A stretch of DNA of 64,000 nt, from NCBI RefSeq assembly GCF_030269645.1, contig NZ_BSTR01000021.1, positions 62,001 to 126,000 of the forward strand. The letters are read 5' to 3'. Below are positions 1-64,000 of the stretch, piece by piece (position 1 is the stretch's first letter; every line of letters starts with the position of its first letter). A program made the position numbers and the translations under genes. This DNA is from Actinokineospora sp. NBRC 105648. GTDB taxonomy: Bacteria; Actinomycetota; Actinomycetes; Mycobacteriales; Pseudonocardiaceae. The notes beneath the pieces were generated by a model, which saw only the letters and a program-made list of their open reading frames with translations, was not told the DNA's origin and ran no database searches.

Positions 1-24
1 TTTTCCGTGATCATTTGTTATCCG

Positions 25-45
25 CCACCCGCTGTGCGCGGGTGG
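25..45 (-). terminator. Possible hairpin terminator downstream of the FhuF-like gene
   Basis: Perfect 8-bp inverted repeat CCACCCGC / GCGGGTGG around a 5-nt loop. It lies about 110 bp past the stop of the minus-strand FhuF-like gene. No T-run follows on the minus strand, so termination is only a guess. I saw no gene in bases 1-156. Confidence 0.3.
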
Positions 46-156
46 TCGCGAAAAGAGTTCATTGCCGTCGAGATTGTGGCGCAATCACGCCGGCGTCTCC
101 TCCGGGCCGGGTGAACCGCGGTCCGCTTTCGGCGGCCAATCAAGCACCCGATCCGG

Positions 157-996
157 TTAATTCGACGATTTGCGGCCCAGTCGCGGGCAGCTCTGGCAGA
201 CGCCCTGGCCCTCGGCGAGCAGGTAGTGGAAGCAGCAGCTCTCCCGGCGCCGGGTCCAGGTGGTCGGGCCCGCCGGGTCGGCCACCGGGCGCAGTGTCGA
301 GGCCGAGGTGAACGGCGTCGGACCCGGGCCGAGGACCAGCGCGGCGTCGAGCACGCCGCCGCCCTCGTCGCCGCCGTAGCGGCCCGCCAGCCACAGCGAG
401 TTGTCCAGCACGTCGGTGGCCGCGGCCCACAGCATCCGCTTGCCCAGCCGCACCTGCGGCTCGTACACCGCGACGAACCGCGCGGCGTGCGCGGCGAACC
501 GGCCACGCAGGATCGAGGCCAGCGCGTGCTCGTCGGGCACGACCGTGGCCGAGGCGGTGCCCGCTGCCGGGTCGTCGGGCAGGCAGGCGAAGCGCGGCGA
601 GAGCACCGCGACCGCGGCCGGGTGCGGGCGTGGCTCGGCCATCCGGAACGCGAGGTCGGCCGGGGCCAGCGAGGGCACCCGGCGCTCGTGGTGGAACAGC
701 AGGCCCGCGACGTAGCCGGGCACCGAGAGGTACCAGGTCATCACGTACCCGGCGGTAGTCCTATCGGGTGAATCCGCATAACGGTCTTCCAACCAGCCCG
801 CCAGCCCGGCGCGCCACTCGGCGAAGGCGTGCGGGCGGGACAGGAACTCGGCGCAGCCGATCCACCCGGACGAGTCGGTCGGCAGGCCGTAGCGCACCTC
901 GGTGCGGGCCTGCCGGGCGTTCACTCGGGGGAGTGAATCCGCGAGGAAGCCCTGGCGGTCTCGGGCGCCGGCCCGCAGGCGGTATCCGGCTGTCAT
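157..996 (-). CDS. FhuF-like (2Fe-2S) ferric-siderophore reductase
   Basis: Protein of 279 residues. The C-terminus carries the cysteine pattern of the FhuF C-terminal [2Fe-2S] family: C254-C255, then C267 and C270 (CC-x11-C-x2-C), followed by a short basic tail. FhuF-type proteins are cytoplasmic and reduce Fe(III) in imported hydroxamate siderophores to release iron. Nothing upstream of the cluster is diagnostic, so the substrate is unknown. The ATG at 996 opens directly into MTAGYRLRAGARD. A 19-bp palindrome close to the IdeR/DmdR iron box lies about 75 bp upstream, which fits induction under iron limitation. The formyltransferase at the other end of the window has a similar box. Alternative: an (2Fe-2S) protein of unknown electron acceptor. 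Confidence 0.8.
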   Translation of the reverse strand: MTAGYRLRAGARDRQGFLADSLPRVNARQARTEVRYGLPTDSSGWIGCAEFLSRPHAFAEWRAGLAGWLEDRYADSPDRTTAGYVMTWYLSVPGYVAGLLFHHERRVPSLAPADLAFRMAEPRPHPAAVAVLSPRFACLPDDPAAGTASATVVPDEHALASILRGRFAAHAARFVAVYEPQVRLGKRMLWAAATDVLDNSLWLAGRYGGDEGGGVLDAALVLGPGPTPFTSASTLRPVADPAGPTTWTRRRESCCFHYLLAEGQGVCQSCPRLGRKSSN

Positions 997-1070
997 CGCC
1001 GCTCACCCACCGCCTTACGGGTGCACTCGTTGGGCCACACGGGTGCCTCCTCCCTGGATCCTCTGCTAAC

Positions 1071-1089
1071 TGAGGCTTGCCTTACCTTA
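1071..1089 (-). promoter_or_regulatory. IdeR/DmdR1-like iron box
   Basis: Read on the minus strand this is TAAGGTAAGGCAAGCCTCA. It matches the IdeR consensus TTAGGTTAGGCTAACCTAA at 14 of 19 positions. It sits about 75 bp before the FhuF-like start, where iron-loaded IdeR would block transcription. The site is seen; binding is inferred. Confidence 0.6.
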
Positions 1090-1158
1090 CCCAGTGTGCC
1101 TGACGAACGCCTGTCACGGGGGTGTCCGTTAATCCCACACGTGTGGGTGGCGGATGTG

Positions 1159-1173
1159 TTCGCGCTCAGCGGA
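1159..1173 (+). promoter_or_regulatory. Possible ClgR operator upstream of clpC
   Basis: The sequence TTCGCGCTCAGCGGA holds the CGC-N5-GCG core of the actinobacterial ClgR box, about 200 bp before clpC. ClgR activates clp protease genes in Corynebacterium, Streptomyces and Mycobacterium. Matching is by eye and imperfect in the flanks. Confidence 0.4.
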
Positions 1174-1372
1174 CAGGCCATCTCTTGCGGAATCCGACTG
1201 CCGACCCGCACGTTGGGGTAGACGTAAGGATCACGGGACGGCAGGCACGACCGGGTTGGGTCGCGAGTGGCACTGAGAGCCGCGGCCGGGCCTACTACAG
1301 TGGTCCTACGGTGCTGAATCCACGCGAAGGACGTGGAGAAGGGCCGCCGGCGCAGCAGTCGAGGGAGTGCGA

Positions 1373-3946
<2,574 letters not shown>

Positions 3947-3988
3947 GCCAGGCGGCCTGACCTAGGCGGTCTGACTAGCTAGTCGGAC

Positions 3989-4020
3989 GAAGGCGGTCTC
4001 CCCACGGGGAGGCCGCCTTC
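3989..4020 (+). terminator. Strong hairpin terminator after clpC
   Basis: GAAGGCGGTCTCCCC pairs with GGGGAGGCCGCCTTC across a very short loop, with one G.U pair. It starts about 40 bp after the clpC stop and lies before the oppositely directed DUF397 gene, so it may serve both sides. Confidence 0.8.
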
Positions 4021-4042
4021 GCCGTTTCCGGGCCCTGGCCGG

Positions 4043-4237
4043 TCAGCGCTCGGAGGTGATGCTGCGCAGCAGGGCAGTCATCCCGGCCACCGACAGCGAG
4101 ATGCGGGCGTCCGGGTTCTTGCTGTCGCGCAGGGCATAGCCATTGCCGAACTGGGCGGCCTCGACACAATCGCCGCCCCCGGTACCGCCATCGCCGGAGA
4201 GACTGCTCTTGCGCCAGTTCGCATTGTCCTGGGCCAT
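4043..4237 (-). CDS. DUF397 domain protein (copy 1)
   Basis: Protein of 64 residues with the DUF397 pattern: WRKSSLSG near the N-terminus, GGDCVEAA in the middle, and YALRDSKNPDA followed by a hydrophobic helix. DUF397 proteins are small actinobacterial proteins encoded next to XRE/DUF5753 regulators, as here. They are thought to be partners or antagonists of those regulators, as in Streptomyces development. It is a tandem paralogue of the next gene (same length, most residues shared) with 24 bp between them, and lies in the same direction as the DUF5753 gene. Confidence 0.9.
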   Translation of the reverse strand: MAQDNANWRKSSLSGDGGTGGGDCVEAAQFGNGYALRDSKNPDARISLSVAGMTALLRSITSER

Positions 4238-4261
4238 GGGGAGCGCCTTTCTGGGCGGTGA

Positions 4262-4456
4262 TCAGCGGTTGGCGAAGGTGCTTAGCAATGCGGCCATGCC
4301 TGCTGCGGGCAGTGGCAGGCTGGCGGCGGGGTTTTTGCTGTCGCGCAGGGCATAGCGGTCGTCGTTGAGCCGGGCTGCTTCGACGCAGTCGCCGCCGCCG
4401 GTACCGCCGCTGCCGGAAAAGCTGCTCTTGCGCCAGGTCACGCTGTCCTTGGCCAC
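4262..4456 (-). CDS. DUF397 domain protein (copy 2)
   Basis: Protein of 64 residues starting MAKDSVTWRKSSFSG, with GGDCVEAARL and YALRDSKNP motifs. It is nearly collinear with the copy 24 bp downstream, so the pair arose by tandem duplication. It lies 24 bp after the stop of the XRE/DUF5753 regulator and is probably co-transcribed with it. The copies differ mainly in the central and C-terminal segments, which may reflect different partner contacts. Molecular function is unknown. Confidence 0.9.
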   Translation of the reverse strand: MAKDSVTWRKSSFSGSGGTGGGDCVEAARLNDDRYALRDSKNPAASLPLPAAGMAALLSTFANR

Positions 4457-4480
4457 GGTGGATTCTCCTCTCGGTGGGGA

Positions 4481-5374
4481 TCAGTCGTAAGTCTTCCCGG
4501 TGCTCTTGATCCACGCCAGCGAGTCAACAGGTGAGAGGGCGGAGTCAGTGAGGATGCCCCACCGTTCGATGCAGGTCCGAACCTCGGTGCGATCTTCGAT
4601 GAAGACCGCACCGCCCGGGCCCTCCGTGTAGCCCACGTCCGGGATCGGGTCCGGCATGGTGAGGATCGAGTATGAGCCGTCCAGTGCGGGGCTTGCGCCG
4701 ACCGACCTCGGCAGCACCTGGATGGTGGTGTGCTCGGCTTCTGCCGCGTCGATCAGCCTGGCCAGCTGCCCACGCATGACCGAGGGTGTGCCGATGGGTC
4801 GTTCCAGCACGGTCTCGTCGAGGATCACGTGGTACCGCAGCGGTTCTGGGCGGGTCAGCACTCGCTGGCGCGCGGCGCGGGCGAGCACCCTGCGCTCCAC
4901 CAGTTCGTGTGCCATGCCCGGGTTCGCGCCGATGACCAGGGCGCGGGTGTAGTCCGGCGTTTGCAGCAGGCCCGGGACCACCATGGTCTCCAACTGCCGC
5001 CGGGCGATCAGGGCCGCTTCGACGTTGAGCAAGCCGTGGAAGTCCTCGGGGAGGTCTTTGCGGATGCCCAGCCAGTAGCCGCGTTCGTCCGCTCGGGCGG
5101 CGAGGCCGAGGATCCACTCCCGGACGTCCGGGTCGGTCACGTCGTAGACGTCCAGCAGGCGTTCGACGTCGTAGTCCTTCACGCCCTGCTCGCGCTTCTC
5201 GATCCGGCTGACCTTGGAGCGGGACCACTTCCCGCCCCGGTCCTGCAGCCTCTCCACTACCTCGTCCAGGGTGAACCCGCTGCGGTCGCGCAGCTGCTTG
5301 AGCGTCTCGGTGAGCTGCCACCGCCGCACGGTCGCGTTGACGACCGGGTTCTCCTGCCTCGACACCGCACTCAC
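4481..5374 (-). CDS. XRE-family regulator with DUF5753 domain
   Basis: Protein of 297 residues. Residues about 18-75 form a helix-turn-helix (TLKQLRDRSGFTLDEVVERL then WSRSKVSRIEKREQG). The rest is the DUF5753 domain (PGLLQTPDYTRALV, ERRVLARAARQRVL, YHVILDETVL, IQVLPRSVGASPALDGSYSIL). In actinobacteria such regulators pair with one or more DUF397 genes, and two follow here. It is a predicted cytoplasmic DNA-binding protein; the ligand of the DUF5753 domain is not known. The upstream gap of about 115 bp to the divergent small gene at 5492 probably holds the promoters for both. Confidence 0.9.
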   Translation of the reverse strand: MSAVSRQENPVVNATVRRWQLTETLKQLRDRSGFTLDEVVERLQDRGGKWSRSKVSRIEKREQGVKDYDVERLLDVYDVTDPDVREWILGLAARADERGYWLGIRKDLPEDFHGLLNVEAALIARRQLETMVVPGLLQTPDYTRALVIGANPGMAHELVERRVLARAARQRVLTRPEPLRYHVILDETVLERPIGTPSVMRGQLARLIDAAEAEHTTIQVLPRSVGASPALDGSYSILTMPDPIPDVGYTEGPGGAVFIEDRTEVRTCIERWGILTDSALSPVDSLAWIKSTGKTYD

Positions 5375-5491
5375 CGTTCCTTCGAACGTGTGAAAAATGG
5401 GATTCCCGCTTTTATTGCACAGGATGTCGCGTCACTCTAGCTCTTACCGCCGGTGACCGCATCGGCACCACCCGTGAGAACTGGAGCACCC

Positions 5492-5797
5492 ATGATCGAC
5501 TTGGCCGTGGAGACCACCCCCGAGTTCGACCCTGAGCTGCGCGACCTGGTCGCCGACGCCGCGCCCCGGCTCTTCGCCGTGGTCCGCGAGCCCGACAACG
5601 GCGAGGACGCGGCGATCACCGCCTGGGGCATGGCCTTCACCGACGGCGTCGAGGTGATCGGCGTGGACAACCCCGTGCGGCTGTCCATGAGCACCCCGGA
5701 ACGCGCCTGCGACCTGCTCGCCGACGACGACAGCACCACCTGGCTCATCTGGTCGGACGACACCGGCCAGCCGCAGCCCGAACCCGGCGCTGTCTGA
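5492..5797 (+). CDS. Small acidic hypothetical protein, divergent from the DUF5753 regulator
   Basis: I do not recognise a named family. The ATG at 5492 has GGAG about 7 nt upstream and gives 101 residues beginning MIDLAVETTPEFDPELRDLV. An in-frame start at 5453 would add 13 residues but has no ribosome site. The protein is acidic, predicted soluble, and mixed alpha/beta, with an acidic stretch LLADDDSTTWLIWSDD near the end. Small proteins of this kind are often found beside XRE/DUF397 loci in Pseudonocardiaceae, and divergent placement suggests shared regulation. Function unknown. Confidence 0.65.
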   Translation: MIDLAVETTPEFDPELRDLVADAAPRLFAVVREPDNGEDAAITAWGMAFTDGVEVIGVDNPVRLSMSTPERACDLLADDDSTTWLIWSDDTGQPQPEPGAV

Positions 5798-5888
5798 CGC
5801 ATCACCTCCGGCCACCTGCGCCGCAGGCCGCGCGCCGCCTTGCGCGGTCCGCCGACACCGGGCGCGGCTGTTCTGGGAAGCTGTGCTG

Positions 5889-8800
5889 GTGCAGGTGGCG
5901 TTGCTCGGCCCGCTTCGGCTCGCCAATGGTGACGGGGCCGTCGTCGAGCTGGGCGGGGCCCGGTTGCGGATGCTGCTGGCCCGGCTCGCCCTCGACGCGG
6001 GGCGGGTCGTGCCGACCGCCGCGCTGATCGACGGGTTGTGGGGTGAGGATCCGCCCGCCGACGCCACCAACGCCTTGCAGTCCCTCGTTTCGCGGCTGCG
6101 CCGCGGGCTTCGTCCGGAGGCCGATGGTCTGGTCGAGTCGCACCCGACCGGGTACCGGTTGCTGGTCAGCCAGGACGACGTCGACGTGCACCGGTTCGAG
6201 CGGTTGGCCGCGCAGGGGCGGGCCGCCTTGACCGACGGTCGGCTGGCCGAGGCCACCGACAAGCTGCGCACCGCCCTCGACCTCTGGCACGGCCCGGCGC
6301 TCGCCGGGCTCGACGACGCGCCGTTCGCGGCGGGGGCGGTCACCCGGCTCAGTGAGTTGCGGGCGGCGGCGGTGGAGGACCGGCTCGACGCCGACGTGCG
6401 GTCCGGGCGGCACACCGAGGTCATCGCCGAGCTGCGCACCCTGGTGGCCGAGCAGCCGCTGCGCGAGCGGCCCGCCGCCCTGCTGGTGCGGGCCCTGTTC
6501 CTCGCGGGCAGGCAGGCGGACGCGCTGGCCGTCTACGAGCGGGTCCGGGCAACGCTGGCCGACGAGCTCGGCGTGGAGCCCTCGCCCGAGCTGCGCGACC
6601 TGCACCTGGCCGTGCTGCGCGGGGAGATCGAGGCCCCGCCCACCCGGCACGTCACCGCCGCGCTGACCAGCTTCGTCGGCAGGCGGGCCGAGCTGGCCGA
6701 GGTGTCCCGGCTGCTCGGCGGCACCCGCCTGGTGACCCTCGTCGGGCCCGGTGGCGCGGGCAAGACCCGGTTGTCCACCGAGGTCGTGGCCGCCCAGGAC
6801 GGTCAGTCCTGGTTCGTCGAGCTGGCCGGCGTCCGCGCGACCGACGACGTCCCGGCCGCCGCGCTGGCCGCGCTCGGGGTGCGGGAGACCAGGCTGATGG
6901 ACAACCCGGGCACCGGGCCGCGGGTCAGCAACGCGCTCGACCGGCTGGCCGACGTGCTCGGCACCCAGCGCTGCGTGCTGGTGCTGGACAACTGCGAGCA
7001 CCTGATCGAGGCGGCCGCCACGCTGGCCGACAGCCTGCTCGCCCGCTGCCCCCGGCTGCGGGTGCTGGCCACCAGCCGGGAGCCGTTGGCGATCACCGGC
7101 GAGGTCGTCTTCCCGGTCGGCCCGCTGGGGCTGCCGGCCGACGACGCGCCCGCCGCCGAGGTGGCGGGCACCGAGGCGGTCCGGCTCTTCGCCGACCGGG
7201 CCGAGTCCGCCGCGCCCGGGTTCCGGGTCGACGGCGACCACGCGGCCACCGTCGCCGAGATCTGCCGCAGGCTCGACGGCCTGCCGCTGGCCCTCGAGCT
7301 CGCCGCCGCCCGGCTGCGGTCGATGACCGTCGGGCAGATCGCCGAACGCCTCGACGACCGGTTCCGCCTGCTCACCGGCGGCAGCCGCACCTCCCTGCCA
7401 CGCCACCGCACGCTGCGCGCCGTGGTCGAGTGGAGCTGGGACCTGCTGGAGAAGCCCGAGCGGGTGCTGGCCGCCCGGCTCTCCATGTTCCCGGCGGCGG
7501 CCACCGCCGAGGCGGTGGCCGCGGTCGCGGCCGACGACGACCTGCTCCCCGCCGCGGACGTCGTCTACGTGCTGGCGTCGCTGGTGGAGAAGTCCATCGT
7601 GGTCGCCGCCGAGGGCCGCGACGGCCAGGTGCGCTACCGGATGCTGGAGACCGTGCGCGCCTACGCCGCCGAGCGGCACGCCGAGTCGGGGGAGACCGAG
7701 CGGGTCCGCGATCGCTACTGCCGCTACTTCCTGGCCTTCCTGCAGGAGGCCGAGCCGCACCTGCGCGGGCCGGAACAGGTCGGGTGGCTGGCCAGGATCA
7801 CCGCCGACCACGAGAACATGCTGGCCGCCGTCCGGCACGCGATCGGCGCGGCCGACGCCGACCTGGCGCACCGGCTGGCCGTGGGTGCCACCTGGTTCTG
7901 GATGGTCGCCGGGCAGCAGCGCGAGGCGATGAAGGTGGTCACCGAGGTCGTGGCGCTGCCGGGGCCCGCGCCCGCGCACGCCCGGGCCACCCTGCGCGCG
8001 CTGGCGGCTTTCGCCGAGGCGGGCGGGATCCCCGACCGCGAGGTCGTGCGCGAGCTGCGCGCCGACCTCGCCGCCACCGACGCCATCTCGCACTACCCGA
8101 TGATGGCCATGGTCGAGCCGCTGCTCGCCGCGTTCTCCGGTGACATGGCGGACGCGCTGGCCAACGTGGCCAGGATGATCGACCACCCGGACCCGTGGGC
8201 CCGCGCGCTGGCGCTGCTCGGCCAGGCGTTCCTGCAGGAGAACCAGGGCGACCTGGCCGAGGCGGAGGTGGCGGTGGAGGCGGCGCTCACCCGGTTCCGC
8301 GAGCTGGGCGACCGCTGGGGCCAGGCGATGGCCATCGGCCAGGTGTCCGAGCGGCGGTCGCTGCGCGGGGACCACGTCGGCGCGATCGAGGCCAACGAGG
8401 AGGCCGTGCGCCTGGTCAGCGAACTGGGCGCGGTGGACGAGCTGCCCGGCAGCCTGGGCAGGCTGGCGATCCAGCGCGGCCGGGCGGGCGACCTCGCGGG
8501 CGCCGAGCGCGACGCCCGTGAGGCGCTCCGGATCGCCGAGCGGTCCGGCAACGTGGAGAACCGCGCGGTCCTGCTCGCCTGGCTGTCCACCATCCTGCGC
8601 CAGCGCGGCGACCTGCCCGCCGCCCGTGCCGTGCTCAACGCGGGGGAGGCCGCGCTGACCGCGCTGCCCGGTAGGCCGCCGCACTGGCTCACGCTGTACG
8701 CGACCGCCGGTGCCCAGCTCTCGATCGCCGAGGGCCACCCGGAGTTCGCCCTGTCCGCGCTCAGCGAGGCGTTGGCCGCGATCGCGAGCATCCCGGACAT

Positions 8801-9059
8801 GCCGATCGCGGGAACACTCGGCGAGGTCACCGCCCAGGTGCTCTTCGCCCGGGGCGACGCGATGGGCGCGGCCCGGCTGCTCGGGGTCGCCGCGGCCGTG
8901 CGGGGTGCGCCGGACCTGGGCAACCCCGAACTGGTGGAGTTGACGTCCAAGATGGACGAACTGCTGGGTGCGGACGGCCGCGTGGCCGCGTACGAGTCCG
9001 GCATGGCCTTGCCGCGCACGGCGGCGTTGGCCGAGCTGAGCCGGATCCTGGGGAACTGA
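5889..9059 (+). CDS. SARP/AfsR-like transcriptional regulator with NTPase and TPR domains
   Basis: Large regulator of 1056 residues. Residues 1-95 form an OmpR-type winged helix (LLGPLRLANGDGAVVELGGARLRMLLARLAL). Residues about 95-245 are the bacterial transcriptional activator domain (VDVHRFERLAAQGRAAL to LGVEPSPELRDLHLAVLRGE). A STAND/NB-ARC-like NTPase follows, with Walker A VGPGGAGKT near residue 285 and LVLDNCEHL as Walker B. From about 600 the protein is helical, TPR-like. AfsR-type proteins activate secondary-metabolite or development genes. GTG 5889 is preferred because GGGAAG lies 8 nt before it; GTG 5883 sits only 2 nt away from that site. The gene is convergent with the drug exporter genes, and the targets are not shown by the sequence. 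Confidence 0.9.
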   Translation: MQVALLGPLRLANGDGAVVELGGARLRMLLARLALDAGRVVPTAALIDGLWGEDPPADATNALQSLVSRLRRGLRPEADGLVESHPTGYRLLVSQDDVDVHRFERLAAQGRAALTDGRLAEATDKLRTALDLWHGPALAGLDDAPFAAGAVTRLSELRAAAVEDRLDADVRSGRHTEVIAELRTLVAEQPLRERPAALLVRALFLAGRQADALAVYERVRATLADELGVEPSPELRDLHLAVLRGEIEAPPTRHVTAALTSFVGRRAELAEVSRLLGGTRLVTLVGPGGAGKTRLSTEVVAAQDGQSWFVELAGVRATDDVPAAALAALGVRETRLMDNPGTGPRVSNALDRLADVLGTQRCVLVLDNCEHLIEAAATLADSLLARCPRLRVLATSREPLAITGEVVFPVGPLGLPADDAPAAEVAGTEAVRLFADRAESAAPGFRVDGDHAATVAEICRRLDGLPLALELAAARLRSMTVGQIAERLDDRFRLLTGGSRTSLPRHRTLRAVVEWSWDLLEKPERVLAARLSMFPAAATAEAVAAVAADDDLLPAADVVYVLASLVEKSIVVAAEGRDGQVRYRMLETVRAYAAERHAESGETERVRDRYCRYFLAFLQEAEPHLRGPEQVGWLARITADHENMLAAVRHAIGAADADLAHRLAVGATWFWMVAGQQREAMKVVTEVVALPGPAPAHARATLRALAAFAEAGGIPDREVVRELRADLAATDAISHYPMMAMVEPLLAAFSGDMADALANVARMIDHPDPWARALALLGQAFLQENQGDLAEAEVAVEAALTRFRELGDRWGQAMAIGQVSERRSLRGDHVGAIEANEEAVRLVSELGAVDELPGSLGRLAIQRGRAGDLAGAERDAREALRIAERSGNVENRAVLLAWLSTILRQRGDLPAARAVLNAGEAALTALPGRPPHWLTLYATAGAQLSIAEGHPEFALSALSEALAAIASIPDMPIAGTLGEVTAQVLFARGDAMGAARLLGVAAAVRGAPDLGNPELVELTSKMDELLGADGRVAAYESGMALPRTAALAELSRILGN

Positions 9060-9096
9060 GGGCGAGCGTAAGTCCACTGTGGACTGCAAACCGGAA

Positions 9097-9127
9097 GGTC
9101 CCCGCCCACCGGTGGTGGACGGGGACC
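9097..9127. terminator. Bidirectional hairpin terminator between convergent genes
   Basis: GGTCCCCG pairs perfectly with CGGGGACC and the inner CCCACC/GGTGG extends the stem. It lies between the ends of the plus-strand regulator and the minus-strand permease. A second small palindrome, AGTCCACTGTGGACT at 9071-9085, precedes it. Confidence 0.75.
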
Positions 9128-9140
9128 CGAGCGGCTCGGC

Positions 9141-9938
9141 TCAGCCGACGCGCCTGCGGTAGGCGCGCAGGGCCAGCGGGAAGAACACCGCGGCGATGGC
9201 GATGGCCCAGAGGAAGGCCCAGGCGGCGTCGCCGACCCAGTCGCCGCCCAGCAGGAGACCGCGGCCCGCGTTGGTCAGGTGGGTGACCGGGTTGATGTCC
9301 ACCCAGGCCTGCAGCCAGCCCGGCATGGTGCTCGAGCTGACGAACACGTTGCTGCCGAAGGTCAGCGGGAAGACGAAGGCGACCAGCGTGCCCGGCACCG
9401 CCTGCGGGCTCTTCACCAGCATCCCGACGAACACCGACACCCAGCACAGGCACAGTCCGAACGCGATCATCAGCGCGATCGCGATCAGGAACCGGCCCGG
9501 GTCGGTCTGCACCCGGAAGCCCATGATGGTGGCCACCACGAACAGCACGGTCAGCGTGGTCACGAACCGCACGACGTCGCCGAGGACGGCCCCGATCAGC
9601 GGCGCCGACCGGGCGATCGGCATGCTGCGGAACCGGTCGAACACGCCCTTGGTGATGTCGGTGTTGAGCGCCATGCCGGTGCCCAGGCTGGCGAAGGCGA
9701 TGTTCTGCACCATCAGGCCGGGCAGCAGCACCTGCAGGTAGGCGTCCGAGCTGCCCTGCAGGGCGCCGCCGAACAGGTAGACGAACAGCAGCAGGAAGAT
9801 GATCGGCTGCAGGGTGACGTCGAGCAGCGACTCCGGGTTCTTCCGGATCTTGATGATCGCCCGGCCCGCGAGCGCGAGACCGTGCCGCACGGCCAGTCCC
9901 GGGCCGACGTGGGTGAGCGGTGGCGTGGCCGTGGTCAT
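9141..9938 (-). CDS. ABC-2 type (DrrB-like) drug exporter permease
   Basis: Protein of 265 residues with six predicted hydrophobic segments and the ABC-2/DrrB pattern: RNPESLLDVTLQPIIFLLLFVYLFGGAL early, LPGLMVQNIAFASLGTGMALNTDITKGVFDRFRSMPIARSAPLIGAVLGD in the middle, and NPVTHLTNAGRGLLLG near the end. It would form the membrane part of an exporter with the ATPase encoded just upstream; the stop and start overlap by four bases (ATGA), showing translational coupling. Likely substrates are hydrophobic drugs or an unknown metabolite. Length is normal for the family. Confidence 0.93.
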   Translation of the reverse strand: MTTATPPLTHVGPGLAVRHGLALAGRAIIKIRKNPESLLDVTLQPIIFLLLFVYLFGGALQGSSDAYLQVLLPGLMVQNIAFASLGTGMALNTDITKGVFDRFRSMPIARSAPLIGAVLGDVVRFVTTLTVLFVVATIMGFRVQTDPGRFLIAIALMIAFGLCLCWVSVFVGMLVKSPQAVPGTLVAFVFPLTFGSNVFVSSSTMPGWLQAWVDINPVTHLTNAGRGLLLGGDWVGDAAWAFLWAIAIAAVFFPLALRAYRRRVG

Positions 9939-10894
9939 GCCAGGCTCCCTTCGTGGACCGGGGCGGTGTGCCCGGTGAGGGTCAGGAACACCTCATCGAG
10001 GCTGGGCAGGCGCAGGGCGAGCTCGTCGGCGGTGATGCCGACCTCGTCGAGCCTGCGGACCAGGGTGGAGAGCAGCAGCGGGTTGTCCACCGGCACGCTG
10101 AGCACGCCGTTGTCGGCGTCGACGAGCGGCTCGGTGTCGGTCAGGTCGCGCAGGATCCCGGCCACGGCGGGCACGTCCACCGCCAGCGTCGGGCGCACCT
10201 GCAGGCTCTGGCCGCCGGTGCGGCGCTTGAGCTCGTGCGGGGTGCCGGTGGCGATGACCTTGCCGTGGTCGATCACCGTGATCAGGTCGGCCAGCTGGTC
10301 GGCCTCCTCCAGGTACTGCGTGGTCAGCAGCACCGTGACCCCGTCGTCGACCAGGGCCCGGACGGTGCCCCACACCTCGTTGCGGCTGTGCGGGTCCAGA
10401 CCGGTGGTCGGCTCGTCCAGGTAGAGCACGTCCGGCCGACCGACCAGGCTCGCGGCCAGGTCGGCACGACGGCGCATGCCACCGGAGTAGGTCTTGATCG
10501 ACCGGCTCGCGGCGTCGGACAGCTCGAACTTGGCCAGCAGCTCGGCGGCCCTGGCCTTGGCGGCGGCCTTGGACAGGCCGAGCAGCTTGCCGATCAGCAC
10601 CAGGTTCTCGGTGCCGGACAGGTCCTCGTCGATCGAGGCGTACTGCCCGGTGAGGCCGATCACCCCGCGGACCGCGGTGGCGTCCTTGACCACGTCGTAG
10701 CCACCGACCCGAGCCCACCCCTCGTCGGCTCGGAGCAGCGTCGCCAGGACGCGCACCGCGGTCGTCTTGCCGGCGCCGTTCGGCCCGAGCACGCCCAGGA
10801 TCTTGCCGGTCGGCACGGCCAGGTCCACCCCGTCGAGCGCGAGCGTGGAGCCGAACCGCTTGACCAAGCCCTCGGCCTCGATTGCGTAAGACAT
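9935..10894 (-). CDS. DrrA-like ABC exporter ATP-binding protein
   Basis: Protein of 319 residues. Walker A is GPNGAGKTT, the signature is TYSGGMRRRADLA, Walker B is VLYLDEPTTGLD, and a DrrA-type C-terminal domain follows. It starts at ATG 10894 after a strong AAGGAGGGGG ribosome site; the reading frame is open further upstream but without such a site. It powers the DrrB-like permease downstream. The promoter region upstream carries four copies of a CTGTCAG heptamer, a likely operator, although no regulator gene of the TetR or MarR type is adjacent. The nearby SARP regulator is an alternative controller. Confidence 0.93.
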   Translation of the reverse strand: MSYAIEAEGLVKRFGSTLALDGVDLAVPTGKILGVLGPNGAGKTTAVRVLATLLRADEGWARVGGYDVVKDATAVRGVIGLTGQYASIDEDLSGTENLVLIGKLLGLSKAAAKARAAELLAKFELSDAASRSIKTYSGGMRRRADLAASLVGRPDVLYLDEPTTGLDPHSRNEVWGTVRALVDDGVTVLLTTQYLEEADQLADLITVIDHGKVIATGTPHELKRRTGGQSLQVRPTLAVDVPAVAGILRDLTDTEPLVDADNGVLSVPVDNPLLLSTLVRRLDEVGITADELALRLPSLDEVFLTLTGHTAPVHEGSLA

Positions 10895-10937
10895 GTACCC
10901 CCTCCTTCTCGTTCGCCTAAGAGACTCGCGGGCCGCG

Positions 10938-11005
10938 CTGTCAGCGCCAGCACACGCCACTGTCAGCCCTGTGGACAATTGACAGCGGTTCGCACTGACT
11001 GTCAG
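10938..11005. promoter_or_regulatory. Array of CTGTCAG heptamers in a divergent promoter region
   Basis: CTGTCAG occurs at 10938-10944, 10960-10966 and 10999-11005, with an inverted near-copy TTGACAG at 10979-10985. Spacing is 19-22 bp, about two helical turns. The array lies between the exporter operon (-) and the gene at 11020 (+). A TGTGGACAA 9-mer (DnaA-box-like) lies at 10970. Operator function is inferred. Confidence 0.45.
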
Positions 11006-11019
11006 GCATCCTTGGGCAC

Positions 11020-11229
11020 ATGGGCTTGGTGGAGGATCCATTCGACTGGCGGTTGACCAAGGACGGCCAACTGCACGTCGCCCGAGGTGGTCGGGTGGTC
11101 ACCACGCTGCGCGGCAAGGCTGCGGCCGCGCTGCTGGCCAAGCTCGAGCGGACCGACGCCGAGGGCGCGCAGCAGCTGCTCGCCCGGGCCACCGGCAACT
11201 ACAAGCGGGGGAACGAACGCCGTGGCTGA
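11020..11229 (+). CDS. Small conserved hypothetical protein
   Basis: Protein of 69 residues beginning MGLVEDPFDWRLTKDGQLHVARGGRVVTTLRGKAAAALLAKLE and ending in a basic tail. It has no signal peptide or membrane helix. Its last 8 bases overlap the start of the EEP-family gene, so the two are translationally coupled. Small proteins of this type commonly sit next to other genes in actinobacteria; I know no function. The C-terminal half (AAALLAKLERTDAEGAQQLLARATGNYKRG) is predicted helical. Confidence 0.8.
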   Translation: MGLVEDPFDWRLTKDGQLHVARGGRVVTTLRGKAAAALLAKLERTDAEGAQQLLARATGNYKRGNERRG

Positions 11230-12232
11230 GTCCCCAATCCTCTTCCGGGACTACGAGCCCGAGGAAGCACTCCCACCGCGCAAGCGGCGCAGGCGCGGCG
11301 TCACGGTGTTCCTGACGCTGCTGGTCCTGCCGGTGCTCGCGATGTGCGTGCTGCGACTGGGCGGGATCGACGGCAACTGGCTGACCGTGGCCGCCCTGGC
11401 GGCGATGCCCTACTTCGCCGGCTACGGCCTGGTGGTCACCCTGCTGTCCCTGGTCCTGCGCAGGCGCCTGTTGACGCTGGTCAGCCTGGTCTTGAGCCTG
11501 TCCCTGGCGGTCGTGCTGGTCCCCCGAATCCTCCCCGACGGCGACCCGATCCCACCGGGCCAACGCGTCCGCCTGCTCTCGGCCAACCTGCGCCTGGGCC
11601 AAGCCGACACCGCCACCGTGCTCCGCCTGGTCCGCGACGCGCGGGTCGACGTGCTCACCCTGCAAGAGCTGACCCCAGCAGCCCTGGACGCACTGGACGC
11701 GGCAGGGATCGAGCAACTGCTGCCCTACCGAGTCGTGCGGACATCACCGGGCGGCGCAGGCGGCGGAATCCTGGCGAGAGTCCCACTGCGACAGATCGTG
11801 CTGATCGACGACACGTCGTTCGAACAGCCCGCCGCCGTGCTGGACCTGTCGGGAGCGGTGGACCTCGAGGTGGTCGCCATCCACATCGCACCACCGGTGA
11901 CGGGGGACGCGCAGCGGAAGAAGTGGCAACACGAACTGGGGCTCGTCCCAAGCCCGGACTCACGCGGCAGACCCCGGGTGCTGGCGGGCGACTTCAACGC
12001 AACCTTGGACCACCGGGCCCTGACCTCGTTGATCGACAAGGGGTATTCGGACGCCGCCGAGCTGACGGGGGAGGCCATGCGGCCAACCTGGTCCCACGCT
12101 CCGTTCGGGCCGCCGGTCACGATCGACCATGTGCTGGTGGACCGGAGGATCGGGGCCACTTCGGCGGCGGTCTACGACCTGCCGGGCAGCGACCACAACG
12201 CCCTCTTCACCGAACTGGCCTTACCGCGCTAA
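11222..12232 (+). CDS. Membrane-anchored endonuclease/exonuclease/phosphatase family protein
   Basis: Protein of 336 residues from GTG 11222. About 30 N-terminal residues end in a basic patch (PPRKRRRRG), then three hydrophobic segments span roughly 30-110. An EEP-fold catalytic domain follows: LLSANLRLGQ (the Asn motif), VLTLQELT (metal-binding Glu), LAGDFNATLDH (DxN) and GSDHNALF (SDH) at the end. The topology puts the catalytic domain outside the membrane. Family members cut nucleic acids or phosphoesters; the substrate is unknown. Convergent neighbours are separated from it by a 600-bp gene-free stretch with foldback elements. Confidence 0.88.
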   Translation: MAESPILFRDYEPEEALPPRKRRRRGVTVFLTLLVLPVLAMCVLRLGGIDGNWLTVAALAAMPYFAGYGLVVTLLSLVLRRRLLTLVSLVLSLSLAVVLVPRILPDGDPIPPGQRVRLLSANLRLGQADTATVLRLVRDARVDVLTLQELTPAALDALDAAGIEQLLPYRVVRTSPGGAGGGILARVPLRQIVLIDDTSFEQPAAVLDLSGAVDLEVVAIHIAPPVTGDAQRKKWQHELGLVPSPDSRGRPRVLAGDFNATLDHRALTSLIDKGYSDAAELTGEAMRPTWSHAPFGPPVTIDHVLVDRRIGATSAAVYDLPGSDHNALFTELALPR

Positions 12233-12332
12233 TGCTGAAGTCGGCCGTTTGCTCAGGTGCTCGGTTTGCGCTGCCAGCCGTTTTGTCCGGGGAGGCGCTA
12301 GCGGTGCCGCCCGGCGCTTACTTGGTGGGGCA

Positions 12333-12477
12333 TGCTCGATGGGCTGGAGTGGCTTTGTTTGGGGCCCCTAAGAAAAGAGGCGCCGTGGGTAGAGCGGGTG
12401 GGAAAGGGATACCCACCGCCTGGGCCAGGCTAGCGCCTCTTTTCTCCCCAAACAAAGCCACTCCAGCCCATCGAGCA
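12333..12477 (-). repeat. Foldback element copy A (GCTCGAT family)
   Basis: Perfect 32-bp inverted repeat (12333-12364 with 12446-12477), then a 6-nt bulge and a further perfect 13-bp pairing (12371-12383 with 12433-12445). The central 49 nt contain GGTGGG/CCCACC and GCCTGG/CCAGGC minor hairpins. By comparison with copies B-E the sense strand is minus. It lies in the gene-free stretch 12233-12832, which also holds copy B and, at about 12530-12582, a purine-rich segment able to form a short hairpin (GGAAGAGA / TCTCTTCC). No gene is supported in that stretch. Confidence 0.9.
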
Positions 12478-12613
12478 CTTGGGCGGGAAGGTGGCAGTTG
12501 GGAGGGGTTCGGGCAGGGCCGGGCAGACTGAAGGAAGAGAGGAGGGGAATCCACCTCTCTTTGTCTCTTCCAATAATCGCACTGGCTGGAACCGGCGGCC
12601 CCGCTACGGAAGT

Positions 12614-12753
12614 GCTCGATCTAGTGGACTCCCTTTGTGTGGGGGGAGGTGACCGCTAAACTTGCCTCAGTGGTGGGGATGCCCTTCACCCCACGCTCTT
12701 TCCCCACGCGGTCGCCTAGGGGCCTCGCGCAAAGGGAGTTCGCTAGATCGAGC
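12614..12753 (+). repeat. Foldback element copy B (GCTCGAT family)
   Basis: The left arm starts GCTCGATCTAGTGGACTCCC and pairs with the right arm ending GAGTTCGCTAGATCGAGC. All four mismatches over the first 28 bp are G.U pairs on the plus strand. An inner stem AGGTGACCGC (12647-12656) pairs with GCGGTCGCCT (12708-12717), again with one G.U. The loop holds the family core ACCGCTAAACTTGCC and GTGGGGATGCCC. Sense strand is plus. Confidence 0.9.
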
Positions 12754-12832
12754 GCCCTCTTACTTGGGTAACCTGTAATGCCTACGCTCCCGACACAGGA
12801 CGTAGCCCATACAGGCTGAACACGGAGAGAGT

Positions 12833-13630
12833 TCAGAGCCGCTTCTGGATCTCCGTCAACGCTTCCACCGCGCCCATCGCCAAGGCCACACCTCGACCAT
12901 GACGGATCTCAGGCTCGCGCGGGTTGATGCGGATCAAGTTCCCCGTGGCCGCGCTCGCCAGTTCCGCGTGTCGTCGAACCGTCGGGATCGCCGTGCCCGC
13001 GCCGATTTCCAGTACCACCAGGTTCCGGCCCCGCAACGACCGGCGCCATTCCGATAGTGCGTCCAGGTCCGCCTGGCTGCGGTCCGGTACCCAGTGCGCG
13101 TCCCCGAACATCAGGATGTTCGGCCGGGCCAGTGCCCCGCAACTCTCGCAGGTGGGCAGCCCGCCGACGGCACGCATCGTTTCCGGGTCGACCTCCACGT
13201 CCACCGTCGCCGCCCATACCGCGCGGCGGCACGGCAGTGTGCACTGCAAGTGGTGGATTGAGCCGTGGACCTCGGCTACGTCAGCGAAACCCGCCAACTG
13301 GAACTGGCCGTCCACATTGGACGTGAAGGCGCGGGCGCCCCAGTCCCGCAGGATCGCGAAACCCGCGTGCGGGATCGTGTTCCGGTACAGCGCGAGCCGG
13401 TGTCCGTAGAAGCCCCAGGCCAGTTCTGGGTCTTCCACGAAGTGCACCGGGTCGGCCAGTTCCTCGAACCGCAGGCCGAGTCGCTCGTACGGTGGGTATG
13501 CCCGCCAGAATCCTGCGCCGCCGCGGAAGTCCGGGAGGCCGGAGTCGACGCCCATGCCTGCTCCGGCGCACACCAGGACCGCGTCCGCGCCGGCCACCAG
13601 TTCGGCCGCGCGGTCTAACCCGTCGCTCAC
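12833..13630 (-). CDS. Sirtuin-family NAD-dependent protein deacylase (divergent motifs)
   Basis: Protein of 265 residues from GTG 13630. It has the NAD-binding motif GAGMGVDSGLPDFRGG near residue 20, the TSNVDGQF motif where most sirtuins have TQNVDGLH, the catalytic His in EVHGS, and four cysteines in two pairs (QCTLPC and CESC) that would hold zinc. GAGTAIP and INPREPE close the Rossmann domain. It removes acyl groups from lysines or may transfer ADP-ribose. Its GTG overlaps the stop of mhuD by four bases, so it is made with the heme-degrading enzyme. The changed motif (Q to S, LH to QF) may alter substrate preference. Confidence 0.9.
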   Translation of the reverse strand: MSDGLDRAAELVAGADAVLVCAGAGMGVDSGLPDFRGGAGFWRAYPPYERLGLRFEELADPVHFVEDPELAWGFYGHRLALYRNTIPHAGFAILRDWGARAFTSNVDGQFQLAGFADVAEVHGSIHHLQCTLPCRRAVWAATVDVEVDPETMRAVGGLPTCESCGALARPNILMFGDAHWVPDRSQADLDALSEWRRSLRGRNLVVLEIGAGTAIPTVRRHAELASAATGNLIRINPREPEIRHGRGVALAMGAVEALTEIQKRL

Positions 13631-13935
13631 TCCCGAGGTGCCGCGCTCTGCACGACCTCGAACTCCAGCAGGCTGGAGCCGGAGCCGACCGGCTTGGCGC
13701 GTTCGCCGGAGTGGGCCTCGCGGGCGGAGCCGTTGACCCAGGCCTGAAAGTGCTCCTCGGTCTCCCATCGGGTGTAGACGAAGTACCGGGTCTCGCCCGC
13801 CGTCGGCCGCAGCAGTTCGAAGCCGAGGAAGCCGGGCTCCCCGTCGACCGCGCCCAGCCGCGCGGCGAAGCGCTTCTCCAGTTCGGGGCCGGAGCCCTCG
13901 GGGACCTCGATCGCGTTGATCTTCACGACTGCCAT
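13627..13935 (-). CDS. mhuD: MhuD-like heme-degrading monooxygenase
   Basis: Protein of 102 residues of the ABM (antibiotic biosynthesis monooxygenase) fold. The N-terminus MAVVKINAIEVPEGSGPELEKRF, the PGFLGFELLRP segment, the FQAWVNG tryptophan, the REAHSG histidine and the C-terminal SLLEFEVV closely follow M. tuberculosis MhuD (Rv3592). The heme contacts of MhuD (Asn7, Trp66, His75) have equivalents here. The enzyme opens heme to release iron in the cytoplasm. The homologous neighbourhood in mycobacteria also holds mutY and clpC1. The gene overlaps a sirtuin gene downstream and follows a peptidase gene upstream by about 10 bp. Confidence 0.9.
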   Translation of the reverse strand: MAVVKINAIEVPEGSGPELEKRFAARLGAVDGEPGFLGFELLRPTAGETRYFVYTRWETEEHFQAWVNGSAREAHSGERAKPVGSGSSLLEFEVVQSAAPRE

Positions 13936-13944
13936 GGGGCCAGC

Positions 13945-15384
13945 CTACTTGCGCAGCGACCCCGGGTAGAGCAGGTCCTCGGCCGGTTTGTCCGCTTGGT
14001 GGAACCAGGCCTGCAAGAACGCGCTCTGGTCGTGCCCGGAGACCTCGTTGACCATGGCCGTGAACTCCGCCCAGGACGCGTTGCCGTCGCGGTGGGTCTG
14101 GGTCCACTTCTTGAGCAGCGTGTCGAACCTCTCCTCGCCCAGCTGCCTGCGCAGGGCGTGCACGGCGAGTTGGCCCTTGTCGTAGACCGCCGTGAACTCG
14201 TTGCCCGGGCCCATGTCGACCAGTCGGCGCTTCCAGAACTTGTCCGAGGCCCTGGCCACCTCGGTGCGGAAGGTCGCGTCGAGGTCCTCGCCCTCCTTCT
14301 CCCGCCACAGCCACTGCGCGTAGGAGGCGAAGCACTCGTTCAGGCAGACGTCCGACCACCGTTCGAGGGACACGCTGTCGCCGAACCACTGGTGGGCCTG
14401 CTCGTGCACGATCACGTCCAGGTCGGCCCACTTGGCGTAGGTGGGCCTGCCCTGGGTCTCCAGCGAGAACCCGATGCTCTCGTTGAGGAAGATCCCGCCC
14501 GCCGCGCTCTGCGGGTACGGGCCGAACTTGCCCGCCAGGAACGCCAGCACCTCGGGCACCCGGGCCTCGACCCGCCGCTTGTCCTGCGCGCCGGGGGCGT
14601 AGGCGTTGACGACCGGGGTCCCGTCGGGCAGCGCCGACCGCTCGAAGGTCCACCGGTCGATGCCGACCGTGGTCAGGTACGGCGCGATCCGGTTCGGCTC
14701 CACCCAGGTGTAGGTGGTCCAGCCGCCCTCGGTCTTGGCGGGTTCCTCGCGGCCGTTGGAAATCACGCTCCAGCCGTCCGGGACCCGCGCGGCCAGCCGG
14801 AAGGTGGCCTTGTCCGAGGGGTGGTCGTTCACCGGGTACCAGCTCGACGCCGAGTGCGGCTCGCCCGCGGCGAAGGCGCCACCGGACTTGGCGATCTGCC
14901 AGCCGCCCGCGCCAAGCGTGCTGTCCTTGTCCGCGGTGGGGACGCCCGTGTAGCGCACCCGGGTGCGGAACGTCGCGCCCTTGGTCAGCGGTGCGGCCGG
15001 GGTGATCACCAGTTCGTGCTCGCCGTCGCGGGTCGTCGCGGCCCGCCCGCCGTCGACGTCCACTTCGGACACGTCGAAGCCGGTCAGGTCCAGGTTGTAC
15101 CGGGACAGTGCCGCGGTCGCGGTGGCCACCACGGTGGTGTCGCCCATCAGCTGCCGGGTCGCCGGGTCGTAGCTGATGGACACCTCGTACGCGGTGACGT
15201 CGTAGCCGCCGTTGCCGTCGTCGGGGTAGTACGGGTCGCCGATGCCGGGCGAGCCCACCCCCCACGGCGCGGGCTCGTTCGACTTGCTGAACTTCCCCGT
15301 CTCGTCCCCCGCGCTCGTGCAGGCGGTGAACATCGTGGCCGTGAGCAGCACGCACACGACTCGGACGGGGGCGACCCGGGGCAT
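13945..15384 (-). CDS. Secreted M1-family zinc metallopeptidase lipoprotein
   Basis: Protein of 479 residues. The start at ATG 15384 gives a short lipoprotein signal peptide (RVAPVRVVCVLLTATMFTAC) with Cys as the lipidation site; an upstream in-frame ATG would add 13 residues. The zinc motif HEQAHQWFGDS lies near residue 326 with the distal Glu in LNECFASYAQW. GIFLNES stands where the M1 exopeptidase GxMEN motif is expected, so substrate N-terminus recognition may differ. It is a surface aminopeptidase-like enzyme. The stop is 9 bp before mhuD, so the two may share a transcript. Confidence 0.9.
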   Translation of the reverse strand: MPRVAPVRVVCVLLTATMFTACTSAGDETGKFSKSNEPAPWGVGSPGIGDPYYPDDGNGGYDVTAYEVSISYDPATRQLMGDTTVVATATAALSRYNLDLTGFDVSEVDVDGGRAATTRDGEHELVITPAAPLTKGATFRTRVRYTGVPTADKDSTLGAGGWQIAKSGGAFAAGEPHSASSWYPVNDHPSDKATFRLAARVPDGWSVISNGREEPAKTEGGWTTYTWVEPNRIAPYLTTVGIDRWTFERSALPDGTPVVNAYAPGAQDKRRVEARVPEVLAFLAGKFGPYPQSAAGGIFLNESIGFSLETQGRPTYAKWADLDVIVHEQAHQWFGDSVSLERWSDVCLNECFASYAQWLWREKEGEDLDATFRTEVARASDKFWKRRLVDMGPGNEFTAVYDKGQLAVHALRRQLGEERFDTLLKKWTQTHRDGNASWAEFTAMVNEVSGHDQSAFLQAWFHQADKPAEDLLYPGSLRK

Positions 15385-15470
15385 CGCGACAACTCCAAGC
15401 TGGTTCGGGGGCGGCCCCATCATGGTCGCCCGGCTGTGTAGCCCGGGTTCGTTCGGGCAGACTCAGGCCC

Positions 15471-16235
15471 ATGAGCAGGCCGGACGTGGTCACCTTCGGC
15501 GGCGACGGCCCGCCGATCCTGCTGCTGCACGCGCTGATGGGCCGCGCGTCGACCTGGTGGCCGGTCGCCCGCTGGCTCACCGCCTACGGCCGGGTCGTCG
15601 GCCTGGACGCCCGCGGCCACGGCCGCAGCCCGTTCCGGGGCGGTCAGTGGCGCACCCCCGACTTCGTCGCCGACGCCCGGGAACTGCTCGACGACTTCGG
15701 CGAGCCCGCGGTCGTGATCGGACACTCCATGGGCGGCCTGCACGCCATCGCACTCGCCGCCGAGCACCCCGACGCGGTGCGCGGGATCGTGGTCGAGGAC
15801 GTCGGGATCGACCTGCGTGGACGCACTGTGGACGGTTGGCGCTCGCTGTTCGACGCCTGGCCGGTGCCGTTCCCGTCGCTGGGCCACGTGCGCGCGTTCT
15901 TCGGCCCGGCGGGCGACTACTTCGCCGAGTGCGTCGAGGAACGCGCCGACGGCTACCACCTGCTGGCCGGCCCGGACGAGCTGTTCGACGTCGCCGCGGA
16001 GTGGGGCGAACGGGACTACTGGGACCTGGTGGAACGGGTCCGCTGCCCGGTGCTGGCGGTGGAGGCCGAGTTCTCGGTGATGCCCGCCGGGCAGCAGGCG
16101 CAGATCCCGCTGCGCGCACCCGGCGGCGGGACGCACCTCGTGGTGTCCGGCAGCGGCCACCTCATCCACGACTCCGCGCCCGAGACCTACCGGGGCGCGG
16201 TCGAGGCGTTCCTATCCGGGTTGCTGGGCCGCTAG
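15471..16235 (+). CDS. Alpha/beta hydrolase
   Basis: Protein of 254 residues with the alpha/beta-hydrolase fold: the oxyanion region LLLHALMG, GLDARGHGRS, the nucleophile elbow GHSMGG (Ser near residue 86), and the catalytic His in GSGHLIHD. An acidic residue for the triad is expected near 200. It lacks a signal peptide. An alpha/beta hydrolase also lies next to mhuD in M. tuberculosis (Rv3591c), so this may be its counterpart. The last four bases overlap the convergent 2H-phosphoesterase gene. Substrate not known. Confidence 0.9.
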   Translation: MSRPDVVTFGGDGPPILLLHALMGRASTWWPVARWLTAYGRVVGLDARGHGRSPFRGGQWRTPDFVADARELLDDFGEPAVVIGHSMGGLHAIALAAEHPDAVRGIVVEDVGIDLRGRTVDGWRSLFDAWPVPFPSLGHVRAFFGPAGDYFAECVEERADGYHLLAGPDELFDVAAEWGERDYWDLVERVRCPVLAVEAEFSVMPAGQQAQIPLRAPGGGTHLVVSGSGHLIHDSAPETYRGAVEAFLSGLLGR

Positions 16236-16744
16236 AGGTCGACCAGGACCTCGACCTCGTGCGACGCGGTGTCCAAGATCGCGACCTGCCGGGCCCGCGC
16301 CTGGATCGACCCGACCGGGAAGAGGGCCTGGAAGCCGCGGACGATGTCGTCGTCGGGCACCCCGTGCAGCAGCGTGCAGTGCGGCACCCACGAGCCGGGC
16401 AGGTAGTAGCTGTTCGGGTGACGGACCTTCCCCGCGAGCACGTCGTGCACGGCCGAGTGCACCGCGAGCAGCTCCCCGTCGGTGACCGCGCCCAGCATGA
16501 GCACGTTCTCGCTGGTGGAGAAGGTCGACAGGGCGTGCAGCCACAGGTTGGGGACGGCGAGCAGCTTGAGGTCCGCCTTGAGCGCCGCCCGGGTTTTCTT
16601 CGGGATCTCCGCGGCCATCCCGAACGTCACGTGCGGCGGGAACTTCCGCGCGGACGGGAGTCCAGCGGCGTCGAGCCGGTCGAGCAGGTCCGTGACGGCC
16701 CGCTCCGCCTGCCGGTCGAACAGCACCACAACACCCTGCGCCAT
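16232..16744 (-). CDS. 2'-5' RNA ligase / 2H phosphoesterase superfamily protein
   Basis: Protein of 170 residues with the two HxT motifs that define 2H phosphoesterases: PHVTF near residue 40 and PHCTL near residue 125, each in a beta-strand context. These enzymes act on 2'-5' or cyclic 2',3' phosphodiesters of RNA or nucleotides; ligase activity is not implied by the fold. It is on the minus strand just upstream of mutY's end (24 bp), but direction and spacing do not prove an operon. Length is usual for the family. Confidence 0.88.
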   Translation of the reverse strand: MAQGVVVLFDRQAERAVTDLLDRLDAAGLPSARKFPPHVTFGMAAEIPKKTRAALKADLKLLAVPNLWLHALSTFSTSENVLMLGAVTDGELLAVHSAVHDVLAGKVRHPNSYYLPGSWVPHCTLLHGVPDDDIVRGFQALFPVGSIQARARQVAILDTASHEVEVLVDL

Positions 16745-16767
16745 GTCGCGAGCCTCTCAGGACCGGG

Positions 16768-17634
16768 TCAGTGTTCGCCGGGCAGGGCGAAGCGCCCGTC
16801 AGAGGTCTGCTCCACCAGCCCGTCGGAGAGCAGTGAGTGCAGGCACCGGTCGCGTTGCCCGGCGTCGCTCCAGACCAGGTCGAGCTTGCCCTTCGCGGCG
16901 GGCTCGTTCGTCCCCCGCAGCACGTCGAGCAGCAGGCCCCGGACCTGGCGGTCGGTGCCCGCGAACCGCTGGACGGCCTTGGCCGGGCCCGCGTAGGCGG
17001 GCCGACCCGCGCGCTGCCAGGCGCACTGGTCGAGCACCGGGCAGTCCACGCACTTGGGCGCCCGAGCGGTGCACACGATCGCGCCCAGCTCCATCAGCGC
17101 CGCCGACGCCCGAGCGGCCCGGGCGGGCTCGATCGGCAGCAGCACCTCGACGTCGTCCATGTCCCGGGTGACCGAGGGCGGCCCGGCGTCACCGGCACCG
17201 TGCACCGCGCGGGCGACGACCCGGCGGACGTTGGTGTCCACGACGGGGCAGCGCTGGCCGTAGGCGAACGCGGCGACCGCGCGGGCGGTGTAGGCGCCGA
17301 TGCCGGGCAGCGCCAGCAGCGTGTCCACATCGGACGGGACCACGTCGCCGTGGTCGCTCGCGATCACCGCCGCGGCGGCGTGCAGGCGCAGCGCCCGGCG
17401 CGGGTAGCCGAGCTTGCCCCAGGCGCGCACCACCTCGCCCTGCGTCTGCGCGGCCAGCGCCGACGGCACTGGCCAGCGCGCCATCCAGGACAGCCAGATC
17501 GGCTCCACCCGGGCGACCGGGGTCTGCTGCAGCATGATCTCGCTGACCAGCACGCCCCACCCGGTGGTGCCGGGGCGGCGCCAGGCGAGGTCGCGGGCGT
17601 TGGCGTCGAACCAGTCGAGGAGCGAATCGATCAC
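16768..17634 (-). CDS. mutY: MutY, A/G-specific adenine DNA glycosylase
   Basis: Protein of 288 residues that removes adenine mispaired with 8-oxoguanine. The N-terminus RRPGTTGWGVLVSEIMLQQTPVARV carries the catalytic Glu (SEIMLQQT). The helix-hairpin-helix is LLALPGIGAYTARAVAAFAYG, followed by VDTNVRRVVAR with the catalytic Asp. The iron-sulfur cluster ligands are C-x6-C-x2-C-x5-C (CTARAPKCVDCPVLDQC). A short C-terminal region replaces the full MutT-like domain seen in E. coli MutY, as in mycobacteria. The gene adjoins a carbonic anhydrase gene, as in M. tuberculosis. Confidence 0.95.
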   Translation of the reverse strand: MIDSLLDWFDANARDLAWRRPGTTGWGVLVSEIMLQQTPVARVEPIWLSWMARWPVPSALAAQTQGEVVRAWGKLGYPRRALRLHAAAAVIASDHGDVVPSDVDTLLALPGIGAYTARAVAAFAYGQRCPVVDTNVRRVVARAVHGAGDAGPPSVTRDMDDVEVLLPIEPARAARASAALMELGAIVCTARAPKCVDCPVLDQCAWQRAGRPAYAGPAKAVQRFAGTDRQVRGLLLDVLRGTNEPAAKGKLDLVWSDAGQRDRCLHSLLSDGLVEQTSDGRFALPGEH

Positions 17635-17643
17635 CCGGCGAGG

Positions 17644-18159
17644 TTAGTCGACCTCGGTGAGCGCGGCGGTCTGCACGTCGTAGACGAACCCGCGCACGTT
17701 GCCGATGTAGGGCACGAACGGGCTGCGCCGGACCCGCTCCACCGACTGCTTCACGCTGTCCTTGACCTCGCGGAACGCCTCGACGGCCCAGGTCGGCCGC
17801 AGGCCGGTGTCGGCCTCGAGGTCGGCCCGGAACTCGTCGTCGGTGAAGGTCGAGAGGCCGCACGAGGTGTGCTGCATGACGATCACCTCGCGGGTCTTGA
17901 GCTTGCGCTGGCTGATCGAGAGCGAGCGGATCACGTCGTCGGTGACGATCCCCCCGGCGTTGCGCAGGATGTGCGCCTCGCCGTGCACGAGACCGAACAC
18001 GTCGAACACCTTGATCCGGGCGTCCATGCAGGTCACCACGGCCAGGTGCAGGCTGGGCACCGGGGTGGGGACCTCGGGGGCGCCGTGGTCGGGCCCGTCG
18101 ATGTGGCGCTGCAGCAGGTCGTCGATGGCGGTCACGGCGGCCTCCGGTGATTCGGACAT
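17644..18159 (-). CDS. Beta-class carbonic anhydrase
   Basis: Protein of 171 residues that interconverts CO2 and bicarbonate. The zinc ligands and dyad are visible: CMDARI (Cys and Asp-Arg), HTSCG (His and Cys), with RNAGGIVTDDVIRSL between. Its short, compact form and the FTDDEFRADLEADTGLRPTW segment resemble M. tuberculosis Rv1284 more than Rv3588c, although its position beside mutY corresponds to Rv3588c. It is cytoplasmic. It lies 10 bp before mutY in the same direction. Confidence 0.92.
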   Translation of the reverse strand: MSESPEAAVTAIDDLLQRHIDGPDHGAPEVPTPVPSLHLAVVTCMDARIKVFDVFGLVHGEAHILRNAGGIVTDDVIRSLSISQRKLKTREVIVMQHTSCGLSTFTDDEFRADLEADTGLRPTWAVEAFREVKDSVKQSVERVRRSPFVPYIGNVRGFVYDVQTAALTEVD

Positions 18160-18310
18160 TCCTGGCCCTCATTGGACCTGTCTTGCCAGTTGCCAGACAA
18201 GGGTACTTTGACGAAGCTCACTGATCGTGTTGTTGAGCGAGCGGACAACCCCCGATTGAGCGAAAGTGTCGACCACCGCGGACGGCACCGCCGGAGCTAC
18301 CGTTCTGCGG

Positions 18311-19039
18311 ATGATCGACCCGAACGAGCCGCGGCCCCGAGCCGTCTACCTGCGCCGACGACTGCTGGCGGTCGGCGGGTCCGCGGTGGCCGTGGTCGTG
18401 CTCATCTGGATCATCGGCGGGCTGCTCGGCACCGACGAGGGAATCCCGGTGGTCGGGGCGGGCGCCCGGCCCACGTCCAGCAGCGCACCGCCGACGATCG
18501 AGTTCGGCACCCCGGGCACCAGTTCCACCGCCCCCAGCTCCCAGACCTCGAGTGAGCTGCCGTCGGCCACGCCCACCAGCACCGCGCCCGCCGCGCCGCC
18601 GACTGTGCCGCCCACCACGACCACGCCGCCACCGGACCCGAACCTGCCATGCCCGGACGCCGCGGTCGTGGTCACCGCCGAGATGGAGCCCACCGCCGTC
18701 CGGGTGGGCCAAAGGCCGCTGCTGCGGTTGGTCGTGACCAACGGCGGACCGGTGCCGTGCACCCGCGACATCGGCCGGGCCCAGCGCGAGCTGGTGATCA
18801 CCAGCCCGGACGGCGCCACGCGGCTGTGGTCGAGCAACGACTGCACCCCGGCCAAGGGCGAGCAGCGGCAGGTGTTGGCGCCGGGGGAGCGGCAGGCGTT
18901 CGACGTGCGCTGGGCGGGCCGCACGTCGGCCAAGGGCTGCCCGGTCAAGCGCAGTGCGGTGGCCCCCGGCGACTACCTGGTCACCGGCCGACTCGGTGAG
19001 CTGGCGGGCAAACCGGTGCCGTTCACGATCAAGCCCTGA
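18311..19039 (+). CDS. Membrane-anchored extracytoplasmic protein with Pro/Thr/Ser linker
   Basis: Protein of 242 residues from ATG 18311. A cytoplasmic basic stretch (RAVYLRRRLLA) is followed by a single helix (GGSAVAVVVLIWIIGGLLG), a Ser/Thr/Pro-rich linker (about 50-115), and a beta-rich domain with four conserved-looking cysteines (CPDAAV, PCTRDI, DCTPAK, KGCPVK) likely to form two disulfides. The architecture and place near the carbonic anhydrase correspond to the M. tuberculosis Rv3587c membrane protein, whose role is unknown. A longer start at 18266 is possible but unsupported by a ribosome site. Confidence 0.85.
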   Translation: MIDPNEPRPRAVYLRRRLLAVGGSAVAVVVLIWIIGGLLGTDEGIPVVGAGARPTSSSAPPTIEFGTPGTSSTAPSSQTSSELPSATPTSTAPAAPPTVPPTTTTPPPDPNLPCPDAAVVVTAEMEPTAVRVGQRPLLRLVVTNGGPVPCTRDIGRAQRELVITSPDGATRLWSSNDCTPAKGEQRQVLAPGERQAFDVRWAGRTSAKGCPVKRSAVAPGDYLVTGRLGELAGKPVPFTIKP

Positions 19040-19070
19040 CCGCGCGCGGTCGCTGGATTCGTCCGCCCGG

Positions 19071-20171
19071 TCAGGGGCCGAACCAGCGTTCCTCGGCGGT
19101 GCGCGGCGGGGCGGCCGTGGACCCGAGCACCAGCTCGGTGTCCAGGGTGATCTGCCGCGGCCGGGTCGGGTCGACGGAGGCCAGCAGCAGCTTCCCGGCG
19201 GCTCGGCCCTTCTCCAGGACCGGTTGCCGCACCGTGGTGAGCCCCACCCGGTCGGCGTCGGTGATGCCGTCGAAGCCGGTGACGGTGAGGTCCTGCGGCA
19301 CCCGCAGCCCGCGGCGTCTGGCCTCGGTGAGAGCGCCCAGGGCGAGGATGTCCGAGGTGCAGATCAGGGCAGTGACCTCGGGATCGGCGTCGAGCAGCTG
19401 CGCGGCGGCGGACGCGCCGCTGGCCACGCTGTGGTCGAAGCGCTCCACCACCGGTACGCGCTTCCAGTCGACCCCGACCGCGCTGAAGGAGTCCTCCAGG
19501 CCGGCGAGCCGGGCCCGCTGCACGTGGAAGTGCGCGTTGTGGGCGCGCTCGACGGTGGCGAAGCCGTCGTTGCGGTCGCGGGCGAGCCGCATGCAGACCA
19601 CGCCGACCCGGCGGTGGCCCAGGGCGATCAGCCGGTCGGCGAGCACGGTGATCGCGGCCCGGTCGTCGATGCCGACCCGGTCGACGCCCTCGACGTGCGG
19701 CTGGTCGGCGACCACGGTGGGCACCGGCCGGGACAGCACCGCGGCCAGGTGCGGGTCGTCGTCGGGCACCGAGTACACGACGAACCCGTCCACGCCCGCG
19801 CGGTGCACGGCGGCGACGTCCTCGCGCTCCGGGTTGACCGGGACGAGGTGCAGACCCTGGCCCGCGCCCTCGCACGCGAGGGCGAGCCCCTCGAGGAAGC
19901 CGAGGGCTGCTGGGTCCCGGAAGGCGTAAGAGAGGTTCTCGGTCAGCAGCAGGCCGACGGCCCCCGCCTTGCGGGTGCGCAGGGACCGCGCGACCGGGTC
20001 CGGACCGGGGTAGCCGAGGCGCCGCGCGGTCTCCAGGACCCGCCTGCGCAGCTCGGGGGAGAGCTGGTCAGGCCGGTTGTACGCGTTGGAGACGGTGGTC
20101 CGGGAGACCCCGAGTTCCGCCGCCAGCGACGCGAGGGTCGCCGGGCGTCGCACATGCATAGACCGCGCCAT
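19071..20171 (-). CDS. LacI-family transcriptional regulator
   Basis: Protein of 366 residues from ATG 20171. Residues about 10-35 are the LacI helix-turn-helix and hinge (ATLASLAAELGVSRTTVSNAYNRPDQLSPELRRRV), followed by the periplasmic-binding-like effector domain (VDGFVVYSVPDDDP, DDRAAITVLADRLIALGHRRVGVV, VTGFDGITDAD). It is divergent from the zinc-uptake operon with about 170 bp between. A GTTAACGCTAAC palindrome at 20250 is a good candidate for its own operator. Effector and target genes are unknown; no sugar genes adjoin. Confidence 0.9.
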   Translation of the reverse strand: MARSMHVRRPATLASLAAELGVSRTTVSNAYNRPDQLSPELRRRVLETARRLGYPGPDPVARSLRTRKAGAVGLLLTENLSYAFRDPAALGFLEGLALACEGAGQGLHLVPVNPEREDVAAVHRAGVDGFVVYSVPDDDPHLAAVLSRPVPTVVADQPHVEGVDRVGIDDRAAITVLADRLIALGHRRVGVVCMRLARDRNDGFATVERAHNAHFHVQRARLAGLEDSFSAVGVDWKRVPVVERFDHSVASGASAAAQLLDADPEVTALICTSDILALGALTEARRRGLRVPQDLTVTGFDGITDADRVGLTTVRQPVLEKGRAAGKLLLASVDPTRPRQITLDTELVLGSTAAPPRTAEERWFGP

Positions 20172-20249
20172 GGATTGACCGTAACGGTTCAGAACCAATT
20201 GCAGAAGTCCGGCCGGTAGTCGGCCCCCCGGTTGGTCTCACCCGGTCGG

Positions 20250-20261
20250 GTTAACGCTAAC
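20250..20261. promoter_or_regulatory. Possible LacI-family operator
   Basis: GTTAACGCTAAC is a near-palindrome with the central CG typical of LacI-family operators. It lies 79 bp before the lacI-like start and upstream of znuA. Autoregulation is inferred. Confidence 0.4.
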
Positions 20262-20285
20262 GGCGTCCGTGACGTAGGCTGAAAG

Positions 20286-20306
20286 CGACAACGGTTTCCA
20301 TTGTCG
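20286..20306. promoter_or_regulatory. Zur-like zinc operator upstream of znuA
   Basis: CGACAACGGTTTCCATTGTCG is a 21-nt imperfect palindrome with CGACAA and TTGTCG arms (8 of 10 positions pair). It lies 37 bp before the znuA start. Its form and place fit a Fur-family Zur site controlling zinc uptake; the identity of the regulator is inferred. Confidence 0.6.
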
Positions 20307-20342
20307 TGCGGAAGGCGACCACGACCCCCTCGGGAGTGCCCC

Positions 20343-21311
20343 ATGACCTCGCGTCCCACCCGGTCCGCAACCGCGGCTGCCCTGGTCGGCGCGCTGACCC
20401 TGATCGGTGCCTCGGCGTGTGGCGGGTCACCCGGCCAGGCCGGTGCCGACGGCCGGATCGCCGTCGTGGCCTCGACGAACGTGTGGGCCAGCGTGGCGCG
20501 CGCGGTCGGCGGTGACGCGGTGTCGGTCACCGCCATCCTGAGCGACCCCGGCGCCGACCCGCACGGCTACGAGGCCAAGCCCGCCGACGCCGTCGCGTTC
20601 GACAACGTCAAGGTCGTGCTGTCCAACGGCGGCGGCTACGACGACTTCTTCACCGGCCTCGCCGACACCGCGGGCGCGAACGCGCGCAAGATCGTCGCCT
20701 TCGAGCTCGCGGGCAAGGGCGACTCGGGCGGGCAGCACCAGTCCAGTGAGCCGGTCCCGAACGAGGCCGCGCACGAGCCCGCGGTCAACGAGCACGTCTG
20801 GTACGACCTGGACACCGTCCACCGGGTCGCCGACAAGCTGGTCGACGAGCTGAGCGCGGTCGCCCCGGACAAGCGCGACGTGTTCCGGACCAACGCCGCC
20901 ACCTTCGCCCACGGCCTCGACGACATCGCCGCCAAGGCCGCGGGCATCGGCCGGGCCAAGCCGGGCGCCAAGGTGGTGGCCACCGAACCGGTCGCGGCCT
21001 ACCTGCTGGCGACCGCGGGCCTGTCGGACGCGACCCCGGAGGAGTTCTCCGAGGCCATCGAGGAGGAGTCCGACCCGTCGGCCGCCGCGGTCGCCAAGAC
21101 CGACGCGCTGGTCACCGACAAGGAGGTCGCCGTGGTCGTCTACAACAGCCAGACCGAGACCCCGGTGACCAAGCAGCTCAAGGACAAGGCCGTGGCCGCG
21201 GGCGTGCCGGTGGTCGGTGTGACCGAGACGCTGCCACCCGGCGCGACCGACTATCTTGCCTGGATGACCACTCAGGTGGATGACCTCGCGCGGGCCGTGG
21301 CGGCCGCGTGA
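20343..21311 (+). CDS. znuA: ZnuA, zinc ABC transporter substrate-binding lipoprotein
   Basis: Protein of 322 residues from ATG 20343 (GGGAG about 6 nt upstream). The signal peptide ends in the lipobox ASAC. The mature protein is a cluster A-I metal-binding protein: DPGADPHGYEAKP holds the first metal His, NEHVWYDLDTV the second, and a short His/acidic loop between (GGQHQSSEPVPNEAAHEPAVNEH) is typical of zinc carriers. The DXXTLP-like C-terminal part ends with DDLARAV. The gene starts the znuA-znuC-znuB operon (4-bp GTGA overlap with znuC) and is preceded by a Zur-like palindrome. Manganese is a less likely substrate. Confidence 0.92.
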   Translation: MTSRPTRSATAAALVGALTLIGASACGGSPGQAGADGRIAVVASTNVWASVARAVGGDAVSVTAILSDPGADPHGYEAKPADAVAFDNVKVVLSNGGGYDDFFTGLADTAGANARKIVAFELAGKGDSGGQHQSSEPVPNEAAHEPAVNEHVWYDLDTVHRVADKLVDELSAVAPDKRDVFRTNAATFAHGLDDIAAKAAGIGRAKPGAKVVATEPVAAYLLATAGLSDATPEEFSEAIEEESDPSAAAVAKTDALVTDKEVAVVVYNSQTETPVTKQLKDKAVAAGVPVVGVTETLPPGATDYLAWMTTQVDDLARAVAAA

Positions 21312-22189
21312 GCACCCCCGCCGTCGCGCTGTCGGGCGCCCGGCTCGCCTACGGCGACCGGGTGCTGTGGGCCGGGCTCGACCTGGAGATCGCCCCCGGC
21401 GAGTTCGTCGCCGTGCTCGGGCCCAACGGTTCCGGCAAGACCAGCCTGATGCGGGTCCTGCTGGGACTGCAACGGCTGAGCGCGGGCACGGTCCGGGTGG
21501 CGGGTTCCCCGCCCGGGCGCGGCAACCGGCACATCGGCTACATCCCGCAGCAGCGGGCCCTCGACCCGACGGTCGCCGTGCGCGGGCGCGACCTGGTCGG
21601 TTTCGGCTACGACGGGCACACCTGGGGACTCGGGCTGCGCGGGATCGGCGAGCGCAGGCGCCGGGTGGACGCGGCCCTGGCCGCCGTGGGCGCGACGGCC
21701 TACGCCGAGCGCCCGGTCGGCCTGCTCTCCGGCGGTGAGCAGCAGCGGCTCCGGGTGGCCCAGGCCCTGGTCGGCGACCCCAGCGTGCTGCTCTGCGACG
21801 AGCCGCTGCTCTCCCTCGACCTGGCCCACCAGCGCGCGGTCAGCGAGCTCATCGACGGCCACCGGCGGGCCAACGACAGCGCGGTCCTGTTCGTCACGCA
21901 CGAGATCAACCCGGTGCTGCCGCTGGTCGACCGGGTGCTCTACCTGGTCGACGGCAAGTTCCGGATCGGGTCGCCGGACGAGGTCATGACGACGGAGACG
22001 CTGAGCGAGCTCTACGGCACCGAGGTCGCGGTCGTGCGGGTGCGCGGCCAGATCCACGTCGTCGGCACGCACAGCGAGCTGTGCGAGGACACCGCGCACC
22101 ACGGAACCACGCCGCTGCCCGGCGCCACTGCCCACCACGGCGCTGCTGGGCACCACGGCGTCACTGGGCACCACTTGGCGGACCACTGA
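21308..22189 (+). CDS. znuC: ZnuC, zinc ABC transporter ATP-binding protein
   Basis: Protein of 293 residues from GTG 21308. Walker A GPNGSGKTS, signature LSGGEQQRLRVAQAL, Walker B VLLCDEPLLSLD, and switch His in FVTHEINPV are in order. The C-terminal tail is unusually His-rich: the last 40 residues carry about ten histidines in repeats such as TAHHG, AGHHG and TGHHL, which suggests binding or sensing of zinc at the inner face of the membrane. Starts overlap znuA by 4 bp and its stop overlaps the znuB start by 1 bp (TGATG). Confidence 0.92.
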   Translation: MSTPAVALSGARLAYGDRVLWAGLDLEIAPGEFVAVLGPNGSGKTSLMRVLLGLQRLSAGTVRVAGSPPGRGNRHIGYIPQQRALDPTVAVRGRDLVGFGYDGHTWGLGLRGIGERRRRVDAALAAVGATAYAERPVGLLSGGEQQRLRVAQALVGDPSVLLCDEPLLSLDLAHQRAVSELIDGHRRANDSAVLFVTHEINPVLPLVDRVLYLVDGKFRIGSPDEVMTTETLSELYGTEVAVVRVRGQIHVVGTHSELCEDTAHHGTTPLPGATAHHGAAGHHGVTGHHLADH

Positions 22190-23034
22190 TGGACAAGCTC
22201 TTCGACTTCGAGCTGACCGCCCGGCTGCTCGGCTACGACTTCGTGCTCACCGCGCTGCTGGTCGCCAGCGTGCTCGGCCTGCTGGCGGGCGTGCTCGGGC
22301 CGCTGATCGTCAGCCGGAACATGGCGTTCTCGGTGCACGGCACCAGCGAACTGGCGCTCACCGGCGGCGCGGCGGCGCTGCTGCTGGGCTGGGACGTCGG
22401 CAACGGCGCGCTCGCCGGGGCGATCGTGGCCGCGCTGGTGCTGGGGCTGCTGTCGCGGCGGAGTTCGGACTACGACTCGGTGATCGGCGTGGTGCTCGCC
22501 TTCGGGCTGGGCCTGGGCGTGCTGATGCTGTGGCTCTACAAGGGCCGCGCGTCGAACAAGTTCGGCCTGCTCACCGGGCAGATCGTCGGGCAGGACTTCG
22601 CGAGCGTCGCCCTGCTGAGCGGGTGCGCGATCGTGGTGCTGGGGCTGCTCGCGGCGCTCTACCGGCCGCTGCTGTTCGCCAGCGTCGACCCCGAGGTCGC
22701 CAAGGCGCGCGGGGTGCCGACGACGGCGCTGGCCCTGGTGTTCGCCGTGATGGTGGGCGCGGCGACGGCCTTGGGCGTGCGCACGGTCGGGTCGCTGCTG
22801 GTGCTCGCGCTGATGGTGACGCCCGCCGCGGCGGCCTGCCGGATCACCGCGAGCCCGCTGCGCGCGACCCTGCTGGCGGTGCTGTTCGCCGAGGTGTCGG
22901 CGGTCGGCGGGATCATCCTGTCGCTGGCCCCGGGCGCGCCGGTGAGCGCCTTCGTCACCGCTATCTCGTTCTTGATCTACCTGGTGTGCTGGGTCGTGAG
23001 CCGGGCCAGGCGCACCCGGGTCAGTGCAGCATGA
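22189..23034 (+). CDS. znuB: ZnuB, zinc ABC transporter permease
   Basis: Protein of 281 residues from ATG 22189 with about eight or nine hydrophobic segments of the ABC-3 family. Recognisable stretches are SRNMAFSVHGTSELALTGGAAALLLG, the cytoplasmic SRRSSDYDSVIGVVLAFGLGLGVLML, and VGSLLVLALMVTPAAAACRIT. It forms the channel of the zinc importer with ZnuC. The end overlaps the convergent DUF445 gene by 14 bp, so transcripts from the two strands may interfere. Confidence 0.92.
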   Translation: MDKLFDFELTARLLGYDFVLTALLVASVLGLLAGVLGPLIVSRNMAFSVHGTSELALTGGAAALLLGWDVGNGALAGAIVAALVLGLLSRRSSDYDSVIGVVLAFGLGLGVLMLWLYKGRASNKFGLLTGQIVGQDFASVALLSGCAIVVLGLLAALYRPLLFASVDPEVAKARGVPTTALALVFAVMVGAATALGVRTVGSLLVLALMVTPAAAACRITASPLRATLLAVLFAEVSAVGGIILSLAPGAPVSAFVTAISFLIYLVCWVVSRARRTRVSAA

Positions 23035-24250
23035 GGATCGCCTGCAGGTGACCGACCAGCGCCCCGATCACCGCACCGACGGCGATGAGCTTCCACTCGT
23101 CCTGCCGGAACGCGGGACGCAAGAGGCCCTCGTACTCCTCGCGGGATAGCTCGTTCATCTTGGCGGCGATGGTGTTGCCGATGTCGAGCGCCTCGCGCGC
23201 GTACGGCTCGGCGTAGAGGGCCGTGCTGGTCAACCGGGTCATCGCCTTGTCGGCGGCGTCGTGCTTCATCTCCTGGAACCGGCGCGTGCCCACAGCCACC
23301 GCGACGAACGGCTTGGCGATGCTGGCCTGCTCGTCGACGCTCTTCTGCACGTGCCGCTGGATCATGGCCAGCAACCGGTCGGACTTCGGACCGCGCAGGA
23401 TCCCGTCGACGATGTTCGGCACCGTCATCACCTCCCGGGCGATCAGGTCGCCGTACTGCCGCGCCACCTCGGCCCGACGGCGCTGGAAGACCCCCTGGAA
23501 CGGGACCAGGCCGAAGAGCCGAGTGCGCTCGCGCGGGAAGAACACCAGCTTGATGGCCAGCCAGTCGGTGAACCAGCCGATGGCCGCGCCGAAGATCGGC
23601 AGCACCAGCGGCTCACGGGTGAGCGCCCAGACAGCGGTCTGCACCAGACCGAGGACGAACCCGAAGTAGATGCCGCAGCGGGCGATGAACGCCATCTCCG
23701 GCCGCGAGATGTCCCGCACGAGCCGGACCAGCAACTCCTTGTCCCGCTCCAGCGCGGATACGGCGACCTGCTGGACGTCGAGCACCTCACCGATGTTGGC
23801 CCGGATCTCGGCCATCACCTTGCGGACCAGGGCCGGACTGCCCGCTTGGACCTGCTTGATGATCAGGTCCTGGGCCAGGATCGGCAACATCTCCCACAAC
23901 TGCGGGTGGTGCTTCTCCAGCACCTCCCGCGCGATCTCGTCGACCGTGACCAGCAACGGCCCTTGGATCTGCCGCGCCACCTCGTCGGGGTCCAGCCGCT
24001 CGACGATCTCCCTCGGGTCCACCAGCCTGCTGGTGATCAACTCAGCGGACACCCGGATCATCCGCGCCGAATTGCGCGGGACAACCCCCTGCCACCCGAG
24101 GAACGGCTCAACCAGCCCGACGAAGCGCAGTGGCCGGAACATCATCTCGATGGCCACCCGCTTGGTGACGTAGCCGATGACAGCCGCCACGAACGGCATC
24201 GAGACGTACACCGGCCAGTGGCGGGCGAAGTCGTCGAGGAACCCGGACAC
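23021..24250 (-). CDS. DUF445 family membrane protein
   Basis: Protein of 409 residues. The N-terminal helix WPVYVSMPFVAAVIGYVTKRVAIEMMFRP and the central GCIYFGFVLGLVQTAVWAL...LPIFGAAIGWFTDWLAIKLVFFP match the DUF445 pattern of paired membrane segments with NW(L)A-like motifs; the protein ends with AVGAVIGALVGHLQAILMLH. Between them are long helical, probably coiled-coil regions. DUF445 proteins occur widely in bacteria as membrane proteins of unknown role. A remnant like its C-terminus lies just upstream on the same strand. Confidence 0.9.
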   Translation of the reverse strand: MSGFLDDFARHWPVYVSMPFVAAVIGYVTKRVAIEMMFRPLRFVGLVEPFLGWQGVVPRNSARMIRVSAELITSRLVDPREIVERLDPDEVARQIQGPLLVTVDEIAREVLEKHHPQLWEMLPILAQDLIIKQVQAGSPALVRKVMAEIRANIGEVLDVQQVAVSALERDKELLVRLVRDISRPEMAFIARCGIYFGFVLGLVQTAVWALTREPLVLPIFGAAIGWFTDWLAIKLVFFPRERTRLFGLVPFQGVFQRRRAEVARQYGDLIAREVMTVPNIVDGILRGPKSDRLLAMIQRHVQKSVDEQASIAKPFVAVAVGTRRFQEMKHDAADKAMTRLTSTALYAEPYAREALDIGNTIAAKMNELSREEYEGLLRPAFRQDEWKLIAVGAVIGALVGHLQAILMLH

Positions 24251-24283
24251 ACGCCCACCCCCTCTTCTTGACTGGGTAGTAGG

Positions 24284-24364
24284 TTAGTGCAGGCGAAGCG
24301 GGACCCGCAGTTCACCCACCAGGAACCCGACGACCGCCCCGGCGGGGATCTCCTGGGTGATCAT
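24284..24364 (-). pseudogene. Remnant of a second DUF445-like C-terminus
   Basis: A 26-codon minus-strand fragment reading MITQEIPAGAVVGFLVGEL and ending RVPLRLH-stop. It resembles the DUF445 C-terminus AVGAVIGALVGHLQAILMLH at the same relative stop (my hand count is about two thirds identical bases over the last 60). Upstream it runs straight into the 56-bp tandem array, with no start or remaining DUF445 sequence. It looks like the tail of a truncated tandem paralogue. Chance similarity of a short hydrophobic segment is possible. Confidence 0.5.
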
Positions 24365-24617
24365 GCAAGAGCTCCCAACCCCGCTGGCACGTAACAGGAT
24401 CCCCGCCCGCTGGTACCGCAGTGGATAGGCCGACCTCGCTGGCACGCAGAAGAGCCTCGTCCTCCAGCAAACTGCAGTGGATAGGCCGAGCCCGCTGGCA
24501 CGCAGAAGGGCCCCGTCCTCCAGCAAACCGCAGTGGATAGGCCGACCCCACCGACAAGCAGAAGGGCCCCGTCCCCCAGCAAACCGCAGCGGATAGGCCG
24601 ACCCCGCTGGTACGCAA
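24365..24617. repeat. 56-bp tandem repeat array
   Basis: Unit starts GTGGATAGGCCGACCCCGCT and contains GGCACGCAGAAGGGCC and CCTCCAGCAAACCGCA. Clear units begin at 24421, 24477, 24533 and 24589 (last one partial), period exactly 56; a degenerate copy precedes at 24365. 56 is not a multiple of three, so the array is not a coding repeat. An inverted fragment of the unit (TTGCGTACCAGCGGGCTCGG) occurs at 25029-25048, beyond copy D, so the unit brackets elements C and D. Confidence 0.9.
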
Positions 24618-24631
24618 GTCCCGTTACGAAT

Positions 24632-24771
24632 GCTCGATCTAGTGGACTCGCTTCGTGTGGGGGAGGAGTACCGCTAAACTTGCCGGTGGTGGGGAATGCC
24701 CTTCACCCGCCCTTTTTTCACCACCGCGGTGCTCTAGGGGCCCCGCGCGAAGTGAGTTCACTAGATCGAGC
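24632..24771 (+). repeat. Foldback element copy C (GCTCGAT family)
   Basis: Arm GCTCGATCTAGTGGACTCGC with 11 further bases (24632-24662) pairs with 24741-24771. All four mismatches over 31 bp are G.U pairs on the plus strand. The core reads TACCGCTAAACTTGCC and GTGGTGGGGAATGCCC, matching copy B and the reverse of copy D. Sense strand plus. Copies B and C share most of the outer arm but differ by compensating changes (CCCTTT/AAAGGG against CGCTTC/GAAGTG). Confidence 0.9.
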
Positions 24772-24871
24772 CCCCATCTTTTCCTCGGGCAGCCCCAACG
24801 ACGAGCCGCCAACAAGGTCGACCGTAGGTCGGCGTGCGGCACACCCTCCGAGCTGCCCAAGTAAAGCGGAG

Positions 24872-25011
24872 GCTCGATCGGGTGGAATGCCTTCGCGCGG
24901 GGCCCCTAGAGCACCGCGGTGGGGAAAAAGCGTGGGGTGAAGGGCATCCCCACCACACGGCAAGTTTAGCGGTACTCTCCCCCCACACGAAGGCATTCCA
25001 CCCAATCGAGC
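24872..25011 (-). repeat. Foldback element copy D (GCTCGAT family)
   Basis: Arms 24872-24902 and 24981-25011 pair over 31 bp with three mismatches; each is C.A on the plus strand and G.U on the minus strand. The core TACCGCTAAACTTGCC reads on the minus strand. Copies C and D are 100 bp apart in inverted orientation, and GGGCAGC/GCTGCCC in the spacer can also pair. The stretch 24251-25159 holds no supported gene. Confidence 0.9.
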
Positions 25012-25048
25012 ACTGGCGTAGCGGGTGTTGCGTACCAGCGGGCTCGGG

Positions 25049-25158
25049 TTTTAGAAATTGAAGGAATAGAGGAATAGGGACTGAGAAATAGGGGTGGAGA
25101 TTGGAGGCTGTGGATTGAAGACTGTGGATCGGGAGGTGGGTGAGGATCGGAGTTTTTG
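25049..25158. other. Purine-rich, low-GC spacer before the rlmB stop
   Basis: About 110 bp with a strong G+A bias on the plus strand and lower GC than anywhere else nearby (for example TTAGAAATTGAAGGAATAGA). Degenerate GTGGATTG/GTGGATCG repeats occur. The start, TGAAGGAATAGAGGA, resembles the sequence after element A (TGAAGGAAGAGAGGA), so it may be part of a longer repeat. I see no gene. Confidence 0.6.
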
Positions 25159-25159
25159 G

Positions 25160-26119
25160 TTAGATCCTGCCTGCGATCCTTCGCCTTCTAGCCACCTCTG
25201 CCAAGACCACTCCCGCCGCCACCGACGCGTTGAGTGATTCCACGCCCGCTGACATCGGAATGGACACTGTGGCGTCGCAGGTTTCCTTGACCAGTCTGGT
25301 CAGGCCCCTGCCCTCGGAGCCGACGACGACCACCAGTGGTGAGGTCGCCAGTTCCAGGCCGTCCAGTTCCATCGAGCCGTCCGCGTCCAGGCCCACGATC
25401 ATCAGGCCCTCGTCGGCGAACGCGCGCAGCTGTCGGGTCAGGTTGGTGGCGATGGCTACCGGGATCTTGGCCGCTGTGCCCGCGCTCGTTCGCCAGGCCA
25501 CGGCCGTGATGCCCGCGCTGCGTCGCTGGGGCAGTAGGACGCCGTTCGCGCCGAAGGCCGCTGCTGAGCGGATGACCGCGCCGAGGTTGCGGGGGTCGGT
25601 GACGCCGTCCAGGGCGACGATCAGTGGGGGGTCGTCGGTGCTGGCCGCTGCTTCCAGCAGGTCGTCCGGGTGCGCGTACTCGTACGGCGGGACTTGGAGG
25701 GCCAGGCCCTGGTGCATGGCGCCGGTGGTGAGCCGGTCGAGTTCGAGCCGGGAGACCTCCAGGACCGAGATGCCCCGGTCGGCCGCCAGTTGGACCGACT
25801 CGGCGACGCGTTCGTCGGCCTCGATGCCGAGTGCGACGTAGAGCGCGGTCGAGGGGACCCCGGCGCGCAGGCACTCGACCACCGGGTTGCGGCCGGCCAC
25901 CAGTTCGTTGGTCGGCTTGTCCTTGCTCGATCGGCCCTGGGTGCGCTTGGCTGCCGCGTTCGACTTGCGGTAGGCGTGGTGGCCGGGGCGCTCCTCGGCC
26001 TTGGGCGTGGGGCCCTTGCCCTCCAGTGCCTTGCGCCGTTGTCCGCCGGAGCCGACGACGGCGCCCTTCTTGGAGCCCGGCTTGCGCATCGCGCCCTGGC
26101 GCCGTGAGTTCCCTGCCAC
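25160..26119 (-). CDS. rlmB: RlmB, 23S rRNA (guanosine-2'-O-)-methyltransferase
   Basis: Protein of 319 residues, a SPOUT (TrmH family) enzyme that methylates the ribose of 23S rRNA G2251 (E. coli numbering). A basic, disordered N-terminal extension of about 75 residues is typical of actinobacterial members. Then come the substrate-binding domain ([13 protein letters not shown]), and SPOUT motifs: [34 protein letters not shown] and [21 protein letters not shown], the knot that binds S-adenosylmethionine. It follows cysS by 1 bp, as in M. tuberculosis and many actinobacteria. Confidence 0.95.
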
Positions 26120-26120
26120 G

Positions 26121-27512
26121 TCAGCTGTCCTTCAGTGTCCACAATGGACCGCCGGGGGTGTCCTCGACGGCGACGCCCGCGATGAGCAGGCGGTCTCGAA
26201 TGGCGTCGGCCAGGGCGAAGTCCCGATCCGCCCGGGCGCGCTGGCGCTCTTCGAGGAGGTCTTCGACGAGGGCGTCGAGCGCCTGTCGCAGGCCGGTGTC
26301 GGCGTTGGACTTGTCCTGCCACTGCGGTGACAGCGGGTCCAACCCGAGCACGCCGGTCATGCCGCGCACCGCCGAGGCGGCTTGGCGTGCGCCTTCTTCG
26401 TCGTTGGCGTCCAGCGCGGTGTTACCGGCGCGGACCGCGTTGTGCACCGCGGCGAGTGCCGCCGGGGTGGCCAGGTCGTCGTCCATGGCGGCGGCGAACT
26501 CCGGGCCCGGGTCGCCGGGGGTGACCACGCCGGTGCGCTGGGCCACCTTGTGCACGAAGTGCTCGACGCGCTGGTAGGCCCGCACCGACTCGGACAGTGC
26601 CGCCTCGGAGTACTCGATCATCGACCGGTAGTGCGGGCCGGCCAGGTAGTAGCGGAGCTCCTGGGCGCGCACGCGGCTGAGCATCTCCGGGATCGACACC
26701 GTGTTGCCCAGGGACTTGGCCATCTTCTCGCCGCTGAGGGTGACCCACGCGTTGTGCATCCAGTAGCGGGCGAAGCCGTCGCCCGCCGCGCGGGACTGGG
26801 CCTGCTCGTTCTCGTGGTGCGGGAACACCAGGTCCAGACCGCCGCCGTGCACGTCGAACTGCGGGCCCAGGTAGGCGCGCGCCATCGCCGAGCACTCCAG
26901 GTGCCAGCCCGGCCTGCCCTCGCCCCACGGCGTCGGCCAAGACGGCTCGCCCGGCTTGCTGGCCTTCCATAGCGTGAAGTCGCGCGGGTCGCGCTTGCAC
27001 TGCGCCAGCGTCTCGCCCTGCTGCACGTCGTCGAGCTTCGCGCCGGAGAGCTCGCCGTAGGCGGGGTAGGACGACACCGAGAAGTAGACGTCGCCGCCCG
27101 CCGGGTACGCGTGGCCGCGGTCGATCAGCTCGCGCATCATCTCGACCATCTGGGTGACGTGGCCGGTGGCCCGCGGCGCGATCGACGGCGGCAGGCAGCC
27201 CAGCACGTCGTAGGCCTCGTTGAAGGCGCGCTCGTGCGTGGCCGCCCACTCCCACCACGGCCTGCCCGCGTCGGCGGCCTTGACCAGGATCTTGTCGTCG
27301 ATGTCGGTGATGTTGCGGACCAGCCGCACGTCGGAACCCTGGTGGGTCAGCCACCGGCGCATCACGTCGAAGTTCAGGCCGCTGCGCACGTGCCCGATGT
27401 GCGGGATGCCCTGCACGGTGGCGCCGCAGACGTAGATGGTGGTGACCCCTGGCGTCAGCGGCGTGAACTCACGCAGGCTGCGGCTTGCGCTGTCGAAGAT
27501 GTGCAGGGGCAC
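26121..27512 (-). CDS. cysS: CysS, cysteinyl-tRNA synthetase
   Basis: Protein of 463 residues from GTG 27512 (AGGAG 7 nt upstream). Class I synthetase: HIGH motif in [11 protein letters not shown], zinc-binding region with Cys in YVCGATVQG and LECSAMA, HHEN in [10 protein letters not shown], and the KMSKS loop present as [10 protein letters not shown]. The substitution of Ser by Ala in KMSKS is uncommon but tolerated in some synthetases. It charges tRNA-Cys in the cytoplasm. Its neighbours ispD, ispF and rlmB keep the mycobacterial order, with two genes inserted between ispF and cysS here. Confidence 0.96.
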
Positions 27513-27614
27513 GGGGATCTCCTGGTGGGAGCACAGCATTTACTGGGGAAATGGTACGGGTAACGCAGAGGTCACTCGTGCCAGGATTGACTAACGGCGT
27601 GCTCTTGGCTTATC

Positions 27615-28316
27615 TCAGCCCGCTATGCCATGCGCGCGCAACGCGCCGAGCAGCGCGTCGGGGCGGCTCGCGGTCGCCTGCGGCTCCACCCGCTCGAACC
27701 GACAGCCCACCCGGACGGCGGCGCCGTCGGCCTCGGCGCTGTCGCCGATCATCAGGGTGTCCGCCGGCTCGACACCGATCCGCTCGCAGGCGAGCTCGAA
27801 CAGCTTCGGGTCCGGCTTGACCAGGCCCTCGGCGTAGGAGAGCACGAACTCCCCGACCAGGTCGGCCAGACCGTGCGCGGCGAAGGTCGGGCGGATGTCC
27901 CAGGCGATGTTGCTGACCACGGCCACCGGGAGACCGCGCTCGCGCAGCAGCCGCAGCGCGGCGCCGGTGTCCGGGTACGGCTGCCACGACCCGGGCGCCA
28001 GCATCACGTCGTAGAGCAGGGCGGGCATCCCGTCGGCCAGCCCGATGGCCGGGGCGGACAGCGACGCCTCGTAGGCCGACCGGTGCACCTCGGGGTCGAG
28101 GTCGCGGCGGTGCCAGTCCTCGTGCAGCTCGGCGGGCAGGTGCTCCGGCACACCGGTCGGCACGGTCATCACGGCCAGCAGCTCGGCGTAGCGGTCGGCG
28201 TCCAGGGCGGCACCGTCGCGCAGGCGCAGCCCGGACACGCTCGCGGCACCCGGCTCCAGGCGGAACAGGGTGCCCGAGAAGTCCAGCAGGACGCCGCGGA
28301 TGGCCACGGCGTCCAC
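27615..28316 (-). CDS. HAD-family hydrolase
   Basis: Protein of 233 residues. Motif I is LLDFSGTL, motif II VVSNIAW, motif III KPDPKLF and motif IV MIGDSAEAD, so the fold and nucleophile Asp are clear. The second Asp of the usual DxDxT (the acid/base of phosphatases) is Ser here, as in some dehalogenase- or phosphonatase-like HADs, so phosphatase activity is not assured. The cap domain is helical (C1 type). It lies between the PPOX gene and cysS on the same strand. Substrate unknown. Confidence 0.88.
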   Translation of the reverse strand: MDAVAIRGVLLDFSGTLFRLEPGAASVSGLRLRDGAALDADRYAELLAVMTVPTGVPEHLPAELHEDWHRRDLDPEVHRSAYEASLSAPAIGLADGMPALLYDVMLAPGSWQPYPDTGAALRLLRERGLPVAVVSNIAWDIRPTFAAHGLADLVGEFVLSYAEGLVKPDPKLFELACERIGVEPADTLMIGDSAEADGAAVRVGCRFERVEPQATASRPDALLGALRAHGIAG

Positions 28317-28324
28317 GCTAGAGG

Positions 28325-28720
28325 TCAGGCCGCGTTGCCCGTGACCCGCTCCGGAGTGATGCGCGCCACAACCCGCACGTCGTCCGGGCCGTCGGAGGTG
28401 TAGGGCTTGCCCACGTACTTCAGCGACAGCTCGTTGATCAGCTCCTTGCCGCCCTCCTCGGTGAGCTGGACGACGCCGCGGACCTCGACGTAGTTGTACG
28501 GGTTGGCGATGTCGAAGACGCTCAGGCTGACCCGGGGGTCGGCGCGGAGGTTCTTCTCCTTCTGGCGGCCGACCACGGTCGACAGCAGCACGTCGTCACC
28601 GTCGAGCCGGGCCCACAGGACCGAGGTCTGCGGGCTGCCGTCGGCGTTGAGCGTGGCCAGGGTGACGTAGTTCTTGCCCTCGAAGAGGGCCCGGGCGTTC
28701 GCGGATAGTGAAGATCCCAT
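28325..28720 (-). CDS. PPOX-class F420-dependent oxidoreductase-like protein
   Basis: Protein of 131 residues from ATG 28720 of the split beta-barrel pyridoxamine-phosphate-oxidase-like family: VTLATLNADGSPQTSVLWARLDGDDVLLSTVVGRQKEKNLRADPRVSLSV, then YVEVRGVVQLTEEGG. The GRQKEKNLRADPRVS stretch is the flavin-binding region typical of actinobacterial F420-binding PPOX proteins. A role in reduction or binding of a small molecule is likely; the substrate is unknown. The start lacks a ribosome site and the preceding TCTATGTTTCG could be a minus-10 element, which suggests a leaderless transcript. Confidence 0.85.
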   Translation of the reverse strand: MGSSLSANARALFEGKNYVTLATLNADGSPQTSVLWARLDGDDVLLSTVVGRQKEKNLRADPRVSLSVFDIANPYNYVEVRGVVQLTEEGGKELINELSLKYVGKPYTSDGPDDVRVVARITPERVTGNAA

Positions 28721-28780
28721 GGTCGAAACATAGATCCGACCGGCTCGCCGCGCCCACCATCCCGCCGACCGGGACCTGGT

Positions 28781-28824
28781 CGACGCCCGCGTCCGGACTA
28801 GGCCGACGCCCGCGTCCGGACTAG
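28781..28824. repeat. Short tandem duplication at the ispF stop
   Basis: CGACGCCCGCGTCCGGACTA plus one G is repeated exactly at 28781-28801 and 28804-28824 (period 23). The second copy supplies the ispF stop codon (CTA on the plus strand). It looks like recent slippage. Confidence 0.85.
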
Positions 28825-29288
28825 TCGGCGGCGAGCAGCAGCGCGGTCGCCACCGCGGCGATGCCCTCACCGCGGCCGGTCAGCCCGAGCCCGTCGGTGG
28901 TGGTGCCGGAGACCGACACCGGGCCGCCGACCGCCGCGGACAGCACCGCCTGCGCCTCGGCCCGGCGCTTGCCGATCTTCGGGTTGGTGCCGATCACCTG
29001 CACCGCGGCGTTGGCCACCCGGTAGCCCGCCGCCTCGACCCGGGTGCGCACCTCGGCCAGCAGCGTCGCGCCGTGCGCGCCCGCCCAGCGCGGGTCGCCG
29101 GTGCCGAACACCGCGCCCAGGTCGCCCAGGCCCGCGGCGGACAGCAGCGCGTCGCAGAGGGCGTGCGCGGCCACGTCACCGTCGGAGTGCCCCGCGCAGC
29201 CGTCGACGCCGGGCCAGAGCAGACCGGCCAGCCAGCAGTCCCGGCCTACTTCGATCGGGTGAACATCGGTGCCGATTCCCACCCTCAC
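28821..29288 (-). CDS. ispF: IspF, 2-C-methyl-D-erythritol 2,4-cyclodiphosphate synthase
   Basis: Protein of 155 residues of the MEP isoprenoid pathway. It converts CDP-ME-2-phosphate to the cyclic diphosphate with release of CMP. The zinc ligands are in GTDVHPIE (Asp and His) and the third is in [27 protein letters not shown] and [20 protein letters not shown] complete the trimer and CDP sites. Its ATG overlaps the ispD stop by 4 bases. Length is normal. Confidence 0.96.
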
Positions 29289-29974
29289 GAGACCTCCACG
29301 GCGGACAGCACGGCCTCGGCGATGGCCAGGTCGAAGGGGGTTGTGACTTTCATCGCATAGGGATGTCCCGGCACGGTGGCCACCGGGACGCCCAGCTTCT
29401 CGACCAGCCCCGCGTCGTCGGTCGCGGAGTCGCCAGCCGCCGCGTATGCCCTGGTCAGAGTGGCCGCGTCGAAGCCCTGGGGGGTCTGGACGATGCGCAG
29501 CGCCGCCCGGTCGGGGGTGGCCAGGACAACGCCCGCCGCGTCGACCTGCTTGACGGTGTCAGCCATCGGCAGCACCGGGATCACCGCGGGCGCGCCCGCC
29601 AGCACAGCGTCGACGACGGCCTGGATGACCTGCGGCGGGGTGAACGCGCGCGCCGCGTCGTGGACCAGCACCACGCGGGCGTCCGGGACGGCGGTGAGCG
29701 CGTGCCGAAGAGCGCGGCGCACGGAGTCGGTGCGGTCGGCACCACCGGGGACGACATCGGCGGGCAAGCCCGCGTCGGCCAGCAGCTTCGCGGTGGACTC
29801 GACCTCGGCGGGGGGCGCCGCAACGACGACATGCCGCACGCAACCTGCGGTGAGCAGGCCGCGCACGGCATGTGCCAGTAGAGCGCTCCCGCGAACGGGG
29901 ACCAGTGCTTTGGGCACGCCGAAGCCCAGGCGTTCACCCCTACCTGCGGCAGGCACGATGGCCACCGTGTTCAT
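29285..29974 (-). CDS. ispD: IspD, 2-C-methyl-D-erythritol 4-phosphate cytidylyltransferase
   Basis: Protein of 229 residues from ATG 29974. The CTP-binding loop is [20 protein letters not shown], and [20 protein letters not shown] and [10 protein letters not shown] are typical family stretches. It transfers cytidyl to MEP, the step before IspE. It is translationally coupled to ispF (ATGA). The longer in-frame reading from 30025 adds 17 unconserved residues. The upstream gene is carD, as in M. tuberculosis. Confidence 0.95.
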
Positions 29975-30075
29975 GGCCTGTTCACTGCCTGTCCGGGACC
30001 CGGGGCGGTCCCACTGCGGTGTCATGCATGTCTCAATCGGGCCGATCCGCCCGGTGGCCCGGTCGGACGTGCGCC

Positions 30076-30567
30076 TCAGACGGTTGCGGTTGCCAGGACC
30101 TCGTCGAGCAGGACCTCGGCCTTGTCCTCGTCGGTGCCCTCGGCCAGCGCCAGCTCGCTGACCAGTATCTGCCGCGCCTTGGCCAGCATCCGCTTCTCGC
30201 CTGCGGACAGCCCGCGGTCCTTCTCCCGCCGCCAGAGGTCTCGCACCACTTCGGCCACCTTGTTGACGTCGCCGGAGGCGAGCTTCTCCAGGTTGGCCTT
30301 GTACCGACGCGACCAGTTGGTCGGCTCCTCGGTGTGTGGCGCGCGCAGCACGTCGAACACGCGGTTGAGACCCTCTTGGCCCACGACGTCCCGCACGCCG
30401 ACGATCTCGGCGTTGTCTGCGGGGACGCGAACCGTGAGGTCACCCTGCGCGACCTTGAGGACGAGGTACTTCTTCTCCTCGCCCTTGATCGTGCGGGTCT
30501 CGATCGCTTCGATGAGTGCGGCACCGTGGTGCGGGTAGACGACGGTCTCTCCGACCTTGAAAACCAT
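30076..30567 (-). CDS. carD: CarD, RNA polymerase-binding transcription regulator
   Basis: Protein of 163 residues, essential in mycobacteria. The N-terminal Tudor-like domain [25 protein letters not shown] binds the RNA polymerase beta subunit; the C-terminal helical domain contains the tryptophan in [17 protein letters not shown] that wedges into the transcription bubble. CarD stabilises open complexes at housekeeping and rRNA promoters. Near-identical segments to M. tuberculosis CarD are visible throughout. A TTAAGAT minus-10-like sequence lies about 30 bp upstream on the minus strand. Confidence 0.97.
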
Positions 30568-30884
30568 GTGTCCTCTGCCCCTTTCGCTGCCTCCATCTTA
30601 ACACGGGTCGCACGGTCTAGGAGATGGACCTGTGAACCGTCTACGCAGGTCAAAGGCCACATCAGGGAACGGGCAGGGGTTGACAAGAGCTCTTTGCGCG
30701 TACTCAGCCCCCATTGCGCTCGGCGGTGGGCGGAAGTCGATCAGCGAGTCGATCTCATCCACAGTGGACGTGATTCCCCCGACACCGCGCGCGCGATTGT
30801 CCGACCACGCGCGGACCCGATCTATTGCGCGGGCTAGGCTTCCGGCCGGTAGGTGGAATGTCCGCTAGCGACGCAGGAGCCCCC
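30568..30884. promoter_or_regulatory. Divergent promoter region carD / lpqE-like
   Basis: About 317 bp without a gene. On the minus strand TAAGAT (30595-30600) is a reasonable carD minus-10. On the plus strand TTGACA (30680-30685) is a minus-35 match but no clear minus-10 follows at 17 bp; TAGGCT at 30834-30839 is a possible minus-10 for the lipoprotein gene. CATCCACAGTGGACG at 30759 is a small palindrome. Confidence 0.4.
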
Positions 30885-31646
30885 GTGAGTCGTGCACAGC
30901 AGAACCCGGTCGCCCGGCAGCGCCTGGTCCCGACCGCTCTGGGTCTCGGCCTGGTGGCCGCGCTCGGCGTCGCCGGGTGCAGTGCGGGGCAGATCACCCA
31001 GACCGATTCGCAGCTGCCCGCGGTGAACGGCGCGCTCGCCCAGGCGGGCCCGATCGGCCTGCGCGACGCGATGCTCGCCTACCCGGTCAAGGGCTACTAC
31101 GCCGAGGGCACCGACGCCCCGCTGGTGCTCGCGATCGTCAACGCCGGTGGCTCCGACGACAAGCTCGTCGAGGTCACCTCCACCGTCTCGGCCGAGGTCG
31201 AGGTCGAGGGCGACACCGCGCTGCCCGGCGGCACCGCGCTCACCGTCGGCAAGCCCGGCGAGGAGGCGGAGGCGCCCAAGTCCAGCGCGGCCACCACGCC
31301 GACGCCGACCGCCTCGATCACCTCGTCCGCGGCGCCCAGCTCCGGCGCGCCCTCGAGCGCCTCCTCGGCTCCCGGGTCCAGCTCGGCCGCGTCGTCGTCC
31401 GCGTCGTCCTCGTCGGCGGCCAGCTCGGCCCCCGGGACCTCGGTCACGCCGACCTCGACCAGCGCGCCCACCTCGACCTCGGCGAAGGTCACCCTGGGCA
31501 AGCTGGAGATCGTGCTCAAGTCGGTCCGCGCGCGGCTCGACCCGGGCAAGACCATCCCGGTCACCTTCGTCTTCGAGAAGGCCGGTGCGGTCACCATCGA
31601 GCTGCCGATCGCGGCGCCGAACGGTCCCCGCGAGAGCGAGCACTGA
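30885..31646 (+). CDS. LpqE-like lipoprotein with Ser/Ala linker
   Basis: Protein of 253 residues from GTG 30885 (AGGAG 5 nt upstream; an in-frame ATG at 30858 lacks a ribosome site). Signal peptide RLVPTALGLGLVAALGVAGC with lipobox GVAGC. The mature domain begins QITQTDSQLPAVNGALAQAGPIGLRDAMLAYPVKGYY and resembles LpqE, a PCu(A)C-like surface lipoprotein encoded next to radA in mycobacteria. A stretch of about 70 residues, almost only Ser, Ala, Thr and Pro, separates this part from the C-terminal strands VTLGKLEIVLKSVRARLDPGK and VTFVFEKAGAVTIELPI, so the beta-sandwich is split by a disordered insert. Copper or other ligand binding is not shown. Confidence 0.85.
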   Translation: MSRAQQNPVARQRLVPTALGLGLVAALGVAGCSAGQITQTDSQLPAVNGALAQAGPIGLRDAMLAYPVKGYYAEGTDAPLVLAIVNAGGSDDKLVEVTSTVSAEVEVEGDTALPGGTALTVGKPGEEAEAPKSSAATTPTPTASITSSAAPSSGAPSSASSAPGSSSAASSSASSSSAASSAPGTSVTPTSTSAPTSTSAKVTLGKLEIVLKSVRARLDPGKTIPVTFVFEKAGAVTIELPIAAPNGPRESEH

Positions 31647-31723
31647 GCGACCGGTCGCGGGGCCGCGGAACCCGGGGCGCCCGCGTCCCCGGCTCTGTCG
31701 GTGCCCGGCCGTAGCGTGCCCCC

Positions 31724-33094
31724 GTGGCCACCAAGACCTCGCCCAAGCTGAACTACCGCTGCGCCGAGTGCGGGCACGCGGTGGCCAAGTGGTTCGGCCG
31801 CTGCCCGGAGTGCCAGGCGTGGGGCAGCCTCGAAGAGGTCGGCGCACCCCGGGTCAAGATCGCGGCGGGCGCGCCCAGCTCGCCCGCGCGGCCGATCGCC
31901 GAAGTGGACGTCGAGTCCGCGAAAGCCCGCCCCACCGGCGTTTCCGAGCTGGACCGGGTGCTCGGCGGCGGGCTGGTGCCCGGCGCGGTGGTGCTGCTCG
32001 CCGGTGAGCCCGGGGTCGGCAAGTCCACCCTGCTGCTCGAGGTCGCCTACCAGTGGGCCGCGCTGGACGGGGACCAGGGGCCGACGCTCTACGTCACCGG
32101 CGAGGAGTCCGCGGGCCAGGTGCGGCTGCGGGCCGAGCGCACCGGGAACGTGCACGGGTCGATGTTCTTGGCCGCCGAGAGCGATGTGGCGGCGATCCTG
32201 GGCCACGTGGACGCCGTCGGGCCTGGGCTGCTGGTGGTCGACTCGGTGCAGACGATGTCCTCGCCCGCGGTGGACAGCGCGCCGGGCGGGGTCACCCAGG
32301 TGCGCGCGGTCACCGCGGCGCTGGTGGCGCTGGCCAAGGAGCGCGGGCTGCCGGTGCTGCTGGTCGGCCACGTCACCAAGGACGGCTCCATCGCGGGGCC
32401 GCGGGTGCTCGAGCACCTGGTCGACGTGGTGCTGCACTTCGAGGGCGACCGGCACTCGGCGCTGCGGATGCTGCGCGGGGTGAAGAACCGGTTCGGCCCG
32501 GCTGACGAGGTGGGCTGCTTCGAGCTGGTGGACCGCGGCATCGTCGGCGTGCCGGACCCGTCGGGGCTCTTCCTCAACCGACGCGACGCGGGCGTGGCGG
32601 GCACCGCGGTCACGGTGGCGATGGAGGGCAAGCGACCGCTGCTGGGCGAGGTGCAGGCGCTGGTGGCCAAGTCCGCATTGGGCACACCGCGCCGGGCAGT
32701 GTCCGGTTTGGACTCGTCGCGGGTGGCGATGGTGTTGGCAGTACTGGAAAGGCGCGGTGGCATCCGGTTGGGTGACGCCGACGTGTTCGCCGCGACGGTC
32801 GGTGGGATGAAGATCGCCGAGCCCGCCGCCGACCTCGCGGTCGCGCTGTCGGTGGCCACGGCGGCGCGCGACGTCGCGCTGCCGCCCGACCTCGTGGTGC
32901 TCGGTGAGGTCGGGCTGGCGGGCGAGGTCCGCCGGGTGAGCGGCGTCCGGCTCCGGCTGGCCGAGGCGATGCGCCTGGGGTTCACCAAGGCGCTGGTGCC
33001 GGTCGACTCCGGTGAGGTGCCGGACGGGATCGAGGTGCGGGTGGTCACCGACCTCGGGTCGGCGATGAACAACCTCCAGGTCCTGCGGGCCTGA
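31724..33094 (+). CDS. radA: RadA, DNA repair / branch-migration ATPase
   Basis: Protein of 456 residues from GTG 31724. N-terminal zinc finger C-x2-C-x10-C-x2-C (CAECGHAVAKWFGRCPECQ), RecA-like ATPase with Walker A GEPGVGKST, the RadA-specific KNRFG motif, and a Lon-protease-like C-terminal domain (GTPRRAVSGLDSSRVAMVLAVLERRGG, ADLAVALSVATA). RadA extends recombination intermediates. In M. tuberculosis and many actinobacteria disA follows radA; here a hairpin and convergent genes follow instead. Confidence 0.96.
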   Translation: MATKTSPKLNYRCAECGHAVAKWFGRCPECQAWGSLEEVGAPRVKIAAGAPSSPARPIAEVDVESAKARPTGVSELDRVLGGGLVPGAVVLLAGEPGVGKSTLLLEVAYQWAALDGDQGPTLYVTGEESAGQVRLRAERTGNVHGSMFLAAESDVAAILGHVDAVGPGLLVVDSVQTMSSPAVDSAPGGVTQVRAVTAALVALAKERGLPVLLVGHVTKDGSIAGPRVLEHLVDVVLHFEGDRHSALRMLRGVKNRFGPADEVGCFELVDRGIVGVPDPSGLFLNRRDAGVAGTAVTVAMEGKRPLLGEVQALVAKSALGTPRRAVSGLDSSRVAMVLAVLERRGGIRLGDADVFAATVGGMKIAEPAADLAVALSVATAARDVALPPDLVVLGEVGLAGEVRRVSGVRLRLAEAMRLGFTKALVPVDSGEVPDGIEVRVVTDLGSAMNNLQVLRA

Positions 33095-33127
33095 CCGGGG
33101 AGGCCGCCCCCAGGTCGGCCTCCCCGG
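33095..33127. terminator. Bidirectional terminator after radA
   Basis: Perfect 12-bp stem CCGGGGAGGCCG / CGGCCTCCCCGG starting directly after the radA stop and ending 3 bp from the stop of the convergent gene. Confidence 0.8.
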
Positions 33128-33130
33128 TGC

Positions 33131-34204
33131 TCACGCCCCCGGGCGGGTGCCCTGGGTCGGGACGACGGCCTCGGTGACCGCCGTGGTGGTGAAGGCCTGG
33201 TCGGCGGTGAAGCCGTTGAAGGGCCGCGTCGCCACGTTGCGGTCGCCGATCACCCGGGCGGTCGCGGGATCGATCAGCAGGTCGTGCCGGTAGTCCGCGT
33301 CCGGGGACCAGCCGACCGACACGGCCGGGCGGCCGTCGGCGGTCTGCTGGCTCGGCAGCACCGTCACCGAGTCGAGGTAGCCCAGGGTGCGCAGCAGCAC
33401 CGACCGCTGCGCGGCCGTGGCCCACGGGCTGCGCAGCAGGTCGATCAGGTAGGCGGCCGCCTTGGTCGCCGGTGCCTCGGTGGTGCCGAACTGCGTCCGC
33501 AGGCTCGCGTAGACCGCGGCGGGGTCCGCGGCGAGCCCGTTGAGGCGGGCGATCAGGACGCCGTCGAACTGCTCGGCGGTGCCGCGCTCGGTGCTGTGGC
33601 CGCCCTCCGGGGCGCCCTGGATCGTGCCGGTGGAGTTGACCTCGAGCAGCCACTGGCCCTGTGCGAGGTCCGTCGGCACCCAGTACTCACGGGTGGCGGT
33701 GCCGCCGGGCCCGCCGTCGAGGCCGTCCTGGGTCCCGGCCAGCCGCACGTACCGGAACTGGCCCGCGGGCACCACCAGGTCCGTGCCCGGGGTCGTGATC
33801 AGGTCGGCGGCCGGGTTGACCGGCTGCGCGGGCTGCGGCGGCAGCTCGTAGGTGCTGACCGGGGTCGGCACCGTGGAGGTGGCGGGGTCCGCCGTGCGCG
33901 CGGTGCTCACGCGCTGTGCTCCCGGGGTCGTCGTGGGCTGCTGGTCCTGGGTGATGAAGACCCCCGCGGCGAGCACCGCGACCGCCGCGGCGGCCACCAG
34001 CCAGGGCGCGGCCCGGCGTGGCGGGCTGCGGTCGGCGCGGGTGCCGAGCGGGATCACGACGGCCTCGCGCTCGGTGATCGGTTCCGGTGCCCCGGCGGGC
34101 TCGATCCGGGCGGCCAGGCGGTCGCGGCCCCTGGTGAAGGCGTGCTCGGTCATCTCCGGGGTGTCGGCGCGGAAGTCGGCCAACAGGTCGTCGAGGTCGG
34201 TCAT
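33131..34204 (-). CDS. CU044_5270-like membrane protein (anti-sigma-like)
   Basis: Protein of 357 residues. About 60 cytoplasmic residues (MTDLDDLLADFRADTPEMTEHAFTRGRDRLAARIE) precede a single helix (APWLVAAAAVAVLAAGVFI) and a large extracytoplasmic region with PGTDLVVPAGQFRYVRLAGTQ, WLLEVNSTGTIQGAPEGG and a C-terminal GDRNVATRPFNGFTADQAFTTTAV. This pattern is that of CU044_5270-type proteins, usually encoded after an ECF sigma gene, with the N-terminal part likely to bind the sigma factor. It overlaps that gene by 4 bases. Signal is unknown. Confidence 0.8.
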   Translation of the reverse strand: MTDLDDLLADFRADTPEMTEHAFTRGRDRLAARIEPAGAPEPITEREAVVIPLGTRADRSPPRRAAPWLVAAAAVAVLAAGVFITQDQQPTTTPGAQRVSTARTADPATSTVPTPVSTYELPPQPAQPVNPAADLITTPGTDLVVPAGQFRYVRLAGTQDGLDGGPGGTATREYWVPTDLAQGQWLLEVNSTGTIQGAPEGGHSTERGTAEQFDGVLIARLNGLAADPAAVYASLRTQFGTTEAPATKAAAYLIDLLRSPWATAAQRSVLLRTLGYLDSVTVLPSQQTADGRPAVSVGWSPDADYRHDLLIDPATARVIGDRNVATRPFNGFTADQAFTTTAVTEAVVPTQGTRPGA

Positions 34205-34770
34205 GCGGGGTTCTCCTTCGTCAGGTGGCCGCGCAGCGCGGTGCGGGCGCGGTGGAGCCGGGTGCGGACGGTGGCCTGGTTGACGGTGAGCGCGTCCGCG
34301 ACCTCCTTGGGCGTCAAACCCGCCCAGGCCACCAGGAGCAGCACGTCCCGGTCGACCGGGCGCAGGTCCGCCAGCGCCGCGCCCAGCCGGGTGGCCTGCG
34401 CGGCGGCGTCGACCCGGGCGGCGGCCGCGGTGTCGAGCGGGTCGCCCTGCTCGGCTTGCGAGCCGGACCGGGTCATCGCGCGCAGGCCGCGGACCTCGTC
34501 GCGGGCGTGCCTGCGCGCGAGGTTCGTCGCGATGCCGTAGAGCCAGGCCCGCACCCCCGCCCGCGCGGGGCGGTAGTCGGCACGGCGTTCCCAGGCGATC
34601 AGGAAGGTCTCGGCCACGAGGTCGTCGGCGGTCGCGGTGTCGAGCCGCCGCGCCAGGTATCGGTGCAGCTCGCGGGCGTGTGCGTCGTAGAGGCGGGTGA
34701 GGGCCGGGCCCGCGCCGGAACCGCTGAGGTCCGGGCGGTCACCGGTGTCCCGCGGTGTCATGCTCGCCAT
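34201..34770 (-). CDS. ECF-family RNA polymerase sigma factor
   Basis: Protein of 189 residues from ATG 34770; a GTG two codons earlier at 34776 is an alternative. Region 2 is LTRLYDAHARELHRYLARRLDTATADDLVAETFLIAWERRADYRP with WLYGIATNLARRHARD; region 4 is LRPVDRDVLLLVAWAGLTPKEVADALTVNQATVRTRLHRARTALRGHL. It is short and lacks an extra C-terminal domain. The stop overlaps the membrane protein gene downstream, which is probably its regulator. Confidence 0.9.
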   Translation of the reverse strand: MASMTPRDTGDRPDLSGSGAGPALTRLYDAHARELHRYLARRLDTATADDLVAETFLIAWERRADYRPARAGVRAWLYGIATNLARRHARDEVRGLRAMTRSGSQAEQGDPLDTAAAARVDAAAQATRLGAALADLRPVDRDVLLLVAWAGLTPKEVADALTVNQATVRTRLHRARTALRGHLTKENPA

Positions 34771-34809
34771 CGTCACACCGGTAGTTGCCCGAAGTGCCCG
34801 ATCGCGTTC

Positions 34810-35421
34810 TCAGTCCTGGTTGCGGTCGCGCAGGTAGCGGGTGTGGTCCGACGACCGGCGCAGGTCGTCGGCGAAGAACGCCGAGGCGACCGACTCCGCG
34901 TCGGCCTCCAGCAGCTCCAGCTGGGCGGTGAGCTCCTCGGCGGCGGTTGGGGTGCCCGAGTTGACCTTCTTGGCCACCGCGAACCACCACGGCAGGTTCA
35001 GGTAGGTCTCCACCGCGAGCGGCACGTCGACCCGGACCAGGCGGGTGGTGCCGTGTGCGGCCTCCGGGTCGGCGGCCAGCTCGGCGGGCCGGGTCAGCAC
35101 CGCGCTCAGGATCTCGGCGACGCGCTCCAGGCGCGGCAGGGCGCCCTCGGGCATCCGGTCGGCTTGGGCGCGGACCTTCGCCAGCAGCGCGTCGAGGTCG
35201 GCGCGCAGCCGGGACGCCTCGGCGTTGGGGTCGGTGGCCAGGTGCACCTTCTCCGGCGGCGCGGCCAGCGCGCCCACCAGGTACAGGCCCACGACGACGA
35301 GCAGCCACAGGTTCCCGGCCACGCCGAACAGGTGCAGCACGACACCGACCAGGCCACCGACGCAGCCGACCAGGTTCTTGGTGGAGCCGAGGTAGCGGCC
35401 GAACCGCTTACTGGTAGCCAC
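34810..35421 (-). CDS. Small XpaC-like membrane protein of the TelA operon
   Basis: Protein of 203 residues. Two hydrophobic segments near the N-terminus (NLVGCVGGLVGVVLHLFGVAG, LWLLVVVGLYLVGALAAPP) are followed by a long helical cytoplasmic region (LRADLDALLAKVRAQADRMPEGALPRLERVAEIL) that suggests a coiled coil. Small membrane proteins of the XpaC group accompany TelA genes in Firmicutes, and this one ends a TelA operon, so I suggest a similar role; sequence similarity is not strong enough to name it. Its start overlaps the vWA gene by 14 bases. Confidence 0.65.
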   Translation of the reverse strand: MATSKRFGRYLGSTKNLVGCVGGLVGVVLHLFGVAGNLWLLVVVGLYLVGALAAPPEKVHLATDPNAEASRLRADLDALLAKVRAQADRMPEGALPRLERVAEILSAVLTRPAELAADPEAAHGTTRLVRVDVPLAVETYLNLPWWFAVAKKVNSGTPTAAEELTAQLELLEADAESVASAFFADDLRRSSDHTRYLRDRNQD

Positions 35422-37030
35422 GGATCTCCCGGAACACCTGCTGCAGACCGGCGCCGCGGGCGTCGAAGACCTTGCCGCCGGTCTGCTGGGCCAGCCCGTT
35501 CATCTCGTCCGCGCTGCCCTCGCCGAACAGCACCGGGAAGACGGGCACCCGCCGCAACTCAGCCGGGCGGCCCGCCTGGTCGCGCTCGAAGTCGGCGTAG
35601 TCGCGGCCGCTGGTGTTCTCGCCGTCGGTCATCAGCACGATCGAGGTGAACCGCTCGCCCAGCGGGTCGCGGGCGAGCAGGTCGTAGGCCTTGTCCAGGC
35701 TGTCGTAGATGGCCGTGCCGCCGTTCGCGCTGAGCCCCTGGGCGGTCGACTTGATCTTGGCGAGCTCGCCCGCCTGGTCCTTCTCCGGCACGGTGAACGC
35801 GATCGGCGCGGCCGGGGTGGTGCTGAACGGGATGAAGGTGACCTCCTCGCGCCCGTGGAACCGGCGGTACTTCCCGACCAGGTCGTCGCTCGCGCCGGTC
35901 AGGCCGACCAGGGCCGAGCGCAGGGCGTCGATCCGCTCACCGGCCATCGAGCCGGAGGTGTCGAGCACGTAGACGGTGCGCGAGGGGCGGCGGATCTGGT
36001 CGAAGTAGGCCGAGAGCAGCGCGTCGAAGGACTCCTGGCTAGCCGGGAAGGGCAGTTCCACCGGGTTCTGGCCGCCGAACTCGGGCGCCAGGTCGACGCC
36101 GGGGACGCCGGGCCTGCGGTGGGTCTGCGCCATGATGTCGCGCTGCACGTCAGGGGTGCGCAGGTAGTCGCTGAGCCGCTGGTGGTCGTGGCGGGCGTCG
36201 TCGCCCGCGGTGGACAGCAGGGTGAGCGGGTAGTCGGCGGTGACCACGCCGTCGCTGGGGTAGACCAGCGACAGCGGCTCGGGGAGCTTGCCGGAGGCGT
36301 TGAGGCTGAGCAGCACCGACTCGTAGTTGACCAGGCCGTCGATCTTCGCGCCGGGGTCGGTGCCGGTGGCGCGGCGCTGGTAGGCGTCCGAGAGCCAGCC
36401 GGAGGAGCCCGCGCTCATCGCCTGCGCGGTGAAGAACTTCTTCAGCTCGGGGGTGACCGCGGCGACCTGTTCGGCGCTGATCGCGGTGCCCGAGCCCGCC
36501 AGCGCCGAGGCGACGCCCACGAGCGCGGAGAAGCCCGAGTTCGACGCGGACGGGTCGGTCATGCCGTAGCTGAACGACCTGCTCTCCGCGGCCTTGGCGA
36601 TGTCCGCCCAGGCGACCGGCTTCCCGGCCCAGCCCAGGGAGTCCACTTTGGACTTGGTCAGGCCGAGCACCACCGGGGAGCTCATGATCTTCGACGCGTT
36701 GCCCAGCCTGCGGGCCGCCTCCGGCAGGGCCTGCAGGTAGCGGTTGGAGGAGAACCACACCGCGTCGTAGGCCTGGTCGGCGGCGCCCGCGGCCAGGGTC
36801 TGGGCGCCCTCGATGGTGCCGGAGAAGGTGAACTCGACCCGGACGCCGGTGGCCTGCGCGGCGCGGTCGAGGACCGGCTGCAGGTCGGCCAGCTCGCTGC
36901 CCGCCAGGATGCGCAGCTTGCCCGCCTGCGGTGGGCTGGGCGTGCCGCCCGCGCTGTCGTCGGAGCAGCCCGCGAGCAGCCCGGCGCCGGTGACCAGCGC
37001 CAGCACCCCCGCGATGAACCTGGTGGTCAT
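35408..37030 (-). CDS. Solute-binding lipoprotein fused to a von Willebrand A domain
   Basis: Protein of 540 residues from ATG 37030. Signal peptide with lipobox LLAGC; residues about 35-320 are an ABC-type extracellular solute-binding fold (ILAGSELADLQPVLDRAAQATGVRVEFTFSGTIEGAQTL, WFSSNRYLQALPEA, SYGMTDPSASNSGFSALVGVASAL). Residues about 350-535 are a vWA domain with intact MIDAS motif DTSGSM, then TAIYDSLDKAYDL and VLMTDGENTSG. No ABC permease or ATPase gene is near, so it is not an obvious transporter part. It is likely a surface protein where the vWA part recruits a metal-dependent partner. It overlaps the genes on both sides (TelA-like, 4 bases; XpaC-like, 14 bases). Confidence 0.85.
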   Translation of the reverse strand: MTTRFIAGVLALVTGAGLLAGCSDDSAGGTPSPPQAGKLRILAGSELADLQPVLDRAAQATGVRVEFTFSGTIEGAQTLAAGAADQAYDAVWFSSNRYLQALPEAARRLGNASKIMSSPVVLGLTKSKVDSLGWAGKPVAWADIAKAAESRSFSYGMTDPSASNSGFSALVGVASALAGSGTAISAEQVAAVTPELKKFFTAQAMSAGSSGWLSDAYQRRATGTDPGAKIDGLVNYESVLLSLNASGKLPEPLSLVYPSDGVVTADYPLTLLSTAGDDARHDHQRLSDYLRTPDVQRDIMAQTHRRPGVPGVDLAPEFGGQNPVELPFPASQESFDALLSAYFDQIRRPSRTVYVLDTSGSMAGERIDALRSALVGLTGASDDLVGKYRRFHGREEVTFIPFSTTPAAPIAFTVPEKDQAGELAKIKSTAQGLSANGGTAIYDSLDKAYDLLARDPLGERFTSIVLMTDGENTSGRDYADFERDQAGRPAELRRVPVFPVLFGEGSADEMNGLAQQTGGKVFDARGAGLQQVFREIRGYQ

Positions 37031-38190
37031 GCCTCTCCCGTGATCTCGGTGGCGTGCGAGCGCCGCAGGTGGTCCTCGGCGCGGCGCAGCTCGCCGGTGA
37101 GCGCGGCGACCGTAGTGGCCATGCTCTGCGTGGCGCCCGCGCGGAACTCGTCGACGGCGTCGATGGCGCGGTAGATCTGGTCGAACGATTCCTTGATCGT
37201 GGCCACGCCGACCGCGGGGTCGGTGCTCGCCTTGCGGATCTCGTCGGTCTGCAGCGCCAGCAGGTCGGCGTTGGTGCGGATCAAGCCCTCGGTGGTGCCG
37301 CGCAGGGCGGCCACCTCGTCGAGCACATCGCGCTGGTTGGCCAGCGCCCCGCTGACCACCAGGGCGATGCGCAACGCGGAGACGGTCGTCGAGCACGCCC
37401 GCTCGACACCGCGGATCAGCTCGTCGTTGTTGCGGCGCAACAGGTCCAGCGCGAGGTAGCCCTGCGCGCTGACCGCCAGCTGGGTCAGGATGTCCTGGTG
37501 CCGCTGGCGAACCGGGTGCAGCACGTCGGCGCGCAGCGAGTTCGCCGCGGCCGGGTCGGCGTAGTCGAGCACGCCCGCCTGCCGCTCGACCGCGGTGTCG
37601 AGCGCCTTGGCGAACGCGGCGGACTCCGAGAGCCGGGACATGTTCTCCCACAGCCGGGCGCGCTCGCCCTTGATCGCCGCGTTGTCCCGGCGCAGCTGGT
37701 CCTGGCGGGTGCGCAGGTCGACCACCAGCAGGTTCACCGGGGTGTTGGCCGCGCGGTAGCGGTCGAGCAGGCGCTTGGCCTGGTTGCCCATCGGGATCAG
37801 GCCGAGCAGCTTGCGCTGGGTGGTCGGCAGGCCGCCGGGGTCGAGCTCGGTGACCGCGCGGCGCAGCTCGGCCAGGCTGGTGGTGATCCGCTGCTCCGGG
37901 CCCGGTCGGCGACCCTGCGCCCCGGCGAGCGCGTCGACGGAGCGGTCGAGCAGGCCACCGGCGATGGTGGCCGCGACGCGCATGTCCGCTTCCCCCACGG
38001 AAAGCAGCTCGTCGACCTTGTCGGTGAAGCCGGGGGAGCGCGGGTCGAGCGCGCTGAGCTCGGCGGAGAACCGCTCGGCGCGCTCGGCGGCGGCGACCCG
38101 GGTCTGGTCGTCGAGCGGGATCAGCCCGGCGGCCCGTTCGACCGGTACCGGCTCGACCGGGTCGGGCGGGGTCAGCGCGAGCTCGCTCAC
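37027..38190 (-). CDS. TelA/KlaA-like toxic anion resistance family protein
   Basis: Protein of 387 residues from GTG 38190, almost entirely helical. Segments such as LDPRSPGFTDKVDELLSVGEADMRVAATIAGGLLDRSVDAL, LLGLIPMGNQAKRLLDRYRAANTPVNLLVVDLRTRQDQLRRDNAAIKGERARLW and RQRHQDILTQLAVSAQGYLALDLLRRNNDELIRGVERACSTTVSALRIALVVSGALANQRDVL follow the TelA family (tellurite/toxic anion and membrane-stress tolerance). The biochemical role of TelA is not known; it probably acts at the membrane. It overlaps both neighbours by 4 bases and so is made with the two solute-binding proteins. Confidence 0.88.
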   Translation of the reverse strand: MSELALTPPDPVEPVPVERAAGLIPLDDQTRVAAAERAERFSAELSALDPRSPGFTDKVDELLSVGEADMRVAATIAGGLLDRSVDALAGAQGRRPGPEQRITTSLAELRRAVTELDPGGLPTTQRKLLGLIPMGNQAKRLLDRYRAANTPVNLLVVDLRTRQDQLRRDNAAIKGERARLWENMSRLSESAAFAKALDTAVERQAGVLDYADPAAANSLRADVLHPVRQRHQDILTQLAVSAQGYLALDLLRRNNDELIRGVERACSTTVSALRIALVVSGALANQRDVLDEVAALRGTTEGLIRTNADLLALQTDEIRKASTDPAVGVATIKESFDQIYRAIDAVDEFRAGATQSMATTVAALTGELRRAEDHLRRSHATEITGEA

Positions 38191-39263
38191 CGGTACTGCT
38201 TCCCGATCACGTCCAGCATCCGCTCGAGCGTCTCGTAGCTCGGCGGCTCCACGACGTCGACCAGGTCGGCCGGGGCGGTGAGCTTGCGCTCGGCCACGAC
38301 CTGCTGGAACGCCTTGGGGTCGCTGGTGCGGAAGCCGAACTCGGCGGCCAGCCGGACCAGGTCCGGGTCGCTGGTCAGCAGCCTGCCGACCTGGTCGCCC
38401 TGGCCCTTGAGCGGCACCAGGGTGTGCTTGGACAGCACGGTCGGCGCCGGGTAGAGCAGGCGCATCGCCGGCCGGGTGTCGCCGCGCACCTGGCGGTCGA
38501 GGAACTGCGACTCGTAGATCAGGACCATCGGGGTCTTGCCCATCCCGGCGGCGAGGTAGTCCTCGAACGGGCCCTCGGTGCTGCTCTGGGTGTAACCCTG
38601 GTCCAGGAACAGCTTGCCCATCGCCGGGAGGACCTTGGCCTCGGCCTCGGGGGAGCTGACGACCGCGTTGCCGTTGGCCACGAAGGACACCGCCGCGAGG
38701 TACATCGCCGCGGAGTTCGAGTCGCGCGGGTCGGTGGTGGTGATCAGCACGTTCTTGCGTGCCGGGTAGGTGGTGTTGCCGGGCAGCTGGTCCCACCGGC
38801 TGGCGCTGAGCTCCAGGTACGCGGCCAGGTCGATCACCTCGTAGTCGCCGGGGCCCTTGCGGACGGCGCCGCGCCCGCGCAGCAGCTCGACGATCGGCTC
38901 GAAGGTGGCGACCGCCATCGGCGAGAAGAACGGCGTGTAGACGGTGGTGACCTTCTTGTCCCGCTGGATCCGCTGGGCGGCGGGGGAGGAGGACGGGAAG
39001 GCGAAGTCGTAGGGCGCGAGGTCGACGGTGGTGGCGATCTGCCGCGAGCCCGCCGAGTCCAGCTCGACCCGCAGGCCGTGCTTGGCGAACGCGGCGACCA
39101 CCCGCTGGTCGGCGAAGTAGGCCGCCTTCTCCGAACCGCCGACGCCACGCACGGTAGTTAAAGCGCCCGCTTCCGGGGTGTCGTCACCCGATCCAATGAT
39201 GATCGCGACGACCACGGCGGCCAGCAGTACCACGGCCAAACCTATGCTGACCTGACGTTTCAT
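38187..39263 (-). CDS. Membrane-anchored solute-binding-like protein of the TelA operon
   Basis: Protein of 358 residues from ATG 39263 (GGAGGGA 5 nt upstream). An N-terminal uncleaved helix or signal (RQVSIGLAVVLLAAVVVAIIIGSG) lacks a lipobox. The rest is a periplasmic-binding-like fold: TTVRGVGGSEKAAYFADQRVVAAFAKHGLRVELDSAGSRQIAT, YDFAFPSSSPAAQRIQ, FSPMAVATFEPIVELL, DPRDSNSAAMYLAAVSFVANG and EGPFEDYLAAGMGKTPMVLIYESQFL. It opens the four-gene operon. With the second solute-binding/vWA protein it suggests paired surface receptors, but no transport genes exist nearby. Ligand unknown. Confidence 0.85.
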   Translation of the reverse strand: MKRQVSIGLAVVLLAAVVVAIIIGSGDDTPEAGALTTVRGVGGSEKAAYFADQRVVAAFAKHGLRVELDSAGSRQIATTVDLAPYDFAFPSSSPAAQRIQRDKKVTTVYTPFFSPMAVATFEPIVELLRGRGAVRKGPGDYEVIDLAAYLELSASRWDQLPGNTTYPARKNVLITTTDPRDSNSAAMYLAAVSFVANGNAVVSSPEAEAKVLPAMGKLFLDQGYTQSSTEGPFEDYLAAGMGKTPMVLIYESQFLDRQVRGDTRPAMRLLYPAPTVLSKHTLVPLKGQGDQVGRLLTSDPDLVRLAAEFGFRTSDPKAFQQVVAERKLTAPADLVDVVEPPSYETLERMLDVIGKQYR

Positions 39264-39385
39264 TCGATCCCTCCACCTCAGGATCCTGGTGCCCCAACGC
39301 CACCTAGGACGCCGTTTCACTCGATCGTGACGTGAAGCCTGGGTGAACGGTCGGCGACTTCCGGGGTGCCCGCGGGCATGATGGG

Positions 39386-40201
39386 GTGGTGGCCATCGAT
39401 GCGTGGATGCAGCACCCGACCCTGGCCTTCCTCGGCCACGACATGTTCGAGTCGCTGCGCCGGTGGACCGGGCAGCCGCTGCCGACCGCGGAGCTGCCGC
39501 TGGCGGTGACCACCATGGCGATGGACCAGGCCGACGTGCGGGTGGGGCTGGTCAGCGCGTGGCACGGCCCCGAGGGCGTCTTGATCGGCAACGACGAGGT
39601 GGCCGGTTTCGTGGCCGCCCACCCCGACCGGTTCGCCGGTGTCGCCGCCGTCGACCTGCTGCGGCCGGTGGCGGCGGTCCGCGAGCTGCGGCGGGCGATC
39701 ACCGAGCTCGGCTTCGTCGCGCTGCGCGTGGTGCCGTGGCTGTGGGGGCTGCCGCCGGACGACCGGCGGTACTACCCGCTCTACGCGGCGTGCGTCGAGC
39801 TCGGGGTGCCGTTCTGCACCCAGGTCGGCCACACCGGGCCGCTGCGGTCCTCCGAACCCGGGCGGCCGATCCCGTACCTGGACCGGGTGGCGCTCGACTT
39901 CCCGGAGCTGACCATCGTCGCCGGGCACATCGGGTACCCGTGGACCGAGGAGATGATCTCGTTGGCGCGCAAGTACCCCAACGTGCACATCGACACCAGC
40001 GCGTACACGGTCCGGCGCTACCCGCCCGAGCTGGTGCGCTACCTGCGGGCGGACGGTCGGGAGAAGGTGTTGTGGGGCAGCAACTACCCGATGATCACGC
40101 CGATGCAAGCACTGTCCGATGTGGATGGTCTAGAGCTGGACGCCCCGGGCCTGGACCTGTTCCTGACCGGCAACGCGCGGCGGGTGTTCGGGCTCAAGTG
40201 A
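39386..40201 (+). CDS. Amidohydrolase family protein
   Basis: Protein of 271 residues of the amidohydrolase-2 (metal-dependent TIM barrel) type. Recognisable pieces are ADVRVGLVSAWHGPEGVLIGNDEVAGFVAAHPDRFAGVAAVDLLRP, FVALRVVPWLWGLPP, FCTQVGHTGP, TIVAGHIGYPWTEEMISLARKYPNVHIDTSAYTVRRYP and LWGSNYPMITP, with metal-binding His in QVGH and AGHIG and the acidic residue replaced by Asn in GSNYP where GSDYP/GTDYP is common. The N-terminal HxH motif is not clear. It is cytoplasmic. It overlaps the convergent EspG gene by 8 bases. Confidence 0.85.
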   Translation: MVAIDAWMQHPTLAFLGHDMFESLRRWTGQPLPTAELPLAVTTMAMDQADVRVGLVSAWHGPEGVLIGNDEVAGFVAAHPDRFAGVAAVDLLRPVAAVRELRRAITELGFVALRVVPWLWGLPPDDRRYYPLYAACVELGVPFCTQVGHTGPLRSSEPGRPIPYLDRVALDFPELTIVAGHIGYPWTEEMISLARKYPNVHIDTSAYTVRRYPPELVRYLRADGREKVLWGSNYPMITPMQALSDVDGLELDAPGLDLFLTGNARRVFGLK

Positions 40202-40916
40202 GCGCTCGGTGGGCGTCGTGCAGGCGGCGGGCCAGGGTGTCGCGGCTCGCTGGCGCGATGAGGACGCGGCCGTCGCGGAGGGTGGCGTTGAGCCAGCGGC
40301 CGTGCGTGGAGTCGGCGTAGCGCAGGGGGTGGGCGATCGCGTGCCTGCGGCCAGCGTCGTCGCGGACGGCGGTGTGGAGCTCGCCGCCCCCGGTGGTGGG
40401 CAGCGCGGCGATGCGGCGGGCCAGGTCCAGCTCCGGGGTGCTCCGCCGTGCCGGTGCGGTGATCCGGCTGGTGGGGGCGGTCGGGGTGATGGTGACGGAG
40501 GGGCCTTGTCCGGGCGGGACTTCCGGGACCTGGGCGGCCAGCCGCTCGGCGAGCTTGTCTGGTGTGGACTGTTTCAAGTGGACTTCCCGGTCCGTGCGGA
40601 CCGCGAGTACGGCGTCGCGACCCGTCGAGGCCGCCAACACCCCGATCGTGCGGCCGTGGCTGGTGATCCAGCCGTAGAACTCGTTGTGCGGCGCGCACAG
40701 TAGGGCGAGGGTGGCGGCGAGGTCGGCATCCAGCCTGCCCCTGCGGTCGATGCCGCCCAGTTGGGCGAGTTCTTCGCGGGCGCGGTCATCGGCCTCTTCG
40801 TCGGCCTGCTTGGGGAGCCAGGTCGCGGGCGGGGCCAAGGCGACGTGCAGCTCGCCGATGCGGGCGGTGATCCGCGCCAGCGTGTCGACGGAGAGGACGA
40901 TGGGTCTGTCGAGCAC
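40194..40916 (-). CDS. EspG-family ESX secretion-associated protein
   Basis: Protein of 240 residues from GTG 40916. The sequence VLSVDTLARITARIGELHVALAPPATWLPKQ, DADLAATLALLCAPHNEFYGWITSHGRTIGVLAASTGRDAVLAVR and LDLARRIAALPTTGGGELHTAV follow the EspG pattern. EspG proteins are cytoplasmic chaperones that keep PE/PPE-type substrates soluble before type VII export. The PPE-like gene 8 bp upstream is the expected client. No ESX core genes (eccB, C, D, mycP) are in the window. Confidence 0.85.
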   Translation of the reverse strand: MLDRPIVLSVDTLARITARIGELHVALAPPATWLPKQADEEADDRAREELAQLGGIDRRGRLDADLAATLALLCAPHNEFYGWITSHGRTIGVLAASTGRDAVLAVRTDREVHLKQSTPDKLAERLAAQVPEVPPGQGPSVTITPTAPTSRITAPARRSTPELDLARRIAALPTTGGGELHTAVRDDAGRRHAIAHPLRYADSTHGRWLNATLRDGRVLIAPASRDTLARRLHDAHRALT

Positions 40917-40924
40917 TTTTTTGT

Positions 40925-42316
40925 CTACCCCCCGATCACCGGCGGCGCGGTGATCTCGTCGGACCCGAACAGGCCCTCCGGGTCGTGTTCGAGCAGGTAG
41001 GCGGGCCGGGGGTACTCGACGTCATCCTCACCCGCGTGGCCACCACCGCCCCCCGCGAAGCCCGGTTCGCGCCCTGCCGCGCCCCGGCCCTGGCCCGCTC
41101 GTGGTCCACCGGTCTCACTCGCCCTGGGGCCGCCGGGTTCCCCCGCGCCTGTCCTGGGACCTCCGGTTTCACCTGCCCTGGGGCCTCCCCTTTCGCCCGC
41201 GCCTCCCCTCTCCCCGGCACCTGCCCTGGGACCACCGTGCTCGCCCGCTCCTGCCCTGGGCTCGCCGGCTCCTGCCCTGGGGCCGCCGGTGTCACCCGTG
41301 CGAGGTCCGGTGGGCGCACCTGGCCGGCGGCCGCCCGTTTCGCCTGCCCCGGGACCGCCGGCACGAGACCCAACCGGCCGGTTCGCCCCGGAGCCGCCTG
41401 CGTCGCCCGTGCGAGACCCGATGGGCCTCGTTGTCCCGGGGCCACCTGTCTCGCCCGGTCGAGCCCCGGGCGGCTGGCCTGTCCACGGCCCGGTTGTCCC
41501 GCCTGGTCCAGGTGTACCGCCCGATCCGCTCGGCCCGGTTGTCCCGCCCGGTCCGCTCGTCCCGGGGGTGTCGCCCCCTGGCCGCGGCACGACCGGTCCT
41601 GGTACCGGTGCCCGCGCGCCGGTGGTGGGACCGCCGCCCGACTCGACATTTGACGGGTGCGTGGTTGGTTGGCCGGGCCCGCCGTGCTCCCCGGCCTGCG
41701 GATAACTGCTGGTGTGCACCGGCTTCGGGTCCCAGTAGCCCCGCTCCCTGGGGTCTCCACCACCCACCTCGGTGGGCTGCTCCGGGCTCCCGATGACGAT
41801 CTCGGCCTGGTCGGGGGTCAGGTTCCCGTACGTGCCGGGCATCGCACCCGCGTTGTAGGTGGAAGCGTCCTCATAGGACCGCATAACCGCCACGTTGTGC
41901 CCACTGACCGCGTTGTGCGCCCGCAGGTGCGCCTCGTAGCTCGTCGTGGCCCCACCGAAACTCGTCACGTTGTCCCAGAACCCCGGCTCCGCTGGCCGCT
42001 CCGGCACCGGCCGCACCGAGTTCTTCGCGTGGTCGAACGACTCCACCTGCCGATAGGTCAAGTCCTGCGCCACCCCCAACTCCGGCGACGCGAGCCGGTG
42101 CTCCACCACCAGCGGCCCGGCCCCCCGCTGCGCGGCCCCAGCGGCATCCCCCTGCCACGCCTCCTCCATCCGCCGCGTCAGGTCGACGATGTCGTGGGCG
42201 CACTCCTCGTACTCCTCGGCCGCGGCGCGCGTTAGTTCAGCTGCCCCGATGAGGCGCCCGCCACCCGGACCGTTGTGGAAGTTGTCGTAGATGTCCTGAC
42301 CCGACATCCCTGCCAT
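40925..42316 (-). CDS. PPE-like ESX substrate with Gly/Pro/Arg-rich repeats
   Basis: Protein of 463 residues. The first 180 are helical and PPE/WXG-like: ELTRAAAEEYEECAHDIVDLTRRMEEAWQGDAAGAAQRG contains a WQG turn at residues 54-56, followed by VEHRLASPELGVAQDLTYRQVESFDHAKNSV. Residues about 200-430 are low-complexity, built from repeated GPGTGG, GETGGPR and AGAGE-type units. The acidic end (EDDVEYPRPAYLLEHDPEGLFGSDE) is followed by APPVIGG. The arrangement suggests a secreted or surface protein carried by EspG. The repeat region makes this an easily varying gene. Confidence 0.75.
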   Translation of the reverse strand: MAGMSGQDIYDNFHNGPGGGRLIGAAELTRAAAEEYEECAHDIVDLTRRMEEAWQGDAAGAAQRGAGPLVVEHRLASPELGVAQDLTYRQVESFDHAKNSVRPVPERPAEPGFWDNVTSFGGATTSYEAHLRAHNAVSGHNVAVMRSYEDASTYNAGAMPGTYGNLTPDQAEIVIGSPEQPTEVGGGDPRERGYWDPKPVHTSSYPQAGEHGGPGQPTTHPSNVESGGGPTTGARAPVPGPVVPRPGGDTPGTSGPGGTTGPSGSGGTPGPGGTTGPWTGQPPGARPGETGGPGTTRPIGSRTGDAGGSGANRPVGSRAGGPGAGETGGRRPGAPTGPRTGDTGGPRAGAGEPRAGAGEHGGPRAGAGERGGAGERGGPRAGETGGPRTGAGEPGGPRASETGGPRAGQGRGAAGREPGFAGGGGGHAGEDDVEYPRPAYLLEHDPEGLFGSDEITAPPVIGG

Positions 42317-42317
42317 G

Positions 42318-42914
42318 TCATGCCCCCCGCATGGTCTTGATAGCGAGTTCCGCCATGTTCTTGATCTTGCTGCAAGCTTCCCCGCCGGACCCGCCGCTCG
42401 CCCCCACCCGGAAGGTCAGGTCGTCGCGGATACCGACCACCAGGTTGCAGAAGCCGTCGGCGCGGTCATCTGTGCCGTCTTCGAAGACCCCGGGATAGCC
42501 GCTCACCGTAGTCGGCTCCCAGTACGCGGCGAAGTCCGCGATGGTGGCATTGGCCCGGTAGGTGTCAGCCAGTCCCCTGGCATTGGACGCGAGCCAACCG
42601 AACACGTAGTTCTCGCGGCCATCCTTGCTGTCCCAGTCGCAGTAAGGATCTTTGCTGTCCAAGCTGGAGGCGCTGCCTTCGCGCTCCCAGCCCAATCCCG
42701 TCGACTGGGCTTCGGTGAGGACGGCACAGGGACTCTTGCGGAACTCTCGTGGGTCGATCGGGTCGCTGACCCTCGGGGCGCCATAGGTCTCGTCTTCCCT
42801 GGCACTTGTCGACGTAGTCGAAGTGCTCGGCACGGCTCTGCCGGGCTCAGAGCAGGCCGCCAGCAGAGACGTGGCGGCGAACAGGACCAGGAGGCGCGTC
42901 GACGGTCGTGGCAT
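42318..42914 (-). CDS. DUF3558 domain lipoprotein
   Basis: Protein of 198 residues from ATG 42914 (GGAGG 8 nt upstream). Signal peptide RLLVLFAATSLLAACSE with lipobox LAAC, then a short Ser/Thr linker and the DUF3558 domain with four cysteines (SPCAVL, DPYCDWD, DGFCNLV, EACSKI) that likely form two disulfides; SACS/NMAELAIKTM ends the protein. DUF3558 lipoproteins often accompany EspG/PPE-type genes in Pseudonocardiaceae; function unknown. The stop is only 1 bp from the start of the PPE-like gene, so they are co-translated. Confidence 0.88.
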   Translation of the reverse strand: MPRPSTRLLVLFAATSLLAACSEPGRAVPSTSTTSTSAREDETYGAPRVSDPIDPREFRKSPCAVLTEAQSTGLGWEREGSASSLDSKDPYCDWDSKDGRENYVFGWLASNARGLADTYRANATIADFAAYWEPTTVSGYPGVFEDGTDDRADGFCNLVVGIRDDLTFRVGASGGSGGEACSKIKNMAELAIKTMRGA

Positions 42915-42916
42915 GC

Positions 42917-43366
42917 TCAGCCTCCGCCTGTCAGTCGAAGCGCGGCCGCGTTGTGCTGCTCGGTGTTCTCGTACGCCTGCCGTGCGGCGACGAGCTTGTC
43001 TATATAAGCGGTCGCGTACTTGCGCATGGCGACGTTGTGGTCGCGAGCCTGGTTGAGGCTGTGCACGGTCGCCTGGGCCTCCTTGCGACTCATCTCGTCG
43101 GCGGCGGGCGGCTCGATGAGGTCTCGCGCTTGCCGCAGCTTCTGACCCGTGGAATCGATCTTGTCGTGGATTACCTGCCACTGGGCGATCAGGGCGTCGA
43201 GTTCGGCGACGCTCGCCAGTTGGTACTGGCCGCCTCCGCCGCCGCCCGCGGCGAAGGGGGTCTGGGTTCCTGGCAGGACCTTGGCCACCGCCTCGTGCAC
43301 CTGGGCGACGGTGACTTCCACGTCCAGTTGGTGTTCGACGTTCCCCGGCGGCTGGCCGTCTGGCAT
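42917..43366 (-). CDS. Small helical protein with T7SS-like YxxxE motif
   Basis: Protein of 149 residues with no signal peptide. A Gly-rich patch (FAAGGGGGG) separates a short N-terminal helix from two long helices (AELDALIAQWQVIHDKIDSTGQKLRQARDLI; SRKEAQATVHSLNQARDHNVAMRKYATAYIDKLVAARQAYENTEQHNAAAL). YENTE near the end fits the YxxxD/E signal of type VII substrates. It begins the group of four minus-strand genes (this, DUF3558, PPE-like, EspG), each nearly touching the next. It may be exported as a partner of the PPE-like protein. Confidence 0.7.
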   Translation of the reverse strand: MPDGQPPGNVEHQLDVEVTVAQVHEAVAKVLPGTQTPFAAGGGGGGQYQLASVAELDALIAQWQVIHDKIDSTGQKLRQARDLIEPPAADEMSRKEAQATVHSLNQARDHNVAMRKYATAYIDKLVAARQAYENTEQHNAAALRLTGGG

Positions 43367-43445
43367 TGGTCCCCCGATCCGCGAACTTGTTGCGGACCGG
43401 AGCGTATCGACACCGTGGAGTCGGGCAGTCGCTTTCCGTTGAAAT

Positions 43446-43477
43446 CCACCCGTGGGGGCCTGGGCCCCCGCGGGTGG
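43446..43477 (-). terminator. Hairpin directly after the OtsB-GH15 gene
   Basis: CCACCCGTGGGGGCC pairs with GGCCCCCGCGGGTGG over 15 bp with one G.U, loop 2 nt (in practice 4). It abuts the stop codon of the minus-strand gene at 43478 and precedes the promoter of the T7SS-associated group. Confidence 0.65.
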
Positions 43478-46006
43478 TCAGGCGGACAGCAGTTGGGCGC
43501 AGCGGATCAGGCCCAGGTGGGAGTAGGCCTGGGGGTGGTTGCCCAGGGACCGCTCGGCGACCGGGTCGTACTCCTCGGGGAGCAGTCCGGTGGGGCCCGC
43601 GGCGTCGACGATCTGGGCGAACAGGTCTTCGGCCTCGGGGCGTCGGCCGGTCAGCAGGTAGGCCTCGATCATCCACGCCGCGCAGATGTGGAAGCCGCCC
43701 TCGTCGCCGGGGAGGCCGTCGTCGCGGTGGTAGCGGTAGACCGTGGAGCCGCTGCGGAGCTCGGCCTCGGTGGCGGTGACGGTGGCCTGGAAGCGCTCGT
43801 CGGTGGGGTCGATCAGGCCGACCATGCCGATCATCAGGGTGGCCGCGTCCAGGTCGGTGCCGTCGTAGGCCGTGGTGAACGAGCGGACCTCGTCGTTCCA
43901 GCCGCGGGTGAGGACGTCGGCCGCGATCTCCTCGCGCAGGGCCGCCCAGGCCGGGTCGGGCTCGCGGTCGTGGGCGGCGGCCAGCTTGAGCGCGCGGTCG
44001 ATGGTGAGCCAGCACATGACCTTGGAGTACACGTGGTGGCGCGGGCGGTGCCGCTCCTCCCAGATGCCGTGGTCGGGCTCGTGCCAGCGCCGGGTGACCG
44101 CCTCCGCCATCGCCTGGACCATCGCCCAGTCGCTGTCCGAGAGCGCGCCCTTGGCCTCGGCCAGCGCGGCGACCAGGTCCACGACCGGGCCGAACACGTC
44201 GAGCTGGACCTGCTGGTTGGCCAGGTTGCCGACCCGCACCGGGCGGGAGCCCGCGTAGCCGGGGAGGGTGTCGATGACCGCCTCCGGGCCCAGGGTGGTG
44301 CCCGCGATCGTGTACAGCGGGTGCAGCCGCTCCGGGCCGGGGATGGTGGCCAGGACGCCGTGCACCCAGCCGAGGAAGGCCTCGGCCTCTGCGGTGGAAC
44401 CCAGCGACACCAACGCCTTCGCCGTCATCGAGGCGTCGCGCAGCCAGCAGTAGCGGTAGTCCCAGTTGCGGATGCCGCCGATCTCCTCGGGCAGCGAGGT
44501 GGTGGCCGCGGCCATGATCGCGCCGGTCTCGCTGTGGCACAGGCCGCGCAGGGTGAGCGCGGAGCGGGCCACCAGGTCCTTCTCGACCGGCGGCAGCACC
44601 AGCGTGTCGAGCCAGTCGGTCCAGTACGCCGCAGCCATCGCCTTGCGGTCGACCTCGTTGACCGGGTGCTGGGACAGGTCGTCGGTGCCGCAGCGCAGCT
44701 CGAAGACGATCGGGGTGTCCGCGGTGGGCGTCACGACCGCGCGGGCCGAGTCGACCTGGCCGTCGGAGGTGATCTCCCAGGTGACGCCGGGGGCGCGCAG
44801 CGAGATCGGGTCGGACGTGCCGAGCACGCGCAGGCCGTCCTCGCTGGCCGCCAGGCGCACCTGGACCTGGCCGAACTCGGGGCGCGGCGCGAACTCCACG
44901 ACGGCGGGCGAGCTGCCCGAGAGCACCCGGGTGAGGTCGGTGCGGTGCGGTGCGGCCTCGTGGTCGAGGTAGTCGGTGACCAGCAGGCCCGACCAGCGGG
45001 TCTCTACGGTCATCGTGCCGGGCAGGTAGCGCTGCCCGAGCGGGAGGCCGCCGCGCTCGGGGGCGACCGAGAAGTGACCCGCCGTGCGGCCGCCGAGCAG
45101 GTCGGCGAAGACCGCGGCCGAGTCCGGTTCCGGGTGGCACAGCCAGGTCAGCCGGGCGTCCGGGGTGACCAGGCCGACCGAGCGCTCGTTGGCCAGCATG
45201 GACAGCCGCTCGATGGGCGGGGCCTGGCCGCCGTAGAGCCAGCCGCGGCGCTGCTCGAGGACGAAGGCCAGCATGGTGGCGACCGAGACCGGGTCGTCGA
45301 TCCGGTAGGCCGCCAGGCTCTCGCCGTCGCCGACCTTGATGCCCAGGTCCGGGCCCGCGATCCGGGCGAAGGCCTTCTCGTCGGTCACGTCGTCGCCGAC
45401 GAAGATCGCCGCGGTGGCGCCGACCTGGTGGCGCAGTACGTCGAGGGCGTGGCCCTTGTCGGTCTGCACCACGGCCAGCTCGATCACCGCCTTGCCCTCG
45501 GTGACCTGCACGCCCTCCCAGTGGCACGGCCCGCCGCGGACCTTGTCGAGCACCAGGTTCGCCACGTCGGCCTCGGCCCGGCGCACGTGCACCGCGATGC
45601 TGGCGGGCTTGACCTCCAGGGCCACCCCCTCGGCGCCCTCGATCAGCCGCTCCAGCTCAGCCGCCACCCGGCGGTGCAGCTCCCGGGCGGTCGCGTCGAG
45701 CGCGTGCACGAAGCCCACGTCGAACTCCGAGCCGTGGCTGCCGACCAGGTGCACCTCCGAGGGCAGCCGGGACAGCGTCGCCAGGTCGCGCAGCGCCCGC
45801 CCGGAGATCACCGCCGTGGTCGTCTCGTGCAGCCCGGCCAGCGAGCGCAGCGCGCCCACCGACTCGGTGTGCGGGCGGGCTTTCTCCGGGTCTTCGACGA
45901 TCGGCGCGAGCGTCCCGTCGTAGTCGCAGGCGACCAGCAGCCGGGGCGTGCGGGCTATCTGCACGATGGCGCGGCGCAGCTCGGCAGGGAGGGCCTCGGC
46001 GGTCAA
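43478..46006 (-). CDS. Trehalose-6-phosphate phosphatase fused to GH15 glycoside hydrolase
   Basis: Protein of 842 residues. Residues about 1-245 are an OtsB-type HAD phosphatase: DYDGTLAPI nucleophile motif, VISGRAL, FVGDDVTDEKAF. Residues about 255-840 are a GH15 domain (glucoamylase/trehalase type): a beta-rich N-terminal region, then NWDYRYCWLRDASM, the general acid Glu in LLPEEYDPVAERSLGNHPQAYSHLGLI, and GGFHICAAWMIEAYLLTGR. In actinobacteria GH15 members of this form include trehalases. So one chain could make trehalose from trehalose-6-phosphate and also hydrolyse it. otsA lies 44 bp upstream on the same strand, which supports a trehalose role. Whether both centres are active is not known. 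Confidence 0.9.
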   Translation of the reverse strand: MTAEALPAELRRAIVQIARTPRLLVACDYDGTLAPIVEDPEKARPHTESVGALRSLAGLHETTTAVISGRALRDLATLSRLPSEVHLVGSHGSEFDVGFVHALDATARELHRRVAAELERLIEGAEGVALEVKPASIAVHVRRAEADVANLVLDKVRGGPCHWEGVQVTEGKAVIELAVVQTDKGHALDVLRHQVGATAAIFVGDDVTDEKAFARIAGPDLGIKVGDGESLAAYRIDDPVSVATMLAFVLEQRRGWLYGGQAPPIERLSMLANERSVGLVTPDARLTWLCHPEPDSAAVFADLLGGRTAGHFSVAPERGGLPLGQRYLPGTMTVETRWSGLLVTDYLDHEAAPHRTDLTRVLSGSSPAVVEFAPRPEFGQVQVRLAASEDGLRVLGTSDPISLRAPGVTWEITSDGQVDSARAVVTPTADTPIVFELRCGTDDLSQHPVNEVDRKAMAAAYWTDWLDTLVLPPVEKDLVARSALTLRGLCHSETGAIMAAATTSLPEEIGGIRNWDYRYCWLRDASMTAKALVSLGSTAEAEAFLGWVHGVLATIPGPERLHPLYTIAGTTLGPEAVIDTLPGYAGSRPVRVGNLANQQVQLDVFGPVVDLVAALAEAKGALSDSDWAMVQAMAEAVTRRWHEPDHGIWEERHRPRHHVYSKVMCWLTIDRALKLAAAHDREPDPAWAALREEIAADVLTRGWNDEVRSFTTAYDGTDLDAATLMIGMVGLIDPTDERFQATVTATEAELRSGSTVYRYHRDDGLPGDEGGFHICAAWMIEAYLLTGRRPEAEDLFAQIVDAAGPTGLLPEEYDPVAERSLGNHPQAYSHLGLIRCAQLLSA

Positions 46007-46049
46007 CGCCTTCTCCTTGGACTCTGGCAGGGTTCTTGGGGCGGTCTGC

Positions 46050-47480
46050 TCAGTGAGCGTGCTCGGGGTCCAACGCGTCGAGGAAGGAGCGAGCCCACCG
46101 GTCGACGTCGTGGGTCAGCACTTGTCGCCGCAGCGCGCGCATCCTACGGCGACCCTCGGCTGGATCGATCGTGAGGGCCGCGTGCATGGCGTTCTTGACC
46201 CCGTCCAGATCGTGCGGGTTCACCAGGAAGGCGCTGGTGAGTTCGGCCGCGGCGCCCGCGAACTCCGAGAGCACGAGCGCGCCGCCGAGGTCGTGCCTGC
46301 AGGCGACGTACTCCTTGCAGACCAGGTTCATGCCGTCGCGCACCGGCGTCACCAGCATGACGTCGGCGGCGGAGAAGAAGGCGGTCAGCTCGGCCCGCCC
46401 GACCGACTGGTGCAGGTAGTGCACGATCGGCCGCCCGACCCGGCCGAACTCGCCGTTGATCCGGCTGACCACCTGCTCGATGTCGCTGCGCATCCGCTGG
46501 TAGTGCTCGACCCGCTCCCGGCTGGGCGTGGCGAGCTGGACCATGACGACCTCGTCGGGGTCGACCCGGCCCTCGGACAGCAGCTCCTGCAGCGCGTAGA
46601 GGCGCAGGTCGATGCCCTTGGTGTAGTCGAGCCGGTCCACCCCGAGGATGACCTTCTTGGGGTTGCCCAGGTCCGAGCGGATCTGCTGGGTGCGCGCGAC
46701 GGTCTCCCGCTTGCGCGAGAGCGCGTCCAGCCCGGCGGAGTCGATGGAGATCGGGAACGCGCCGACCCGGACCGCGCGGTCGCCGAGCTGGATGACGCCC
46801 GGCCGGGTGCGCACGCCGACCGCGCCCCGGGTCGGCTCCAGGCCGAGCAGGCGGCGGGCCAGCCAGAGGAAGTTCTGCGCGCCGCCGGGCCGGTGGAAGC
46901 CGACCAGGTCGGCGCCGAGCAGGCCGCGGACGATCTCGGCGCGCCAGGGCAGCTGCATGAACAGCTCGGTGGGCGGGAACGGGATGTGCAGGAAGAAGCC
47001 GATGCGCAGGTCCGGCCGCAGCTCGCGCAGGATCGCGGGCGCGAGCTGGAGCTGGTAGTCCTGGATCCACACGGTCGCGCCCTGGGCGGCGACCTTCGCG
47101 CACGCCTCGGCGAACCGGTGGTTGACCTTGACGTAGCTGTCCCACCAGCCGCGGTCGAAGACCGGGGGCGCGACGACGTCGTGGTAGAGCGGCCAGAGGG
47201 TGGCGTTGGAGAACCCCTCGTAGTAGTCGCGCACCTCGTCGGCGGTCAGCGCGACCGGGAAGAGCCGCAGGCCGTCCTCGGTGAACTCCTCGACGTCGAC
47301 GTCGGGCACGCCGGGCCAGCCGACCCAAGCGCCGCTGTGGCTGCGCAGGAACGGGGCCAGCGCGCTGACCAGGCCGCCCGGGCTGTGCTTCCAGCGCTGC
47401 GAGCCGTCCGGGAGGCGCTCGAGGTCAACCGGCAACCGGTTGGCGGCCACGATGAAATCCGCGCCGTTGTCGCTGCTCAC
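46050..47480 (-). CDS. otsA: OtsA, trehalose-6-phosphate synthase
   Basis: Protein of 476 residues from GTG 47480 (AGGAGG 10 nt upstream); a reading from 47519 would add 13 residues. GT20 family: [26 protein letters not shown] with [38 protein letters not shown], and [21 protein letters not shown] (nucleotide-sugar site). It joins glucose from UDP- or ADP-glucose to glucose-6-phosphate. The product is the substrate of the phosphatase domain encoded next. Confidence 0.95.
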
Positions 47481-47601
47481 GCCTGCCGAGCCTCCTGTCG
47501 CACTGGCGGGTCCCCGCACCGAAGGCTAGTCATTCCCGGGCCCGCCCGCGTCCTGCGACCGGGGCCACCCGGACGTGGCGACTCTCACGCGACCGGGGGG
47601 T

Positions 47602-49026
47602 TTACTCCAGCCTGCGCTCGGTCGGGCGCAGTGGGCCGGACAGCCGGGGGCCGGACAGCCGCCGCCCGAGCCTGCCCAGACCGCTGCGGACCGGCTGGGC
47701 CAGGTACTCGCCGAGCACCACCCCGGCGGCCAGCGCGAGCGCGATGGCGGCGGCGAGCATGAGGGTGGGCAGGCCGCTGGTGCTGCGCTCGGCGGCGAGC
47801 GCGTAGACGGCGCGGTAGGTGGTAAGGCCGGGCAGCAGCGGCACCATCCCGGACACGGCCACCACGAGCGGCGGCATCCGCAGCCTGCGCGAGATCACCC
47901 CGCCCGCGAAGCCGATGACGACGGCAGCTCCTGCCGACGCGGCGATCGGACCCGCGCCCGCGAGGACCAGCGCGCCGTAACCCGCTGTGCCTACGCCTCC
48001 GGCGGCCGATGCGACTAAGAGGGCACGGGGAGTGGCGTAGCTGGCTAGCGCGAAGAGACCAGCGGCAGCTGCTCCGGCGATTGTCTGAACCGGTAGTCGA
48101 AGAGCGCTCGCGGGAAGAGGATCGCCAAGAGGCGTGTATGCCATGCCCAAGGAGGTGGCGATGTTGAGCGCCAACACGACGCCCCCGATGAGACCCGCGG
48201 TCATCAACGACGCTTCCATCGTGCGACCGGCCGCGGTGACGTTGTAGCCGGTGATCGCGTCTTGCACGGTGGACACGACTGACAGCCCGGACAAGAGCAC
48301 GGTGATCGCCGCGGCGACAAGAACAGTTGGCCGCGCGGTGATGACTCCAGTGGCTAAGAGGGTCAGAGCAGCACCGGTAGCCAGTGCGCCGCCGACTACC
48401 TGCTGGAAGAAGAACGGCAGAGCGCGTTTGTTGAGTAACCGGCCCACCCGGTCGACGACGGCGGTGATCACCGCCGCGAACAGCGCCATGTCGGCGGCGC
48501 CCCCGATGAGCACGGTGACCGCAGCTGCCATGCCCGCGAACGCCGTAGTCGCTACCCATCGCGGGTAGGGGTGTGCGGCGGTGGTGATCTGCTCCAACTG
48601 CGCCTGCGCGTCCCGCACGGTGACCTGGTGCGCGGTGATCCGCCGCACCAACGTCTCGACGGCGGCCAAGCGCGTGTAGTCGAGGCCGCGCGACCGCACG
48701 ACCCGCAGTGAGGTGATCGGCGGCTCCTCGGTCCCGCGCCTGCACGCGACGGTGATCGAGGTGAAGATGACGTCCACCTCGCAGTGCGGCAGCCCGTAGG
48801 CGTCCGACACGGCGATGATCGTGGCCGTGACGTCGGCCGCCCCGGCCCCGGACGCCATCTGCACCTCGCCGATCCGCAGCGCCAGGTCGAGCACGAGGTG
48901 CACCGTGCGCTCCTCGGGCAACGCGGGCCCATGCACCTGCTCCGCGGTCGGGCGCACCGGCGGGCCGCTGACCTGCCCGTTCGACGACCTGCCCCACCTG
49001 CGCCACCTGGCCCGACCGCTCGCCAC
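47602..49026 (-). CDS. ThrE-family threonine/serine exporter
   Basis: Protein of 474 residues from GTG 49026, with GGGAGGAG 5 nt upstream. The frame stays open further upstream through the antisense of tRNA-Thr, but that extension is not real. Domain order is the soluble ThrE N-terminal part (RIGEVQMASGAGAADVTATIIAVSDAYGLPHCEVDVIFTSITVACRRG) followed by about ten membrane helices (VATTAFAGMAAAVTVLIGG, LPFFFQQVVGGALATGAALTLLATG, LVVAVSGMVPLLPGLTTYRAVYALAA). ThrE exports threonine and serine in Corynebacterium; the true substrate here is inferred. A short proline/arginine tail ends the protein. Confidence 0.9.
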   Translation of the reverse strand: MASGRARWRRWGRSSNGQVSGPPVRPTAEQVHGPALPEERTVHLVLDLALRIGEVQMASGAGAADVTATIIAVSDAYGLPHCEVDVIFTSITVACRRGTEEPPITSLRVVRSRGLDYTRLAAVETLVRRITAHQVTVRDAQAQLEQITTAAHPYPRWVATTAFAGMAAAVTVLIGGAADMALFAAVITAVVDRVGRLLNKRALPFFFQQVVGGALATGAALTLLATGVITARPTVLVAAAITVLLSGLSVVSTVQDAITGYNVTAAGRTMEASLMTAGLIGGVVLALNIATSLGMAYTPLGDPLPASALRLPVQTIAGAAAAGLFALASYATPRALLVASAAGGVGTAGYGALVLAGAGPIAASAGAAVVIGFAGGVISRRLRMPPLVVAVSGMVPLLPGLTTYRAVYALAAERSTSGLPTLMLAAAIALALAAGVVLGEYLAQPVRSGLGRLGRRLSGPRLSGPLRPTERRLE

Positions 49027-49139
49027 TCCGTCTCCTCCCGGGTCATCCCATGTCTGTGCCGACGGTCGCCGATCATGGGGCACCCCGCAACCCCGGGCCT
49101 GTTCCCGCTTACGATGGTGAGGGCGTCCGCGGGCGCCAC

Positions 49140-49212
49140 GCCGGCATAGCTCAATTGGCAGAGCACTCGCCTTGTAAGCGAAAGGTTCCGGGTTCGAGTC
49201 CCGGTGCCGGCT
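49140..49212 (+). tRNA. tRNA-Thr (anticodon UGU)
   Basis: Folds as a 73-nt cloverleaf. Acceptor GCCGGCA pairs with TGCCGGC, discriminator T; D arm GCTC/GAGC; anticodon loop CTTGTAA, giving UGU; T arm CCGGG-TTCGAGT-CCCGG. The first pair of the anticodon stem is C.A. CCA is not encoded. No integrase or att duplication was seen beside it. Confidence 0.97.
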
Positions 49213-49285
49213 CATTCTTCGTTTGTCGGGTGGGTTCAGCCGCGCCTGGGTTTGGGGTGGGGCGGGCTTCCTGTCGCCGCGATCG

Positions 49286-49378
49286 TCTAACGCTGGGTGG
49301 GTGCTATCAAGGGCGCCTTCGGCGTCGCTGCGCGATTCCGCTGCGCTCCACCCTTGACAGCACCCACCCAGCGCTAGA
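49286..49378 (-). repeat. Foldback element F (different family)
   Basis: Arms TCTAACGCTGGGTGGGTGCT and its partner ending GCACCCACCCAGCGCTAGA pair over 28 bp (49286-49313 with 49351-49378). Both mismatches are A.C on plus and G.U on minus. The loop holds GCGCAGCGG and CGCGCAGCG repeats (minus strand) and a CGCC-TTC-GGCG hairpin. It does not share the GCTCGAT ends of copies A-E. Confidence 0.85.
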
Positions 49379-49439
49379 GGCGGCCTGTATCAGGGAGCGG
49401 GGACGACTAAGCCACTGCGGGGGCGGCTTGCGTTGTCGG

Positions 49440-49650
49440 GTGGCGATGGGTGATGAGGGACGCGACTGGTGGCGGTGGCTGAGGGGGCGGCGGGCGACTG
49501 GCGGCTGGGTGGTGGGGGGACGCGACTGGTGGTGATGGCTGGGTGGCGGCGGGCGACTGGTGGCTGGGGTGGGCCGACGGGTGGGTGGGGACTGGCGGTT
49601 GGGGTCCCGATGCCTGGTCGCCGACGTGGGATTGAGGGGTGTGAGGGGGC
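49440..49650. repeat. G-rich degenerate repeats before the PP2C gene
   Basis: Two copies of a segment of about 60 bp containing GGGACGCGACTGGTGG and GGCGGCGGGCGACTGG begin near 49457 and 49517, followed by more TGGG-rich sequence. Strong G bias on the plus strand could allow quadruplex formation. No gene is supported in 49213-49763. Confidence 0.7.
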
Positions 49651-49763
49651 GTAACGGACGAAAGGATCCGCGGTGGGGCGGGATTGCGCACACGTGACGT
49701 GCACCTCAGGTCTGTGCTGCGACGATGGGGGCGTCGACTGTCGATGGAGTGGGGGGTGCCCGG

Positions 49764-50516
49764 GTGAGCGGGGAGCCGACGATTCGGGCCGGGGCCGCGA
49801 GCGACGTGGGTCTGGTGCGGGCCGCCAATGAGGACAACTTCGTGTTGACCGGGACGGTCTTCGCGGTGGCCGACGGGATGGGTGGGCACGCGGCCGGGGA
49901 CGTGGCCAGTGGGCTGGCCGTCGCCGGGTTGGCCCGGTTGGGGGCCGAGCAGGGGACGGTGCGGCCCGATGACGTGCGCAGGCACGTGATGCGGCTCAAC
50001 GCCGACATCCTGGCGGCGGCGGCGCGCAACCCGGAGCAGGCGGGGATGGGGACGACGGTGACCGGGATCTGCCTGGTGGACTTCGCCGGGTCCGCGCACT
50101 GGGTGGTGTTCAACGTCGGCGACTCGCGGGTGTACCGGCTCGCCGACAAGGAGTTCGCGCAGTTGACCGTCGACCACTCCGAGGTCACCGAGCTGGTCGC
50201 GGCCGGTGAGCTGAGTCCGGCGGAGGCCGCCACGGACCCGCGGCGCAACGTGGTGACCAGGGCGTTGGGGGCGCCGGTCGCGCCGGAGCCGGACCTGCTC
50301 GTGTTCCCGCCCACCGTGGGGGACCGCTTCCTGCTGTGCTCCGACGGCCTCACCGGCGAGCTCGACGACGGCACCATCGCCGACATCCTGGCCGCCGAGC
50401 CCGACCCGCGGGCCGCCGCCGAGCGGCTGGTGCGGGCGGCCGTGGCGGCGGGTGGTCGGGACAACGTGACCGCGGTCGTGGTCGACCACGTCGCCGACGC
50501 GCCCGGAGTGTCCTAA
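49764..50516 (+). CDS. PP2C-family serine/threonine phosphatase
   Basis: Protein of 250 residues from GTG 49764. Metal and catalytic motifs: VRAANEDNF, VADGMGGHAAGDVASG, GMGTTVTGICLVDF, LLCSDGLTGELDDG, GGRDNVTAVVVDHV. It dephosphorylates Ser/Thr phosphoproteins, probably counteracting PknB-type kinases, although no kinase lies in the window. It precedes a large surface protein, MoxR, DUF58 and TgpA genes in the same direction, a grouping commonly seen in actinobacteria; a palindromic segment of about 240 bp separates it from them. Confidence 0.92.
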   Translation: MSGEPTIRAGAASDVGLVRAANEDNFVLTGTVFAVADGMGGHAAGDVASGLAVAGLARLGAEQGTVRPDDVRRHVMRLNADILAAAARNPEQAGMGTTVTGICLVDFAGSAHWVVFNVGDSRVYRLADKEFAQLTVDHSEVTELVAAGELSPAEAATDPRRNVVTRALGAPVAPEPDLLVFPPTVGDRFLLCSDGLTGELDDGTIADILAAEPDPRAAAERLVRAAVAAGGRDNVTAVVVDHVADAPGVS

Positions 50517-50545
50517 GTAGACTCGATCTTAGGCCGATCGGCCTA
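50512..50545. promoter_or_regulatory. Overlapping palindromes at the PP2C stop
   Basis: CCTAAG (50512-50517) can pair with CTTAGG (50528-50533), and TAGGCCGATCGGCCTA (50530-50545) is a perfect 16-nt palindrome. The two share bases, so only one can form at once. The PP2C stop codon lies in the first arm. A terminator/attenuator is possible. Confidence 0.4.
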
Positions 50546-50760
50546 GTCGGCCGGCGGAGTGGTCCACCACTGGCCCGTGCGCCCGCTGTGGTGTCACCCA
50601 CAGCCGCGGCCGCGGGCCGGAATTCGCTTCCCGGGCCTACTCAGCGCCGCGCGCCGGCGATACCTTCACCTGGCGCGCCGGCGAGCGGGCGCTCTGCAAC
50701 ACCGGCACCGCCGGTGGCGATACGGCCGGTTGACGGCTCGGGGACTCTGGCAGGGGACAC

Positions 50761-53700
50761 GTGGGTTTTCTCAGGCGACACCGCACGGCCATCGCGTCCT
50801 CGGTCGTGCTGGCGGTGGGTGCCACCGCGCTGGTGGCGTTCGCGCTCGCATCGACCGGGTACCCGGTGCGCCAGGTCGACCTCGACGACGGCGGCATCTG
50901 GGTGACCAGCGACCGGGACGGGCTGTTCGGCAGGCTGAACCGGCCCGCGGGCGCCCTCGACGCCGCCTTCTACCCGCCCGGTGGTACGCAGCAGACCTAC
51001 CAGCTCGACATCGTCCAGGACGGTGCCGCGGTCGTCGCCCGGGACGCGATCACCGGCAGGCTGTTCCCGGTCGACGTGGCGCGTGCGGTGGCCCTGCCCG
51101 AGCAGGGGCTCTCGATCGCGGCCGAGACCAAGATCGCGATGGCCGGTGGCACGCTCGCCGCGCTGGACCCGAAGACCGGTCGGGTGTGGGCGACCCGGGT
51201 CGACACCCGCGCGGGCATGACCAACATGGGCACGTTGGACCCGAACAACGCCCCGGTCGCCGCGGTGGACGGCGTGGCGGACTTCGCCGTCGGGGTCGAC
51301 GGCACCGTGCGCGTCGTGGCCGAGTCCGGCAAGACCGCGACGATCCGGCCGACGGAGGGCGACTTCGAGAACCCCGACTACGCCGCGCTGCCGCACCCGT
51401 TGCGCAGCGTGCAGGTGACCAGCGTCGGCGGTGACCTGGTCGTGCTCGACGCCGAGGCGGGCAAGGTCGTGCTCCCCGACGGTCGTGACATCGACGTCGG
51501 CGCGGACGAGCAGGCCCGGGTGCAGGTGCCGGGGCCGGGTTCGGACGTGGTGGTGCTGGCCACGTCGAAGGCGTTGATCACGGTCGGCATCGAGGGCGGC
51601 CAGGTCGGCACGCTGTCCGAGGTGGGTGCCGGCCCGCCCGCGGCGCCGGTGCGGCTGGGTGACTGCGTGCACGCCGCGTGGTCCAAGACCCCCTCCGGGT
51701 ACGTCAGCTCCTGCTTCGGCGCCAAGGCCGCCCCGGGCGGGCTGCGCGACGAGCAGGCGCTGGTCAAGCCGGTGTTCCGGGTCAACCGGGGCGCGGTCGT
51801 GCTCAACGACCTGGCCACCGGCGCGGTGTGGGACCTGACCACGCGGCGCAAGGTCGACGACTGGTCCGCGGTCAAGCCGCCGCCGGTGCTGAACCCGAGC
51901 GACAAGACCAAGAACGACAAGAACACCGACGCGGCCAACGACAAGCCACCCAAGGCCGTGGACGACACGCTCGGCGCGCGGCCGGGCCGCACGACCGTGC
52001 TGCACGTGCTGGACAACGACTCCGACCCGGCGGGCAACATCCTGTCCATCTCGGCGATCACCGCCCCGGACAACCCGGCGGTCGCCCTGGCGGTGGCGCC
52101 GGACGGGCAGAGCGTGCAGGTCACCATGCCGGAGTCCGGGGTGAACACCCGGTTCAAGTACACAGTGGACGATGGCAAGGGGCTCAACGCCACCGCGTCG
52201 GTCAACGTCGAGTCGCGCGGTGCCGACGACAACAAGCCGCCGGAGCTGCGCGCGGGCTACAAGCCGCGCGAGTGGAGCGTGCCCTCCAGCGGCACGCTGT
52301 CGCTGCCCGCCCTCGGCGAGTGGCGCGACTTCGACGGCGACCCGATCGTGCTCGCCGACGCCAAGGTCGACGCGGGCGCGGTCACCACGACTCCCGCCGG
52401 TTTCGTGGAGTTCGCCGCCCCCAAGCAATCCGGCACGCAGAAGGTCGGGTACCGGGTCACCGACGGCCGTTCCGAACCCGTCCCGGGCACCGAGGCCGTC
52501 ACCGTGCAGGAGCCCACCGCGACCAACGCCGTCGCCGCGGTCGCCGAGCCGGACGTGGCGCGCGGGCAGGTCGGCAGGCCGATCACCGTGCGCCCGCTGG
52601 AGAACGACCGCCCCGGCTCCGACCCGACCGACCCGGCCGCGCGGGTCCGGCTGGCGGGCGACCTCGCCGCGCCGCCCGGGGCCGCGGTGGTCACCGACCT
52701 CAAGACCGGGCTGGTGACCGTCACGGTGTCCCGCCCCGGCACGGTGTTCCTGGAGTACTCGGCCGCGTTCGGCAACGCGCCGTTCGCCCAGGGCAGCATC
52801 CGCATCGATGCCACCGCCGCCCCGGACACACCGCTGCCGCCGGTCGCCGTGCCGGACACCGCGGTGGTGCGCGCGCAGCTGCCGACGCTGGTCGACGTGC
52901 TGGCCAACGACGTCGACCCGTCCGGCTCGCTGCTGGTCGTGCAGACCGCCGAGGCGGCGCGCGACGACCAGCTCAAGGTCGCCATCGTCAAGGGCCGCTG
53001 GCTGCGGATCACCGCGCTCACCCCGGCGCTGAGCCCGAACCCGCAGGTGGTCCGCTACACCGTCACCAACGGCCTGACCGGCGCGGTCACCGGCGAGGTG
53101 TCGGTCACCCAGCTCGGCCCGCCCGCCGACGACACCCCGGTGCCCAAGGACGACTACGCGGTGGTCCGCGCGGGCGACTCGGTGGCGATCCCGGTGCTGG
53201 ACAACGACACCACCCCCGGCGGCTCGCCGATCTCGTTGCAGGCCAACGTCGAGGGCGCGCCCGCGCGCGGGAAGCTCTCCGTCACCGGGTTGCAGGACCC
53301 GGGCAAGCAGGTCGGTGACGCGTTCGTCACCGGCAACGTCGTGCGCTACGTCCCGCCGAGCAGCGTCGACGCGCCGGTCAAGGTGGCCATCGACTACGTC
53401 GCGCTCAACCCCAACGGCGACCAGGCCGTCGGCCACGCGCACGTGACGATCACCCCGGCGCCGACCCCGTCCGCGCCGAACCAGGCGCCCGCGCCGCAGC
53501 TGGTGGAGGCCAGGGCGGTCGCGGGCGACACCATCAAGATCGTCGTCCCGACCACCGGGCTGGACCCGGACGGCGACTCGGTGACCGTCACCGGCATCGG
53601 CTCGGCGTCCGCGCTGGGCCGGGTGATCGCGATCGGCGCCACCTCGATCACCTACCAGGCCTACCCGACCAGCGCGGGCACCGACTCCTTCGGTTATGTG

Positions 53701-56700
53701 GTAACCGATCCGTACGGCAAGTCGGCTGAGTCGCAGGTGCGGGTGGCGATCGTGCCGCCCGGCGACCCGCAGCCCGCAGTGGCCGTCGACGACGTGGTCA
53801 CCGCCGCTCCCGGCATCCGGCTGGCGATCGACGTGCTGGCCAACGACCTGCGCGCCCCCGGCGACACCGTGCGCGTCGGGCCGCTCGCCGAGCGCAATCC
53901 CGGTCTGCCGCCGGACGTCTCGCTCAACGCCGACACCGGCTTGGTCGAGCTGACCGCGCCCGAGCTCACCGGCAAGCCGCTCGTGGTGTCCTACGCCAGC
54001 ACGGGCGGTTTCGGCGAGGCGTCGATCGCGACGCTGACCGTGCGCAGCCAGAAGGACTACAACGTCCCGCCGATCGCGGGTGACACCTACGCCAACCCCG
54101 GTCCCGGCGCGGGCACGGTCGAGGTCGACGTGCTCGCCGCCGCCGGCGACGTCGACGGCGCGCCCGAGGACCTGACCGTCCCGCAGGTCTTCGACCCCAA
54201 GGCGACCGTGTCCGGCGGCAAGATCACCATCCCGGTGCTCGACCAGCCGCGCACCGTGGCCTACGAGGTGCGCGACGGCGGAGGCGCCTCCGCGCTCGGC
54301 CTGGTGCATGTGCCCGCCGCGGGCAACGGCGCGCCGTACGGCAAGGCGGAGCAGAGCATCGAGGTCCCGGCCGACGGCAGCAAGACCGTCTCGATCGCCG
54401 ACTACGTGGTCGACCCGGCGGGCAAGCCGGTGAAGCTCACGCTCACCGAGCGGATCTCCGCCTCGCCGTCGATCGGGCTCAAGGTGCGCAACGAGGGCGA
54501 CCAGGGCCTCGTGCTCACCGCGGTCCCCGGCTACAACGGCCCGGCCGCGGTCACCTTCCAGGTCACCAACGGCACGCTCACCGAGGGCACCACGGCCTAC
54601 ATCACCGTGCCCGTCCAGGTCGGTCCGGACGTGCCGATCCTGCGCTGCCCCAACGGACCCATCACGCTCATCGCGGGCGGCACCACCGTCGGGATGAACA
54701 TCACCTCGGTCTGCCACGTGTGGACGGCCAAGCCCGGCGGCGCGGCCGACCTGAAGTACACGGCCCGCTGGAAGGCTGAGCCGGGCGGCGTGGACATCGC
54801 GGGCCAGGGCAGCGGCACCATCCGGCTCACCGCCTCCGGCGCGGCCCGCCCCGGGGCCAACGGCGTCCTCGAGGTCGGTGTCGACGGCTCGCCCGGCGCG
54901 CCGACCCCGCTGACCGTGCGGGTGATCGCCGTCCCGGCGCCCTCGGTGTCGCCGGTGTCCATCGACGGGGTCAAGGCGGGCGAGACCGCGGTGGTCGACG
55001 TCTCCGCCTACGTCCGCTCCCGGCTGCGCGACCCCGTCGTCTCGGTGCTGTCCGTGCGCCAGGTCGACGGCATGAGCGCTTCGTCCACATCGGACGGTTC
55101 GACGGTCCGGATCACCCCGGGCGGCGACGCGCACGGCTCGATGTCCTTCGAGGTCACCGTCACCGACGTGGCCGACCGCAACCGCAACGACCGCAAGGTC
55201 CCCGGCCGGATCACCCTGCGCGTGCTGGGCGTCCCGGACGCGCCGGGCACGCCGGTGCCGGGGCGCACGACGCTGAGCAAGGTCGTCGAGCTGTCCTGGA
55301 CCACACCGGCCAACAACGGCGCGCCGATCGAGACCTACGAGGTCGGCTACGACGGTGGCACCCAGTCCTGCGCGGGTTCGCCGTGCTCGATCACCGGGCT
55401 CACCAACGGCCGCGAGTACTCGTTCAGCGTCAAGGCCCGCAACCTGGTCGGCTGGGGCAAGCCCAGCGGCCGCTCGGCGGGGGCCAAGCCGGACGAGGTG
55501 CCCGGCGCGGTCGGCGGCCTGACCGCCTCCCGCCCGCAGGACGGTTCGGTGCTGCTCGACTGGACGCCGCCGAAGAACGAGGGCAGCGCCGTCACCCGCT
55601 ACGAGATCACCTGGACCGGCGGCGGCCGCACGACCGCCTCCAGCGGCGCCACCAGCGCGACCGCGAGCGGGCTGGACAACGACACCGTCTACACCTTCAC
55701 CGTCGTCGCGGTGAACGCCGAGGGGCCCGGCCCGGCCACCTCGACCACCGGCCAGTCCGCGGGCGCGCCGTCGCGGCCGAACGCGCCGACCTTCACCGCG
55801 GCCCAGTCGGCCGACCAGTCCTCCCGGGCGGTTCAGGTCAGCTGGGGCGCGGTGTCGGCGAACGGGCCCGGCCCGGTGACCTACACCGTGCAGCGCACCG
55901 GCGGCGGCCGGGACAAGACGGTGTGCCGCAACGCAACCGCCACCTCGTGCGCCGACGACGGCCTGGCCAACGACGGCACGATCTACACCTACACCGTCAC
56001 CGCGTCCAACTCCGCGCCCGGCGAGCACGTCTCGGCGCCGAGTCCGGGCGCGCAGATGGAGGCGACCGCCACCCCGGACCCGTTCGGCGCCTACGAGGCC
56101 GAGGCGACCGGTGTGGACGGTCAGGCGAAGATCACCTTCGACGCGCCGGCCTCGCACGGCCGCACCAACACCGTCACCTGCTCCTGGGGCGGCGGGAACA
56201 GTTGCGGCACCTGGACCTTCCCGCCCGACGGCCGGAACAACGCGAGCTACACGATCAACGGCCTGCCCAACGGCGAGCTGACCAAGATCGCGCTGCGCAC
56301 CTGCAACGGCAGCGGCGGCGGCGCGTACGCGGGCGACCCGTGCAACGTGCCCGCCAGCCAGGACGTCACCGCCTACGGCCCGATGAAGGACCTGGTCGTC
56401 ACCACCTCGACCAGCGGCAAGGACGTGAACTGGAGCATCAGCGTCAACGCCAACGGCAAGCCCGCCACGGTGCGGGTCCAGACCGACGACCAGGACGTGT
56501 CGTTCGAGACCGGGGTCGGCGTGTTCACCAAGGCGGGCAAGGACACCCTCGACTACAACAAGCTCGACACCATCAAGGTCACGGTGACCGACAAGGGCAG
56601 GCCCACGCTCACCGAGACCAAGACGCAGAAGACCGGTCCGCCGCCGCCCGCCCCGGCGGTGACCGTCACCAAGGGCGCCAACTGCGCCAACGCCTGCGGC

Positions 56701-56925
56701 AGCGACCCGGCGGCCTGCACGGACGCCAGCTGCGCCTACATCAAGGTGCAGACGGCGAACTTCCTCACCGCGGTCAACTGCTCGTTCAGCGCCGACAAGC
56801 CGGGCACGTTCGTCAACGAGAACTTCAACCCCAACGAGACCCGCCAGACCCGCAACTTCTACGGGTCCCCGGGCACCAAGGTCTACGTCACCTGCGGTGG
56901 CGTCCCCGGCTCGATGATCTGGTGA
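50761..56925 (+). CDS. Giant surface protein with Ig-like and FN3 repeats
   Basis: Protein of 2054 residues from GTG 50761. A basic N-terminus (MGFLRRHRTAIASS) and one hydrophobic segment (VVLAVGATALVAFALAS) export or anchor it. Residues about 35-390 resemble a repeat propeller (DRDGLFGRLNRPAGALDAAF, VSQ-like blades). From about 396 come several cadherin/Ig-like BIG_9-type domains, each starting with a VxDD/VPD motif then VLDND or VLANDV (about 396, 693, 794, 1006). Three FN3 domains lie at about 1490, 1580 and 1670 (LSWTTPANNGAPIETYEVGYDG, LLDWTPPKNEGSAVTRYEITW, VSWGAVSANGPGPVTYTV). The last 90 residues hold six cysteines. It is followed by MoxR-type assembly genes; a role as a surface adhesin or scaffold is inferred. 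Such giant genes are repeat-prone. Confidence 0.88.
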   Translation: MGFLRRHRTAIASSVVLAVGATALVAFALASTGYPVRQVDLDDGGIWVTSDRDGLFGRLNRPAGALDAAFYPPGGTQQTYQLDIVQDGAAVVARDAITGRLFPVDVARAVALPEQGLSIAAETKIAMAGGTLAALDPKTGRVWATRVDTRAGMTNMGTLDPNNAPVAAVDGVADFAVGVDGTVRVVAESGKTATIRPTEGDFENPDYAALPHPLRSVQVTSVGGDLVVLDAEAGKVVLPDGRDIDVGADEQARVQVPGPGSDVVVLATSKALITVGIEGGQVGTLSEVGAGPPAAPVRLGDCVHAAWSKTPSGYVSSCFGAKAAPGGLRDEQALVKPVFRVNRGAVVLNDLATGAVWDLTTRRKVDDWSAVKPPPVLNPSDKTKNDKNTDAANDKPPKAVDDTLGARPGRTTVLHVLDNDSDPAGNILSISAITAPDNPAVALAVAPDGQSVQVTMPESGVNTRFKYTVDDGKGLNATASVNVESRGADDNKPPELRAGYKPREWSVPSSGTLSLPALGEWRDFDGDPIVLADAKVDAGAVTTTPAGFVEFAAPKQSGTQKVGYRVTDGRSEPVPGTEAVTVQEPTATNAVAAVAEPDVARGQVGRPITVRPLENDRPGSDPTDPAARVRLAGDLAAPPGAAVVTDLKTGLVTVTVSRPGTVFLEYSAAFGNAPFAQGSIRIDATAAPDTPLPPVAVPDTAVVRAQLPTLVDVLANDVDPSGSLLVVQTAEAARDDQLKVAIVKGRWLRITALTPALSPNPQVVRYTVTNGLTGAVTGEVSVTQLGPPADDTPVPKDDYAVVRAGDSVAIPVLDNDTTPGGSPISLQANVEGAPARGKLSVTGLQDPGKQVGDAFVTGNVVRYVPPSSVDAPVKVAIDYVALNPNGDQAVGHAHVTITPAPTPSAPNQAPAPQLVEARAVAGDTIKIVVPTTGLDPDGDSVTVTGIGSASALGRVIAIGATSITYQAYPTSAGTDSFGYVVTDPYGKSAESQVRVAIVPPGDPQPAVAVDDVVTAAPGIRLAIDVLANDLRAPGDTVRVGPLAERNPGLPPDVSLNADTGLVELTAPELTGKPLVVSYASTGGFGEASIATLTVRSQKDYNVPPIAGDTYANPGPGAGTVEVDVLAAAGDVDGAPEDLTVPQVFDPKATVSGGKITIPVLDQPRTVAYEVRDGGGASALGLVHVPAAGNGAPYGKAEQSIEVPADGSKTVSIADYVVDPAGKPVKLTLTERISASPSIGLKVRNEGDQGLVLTAVPGYNGPAAVTFQVTNGTLTEGTTAYITVPVQVGPDVPILRCPNGPITLIAGGTTVGMNITSVCHVWTAKPGGAADLKYTARWKAEPGGVDIAGQGSGTIRLTASGAARPGANGVLEVGVDGSPGAPTPLTVRVIAVPAPSVSPVSIDGVKAGETAVVDVSAYVRSRLRDPVVSVLSVRQVDGMSASSTSDGSTVRITPGGDAHGSMSFEVTVTDVADRNRNDRKVPGRITLRVLGVPDAPGTPVPGRTTLSKVVELSWTTPANNGAPIETYEVGYDGGTQSCAGSPCSITGLTNGREYSFSVKARNLVGWGKPSGRSAGAKPDEVPGAVGGLTASRPQDGSVLLDWTPPKNEGSAVTRYEITWTGGGRTTASSGATSATASGLDNDTVYTFTVVAVNAEGPGPATSTTGQSAGAPSRPNAPTFTAAQSADQSSRAVQVSWGAVSANGPGPVTYTVQRTGGGRDKTVCRNATATSCADDGLANDGTIYTYTVTASNSAPGEHVSAPSPGAQMEATATPDPFGAYEAEATGVDGQAKITFDAPASHGRTNTVTCSWGGGNSCGTWTFPPDGRNNASYTINGLPNGELTKIALRTCNGSGGGAYAGDPCNVPASQDVTAYGPMKDLVVTTSTSGKDVNWSISVNANGKPATVRVQTDDQDVSFETGVGVFTKAGKDTLDYNKLDTIKVTVTDKGRPTLTETKTQKTGPPPPAPAVTVTKGANCANACGSDPAACTDASCAYIKVQTANFLTAVNCSFSADKPGTFVNENFNPNETRQTRNFYGSPGTKVYVTCGGVPGSMIW

Positions 56926-56956
56926 TCGTGCAAGCACAGGAAGACAGGAACGGGCA

Positions 56957-57922
56957 ATGACAGCCACACCGGAGCAGGCGCAGCTGTTCGCGCAGACCTT
57001 CGACCGGTTGGTCGCGAACGTCAGCGTCGCGATCGTCGGCAAGGAGCACGCGGTCCGCCTCGCGCTCACCTGCCTGCTCTCCGAGGGGCACCTCCTGCTG
57101 GAGGACTACCCGGGGACCGGCAAGACGATGCTGGCCAAGGCGCTGGCCCGGTCGGTGCAGGGCACCAACTCGCGCATCCAGTTCACCCCGGACCTGCTGC
57201 CCTCCGACGTCACCGGGGTGACCATCTACGACCAGCGCAGGCAGGAGTTCGAGTTCCACCGCGGCCCGATCTTCCACTCCATCGTGCTGGCCGACGAGAT
57301 CAACCGGGCCTCGCCGAAGACCCAGTCGGCGCTGCTGGAGGTGATGGAGGAGGGCCGGGTCACCGTCGACGGCGTCTCGCACGAGGTGGGCAAGCCGTTC
57401 ATGGTGGTCGCCACGCAGAACCCGATCGAGCAGGCGGGCACCTACCGGCTCCCGGAGGCGCAGCTCGACCGGTTCCTGATGAAGACCAGCATCGGCTACC
57501 CCGACCACACCGCGACGGTGGCGCTGCTCTCGGCGGCGTCGGTGCGCGACCGGTCGGTGGCGGTGCAGCCGGTGATCAGCTCGCAGGTCGTCTCGCAGCT
57601 CGCCGCGACCGCCGACCGGGTGCACGTCGACGCCGCCGTGCTCGCCTACGTGAGCCACATCGCCGAGGCCTCGCGCGAGCACGAGCACGTCCGGCTGGGC
57701 GTGTCGGTGCGCGGCTGCCTGGCGTACGTGCGCTGCGCCAAGACCTGGGCGATGACCAAGGGCCGCAACTTCGTCACGCCCGAGGACGTCAAGGAGCTGG
57801 CGCTGCCCGTGCTGGGCCACCGGATCCTGCTCAACGCGCAGGCGCAGTTCGACGGCGTCTCGATCACCGACGTGATCGAGAAGCTGCTGGCCGACGTCGC
57901 GCCCCCGGTCGCCCGGGGCTGA
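56957..57922 (+). CDS. MoxR-family AAA+ ATPase
   Basis: Protein of 321 residues. Walker A EDYPGTGKT, Walker B VLADEINRASPKTQSALLEVMEE, sensor ATQNPIEQAGTYRLPEAQLDRFLMK. MoxR ATPases act as chaperones that activate or load metals into vWA or other partners. The DUF58 gene starts 1 bp after its stop, typical of MoxR-DUF58-TgpA operons. The surface protein 31 bp upstream may be a client, but that is inferred. Confidence 0.94.
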   Translation: MTATPEQAQLFAQTFDRLVANVSVAIVGKEHAVRLALTCLLSEGHLLLEDYPGTGKTMLAKALARSVQGTNSRIQFTPDLLPSDVTGVTIYDQRRQEFEFHRGPIFHSIVLADEINRASPKTQSALLEVMEEGRVTVDGVSHEVGKPFMVVATQNPIEQAGTYRLPEAQLDRFLMKTSIGYPDHTATVALLSAASVRDRSVAVQPVISSQVVSQLAATADRVHVDAAVLAYVSHIAEASREHEHVRLGVSVRGCLAYVRCAKTWAMTKGRNFVTPEDVKELALPVLGHRILLNAQAQFDGVSITDVIEKLLADVAPPVARG

Positions 57923-57923
57923 C

Positions 57924-59108
57924 GTGGCGGCGATCGCGGAGGCGTTGCGCTCGGTGACCCCGATGGGCACCGTGGTGGCCGTCGGCTCGGTGCTGGCCTG
58001 GGTGGGCGGCGCGGTGCTCGGCTGGGTCGAGCTGGTGGTGGCGGGCGCGGCCGGTGTGCTGGCGTTCGCGGTGTGCCTGGGCTGGGCGGTGGGGCGCAAC
58101 GCGCTGGCCGTGCGGTTCGGGCTCGACCGGCAGCGGGTGGTGGCGGGGCAGCCCGCGGGCTGCGTCGTCGAGGTGGCCGGAACCCGGACCGGGCGGCTGC
58201 TGGCGCTGGAGCTGGAGCTGGCGGTGAACGACGACGTGCACGTGGTCGAGGTGCCCGGCCTGGTCGCCGGGCAGGTCCACCGCGAGCTCTTCCCGATCCC
58301 GACGGAGAAGCGCGGCGTGATCGCGGTCGGACCGGCGGTCACCGTGCGCGGCGACCCGGTGGGCATGCTGCGCCGCGCCGTTTCCTGGGGGCAGACGCAG
58401 GAGCTGTTCGTGCACCCGGTGACCGTGCCGCTGGGCGCGCTGGGCGCGGGCATGCTGCGCGACCTCGAGGGCTACACCACCACTGATTTGTCCACAAGCG
58501 ACTTGGCGTTCCACACGCTGCGCGAGTTCGCCCCCGGCGACGACCGCAGGCACATCCACTGGCGCTCGTCGGCGAAGATGGCCAGCGCGGGTGGCGACGT
58601 CGGTACTTTCCTGGTGCGCCAATACCTCGACACCCGCCGCGCCCGCCTGGTGATCGCCGTCGACGGCGACCTCGCCGCCTACCCCGATCCGGCGGACTTC
58701 GAGACCGCGATCTCAGTCGCCGGGTCGCTCGCGCTGCGCGCGGTGCAGGACGAGATCGACCTGACCCTGTTCGCCGCGAACCAGGTCGTGCACGACGCCA
58801 CCGCCCAGCGCGCCCTCGACGGGCTCGCCCGGGTGACCCCGGTGACCATGGGCCTCGACGACCTGACCACCCGCGCCGCGCGGCTCGCGCCGGACGCCAC
58901 CGTGGTCGTGGTCGTCGCGGGTGGCGAGCGCTCGTTCGCCGAGCTGCTGCGCGCCTGCGCGCAGTTCCCCTCCGACATCCGCAAGGCCGCCATCACCGTC
59001 TCCGCCGCCGCGCAGGCCGGGATCTCCAGCGGGACCGGGCTCACGGTGGCCGCCGTGCGCGACCTGACCGACCTGCGCGCCGTGCTCGACGGGGGGCCAC
59101 TGGGATGA
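57924..59108 (+). CDS. DUF58 family protein
   Basis: Protein of 394 residues from GTG 57924. Two hydrophobic segments at the N-terminus (MGTVVAVGSVLAWVGGAVLGWV, LVVAGAAGVLAFAVCLGWAV) precede a beta-rich region and the DUF58 signature LREFAPGDDRRHIHWRSSAKMASAG, then a vWA-like fold (LVIAVDGDLAAYPDPADFETAISVAGSLA). DUF58 proteins occur downstream of MoxR. Its end overlaps the TgpA gene start by 4 bases (ATGA). Confidence 0.92.
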   Translation: MAAIAEALRSVTPMGTVVAVGSVLAWVGGAVLGWVELVVAGAAGVLAFAVCLGWAVGRNALAVRFGLDRQRVVAGQPAGCVVEVAGTRTGRLLALELELAVNDDVHVVEVPGLVAGQVHRELFPIPTEKRGVIAVGPAVTVRGDPVGMLRRAVSWGQTQELFVHPVTVPLGALGAGMLRDLEGYTTTDLSTSDLAFHTLREFAPGDDRRHIHWRSSAKMASAGGDVGTFLVRQYLDTRRARLVIAVDGDLAAYPDPADFETAISVAGSLALRAVQDEIDLTLFAANQVVHDATAQRALDGLARVTPVTMGLDDLTTRAARLAPDATVVVVVAGGERSFAELLRACAQFPSDIRKAAITVSAAAQAGISSGTGLTVAAVRDLTDLRAVLDGGPLG

Positions 59109-61366
59109 GGTCCGTCGTTCCCACCCGCGCCGACCTCGCGGACGCCGCGTTCCTGGTGCCGCTGTTCGTGGTGGCCATCGCTGGTTTCGCGACCAGCTAC
59201 GACGGCTGGCCGTTCCTCTGGGTCGGCCTGGCCGGGCTCGGTCTCGGCCTGCTGGTCGGGCACGTAGCCACGGTCGCGCGCCTGCCGCTGGTGGCGGTCG
59301 CCGCGATGACCGTGGCGGTGTACTTCCTGCTCGGCGGGGCCGTGCTGCTGCGCGACCGCGCGGTGGCCGGGTTCCTGCCCGGGCCGGACGTGCTCAGCGC
59401 GCTCGCTCGGTCCGGTGTGGACAGTTGGAAGCAGTTGCTCACCACGCTGCCCCCGGTGGACGGCAGCGGCCCGCTGCTGGTGATCCCCTACATCCTGGGC
59501 CTGTTCTGCGGCGCGGTCGGCTTCACGGTGGCCCGCCGGGTGAAGGTCAGCGCCGCGCCCGCGGTGGCGCCGTCGGCCGTGCTGGTCGCGGTGATCCTGC
59601 TGGGCACGCCGTCGCCGGTGCTGCCGACCGTGCAGGGCGGCGCGTTCGCCTGCCTGGTGCTGCTCTGGACGTCCGTGCGCGCCCGTCGCCGTCGGCGACC
59701 GCTGCGCGACGGCGCCCGGCGCGCGACCCGCCTGGTGACCGGCGCGGCGCTGATCGGTGTGGCGGGTGCGGTCGCGGTCGTGGCCGCCCCGGTGCTGCCG
59801 GGCGCGGGCGGACACCGGACCGTGCTGCGCGAGCACATCACCCCGCCGTTCGACCTCAACGCCTACGCCAGCCCGCTGGTCGGTTTCCGCAAGTACACCG
59901 AGAACGCCAACCAGCTGTGGGACCAGACCCTGTTCACCGTCAAGGGCCTGCCCAAGGACGGTTTGGTCCGCATCGCGACCCTGGACGACTACACCGGCGC
60001 GGTGTGGGGCGCGGGCTCGGGCGCCGACGAGGTCGTGCCCGGCGCGCCCAAGTACGGCTTCCAGCGCGTCGGCTCGCGCATTCCGTCCACTGTGGAGGGT
60101 GCGAGCACCGGGGTGGTGGTCACGATTGGCGCGGCCTACGCCACCGCCTACGACGTCAACCCCTGGCTGCCCACCCCCGGCACCCCCAGGGCGGTGCGGT
60201 TCACCGGGCCGAGCGCGACCGGGCACGCCGACAGCTTCCGGTTCAACCTGGCCACCACCGCGGGCATCGTCACCGACCGGCTGCGCACCGGCGACACCTA
60301 CACGGTGGACGCGGTGACCGACGTCGTGCCGCTGCCCGCCGACCCGCAGCCCTTCGGCAGGCCGACGCTCTCCCCGGCGGCCTACACCTTTGTCGCGGCC
60401 AAGACCGGCACCTGGACCGGCAAGGCCACCGACCTGGGCGGCAAGCTCCGGGCCGTGGCGTCCTACCTGCGCGACAACGGCGCCTTCAGCGACGGCGGGC
60501 CGGGGGAGACCGAGTACCTGCCCGGCCACAGCGTCGGGCGGCTCACCAGCTTCCTCAACGCCCAGCGCCCGGTCGGCGACGACGAGCAGTACGCGTCGGT
60601 GTTCGCCCTGGTCGCCAACCAGCTCGGGATGCCCGCCCGGGTCGTCCTCGGCGCCAAACCGGGCCCGGACGGCGTGGTGCGCGGCGAGCACGTCCAGGCC
60701 TGGGTCGAGGTCCACCTGACCGACGGGCGGTGGGCGACGATCATGAACACCGAGTTCATGCCGGACCGCTCGAAGAAGCCCGACCGCGTCCCGCCGCAGC
60801 AGGTCGAGAACACCGACGCCTCGATCGTCCCGCCGCCGAACACCGTCCACCCGCCCAGCTCGCTCACCGACGCCAGCCGCGTCGACCCCAACCTCGGGCG
60901 CGGCGCGGGCGCGCGGGACGAGGGCTTCTGGGAGCTGCCGTCCTACCTGGTGACCATCCTGACCTGGGGCGGGCCGCCGGTTCTGCTGGTCGCCCTGGTC
61001 TGCGCGGTGATCATCGGCGGCAAAGCCCTGCGCAGGCGCAAGCGCAGGCGCACCGGCCTGCCCGCGGTCCGCGTCGCCTCGGGCTGGCAGGAGATCATCG
61101 ACCGCGCCCGCGACCTGGGCACGGCGGTCCCGCTGGGCCTGACCCGACCGGAACAGGCGAACGTCCTGGGCGACGCCGAGGTCCTGCGGCTCGCCCGGGC
61201 GGCCGACGCGACCGTGTTCGGCCCGGTGGAGCCGACCGAGCAGAACGCAGCCCACTTCTGGTCCACCGTGGACGACCTGCGGCGGCAGATGGGCGCGGGC
61301 GTGAGCCGTTTGCGCAGGTTGCGGGCTGCTCTTAGCCTGCGCACGGTGCGCACGAGAACTTCTTAG
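59105..61366 (+). CDS. TgpA-like transglutaminase-fold membrane protein
   Basis: Protein of 753 residues. The N-terminal part has about six membrane segments, the middle a large extracellular region with the transglutaminase core, and the C-terminus another helix (YLVTILTWGGPPVLLVALVCAVIIGG) and a cytoplasmic tail. In the core, DEQYASVFALVANQLGMPARVVLGAKP and HVQAWVEVHLTDGRWATIMNTEFMPDR are visible. The His is kept, but the position where the catalytic Cys is usual (GxCxxYA) is Asp/Glu and the later Asp-Pro is Asn-Thr. So it may be catalytically inactive. Transglutaminase-like proteins with MoxR and DUF58 are common. Function unknown. Confidence 0.9.
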   Translation: MRSVVPTRADLADAAFLVPLFVVAIAGFATSYDGWPFLWVGLAGLGLGLLVGHVATVARLPLVAVAAMTVAVYFLLGGAVLLRDRAVAGFLPGPDVLSALARSGVDSWKQLLTTLPPVDGSGPLLVIPYILGLFCGAVGFTVARRVKVSAAPAVAPSAVLVAVILLGTPSPVLPTVQGGAFACLVLLWTSVRARRRRRPLRDGARRATRLVTGAALIGVAGAVAVVAAPVLPGAGGHRTVLREHITPPFDLNAYASPLVGFRKYTENANQLWDQTLFTVKGLPKDGLVRIATLDDYTGAVWGAGSGADEVVPGAPKYGFQRVGSRIPSTVEGASTGVVVTIGAAYATAYDVNPWLPTPGTPRAVRFTGPSATGHADSFRFNLATTAGIVTDRLRTGDTYTVDAVTDVVPLPADPQPFGRPTLSPAAYTFVAAKTGTWTGKATDLGGKLRAVASYLRDNGAFSDGGPGETEYLPGHSVGRLTSFLNAQRPVGDDEQYASVFALVANQLGMPARVVLGAKPGPDGVVRGEHVQAWVEVHLTDGRWATIMNTEFMPDRSKKPDRVPPQQVENTDASIVPPPNTVHPPSSLTDASRVDPNLGRGAGARDEGFWELPSYLVTILTWGGPPVLLVALVCAVIIGGKALRRRKRRRTGLPAVRVASGWQEIIDRARDLGTAVPLGLTRPEQANVLGDAEVLRLARAADATVFGPVEPTEQNAAHFWSTVDDLRRQMGAGVSRLRRLRAALSLRTVRTRTS

Positions 61367-61373
61367 AAGTTCT
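61355..61373. promoter_or_regulatory. AT-rich palindrome at the TgpA stop
   Basis: AGAACTTCTTAGAAGTTCT is a perfect inverted repeat (8-bp arms, 3-nt loop) that includes the TgpA stop codon. It lies 92 bp before the YCII gene. It may be a weak terminator or an operator for the YCII/sigma pair; both are inference. Confidence 0.45.
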
Positions 61374-61464
61374 TGTCGACCCCGTGTCGATCCGGGTCCG
61401 CGCCGTTCGACGCGTCAGTGAGGCCAGGACAACGGTCCGGGCACAGTTTCCAGGGAGTGTTGAG

Positions 61465-61827
61465 ATGCCGCGCTACATGATGATGCACAAGATGACCGCC
61501 GACATGGAGGCCGGTGTGCCCCCGACCCCCGAGCAGATGGCCCGGATCGGCGCCCTCATGGCCGAGGTGGAGGCGGCCGGTGTGCAGCTGGCGGGCGAGG
61601 GCCTGCGCCCCACCAAGGACGCCTCGCGGATCGTGGTCAAGGACGGCGCGACGACGGTGACCGACGGTCCGTTCGCGGAGACGAAGGAACTGATCGCCGG
61701 GTTCTCGATCGTGCGGACCGAGACCAGGGAGGAAGCGATCGGGTGGGCGCTGAAGTTCGCCGAGGTGCTCGGGCACGACATCGAGATCGACGTCCGCCAG
61801 GTCGTCGAGTTCTCCGACTTCGAGTGA
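61465..61827 (+). CDS. YCII-related (DGPF) protein
   Basis: Protein of 120 residues from ATG 61465. It has the YCII/DGPF pattern: MPRYMMMHKM, TPEQMARIGALMAEVEAAGVQLAGEGLRP, TVTDGPFAETKELIAGFSIV with the DGPF motif and the following ETKEL. YCII proteins of this type are encoded next to ECF42 sigma factors, as here. The ferredoxin-like fold suggests a small-molecule-handling or dimeric enzyme; the activity is unknown. It precedes the sigma factor by about 375 bp, a gap filled by a foldback element and G-rich repeats. Confidence 0.88.
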   Translation: MPRYMMMHKMTADMEAGVPPTPEQMARIGALMAEVEAAGVQLAGEGLRPTKDASRIVVKDGATTVTDGPFAETKELIAGFSIVRTETREEAIGWALKFAEVLGHDIEIDVRQVVEFSDFE

Positions 61828-61901
61828 CAGCCCCTCGCCCGGTGCCTTGGCCGCGACGCGATGGAGTGGACCTGCTCGCAGGGGCCAGAGTCGCGTTGTG
61901 G

Positions 61902-62040
61902 GCTCGATCGGGCGGACCGGCTTGATCTGGGGACCCCGGAAGAGGCGCGGTGGGTAAAGCGGGTGGGGAAGGGATCCACCCACCTGCCAGGCAGCTTAGC
62001 GCCTCTTCCCCCCAGATAAAGCCGGTCCGCCCGATCGAGC
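61902..62040 (-). repeat. Foldback element copy E (GCTCGAT family)
   Basis: Arms 61902-61932 and 62010-62040 pair over 31 bp with one mismatch. Inside, GAAGAGGCGC pairs with GCGCCTCTTC, then core GTGGGTAAAGCGGGTGGGG and TTAGCGCCTCTTCC as in copy A. Sense strand is minus. Conserved flank continues to about 62075 (TTGGGCGGGTGGGTGCGGTTGGG). It fills most of the 375-bp gap 61828-62202, which holds no gene. Confidence 0.9.
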
Positions 62041-62099
62041 AGTTGGGCGGGTGGGTGCGGTTGGGCTGGTGGTGGGGTGGCGAGTGTGGGTTGCTCGTC

Positions 62100-62134
62100 G
62101 GGGTGCGGGGTGCGGGGTGCGGGGTGCGGGGTGC
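62100..62134 (+). repeat. Five tandem GGGGTGC heptamers
   Basis: Five exact copies of GGGGTGC, followed by further G-rich sequence up to 62165. The tract lies about 70 bp before the ECF42-type sigma start. It could form a quadruplex on the coding strand. Copy number is likely variable. Confidence 0.9.
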
Positions 62135-62202
62135 CGGGTGTAGGTGGGGCGGGGCGGGGGGCGGGCTTTGCCCTGGGGTGACCCTGCTGTTCTGATTGGG
62201 GG

Positions 62203-63441
62203 GTGAGCGGGAACCGGGCTGTCGCGGCAGTCGAGGCGGTGTGGCGGATCGAGGCCGGGCGGTTGATCGCGGGGCTGTCCGGTCTGGTCCGGGATGTCGG
62301 GCTCGCCGAGGAGCTCGCCCAGGACGCCCTCGTCGCCGCGCTGGAGCAGTGGCCGACCTCCGGTGTGCCGCGCAACGCCGGGGCCTGGCTGATGGCGGTG
62401 GGCAAGCGGCGGGCCATCGACCACATCCGGCGTTCGCAGAACCTCGACCGCAAGTACGCCCAGCTCGCGCACACCCTGGACGAGACCGAGGAGCTCCCCG
62501 AGGTCGGCGCCATCGAGGACGACCTGCTCCGGCTCGTCTTCACCGCCTGCCACCCGGTGCTCTCCACCGAGGCCCGGGCCGCGCTGACGCTGCGGATGCT
62601 CGGCGGCCTCAAGACCGAGGAGATCGCCCGGGCGTTCCTGGTCTCCGAGGCCACTGTCGCGCAGCGGATCGTCCGGGCCAAGAGGGTGCTGGCCAAGGCG
62701 GACGTGCCGTTCGAGGTCCCGTCCGGCGCGGAGTTGGCCCCACGGCTGGCATCCGTGCTGGAGGTGGTCTACCTGATCTTCAACGAGGGTTACTCGGCGA
62801 CCGCCGGTGACGACTGGATGCGCCCGGAGCTCTGCGCCGACGCCTTGCGGCTCGGTCGGGTCCTGGCCGAGTTGATGCCGCGGGAGCCCGAGGTGCACGG
62901 GTTGGTGGCACTGCTGGAGATCCAGGCGTCCCGGCAGCGGGCCCGCACCACCGCGGACGGCACCCCGGTGCTGCTGCTCGACCAGGACCGGTCGCGTTGG
63001 GACCAGATCCACATCCGCCGCGGACTGGCCGCCCTAGAGCGGGCCGAGGGCCTGGCCCCGCGCGGGCCGTACACGCTCCAAGCCGCGCTGGCCGCCTGCC
63101 ACGCCCGTGCGCGCACCGCCGCGGAGACGGACTGGGCGCGCATCGCCGCGCTCTACGAAGAGCTCGCGGCGGCGAGGCCGTCGCCGGTGGTCGAGCTCAA
63201 CCGGGCTGTGGCGCTGTCCATGGCCGAGGGTCCACAGGCCGGGCTCGACCTGGTCGACCTGCTGGTGGACGACCCCGCGCTGAGGAACTACCACCTGCTG
63301 CCCAGTGTGCGCGGCGACCTGCTGGCCAAACTCGGCAGGCCGGCCGAGGCCCGGGTGGAGTTCGAGCGGGCCGCCGAGCTGACCCGCAACGCCCGTGAGC
63401 GGGCCCTGCTGCTGGACCGGGCCGCCGCCTGCGGGGCCTGA
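62203..63441 (+). CDS. ECF42-type RNA polymerase sigma factor with DUF6596/TPR-like C-terminus
   Basis: Protein of 412 residues from GTG 62203. Region 2 (ARLIAGLSGLVRDVGLAEELAQDALVAALEQWPTSGVPRNAGAWLMAVGKRRAIDHIRR) and region 4 (EARAALTLRMLGGLKTEEIARAFLVSEATVAQRIVRAKRVL) are followed by a long helical C-terminal domain with EVVYLIFNEGYSATAGDDWMRPELCADALRLGRVLAELMP, typical of the ECF42 group. Partner is usually a YCII protein, present upstream. No anti-sigma factor is seen; the C-terminal domain is thought to control activity. Start is GTG after a run of G with short spacing, so a start a little downstream is possible. Confidence 0.9.
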   Translation: MSGNRAVAAVEAVWRIEAGRLIAGLSGLVRDVGLAEELAQDALVAALEQWPTSGVPRNAGAWLMAVGKRRAIDHIRRSQNLDRKYAQLAHTLDETEELPEVGAIEDDLLRLVFTACHPVLSTEARAALTLRMLGGLKTEEIARAFLVSEATVAQRIVRAKRVLAKADVPFEVPSGAELAPRLASVLEVVYLIFNEGYSATAGDDWMRPELCADALRLGRVLAELMPREPEVHGLVALLEIQASRQRARTTADGTPVLLLDQDRSRWDQIHIRRGLAALERAEGLAPRGPYTLQAALAACHARARTAAETDWARIAALYEELAAARPSPVVELNRAVALSMAEGPQAGLDLVDLLVDDPALRNYHLLPSVRGDLLAKLGRPAEARVEFERAAELTRNARERALLLDRAAACGA

Positions 63442-63671
63442 GCCTGCGCCCGGCCTGGGGGCCACCGAGGCCGTTCCCGGGAGCATCGCCGCAGGTCGTG
63501 AACAGTTTCACAAGCGCTGTCCACACCGAGTTCTCCCCAGGCTGGGGATGGACGTGTGTATAGATCCACTTCGGATGGCGGCTTGACACGGGCCACCACA
63601 GCCGCAATAAGCCCGTGATCGTGCCAACAGGGGTACCTGAGCGCCTCGGTGAGATGTAAGGATGGCCTAAG

Positions 63672-63690
63672 CAAGGCGAGGCTAACTTTA
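63672..63690 (+). promoter_or_regulatory. IdeR/DmdR1-like iron box
   Basis: CAAGGCGAGGCTAACTTTA matches the IdeR consensus TTAGGTTAGGCTAACCTAA at 13 of 19 positions, best in the right half. It lies 20 bp before the formyltransferase start, overlapping the likely promoter region. With the site near the other end of the window it suggests iron-regulated siderophore genes. Confidence 0.5.
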
Positions 63691-63709
63691 CGGCGAAGCG
63701 GGAGGGCCC

Positions 63710-64000
63710 ATGCGGGTCGTGATGTTCGGTTTTCAGACCTGGGGGCACCGCACCCTGCAGGCGCTGCTGGAGTCCGAGCACGAGGTGGTCACCGTGGTCA
63801 CCCACCCGCCGGGCGAGGGCGTGTACGAGAAGGTGTGGAGCGACTCGGTCGCCGAGCTGGCCGAGGCGCACGGCGTCCCGGTGATCGTGCGCGAGCGCCC
63901 GGACGACGACGAGCTGTTCGAGGCGCTGCGCGAGCTGGACCCCGATGTGATCGTGGCGACCAACTGGCGCACCTGGATCCCGCCGCGGATCTTCGAGCTG
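63710..64000 (+). CDS. Formyltransferase, probably siderophore-related (5' part)
   Basis: The first 97 codons are present; the gene runs off the window. ATG 63710 has GGAGG 5 nt upstream. MRVVMFGFQTWGHRTLQALLESEHEVVTVVTHPP is the N-terminal Rossmann region of methionyl-tRNA-formyltransferase-like enzymes, and DPDVIVATNWRTWIPPRIFEL the segment leading to the catalytic domain. Such enzymes, outside the Fmt family, formylate hydroxylated ornithine in hydroxamate siderophore synthesis (for example coelichelin-type clusters). An IdeR-like box 20 bp upstream supports an iron role, but the rest of the pathway lies outside this window. Confidence 0.75.
   Translation, partial: MRVVMFGFQTWGHRTLQALLESEHEVVTVVTHPPGEGVYEKVWSDSVAELAEAHGVPVIVRERPDDDELFEALRELDPDVIVATNWRTWIPPRIFEL

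What the first reader, a model, noticed from the sequence alone, without database searches (positions are those of the whole stretch)
12333..12753. Five-member family of foldback elements with covarying stems
Copies A (12333-12477), B (12614-12753), C (24632-24771), D (24872-25011) and E (61902-62040) share GCTCGAT ends, a length of 139-145 bp, a core (ACCGCTAAACTTGCC or its relatives, then GGTGGGGATCCC) and conserved outer flanks such as CCCGCTACG..AGTGCTCGAT. Their 31-32-bp terminal stems are not the same sequence: for example GGGCTGGAGTGGCTTTG in A, CGGGCGGACCGGCTTTA in E and TCTAGTGGACTCCCTTT in B. Each copy still pairs with itself along the whole arm. Differences in one arm are matched in the other. 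That is compensatory evolution of a secondary structure, not simply copied DNA. I know no named element that fits; it may be a non-autonomous mobile element or an unrecognised structured RNA.
Basis: seen in the sequence. Interest (0 to 1): 0.8.

Follow-up and report, generated by a model that had tools for sequence, protein, structure and literature searches.

The report
Folded repeat capping DUF222-HNH nuclease genes
An Actinokineospora bacterium carries hundreds of copies of a 140-base hairpin whose two arms change together in step, and in three related genera the same hairpin sits at both ends of genes for a nuclease of unknown role (DUF222-HNH), so it is likely the folded, probably RNA-acting, end piece of a mobile element.

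Summary
The exact-end pattern occurs 311 times in this genome, the reversed control 0 times. All 10 Actinokineospora genomes sampled (own included) and nine further genera of the family carry it. RNAalifold finds 39 pairs, 24 with two-sided changes; 97.3% of cells pair, 34-43% when slid. On one strand stem mismatches are G·U, not A·C: 227 to 2 in this genus, 31 to 1 elsewhere. So one strand, probably RNA, is what selection sees. Copies are intergenic (0 of 102 overlap genes; 1 of 102 between divergent genes) and undecayed (68 intact, 2 truncated in 1.26 Mb). In five genomes of genus g20, 93 of 94 elements lie within 1.5 kb of a DUF222 gene, all 93 facing outward; capped DUF222-HNH genes recur in Kibdelosporangium and a third genus. 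I read the solo copies here as non-autonomous relatives of DUF222-HNH mobile units. Against: DUF222 occurs in only 2 of 16 Actinokineospora genomes, so what moves or keeps the copies here is open. No Rfam family fits.

The parts
12334..12476 (-). Element A (type 2, perfect 31-bp outer arm), between convergent genes; outward-facing neighbour of B
   Evidence: (118.9 bits)
12614..12753 (+). Element B (type 1)
   Evidence: 130.8 bits
24632..24771 (+). Element C (type 1a); identical 140-nt copies on contigs C1 and C32
   Evidence: 138.6 bits
24872..25011 (-). Element D (type 1b), inward-facing partner of C
   Evidence: 147.8 bits
61902..62040 (-). Element E (divergent type-2-like copy) in the gap between a small gene and an ECF-sigma-like gene (names recalled, not looked up); not found at the orthologous place in 12 of 12 relatives
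   Evidence: (113.3 bits)
12582..12613 (+). Left flank of B, repeated beside most type-1 copies of this genome (CTGG..CCCGCTACG)
24415..24616 (+). 56-nt tandem array (3.6 copies) whose unit holds the type-1 left-flank module, leading into C
24600..24631 (+). Left flank of C
24772..24871 (.). Spacer between the inward pair C and D; similar spacers in other pairs
25012..25047 (-). Left flank of D

Best explanation
The five elements belong to a foldback repeat family with hundreds of copies per genome that is likely spread as the non-autonomous form of mobile units built around DUF222-HNH nuclease genes, its folded single strand, probably RNA, being the form that selection preserves. Shown: the family, the two-sided pair changes, the one-strand G.U bias, intergenic placement, absence of decayed full-length copies in the stretches searched, and outward-facing copies at both ends of DUF222 genes in three other genera. 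Inferred: that these composite units move, that the nuclease (predicted helix-turn-helix part plus HNH domain) recognises or cuts near the foldback or its insertion site, and that solo copies in Actinokineospora descend from such units or were mobilised by them in trans. Untested: transcription of the element, binding, cleavage and movement.
For: Copy number 311 by exact ends, control 0; pattern counts of 200, 186, 76, 74, 70 and 48 in six of the 15 other genus genomes (the counts of 1-17 in the other nine include chance matches); 29 of 200 family genomes, 10 of 46 genera, by model. Covariation. One-strand bias 227 G.U to 2 A.C in 97 oriented copies, 30 to 2 when collapsed to species-position-type, 31 to 1 in 37 copies from eight other genera, 18 to 1 collapsed; no C-to-T excess in the middle of the element (2 C>T, 6 G>A; left flank 5 and 3). 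0 of 102 overlap predicted genes; 1 of 102 between divergent genes against 108 of 324 (own) and 25 of 83 (G003) gaps over 150 nt. Recent spread: identical 140-nt copies at three places with different outer flanks. E not found at 12 of 12 orthologous places; the gap is about 20 nt in the nearest relative and 411 nt here. DUF222 link: 93 of all 94 matches in five g20 genomes within 1.5 kb of DUF222, 93 of 93 outward, where 0.5-1.9% of the genome lies that close; 15 of 24 DUF222 genes of G071 capped on both sides; the 6 outward pairs 1-2.1 kb apart that I fetched from G157 and G045 hold DUF222-HNH coding sequence, 4 of the 6 checked with Pfam. The HNH part resembles TagI, McrA, IscB and Cas9 HNH domains, and the N-terminal helices ParB-type DNA-binding domains, both at middling Z.
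Against: DUF222 is found once in this genome, with no element within 1.5 kb, and in 2 of 16 genus genomes, so no present-day partner is seen here. No gene-bearing composite turned up among the Actinokineospora stretches read. Both-sided capping outside G071 is rarer: 6 of 57, 1 of 17, 0 of 32 and 0 of 19 in the other g20 genomes, partly a matter of model sensitivity; 14 of 30 fetched DUF222 loci show no element. Target-site duplications were not established. Elements sit at matching places in two sister species of g17, which fits vertical descent. Strand bias cannot by itself tell RNA from single-stranded DNA.
Confidence: 0.6

Rival explanations
1. Host-useful RNA element: the foldback works in cis at gene 3' ends, as a terminator or RNA-stabilising structure, and each copy is kept by selection; DUF222-HNH genes in other genera merely use it as an insulator.
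For: No decayed full-length copies in 1.26 Mb although simulated copies with 30% substitutions were recovered 20 of 20; private stem changes in 72 type-1 copies are paired or G.U, 0 broken among 17 cells (copies chosen by intact ends); placement between convergent or tandem genes, avoiding divergent gaps; matching positions in g17 sister species.
Against: No firm sense bias in tandem gaps: unpaired copies 13 sense to 7 antisense over two genomes (10 to 2 here, 3 to 5 in G003). E not found at 12 of 12 orthologous places. Copy number varies widely within one genus. The outward capping of DUF222 genes in g20 is not explained.
Confidence: 0.22
2. Single-stranded DNA element of the REP/REPIN or IS200-like kind, folded on one DNA strand during replication and moved by a Y1 (HUH) transposase.
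For: Foldback, one-strand bias, inverted pairs, intergenic sites, hundreds of copies.
Against: Y1_Tnp is not found in this genome and is found in 2 of 16 genus genomes, while E. coli and four other control genomes ring; no strand bias along complete genome G012: at most 36 of 65 copies on one replication strand for any origin tried.
Confidence: 0.08
3. Pure DNA palindromes kept symmetric by arm-to-arm repair (gene conversion or template switching), with no selected fold.
For: Arms identical or nearly so in many copies; conversion between copies is possible at one g17 locus.
Against: Arm-to-arm repair has no reason to leave G.U rather than A.C mismatches on one strand (227 to 2, 31 to 1), nor to keep an unpaired 5-6-nt stretch and a core motif on one side only.
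Confidence: 0.07

Closest known systems
bcr1 repeats of the Bacillus cereus group
   Same: About 150 nt, interspersed, foldable, mobile-like, on average 39 and up to 130 copies per strain (PMC6542083 and PMC2267715: passages read)
   Different: Different sequence and phylum; bcr mobility is tied there to a TTTAT motif, which lies within 15 nt of an end in 0 of 84 copies here; no DUF222-HNH link in the passages read
REPIN/RAYT
   Same: Many intergenic palindromes, inverted pairs, persistent sequence population (titles and starts of abstracts seen; the rest recalled)
   Different: Unit is about 140 nt with a one-sided bulge and core; Y1 partner not found in 14 of 16 genus genomes
DUF222-HNH / REP13E12 repeat proteins
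   Same: The capped genes in g20, g28 and g31 are DUF222, with HNH by Pfam in g28 and g31 and by eye in g20
   Different: Structured foldback ends are not described in the listings and passages I saw; the copies here lack the gene
IscB-omegaRNA and other OMEGA systems
   Same: An HNH nuclease gene beside a structured, outward-reading candidate RNA; HNH domain similar to IscB and Cas9
   Different: No RuvC part was identified; in G071 the first nucleotides outside the foldback are conserved, not a variable guide; no activity shown

Membership tests
Structured RNA family of Rfam 15 | Match at or above a curated gathering score | tested here: not met
   Only a tRNA in the window; best overlap with an element is a miRNA model far below its cut-off, 35.6 against 168 bits; 19 loci including other genera, none over a cut-off
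Structured RNA (any) | Pairs conserved through two-sided changes | tested here: met
   24 of 39 pairs, 0 of 500 shuffles
Structured RNA (any) | Strand-specific G.U tolerance | tested here: met
   227 to 2 and 31 to 1
Structured RNA (any) | Transcript exists | not testable with these tools
   No expression data
MITE | Short, multicopy, inverted terminal arms, no gene | tested here: met
MITE | Target-site duplication | tested here: inconclusive
   Flanks are themselves repeated; no close empty site at hand, nearest relative 79% identical beside E
MITE | Full-length relative with the same ends and a mobilising gene | tested here: inconclusive
   DUF222 units in other genera, movement unproven; none seen in this genome
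REPIN/RAYT | Y1 tyrosine transposase partner in the genome | tested here: not met
   0 in G000, 2 of 16 in the genus
bcr1-type repeats | TTTAT motif at the ends | tested here: not met
   0 of 84 copies within 15 nt of either end
DUF222-HNH unit (composite) | DUF222-HNH gene between two outward elements | tested here: not met
   For the window copies and the Actinokineospora stretches read; met in g20, g28, g31
OMEGA (IscB/TnpB) RNA-guided system | Variable guide copied from the flank next to the RNA scaffold | tested here: not met
   In G071 a 9-mer directly outside is conserved (at most one change) on both sides of 15 of 15 units; other genomes not tested
OMEGA (IscB/TnpB) RNA-guided system | RuvC-like nuclease part | tested here: inconclusive
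   Fold search lists ParB-like helices and HNH

The most novel reading that the evidence does not exclude
DUF222-HNH proteins, the 13E12 repeat family of actinobacteria, are RNA-assisted homing nucleases: the outward-reading foldback at each end is their RNA cofactor, and the solo foldbacks of Actinokineospora are a self-spreading population of such RNA genes, a third kind of HNH-plus-RNA mobile system beside IscB and Cas9.
Probability: 0.13. Interest if true: 0.95.

Novelty: new variant of a known kind. Interest (0 to 1): 0.76.

Why it matters
It adds a large family of one-strand structured repeats, with unusually strict covariation, to the actinobacteria, and gives a first lead, as far as my searches show, on the ends of DUF222-HNH units. 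Related loci (REP13E12 in mycobacteria) are described in a 2026 preprint as lacking defined biological function and as hot spots of gene conversion (PMC13061034, passages read). A defined folded end makes both questions testable: is the fold RNA, and does the HNH nuclease act on it.

Tried and rejected
Rfam at gathering and relaxed thresholds: no family. Plasmid and phage collections with one copy: no match. Y1 transposase as partner: not found in 14 of 16 genus genomes. DUF222 as partner inside the genus: 2 of 16 genomes. A gene between closely spaced elements in this genome: by their look ordinary host genes and one transposase piece, not searched further. In G007 an inward pair 1 kb apart holds a broken transposase-like stretch. 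Strand-biased cytosine deamination as the source of G·U: no C>T excess in the middle. Replication-strand bias: none. Reach beyond the family: 7 of 298 genomes of the order, all in the own family, with only 10 candidates scored per genome under stricter filters. Two home-made hairpin scans of DUF222 loci failed on their positive controls and a folding scan did not discriminate; none is used. Recurrent neighbour genes other than DUF222 in further genera: only orthologous loci of two sister species. The fold search lists no other domain for the middle of the protein; that absence is not taken as evidence. In the profile search of solved structures a MarR regulator (E 0.026) and Cas6 chains (E 0.3-0.7) also appear; I give them no weight.

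Full report
What is there. Five foldback elements lie at the stated places: A 12334-12476 (-), B 12614-12753 (+), C 24632-24771 (+), D 24872-25011 (-), E 61902-62040 (-). I call plus the strand that has the CTAAACTTGCC-like core in its 5' half and TAGGGGCCCC in its 3' half. The exact-end pattern GCTCGATN{110,140}ATCGAGC occurs 311 times in the 8.43-Mb genome and the reversed control 0 times.

Anatomy. An outer stem of 31 bp (30 in some species, often shorter in other genera), an unpaired 5-6-nt stretch on the 3' side (TAGGGG or CAGAGG before CCCC or CTCC) opposite 0-2 nt, a second stem of about 10 bp, an internal loop with a YTAARCTTGCC-like core, and an apical hairpin. On 26 diverse copies from 9 genomes RNAalifold gives 39 pairs, 24 with two-sided changes. 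97.3% of 1009 cells pair; shuffles give 81.5%, 0 of 500 as high; slides of one to three columns give 34-43%. Copies share descent, so the shuffle figure is not a probability; the slide control keeps descent.

One strand. Among 97 oriented copies (98 distinct copies found by exact ends and at least 22 of 31 arm matches; one, E, was unoriented in that count) the outer stem has 2755 Watson-Crick cells, 227 G·U, 2 A·C and 23 others. Collapsed to one count per species, position and pair type it is 30 to 2; for types seen at most twice it is 9 to 2. Eighty-four copies of this genome alone give 180 to 2. In 37 of 41 copies from eight other genera (4 skipped because no ungapped arm could be set) it is 31 to 1, with 29 U·C, mostly one recurrent mismatch, and 5 others. 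A duplex-only cause would give G·U and A·C alike. Strand-biased deamination should show as C>T in the middle of the element; it does not (2 C>T, 6 G>A), though the left flank has 5 and 3. Most G·U positions have both A-U and G-C sister states. I take RNA as likelier than single-stranded DNA because G·U is a good pair in RNA (established knowledge), copies show no replication-strand bias and Y1 transposases are missing; this remains inference.

Copies are intact. In 72 type-1 copies (chosen by intact ends) the 17 stem cells private to one copy are 14 Watson-Crick and 3 G·U, 0 broken; 6 of the 14 come from one copy. Sequence profiles run over 1.26 Mb of this genome hit all 68 elements known from the covariance model and two other places, both truncated copies; simulated copies with 10, 20 or 30% random substitutions were recovered 20 of 20 each. 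The covariance model shows the same gap: 31 places above 100 bits in 864 kb, the next distinct place at 22.6. In G003, 36 places score above 113 bits, then two unrelated-looking palindromes at 45.6 and 30.6. This lack of rotting copies means rapid turnover, selection on copies, or both.

Where they sit. By my own gene finder, of 104 elements 102 could be placed (2 at ends of stretches): 0 overlap a gene, 62 lie between convergent genes, 39 between tandem genes and 1 between divergent genes. Gaps over 150 nt are divergent in 108 of 324 cases (own) and 25 of 83 (G003). Unpaired copies in tandem gaps are 10 sense to 2 antisense here, 3 to 5 in G003. Flanks are repeated within a genome: type 1 has a CCCGCTGG..CCCGYTACG module on the left, before C as part of a tandem array (56 nt x 3.6), and inverted pairs about 80-150 nt apart are common. 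Gain of E: with both neighbour genes recognised in 12 relatives, none has the element there, and the gap is about 20 nt in the nearest, against 411 nt here.

Spread. By pattern, counts in the genus run from 1 to 311; the low ones are at least partly chance matches in genes. The model finds the family in all 10 Actinokineospora genomes sampled, the own one included, also where the ends differ (at most 16 candidates scored each); complete genome G012 has 65. In 200 genomes of the family, 29 have a match, 10 of 46 genera; in 298 of the order, 7, all in the own family, with stricter filters.

The DUF222-HNH link. Proteins next to elements in four genomes of genus g20 were homologous and are DUF222; three of them carry an HNH-like C-terminal motif by eye (HNH was not reported by Pfam for these). 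Comparing the tables of five g20 genomes, 93 of all 94 element matches lie within 1.5 kb of one of 149 DUF222 matches (of 151) and all 93 face outward, 60 upstream and 33 downstream, where 0.5-1.9% of each genome lies that close. In G071 15 of 24 DUF222 genes have both ends capped; in the other four genomes 6 of 57, 1 of 17, 0 of 32 and 0 of 19. The 15 G071 units measure 1.59-1.64 kb and share an inverted 9-mer directly outside both foldbacks, at most one change, in 15 of 15. In G157 (Kibdelosporangium by a 95% protein match) five outward pairs and in G045 one, all that I fetched, hold DUF222-HNH coding sequence, one interrupted and one with masked bases; the four checked by Pfam show DUF222 plus HNH, HNH over its cut-off in one. 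Several solo copies lie in the same genomes beside ordinary genes. So the same foldback is the paired end of DUF222-HNH units in three genera and a free repeat in others. But 14 of 30 fetched DUF222 loci have no detectable element, and in Actinokineospora DUF222 is found in 2 of 16 genomes.

How it most likely works. A DUF222-HNH nuclease unit with foldback ends spreads between intergenic sites, and gene-free foldbacks spread with it or are left behind. The plus strand, read outward from the unit, folds, probably as RNA, and this folded strand is what is preserved. Which step needs the fold is not known. The frequent gene conversion among mycobacterial REP13E12 loci (PMC13061034, passages) would fit a nuclease that provokes repair from another copy. 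Unexplained: what keeps hundreds of intact copies in genomes without DUF222, and why two sister species of g17 keep a handful at matching places (four loci compared), with two compensated pair changes between them at one locus, or replacement by another copy there.

Print status. My searches for this family or for structured ends of DUF222 found nothing (open-licence library only, listings and passages, not whole papers). That is not proof of absence in print.

Noticed in passing
window 24415-24616: 56-nt tandem array, 3.6 copies, holding the type-1 left-flank module; repeated flank pieces are also seen beside copies in L058 and L070.
   Followed up: partly
window 49286-49378: 28-nt inverted repeat with a 37-nt loop downstream of the tRNA at 49140-49212; no resemblance to the family seen.
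   Followed up: no
window 62099-62140: Six copies of the heptamer CGGGGTG just after element E.
   Followed up: no
L185 (G000:C14:120240-121175): The single DUF222-HNH match of this genome (443-aa frame, HNH over its Pfam cut-off) with no element within 1.5 kb.
   Followed up: partly
L366 1762-2796: Broken transposase-like stretch lying between two inward-facing elements in genome G007.
   Followed up: partly
L112 6611-6716 and L111 2930-3031: Other long palindromes of 102-106 nt in G003, near true elements but of different sequence.
   Followed up: no
L163/L327, L164/L335, L328/L342, L334/L348: Elements at matching sites in two sister species of g17, showing long-term retention in a low-copy lineage.
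   Followed up: partly
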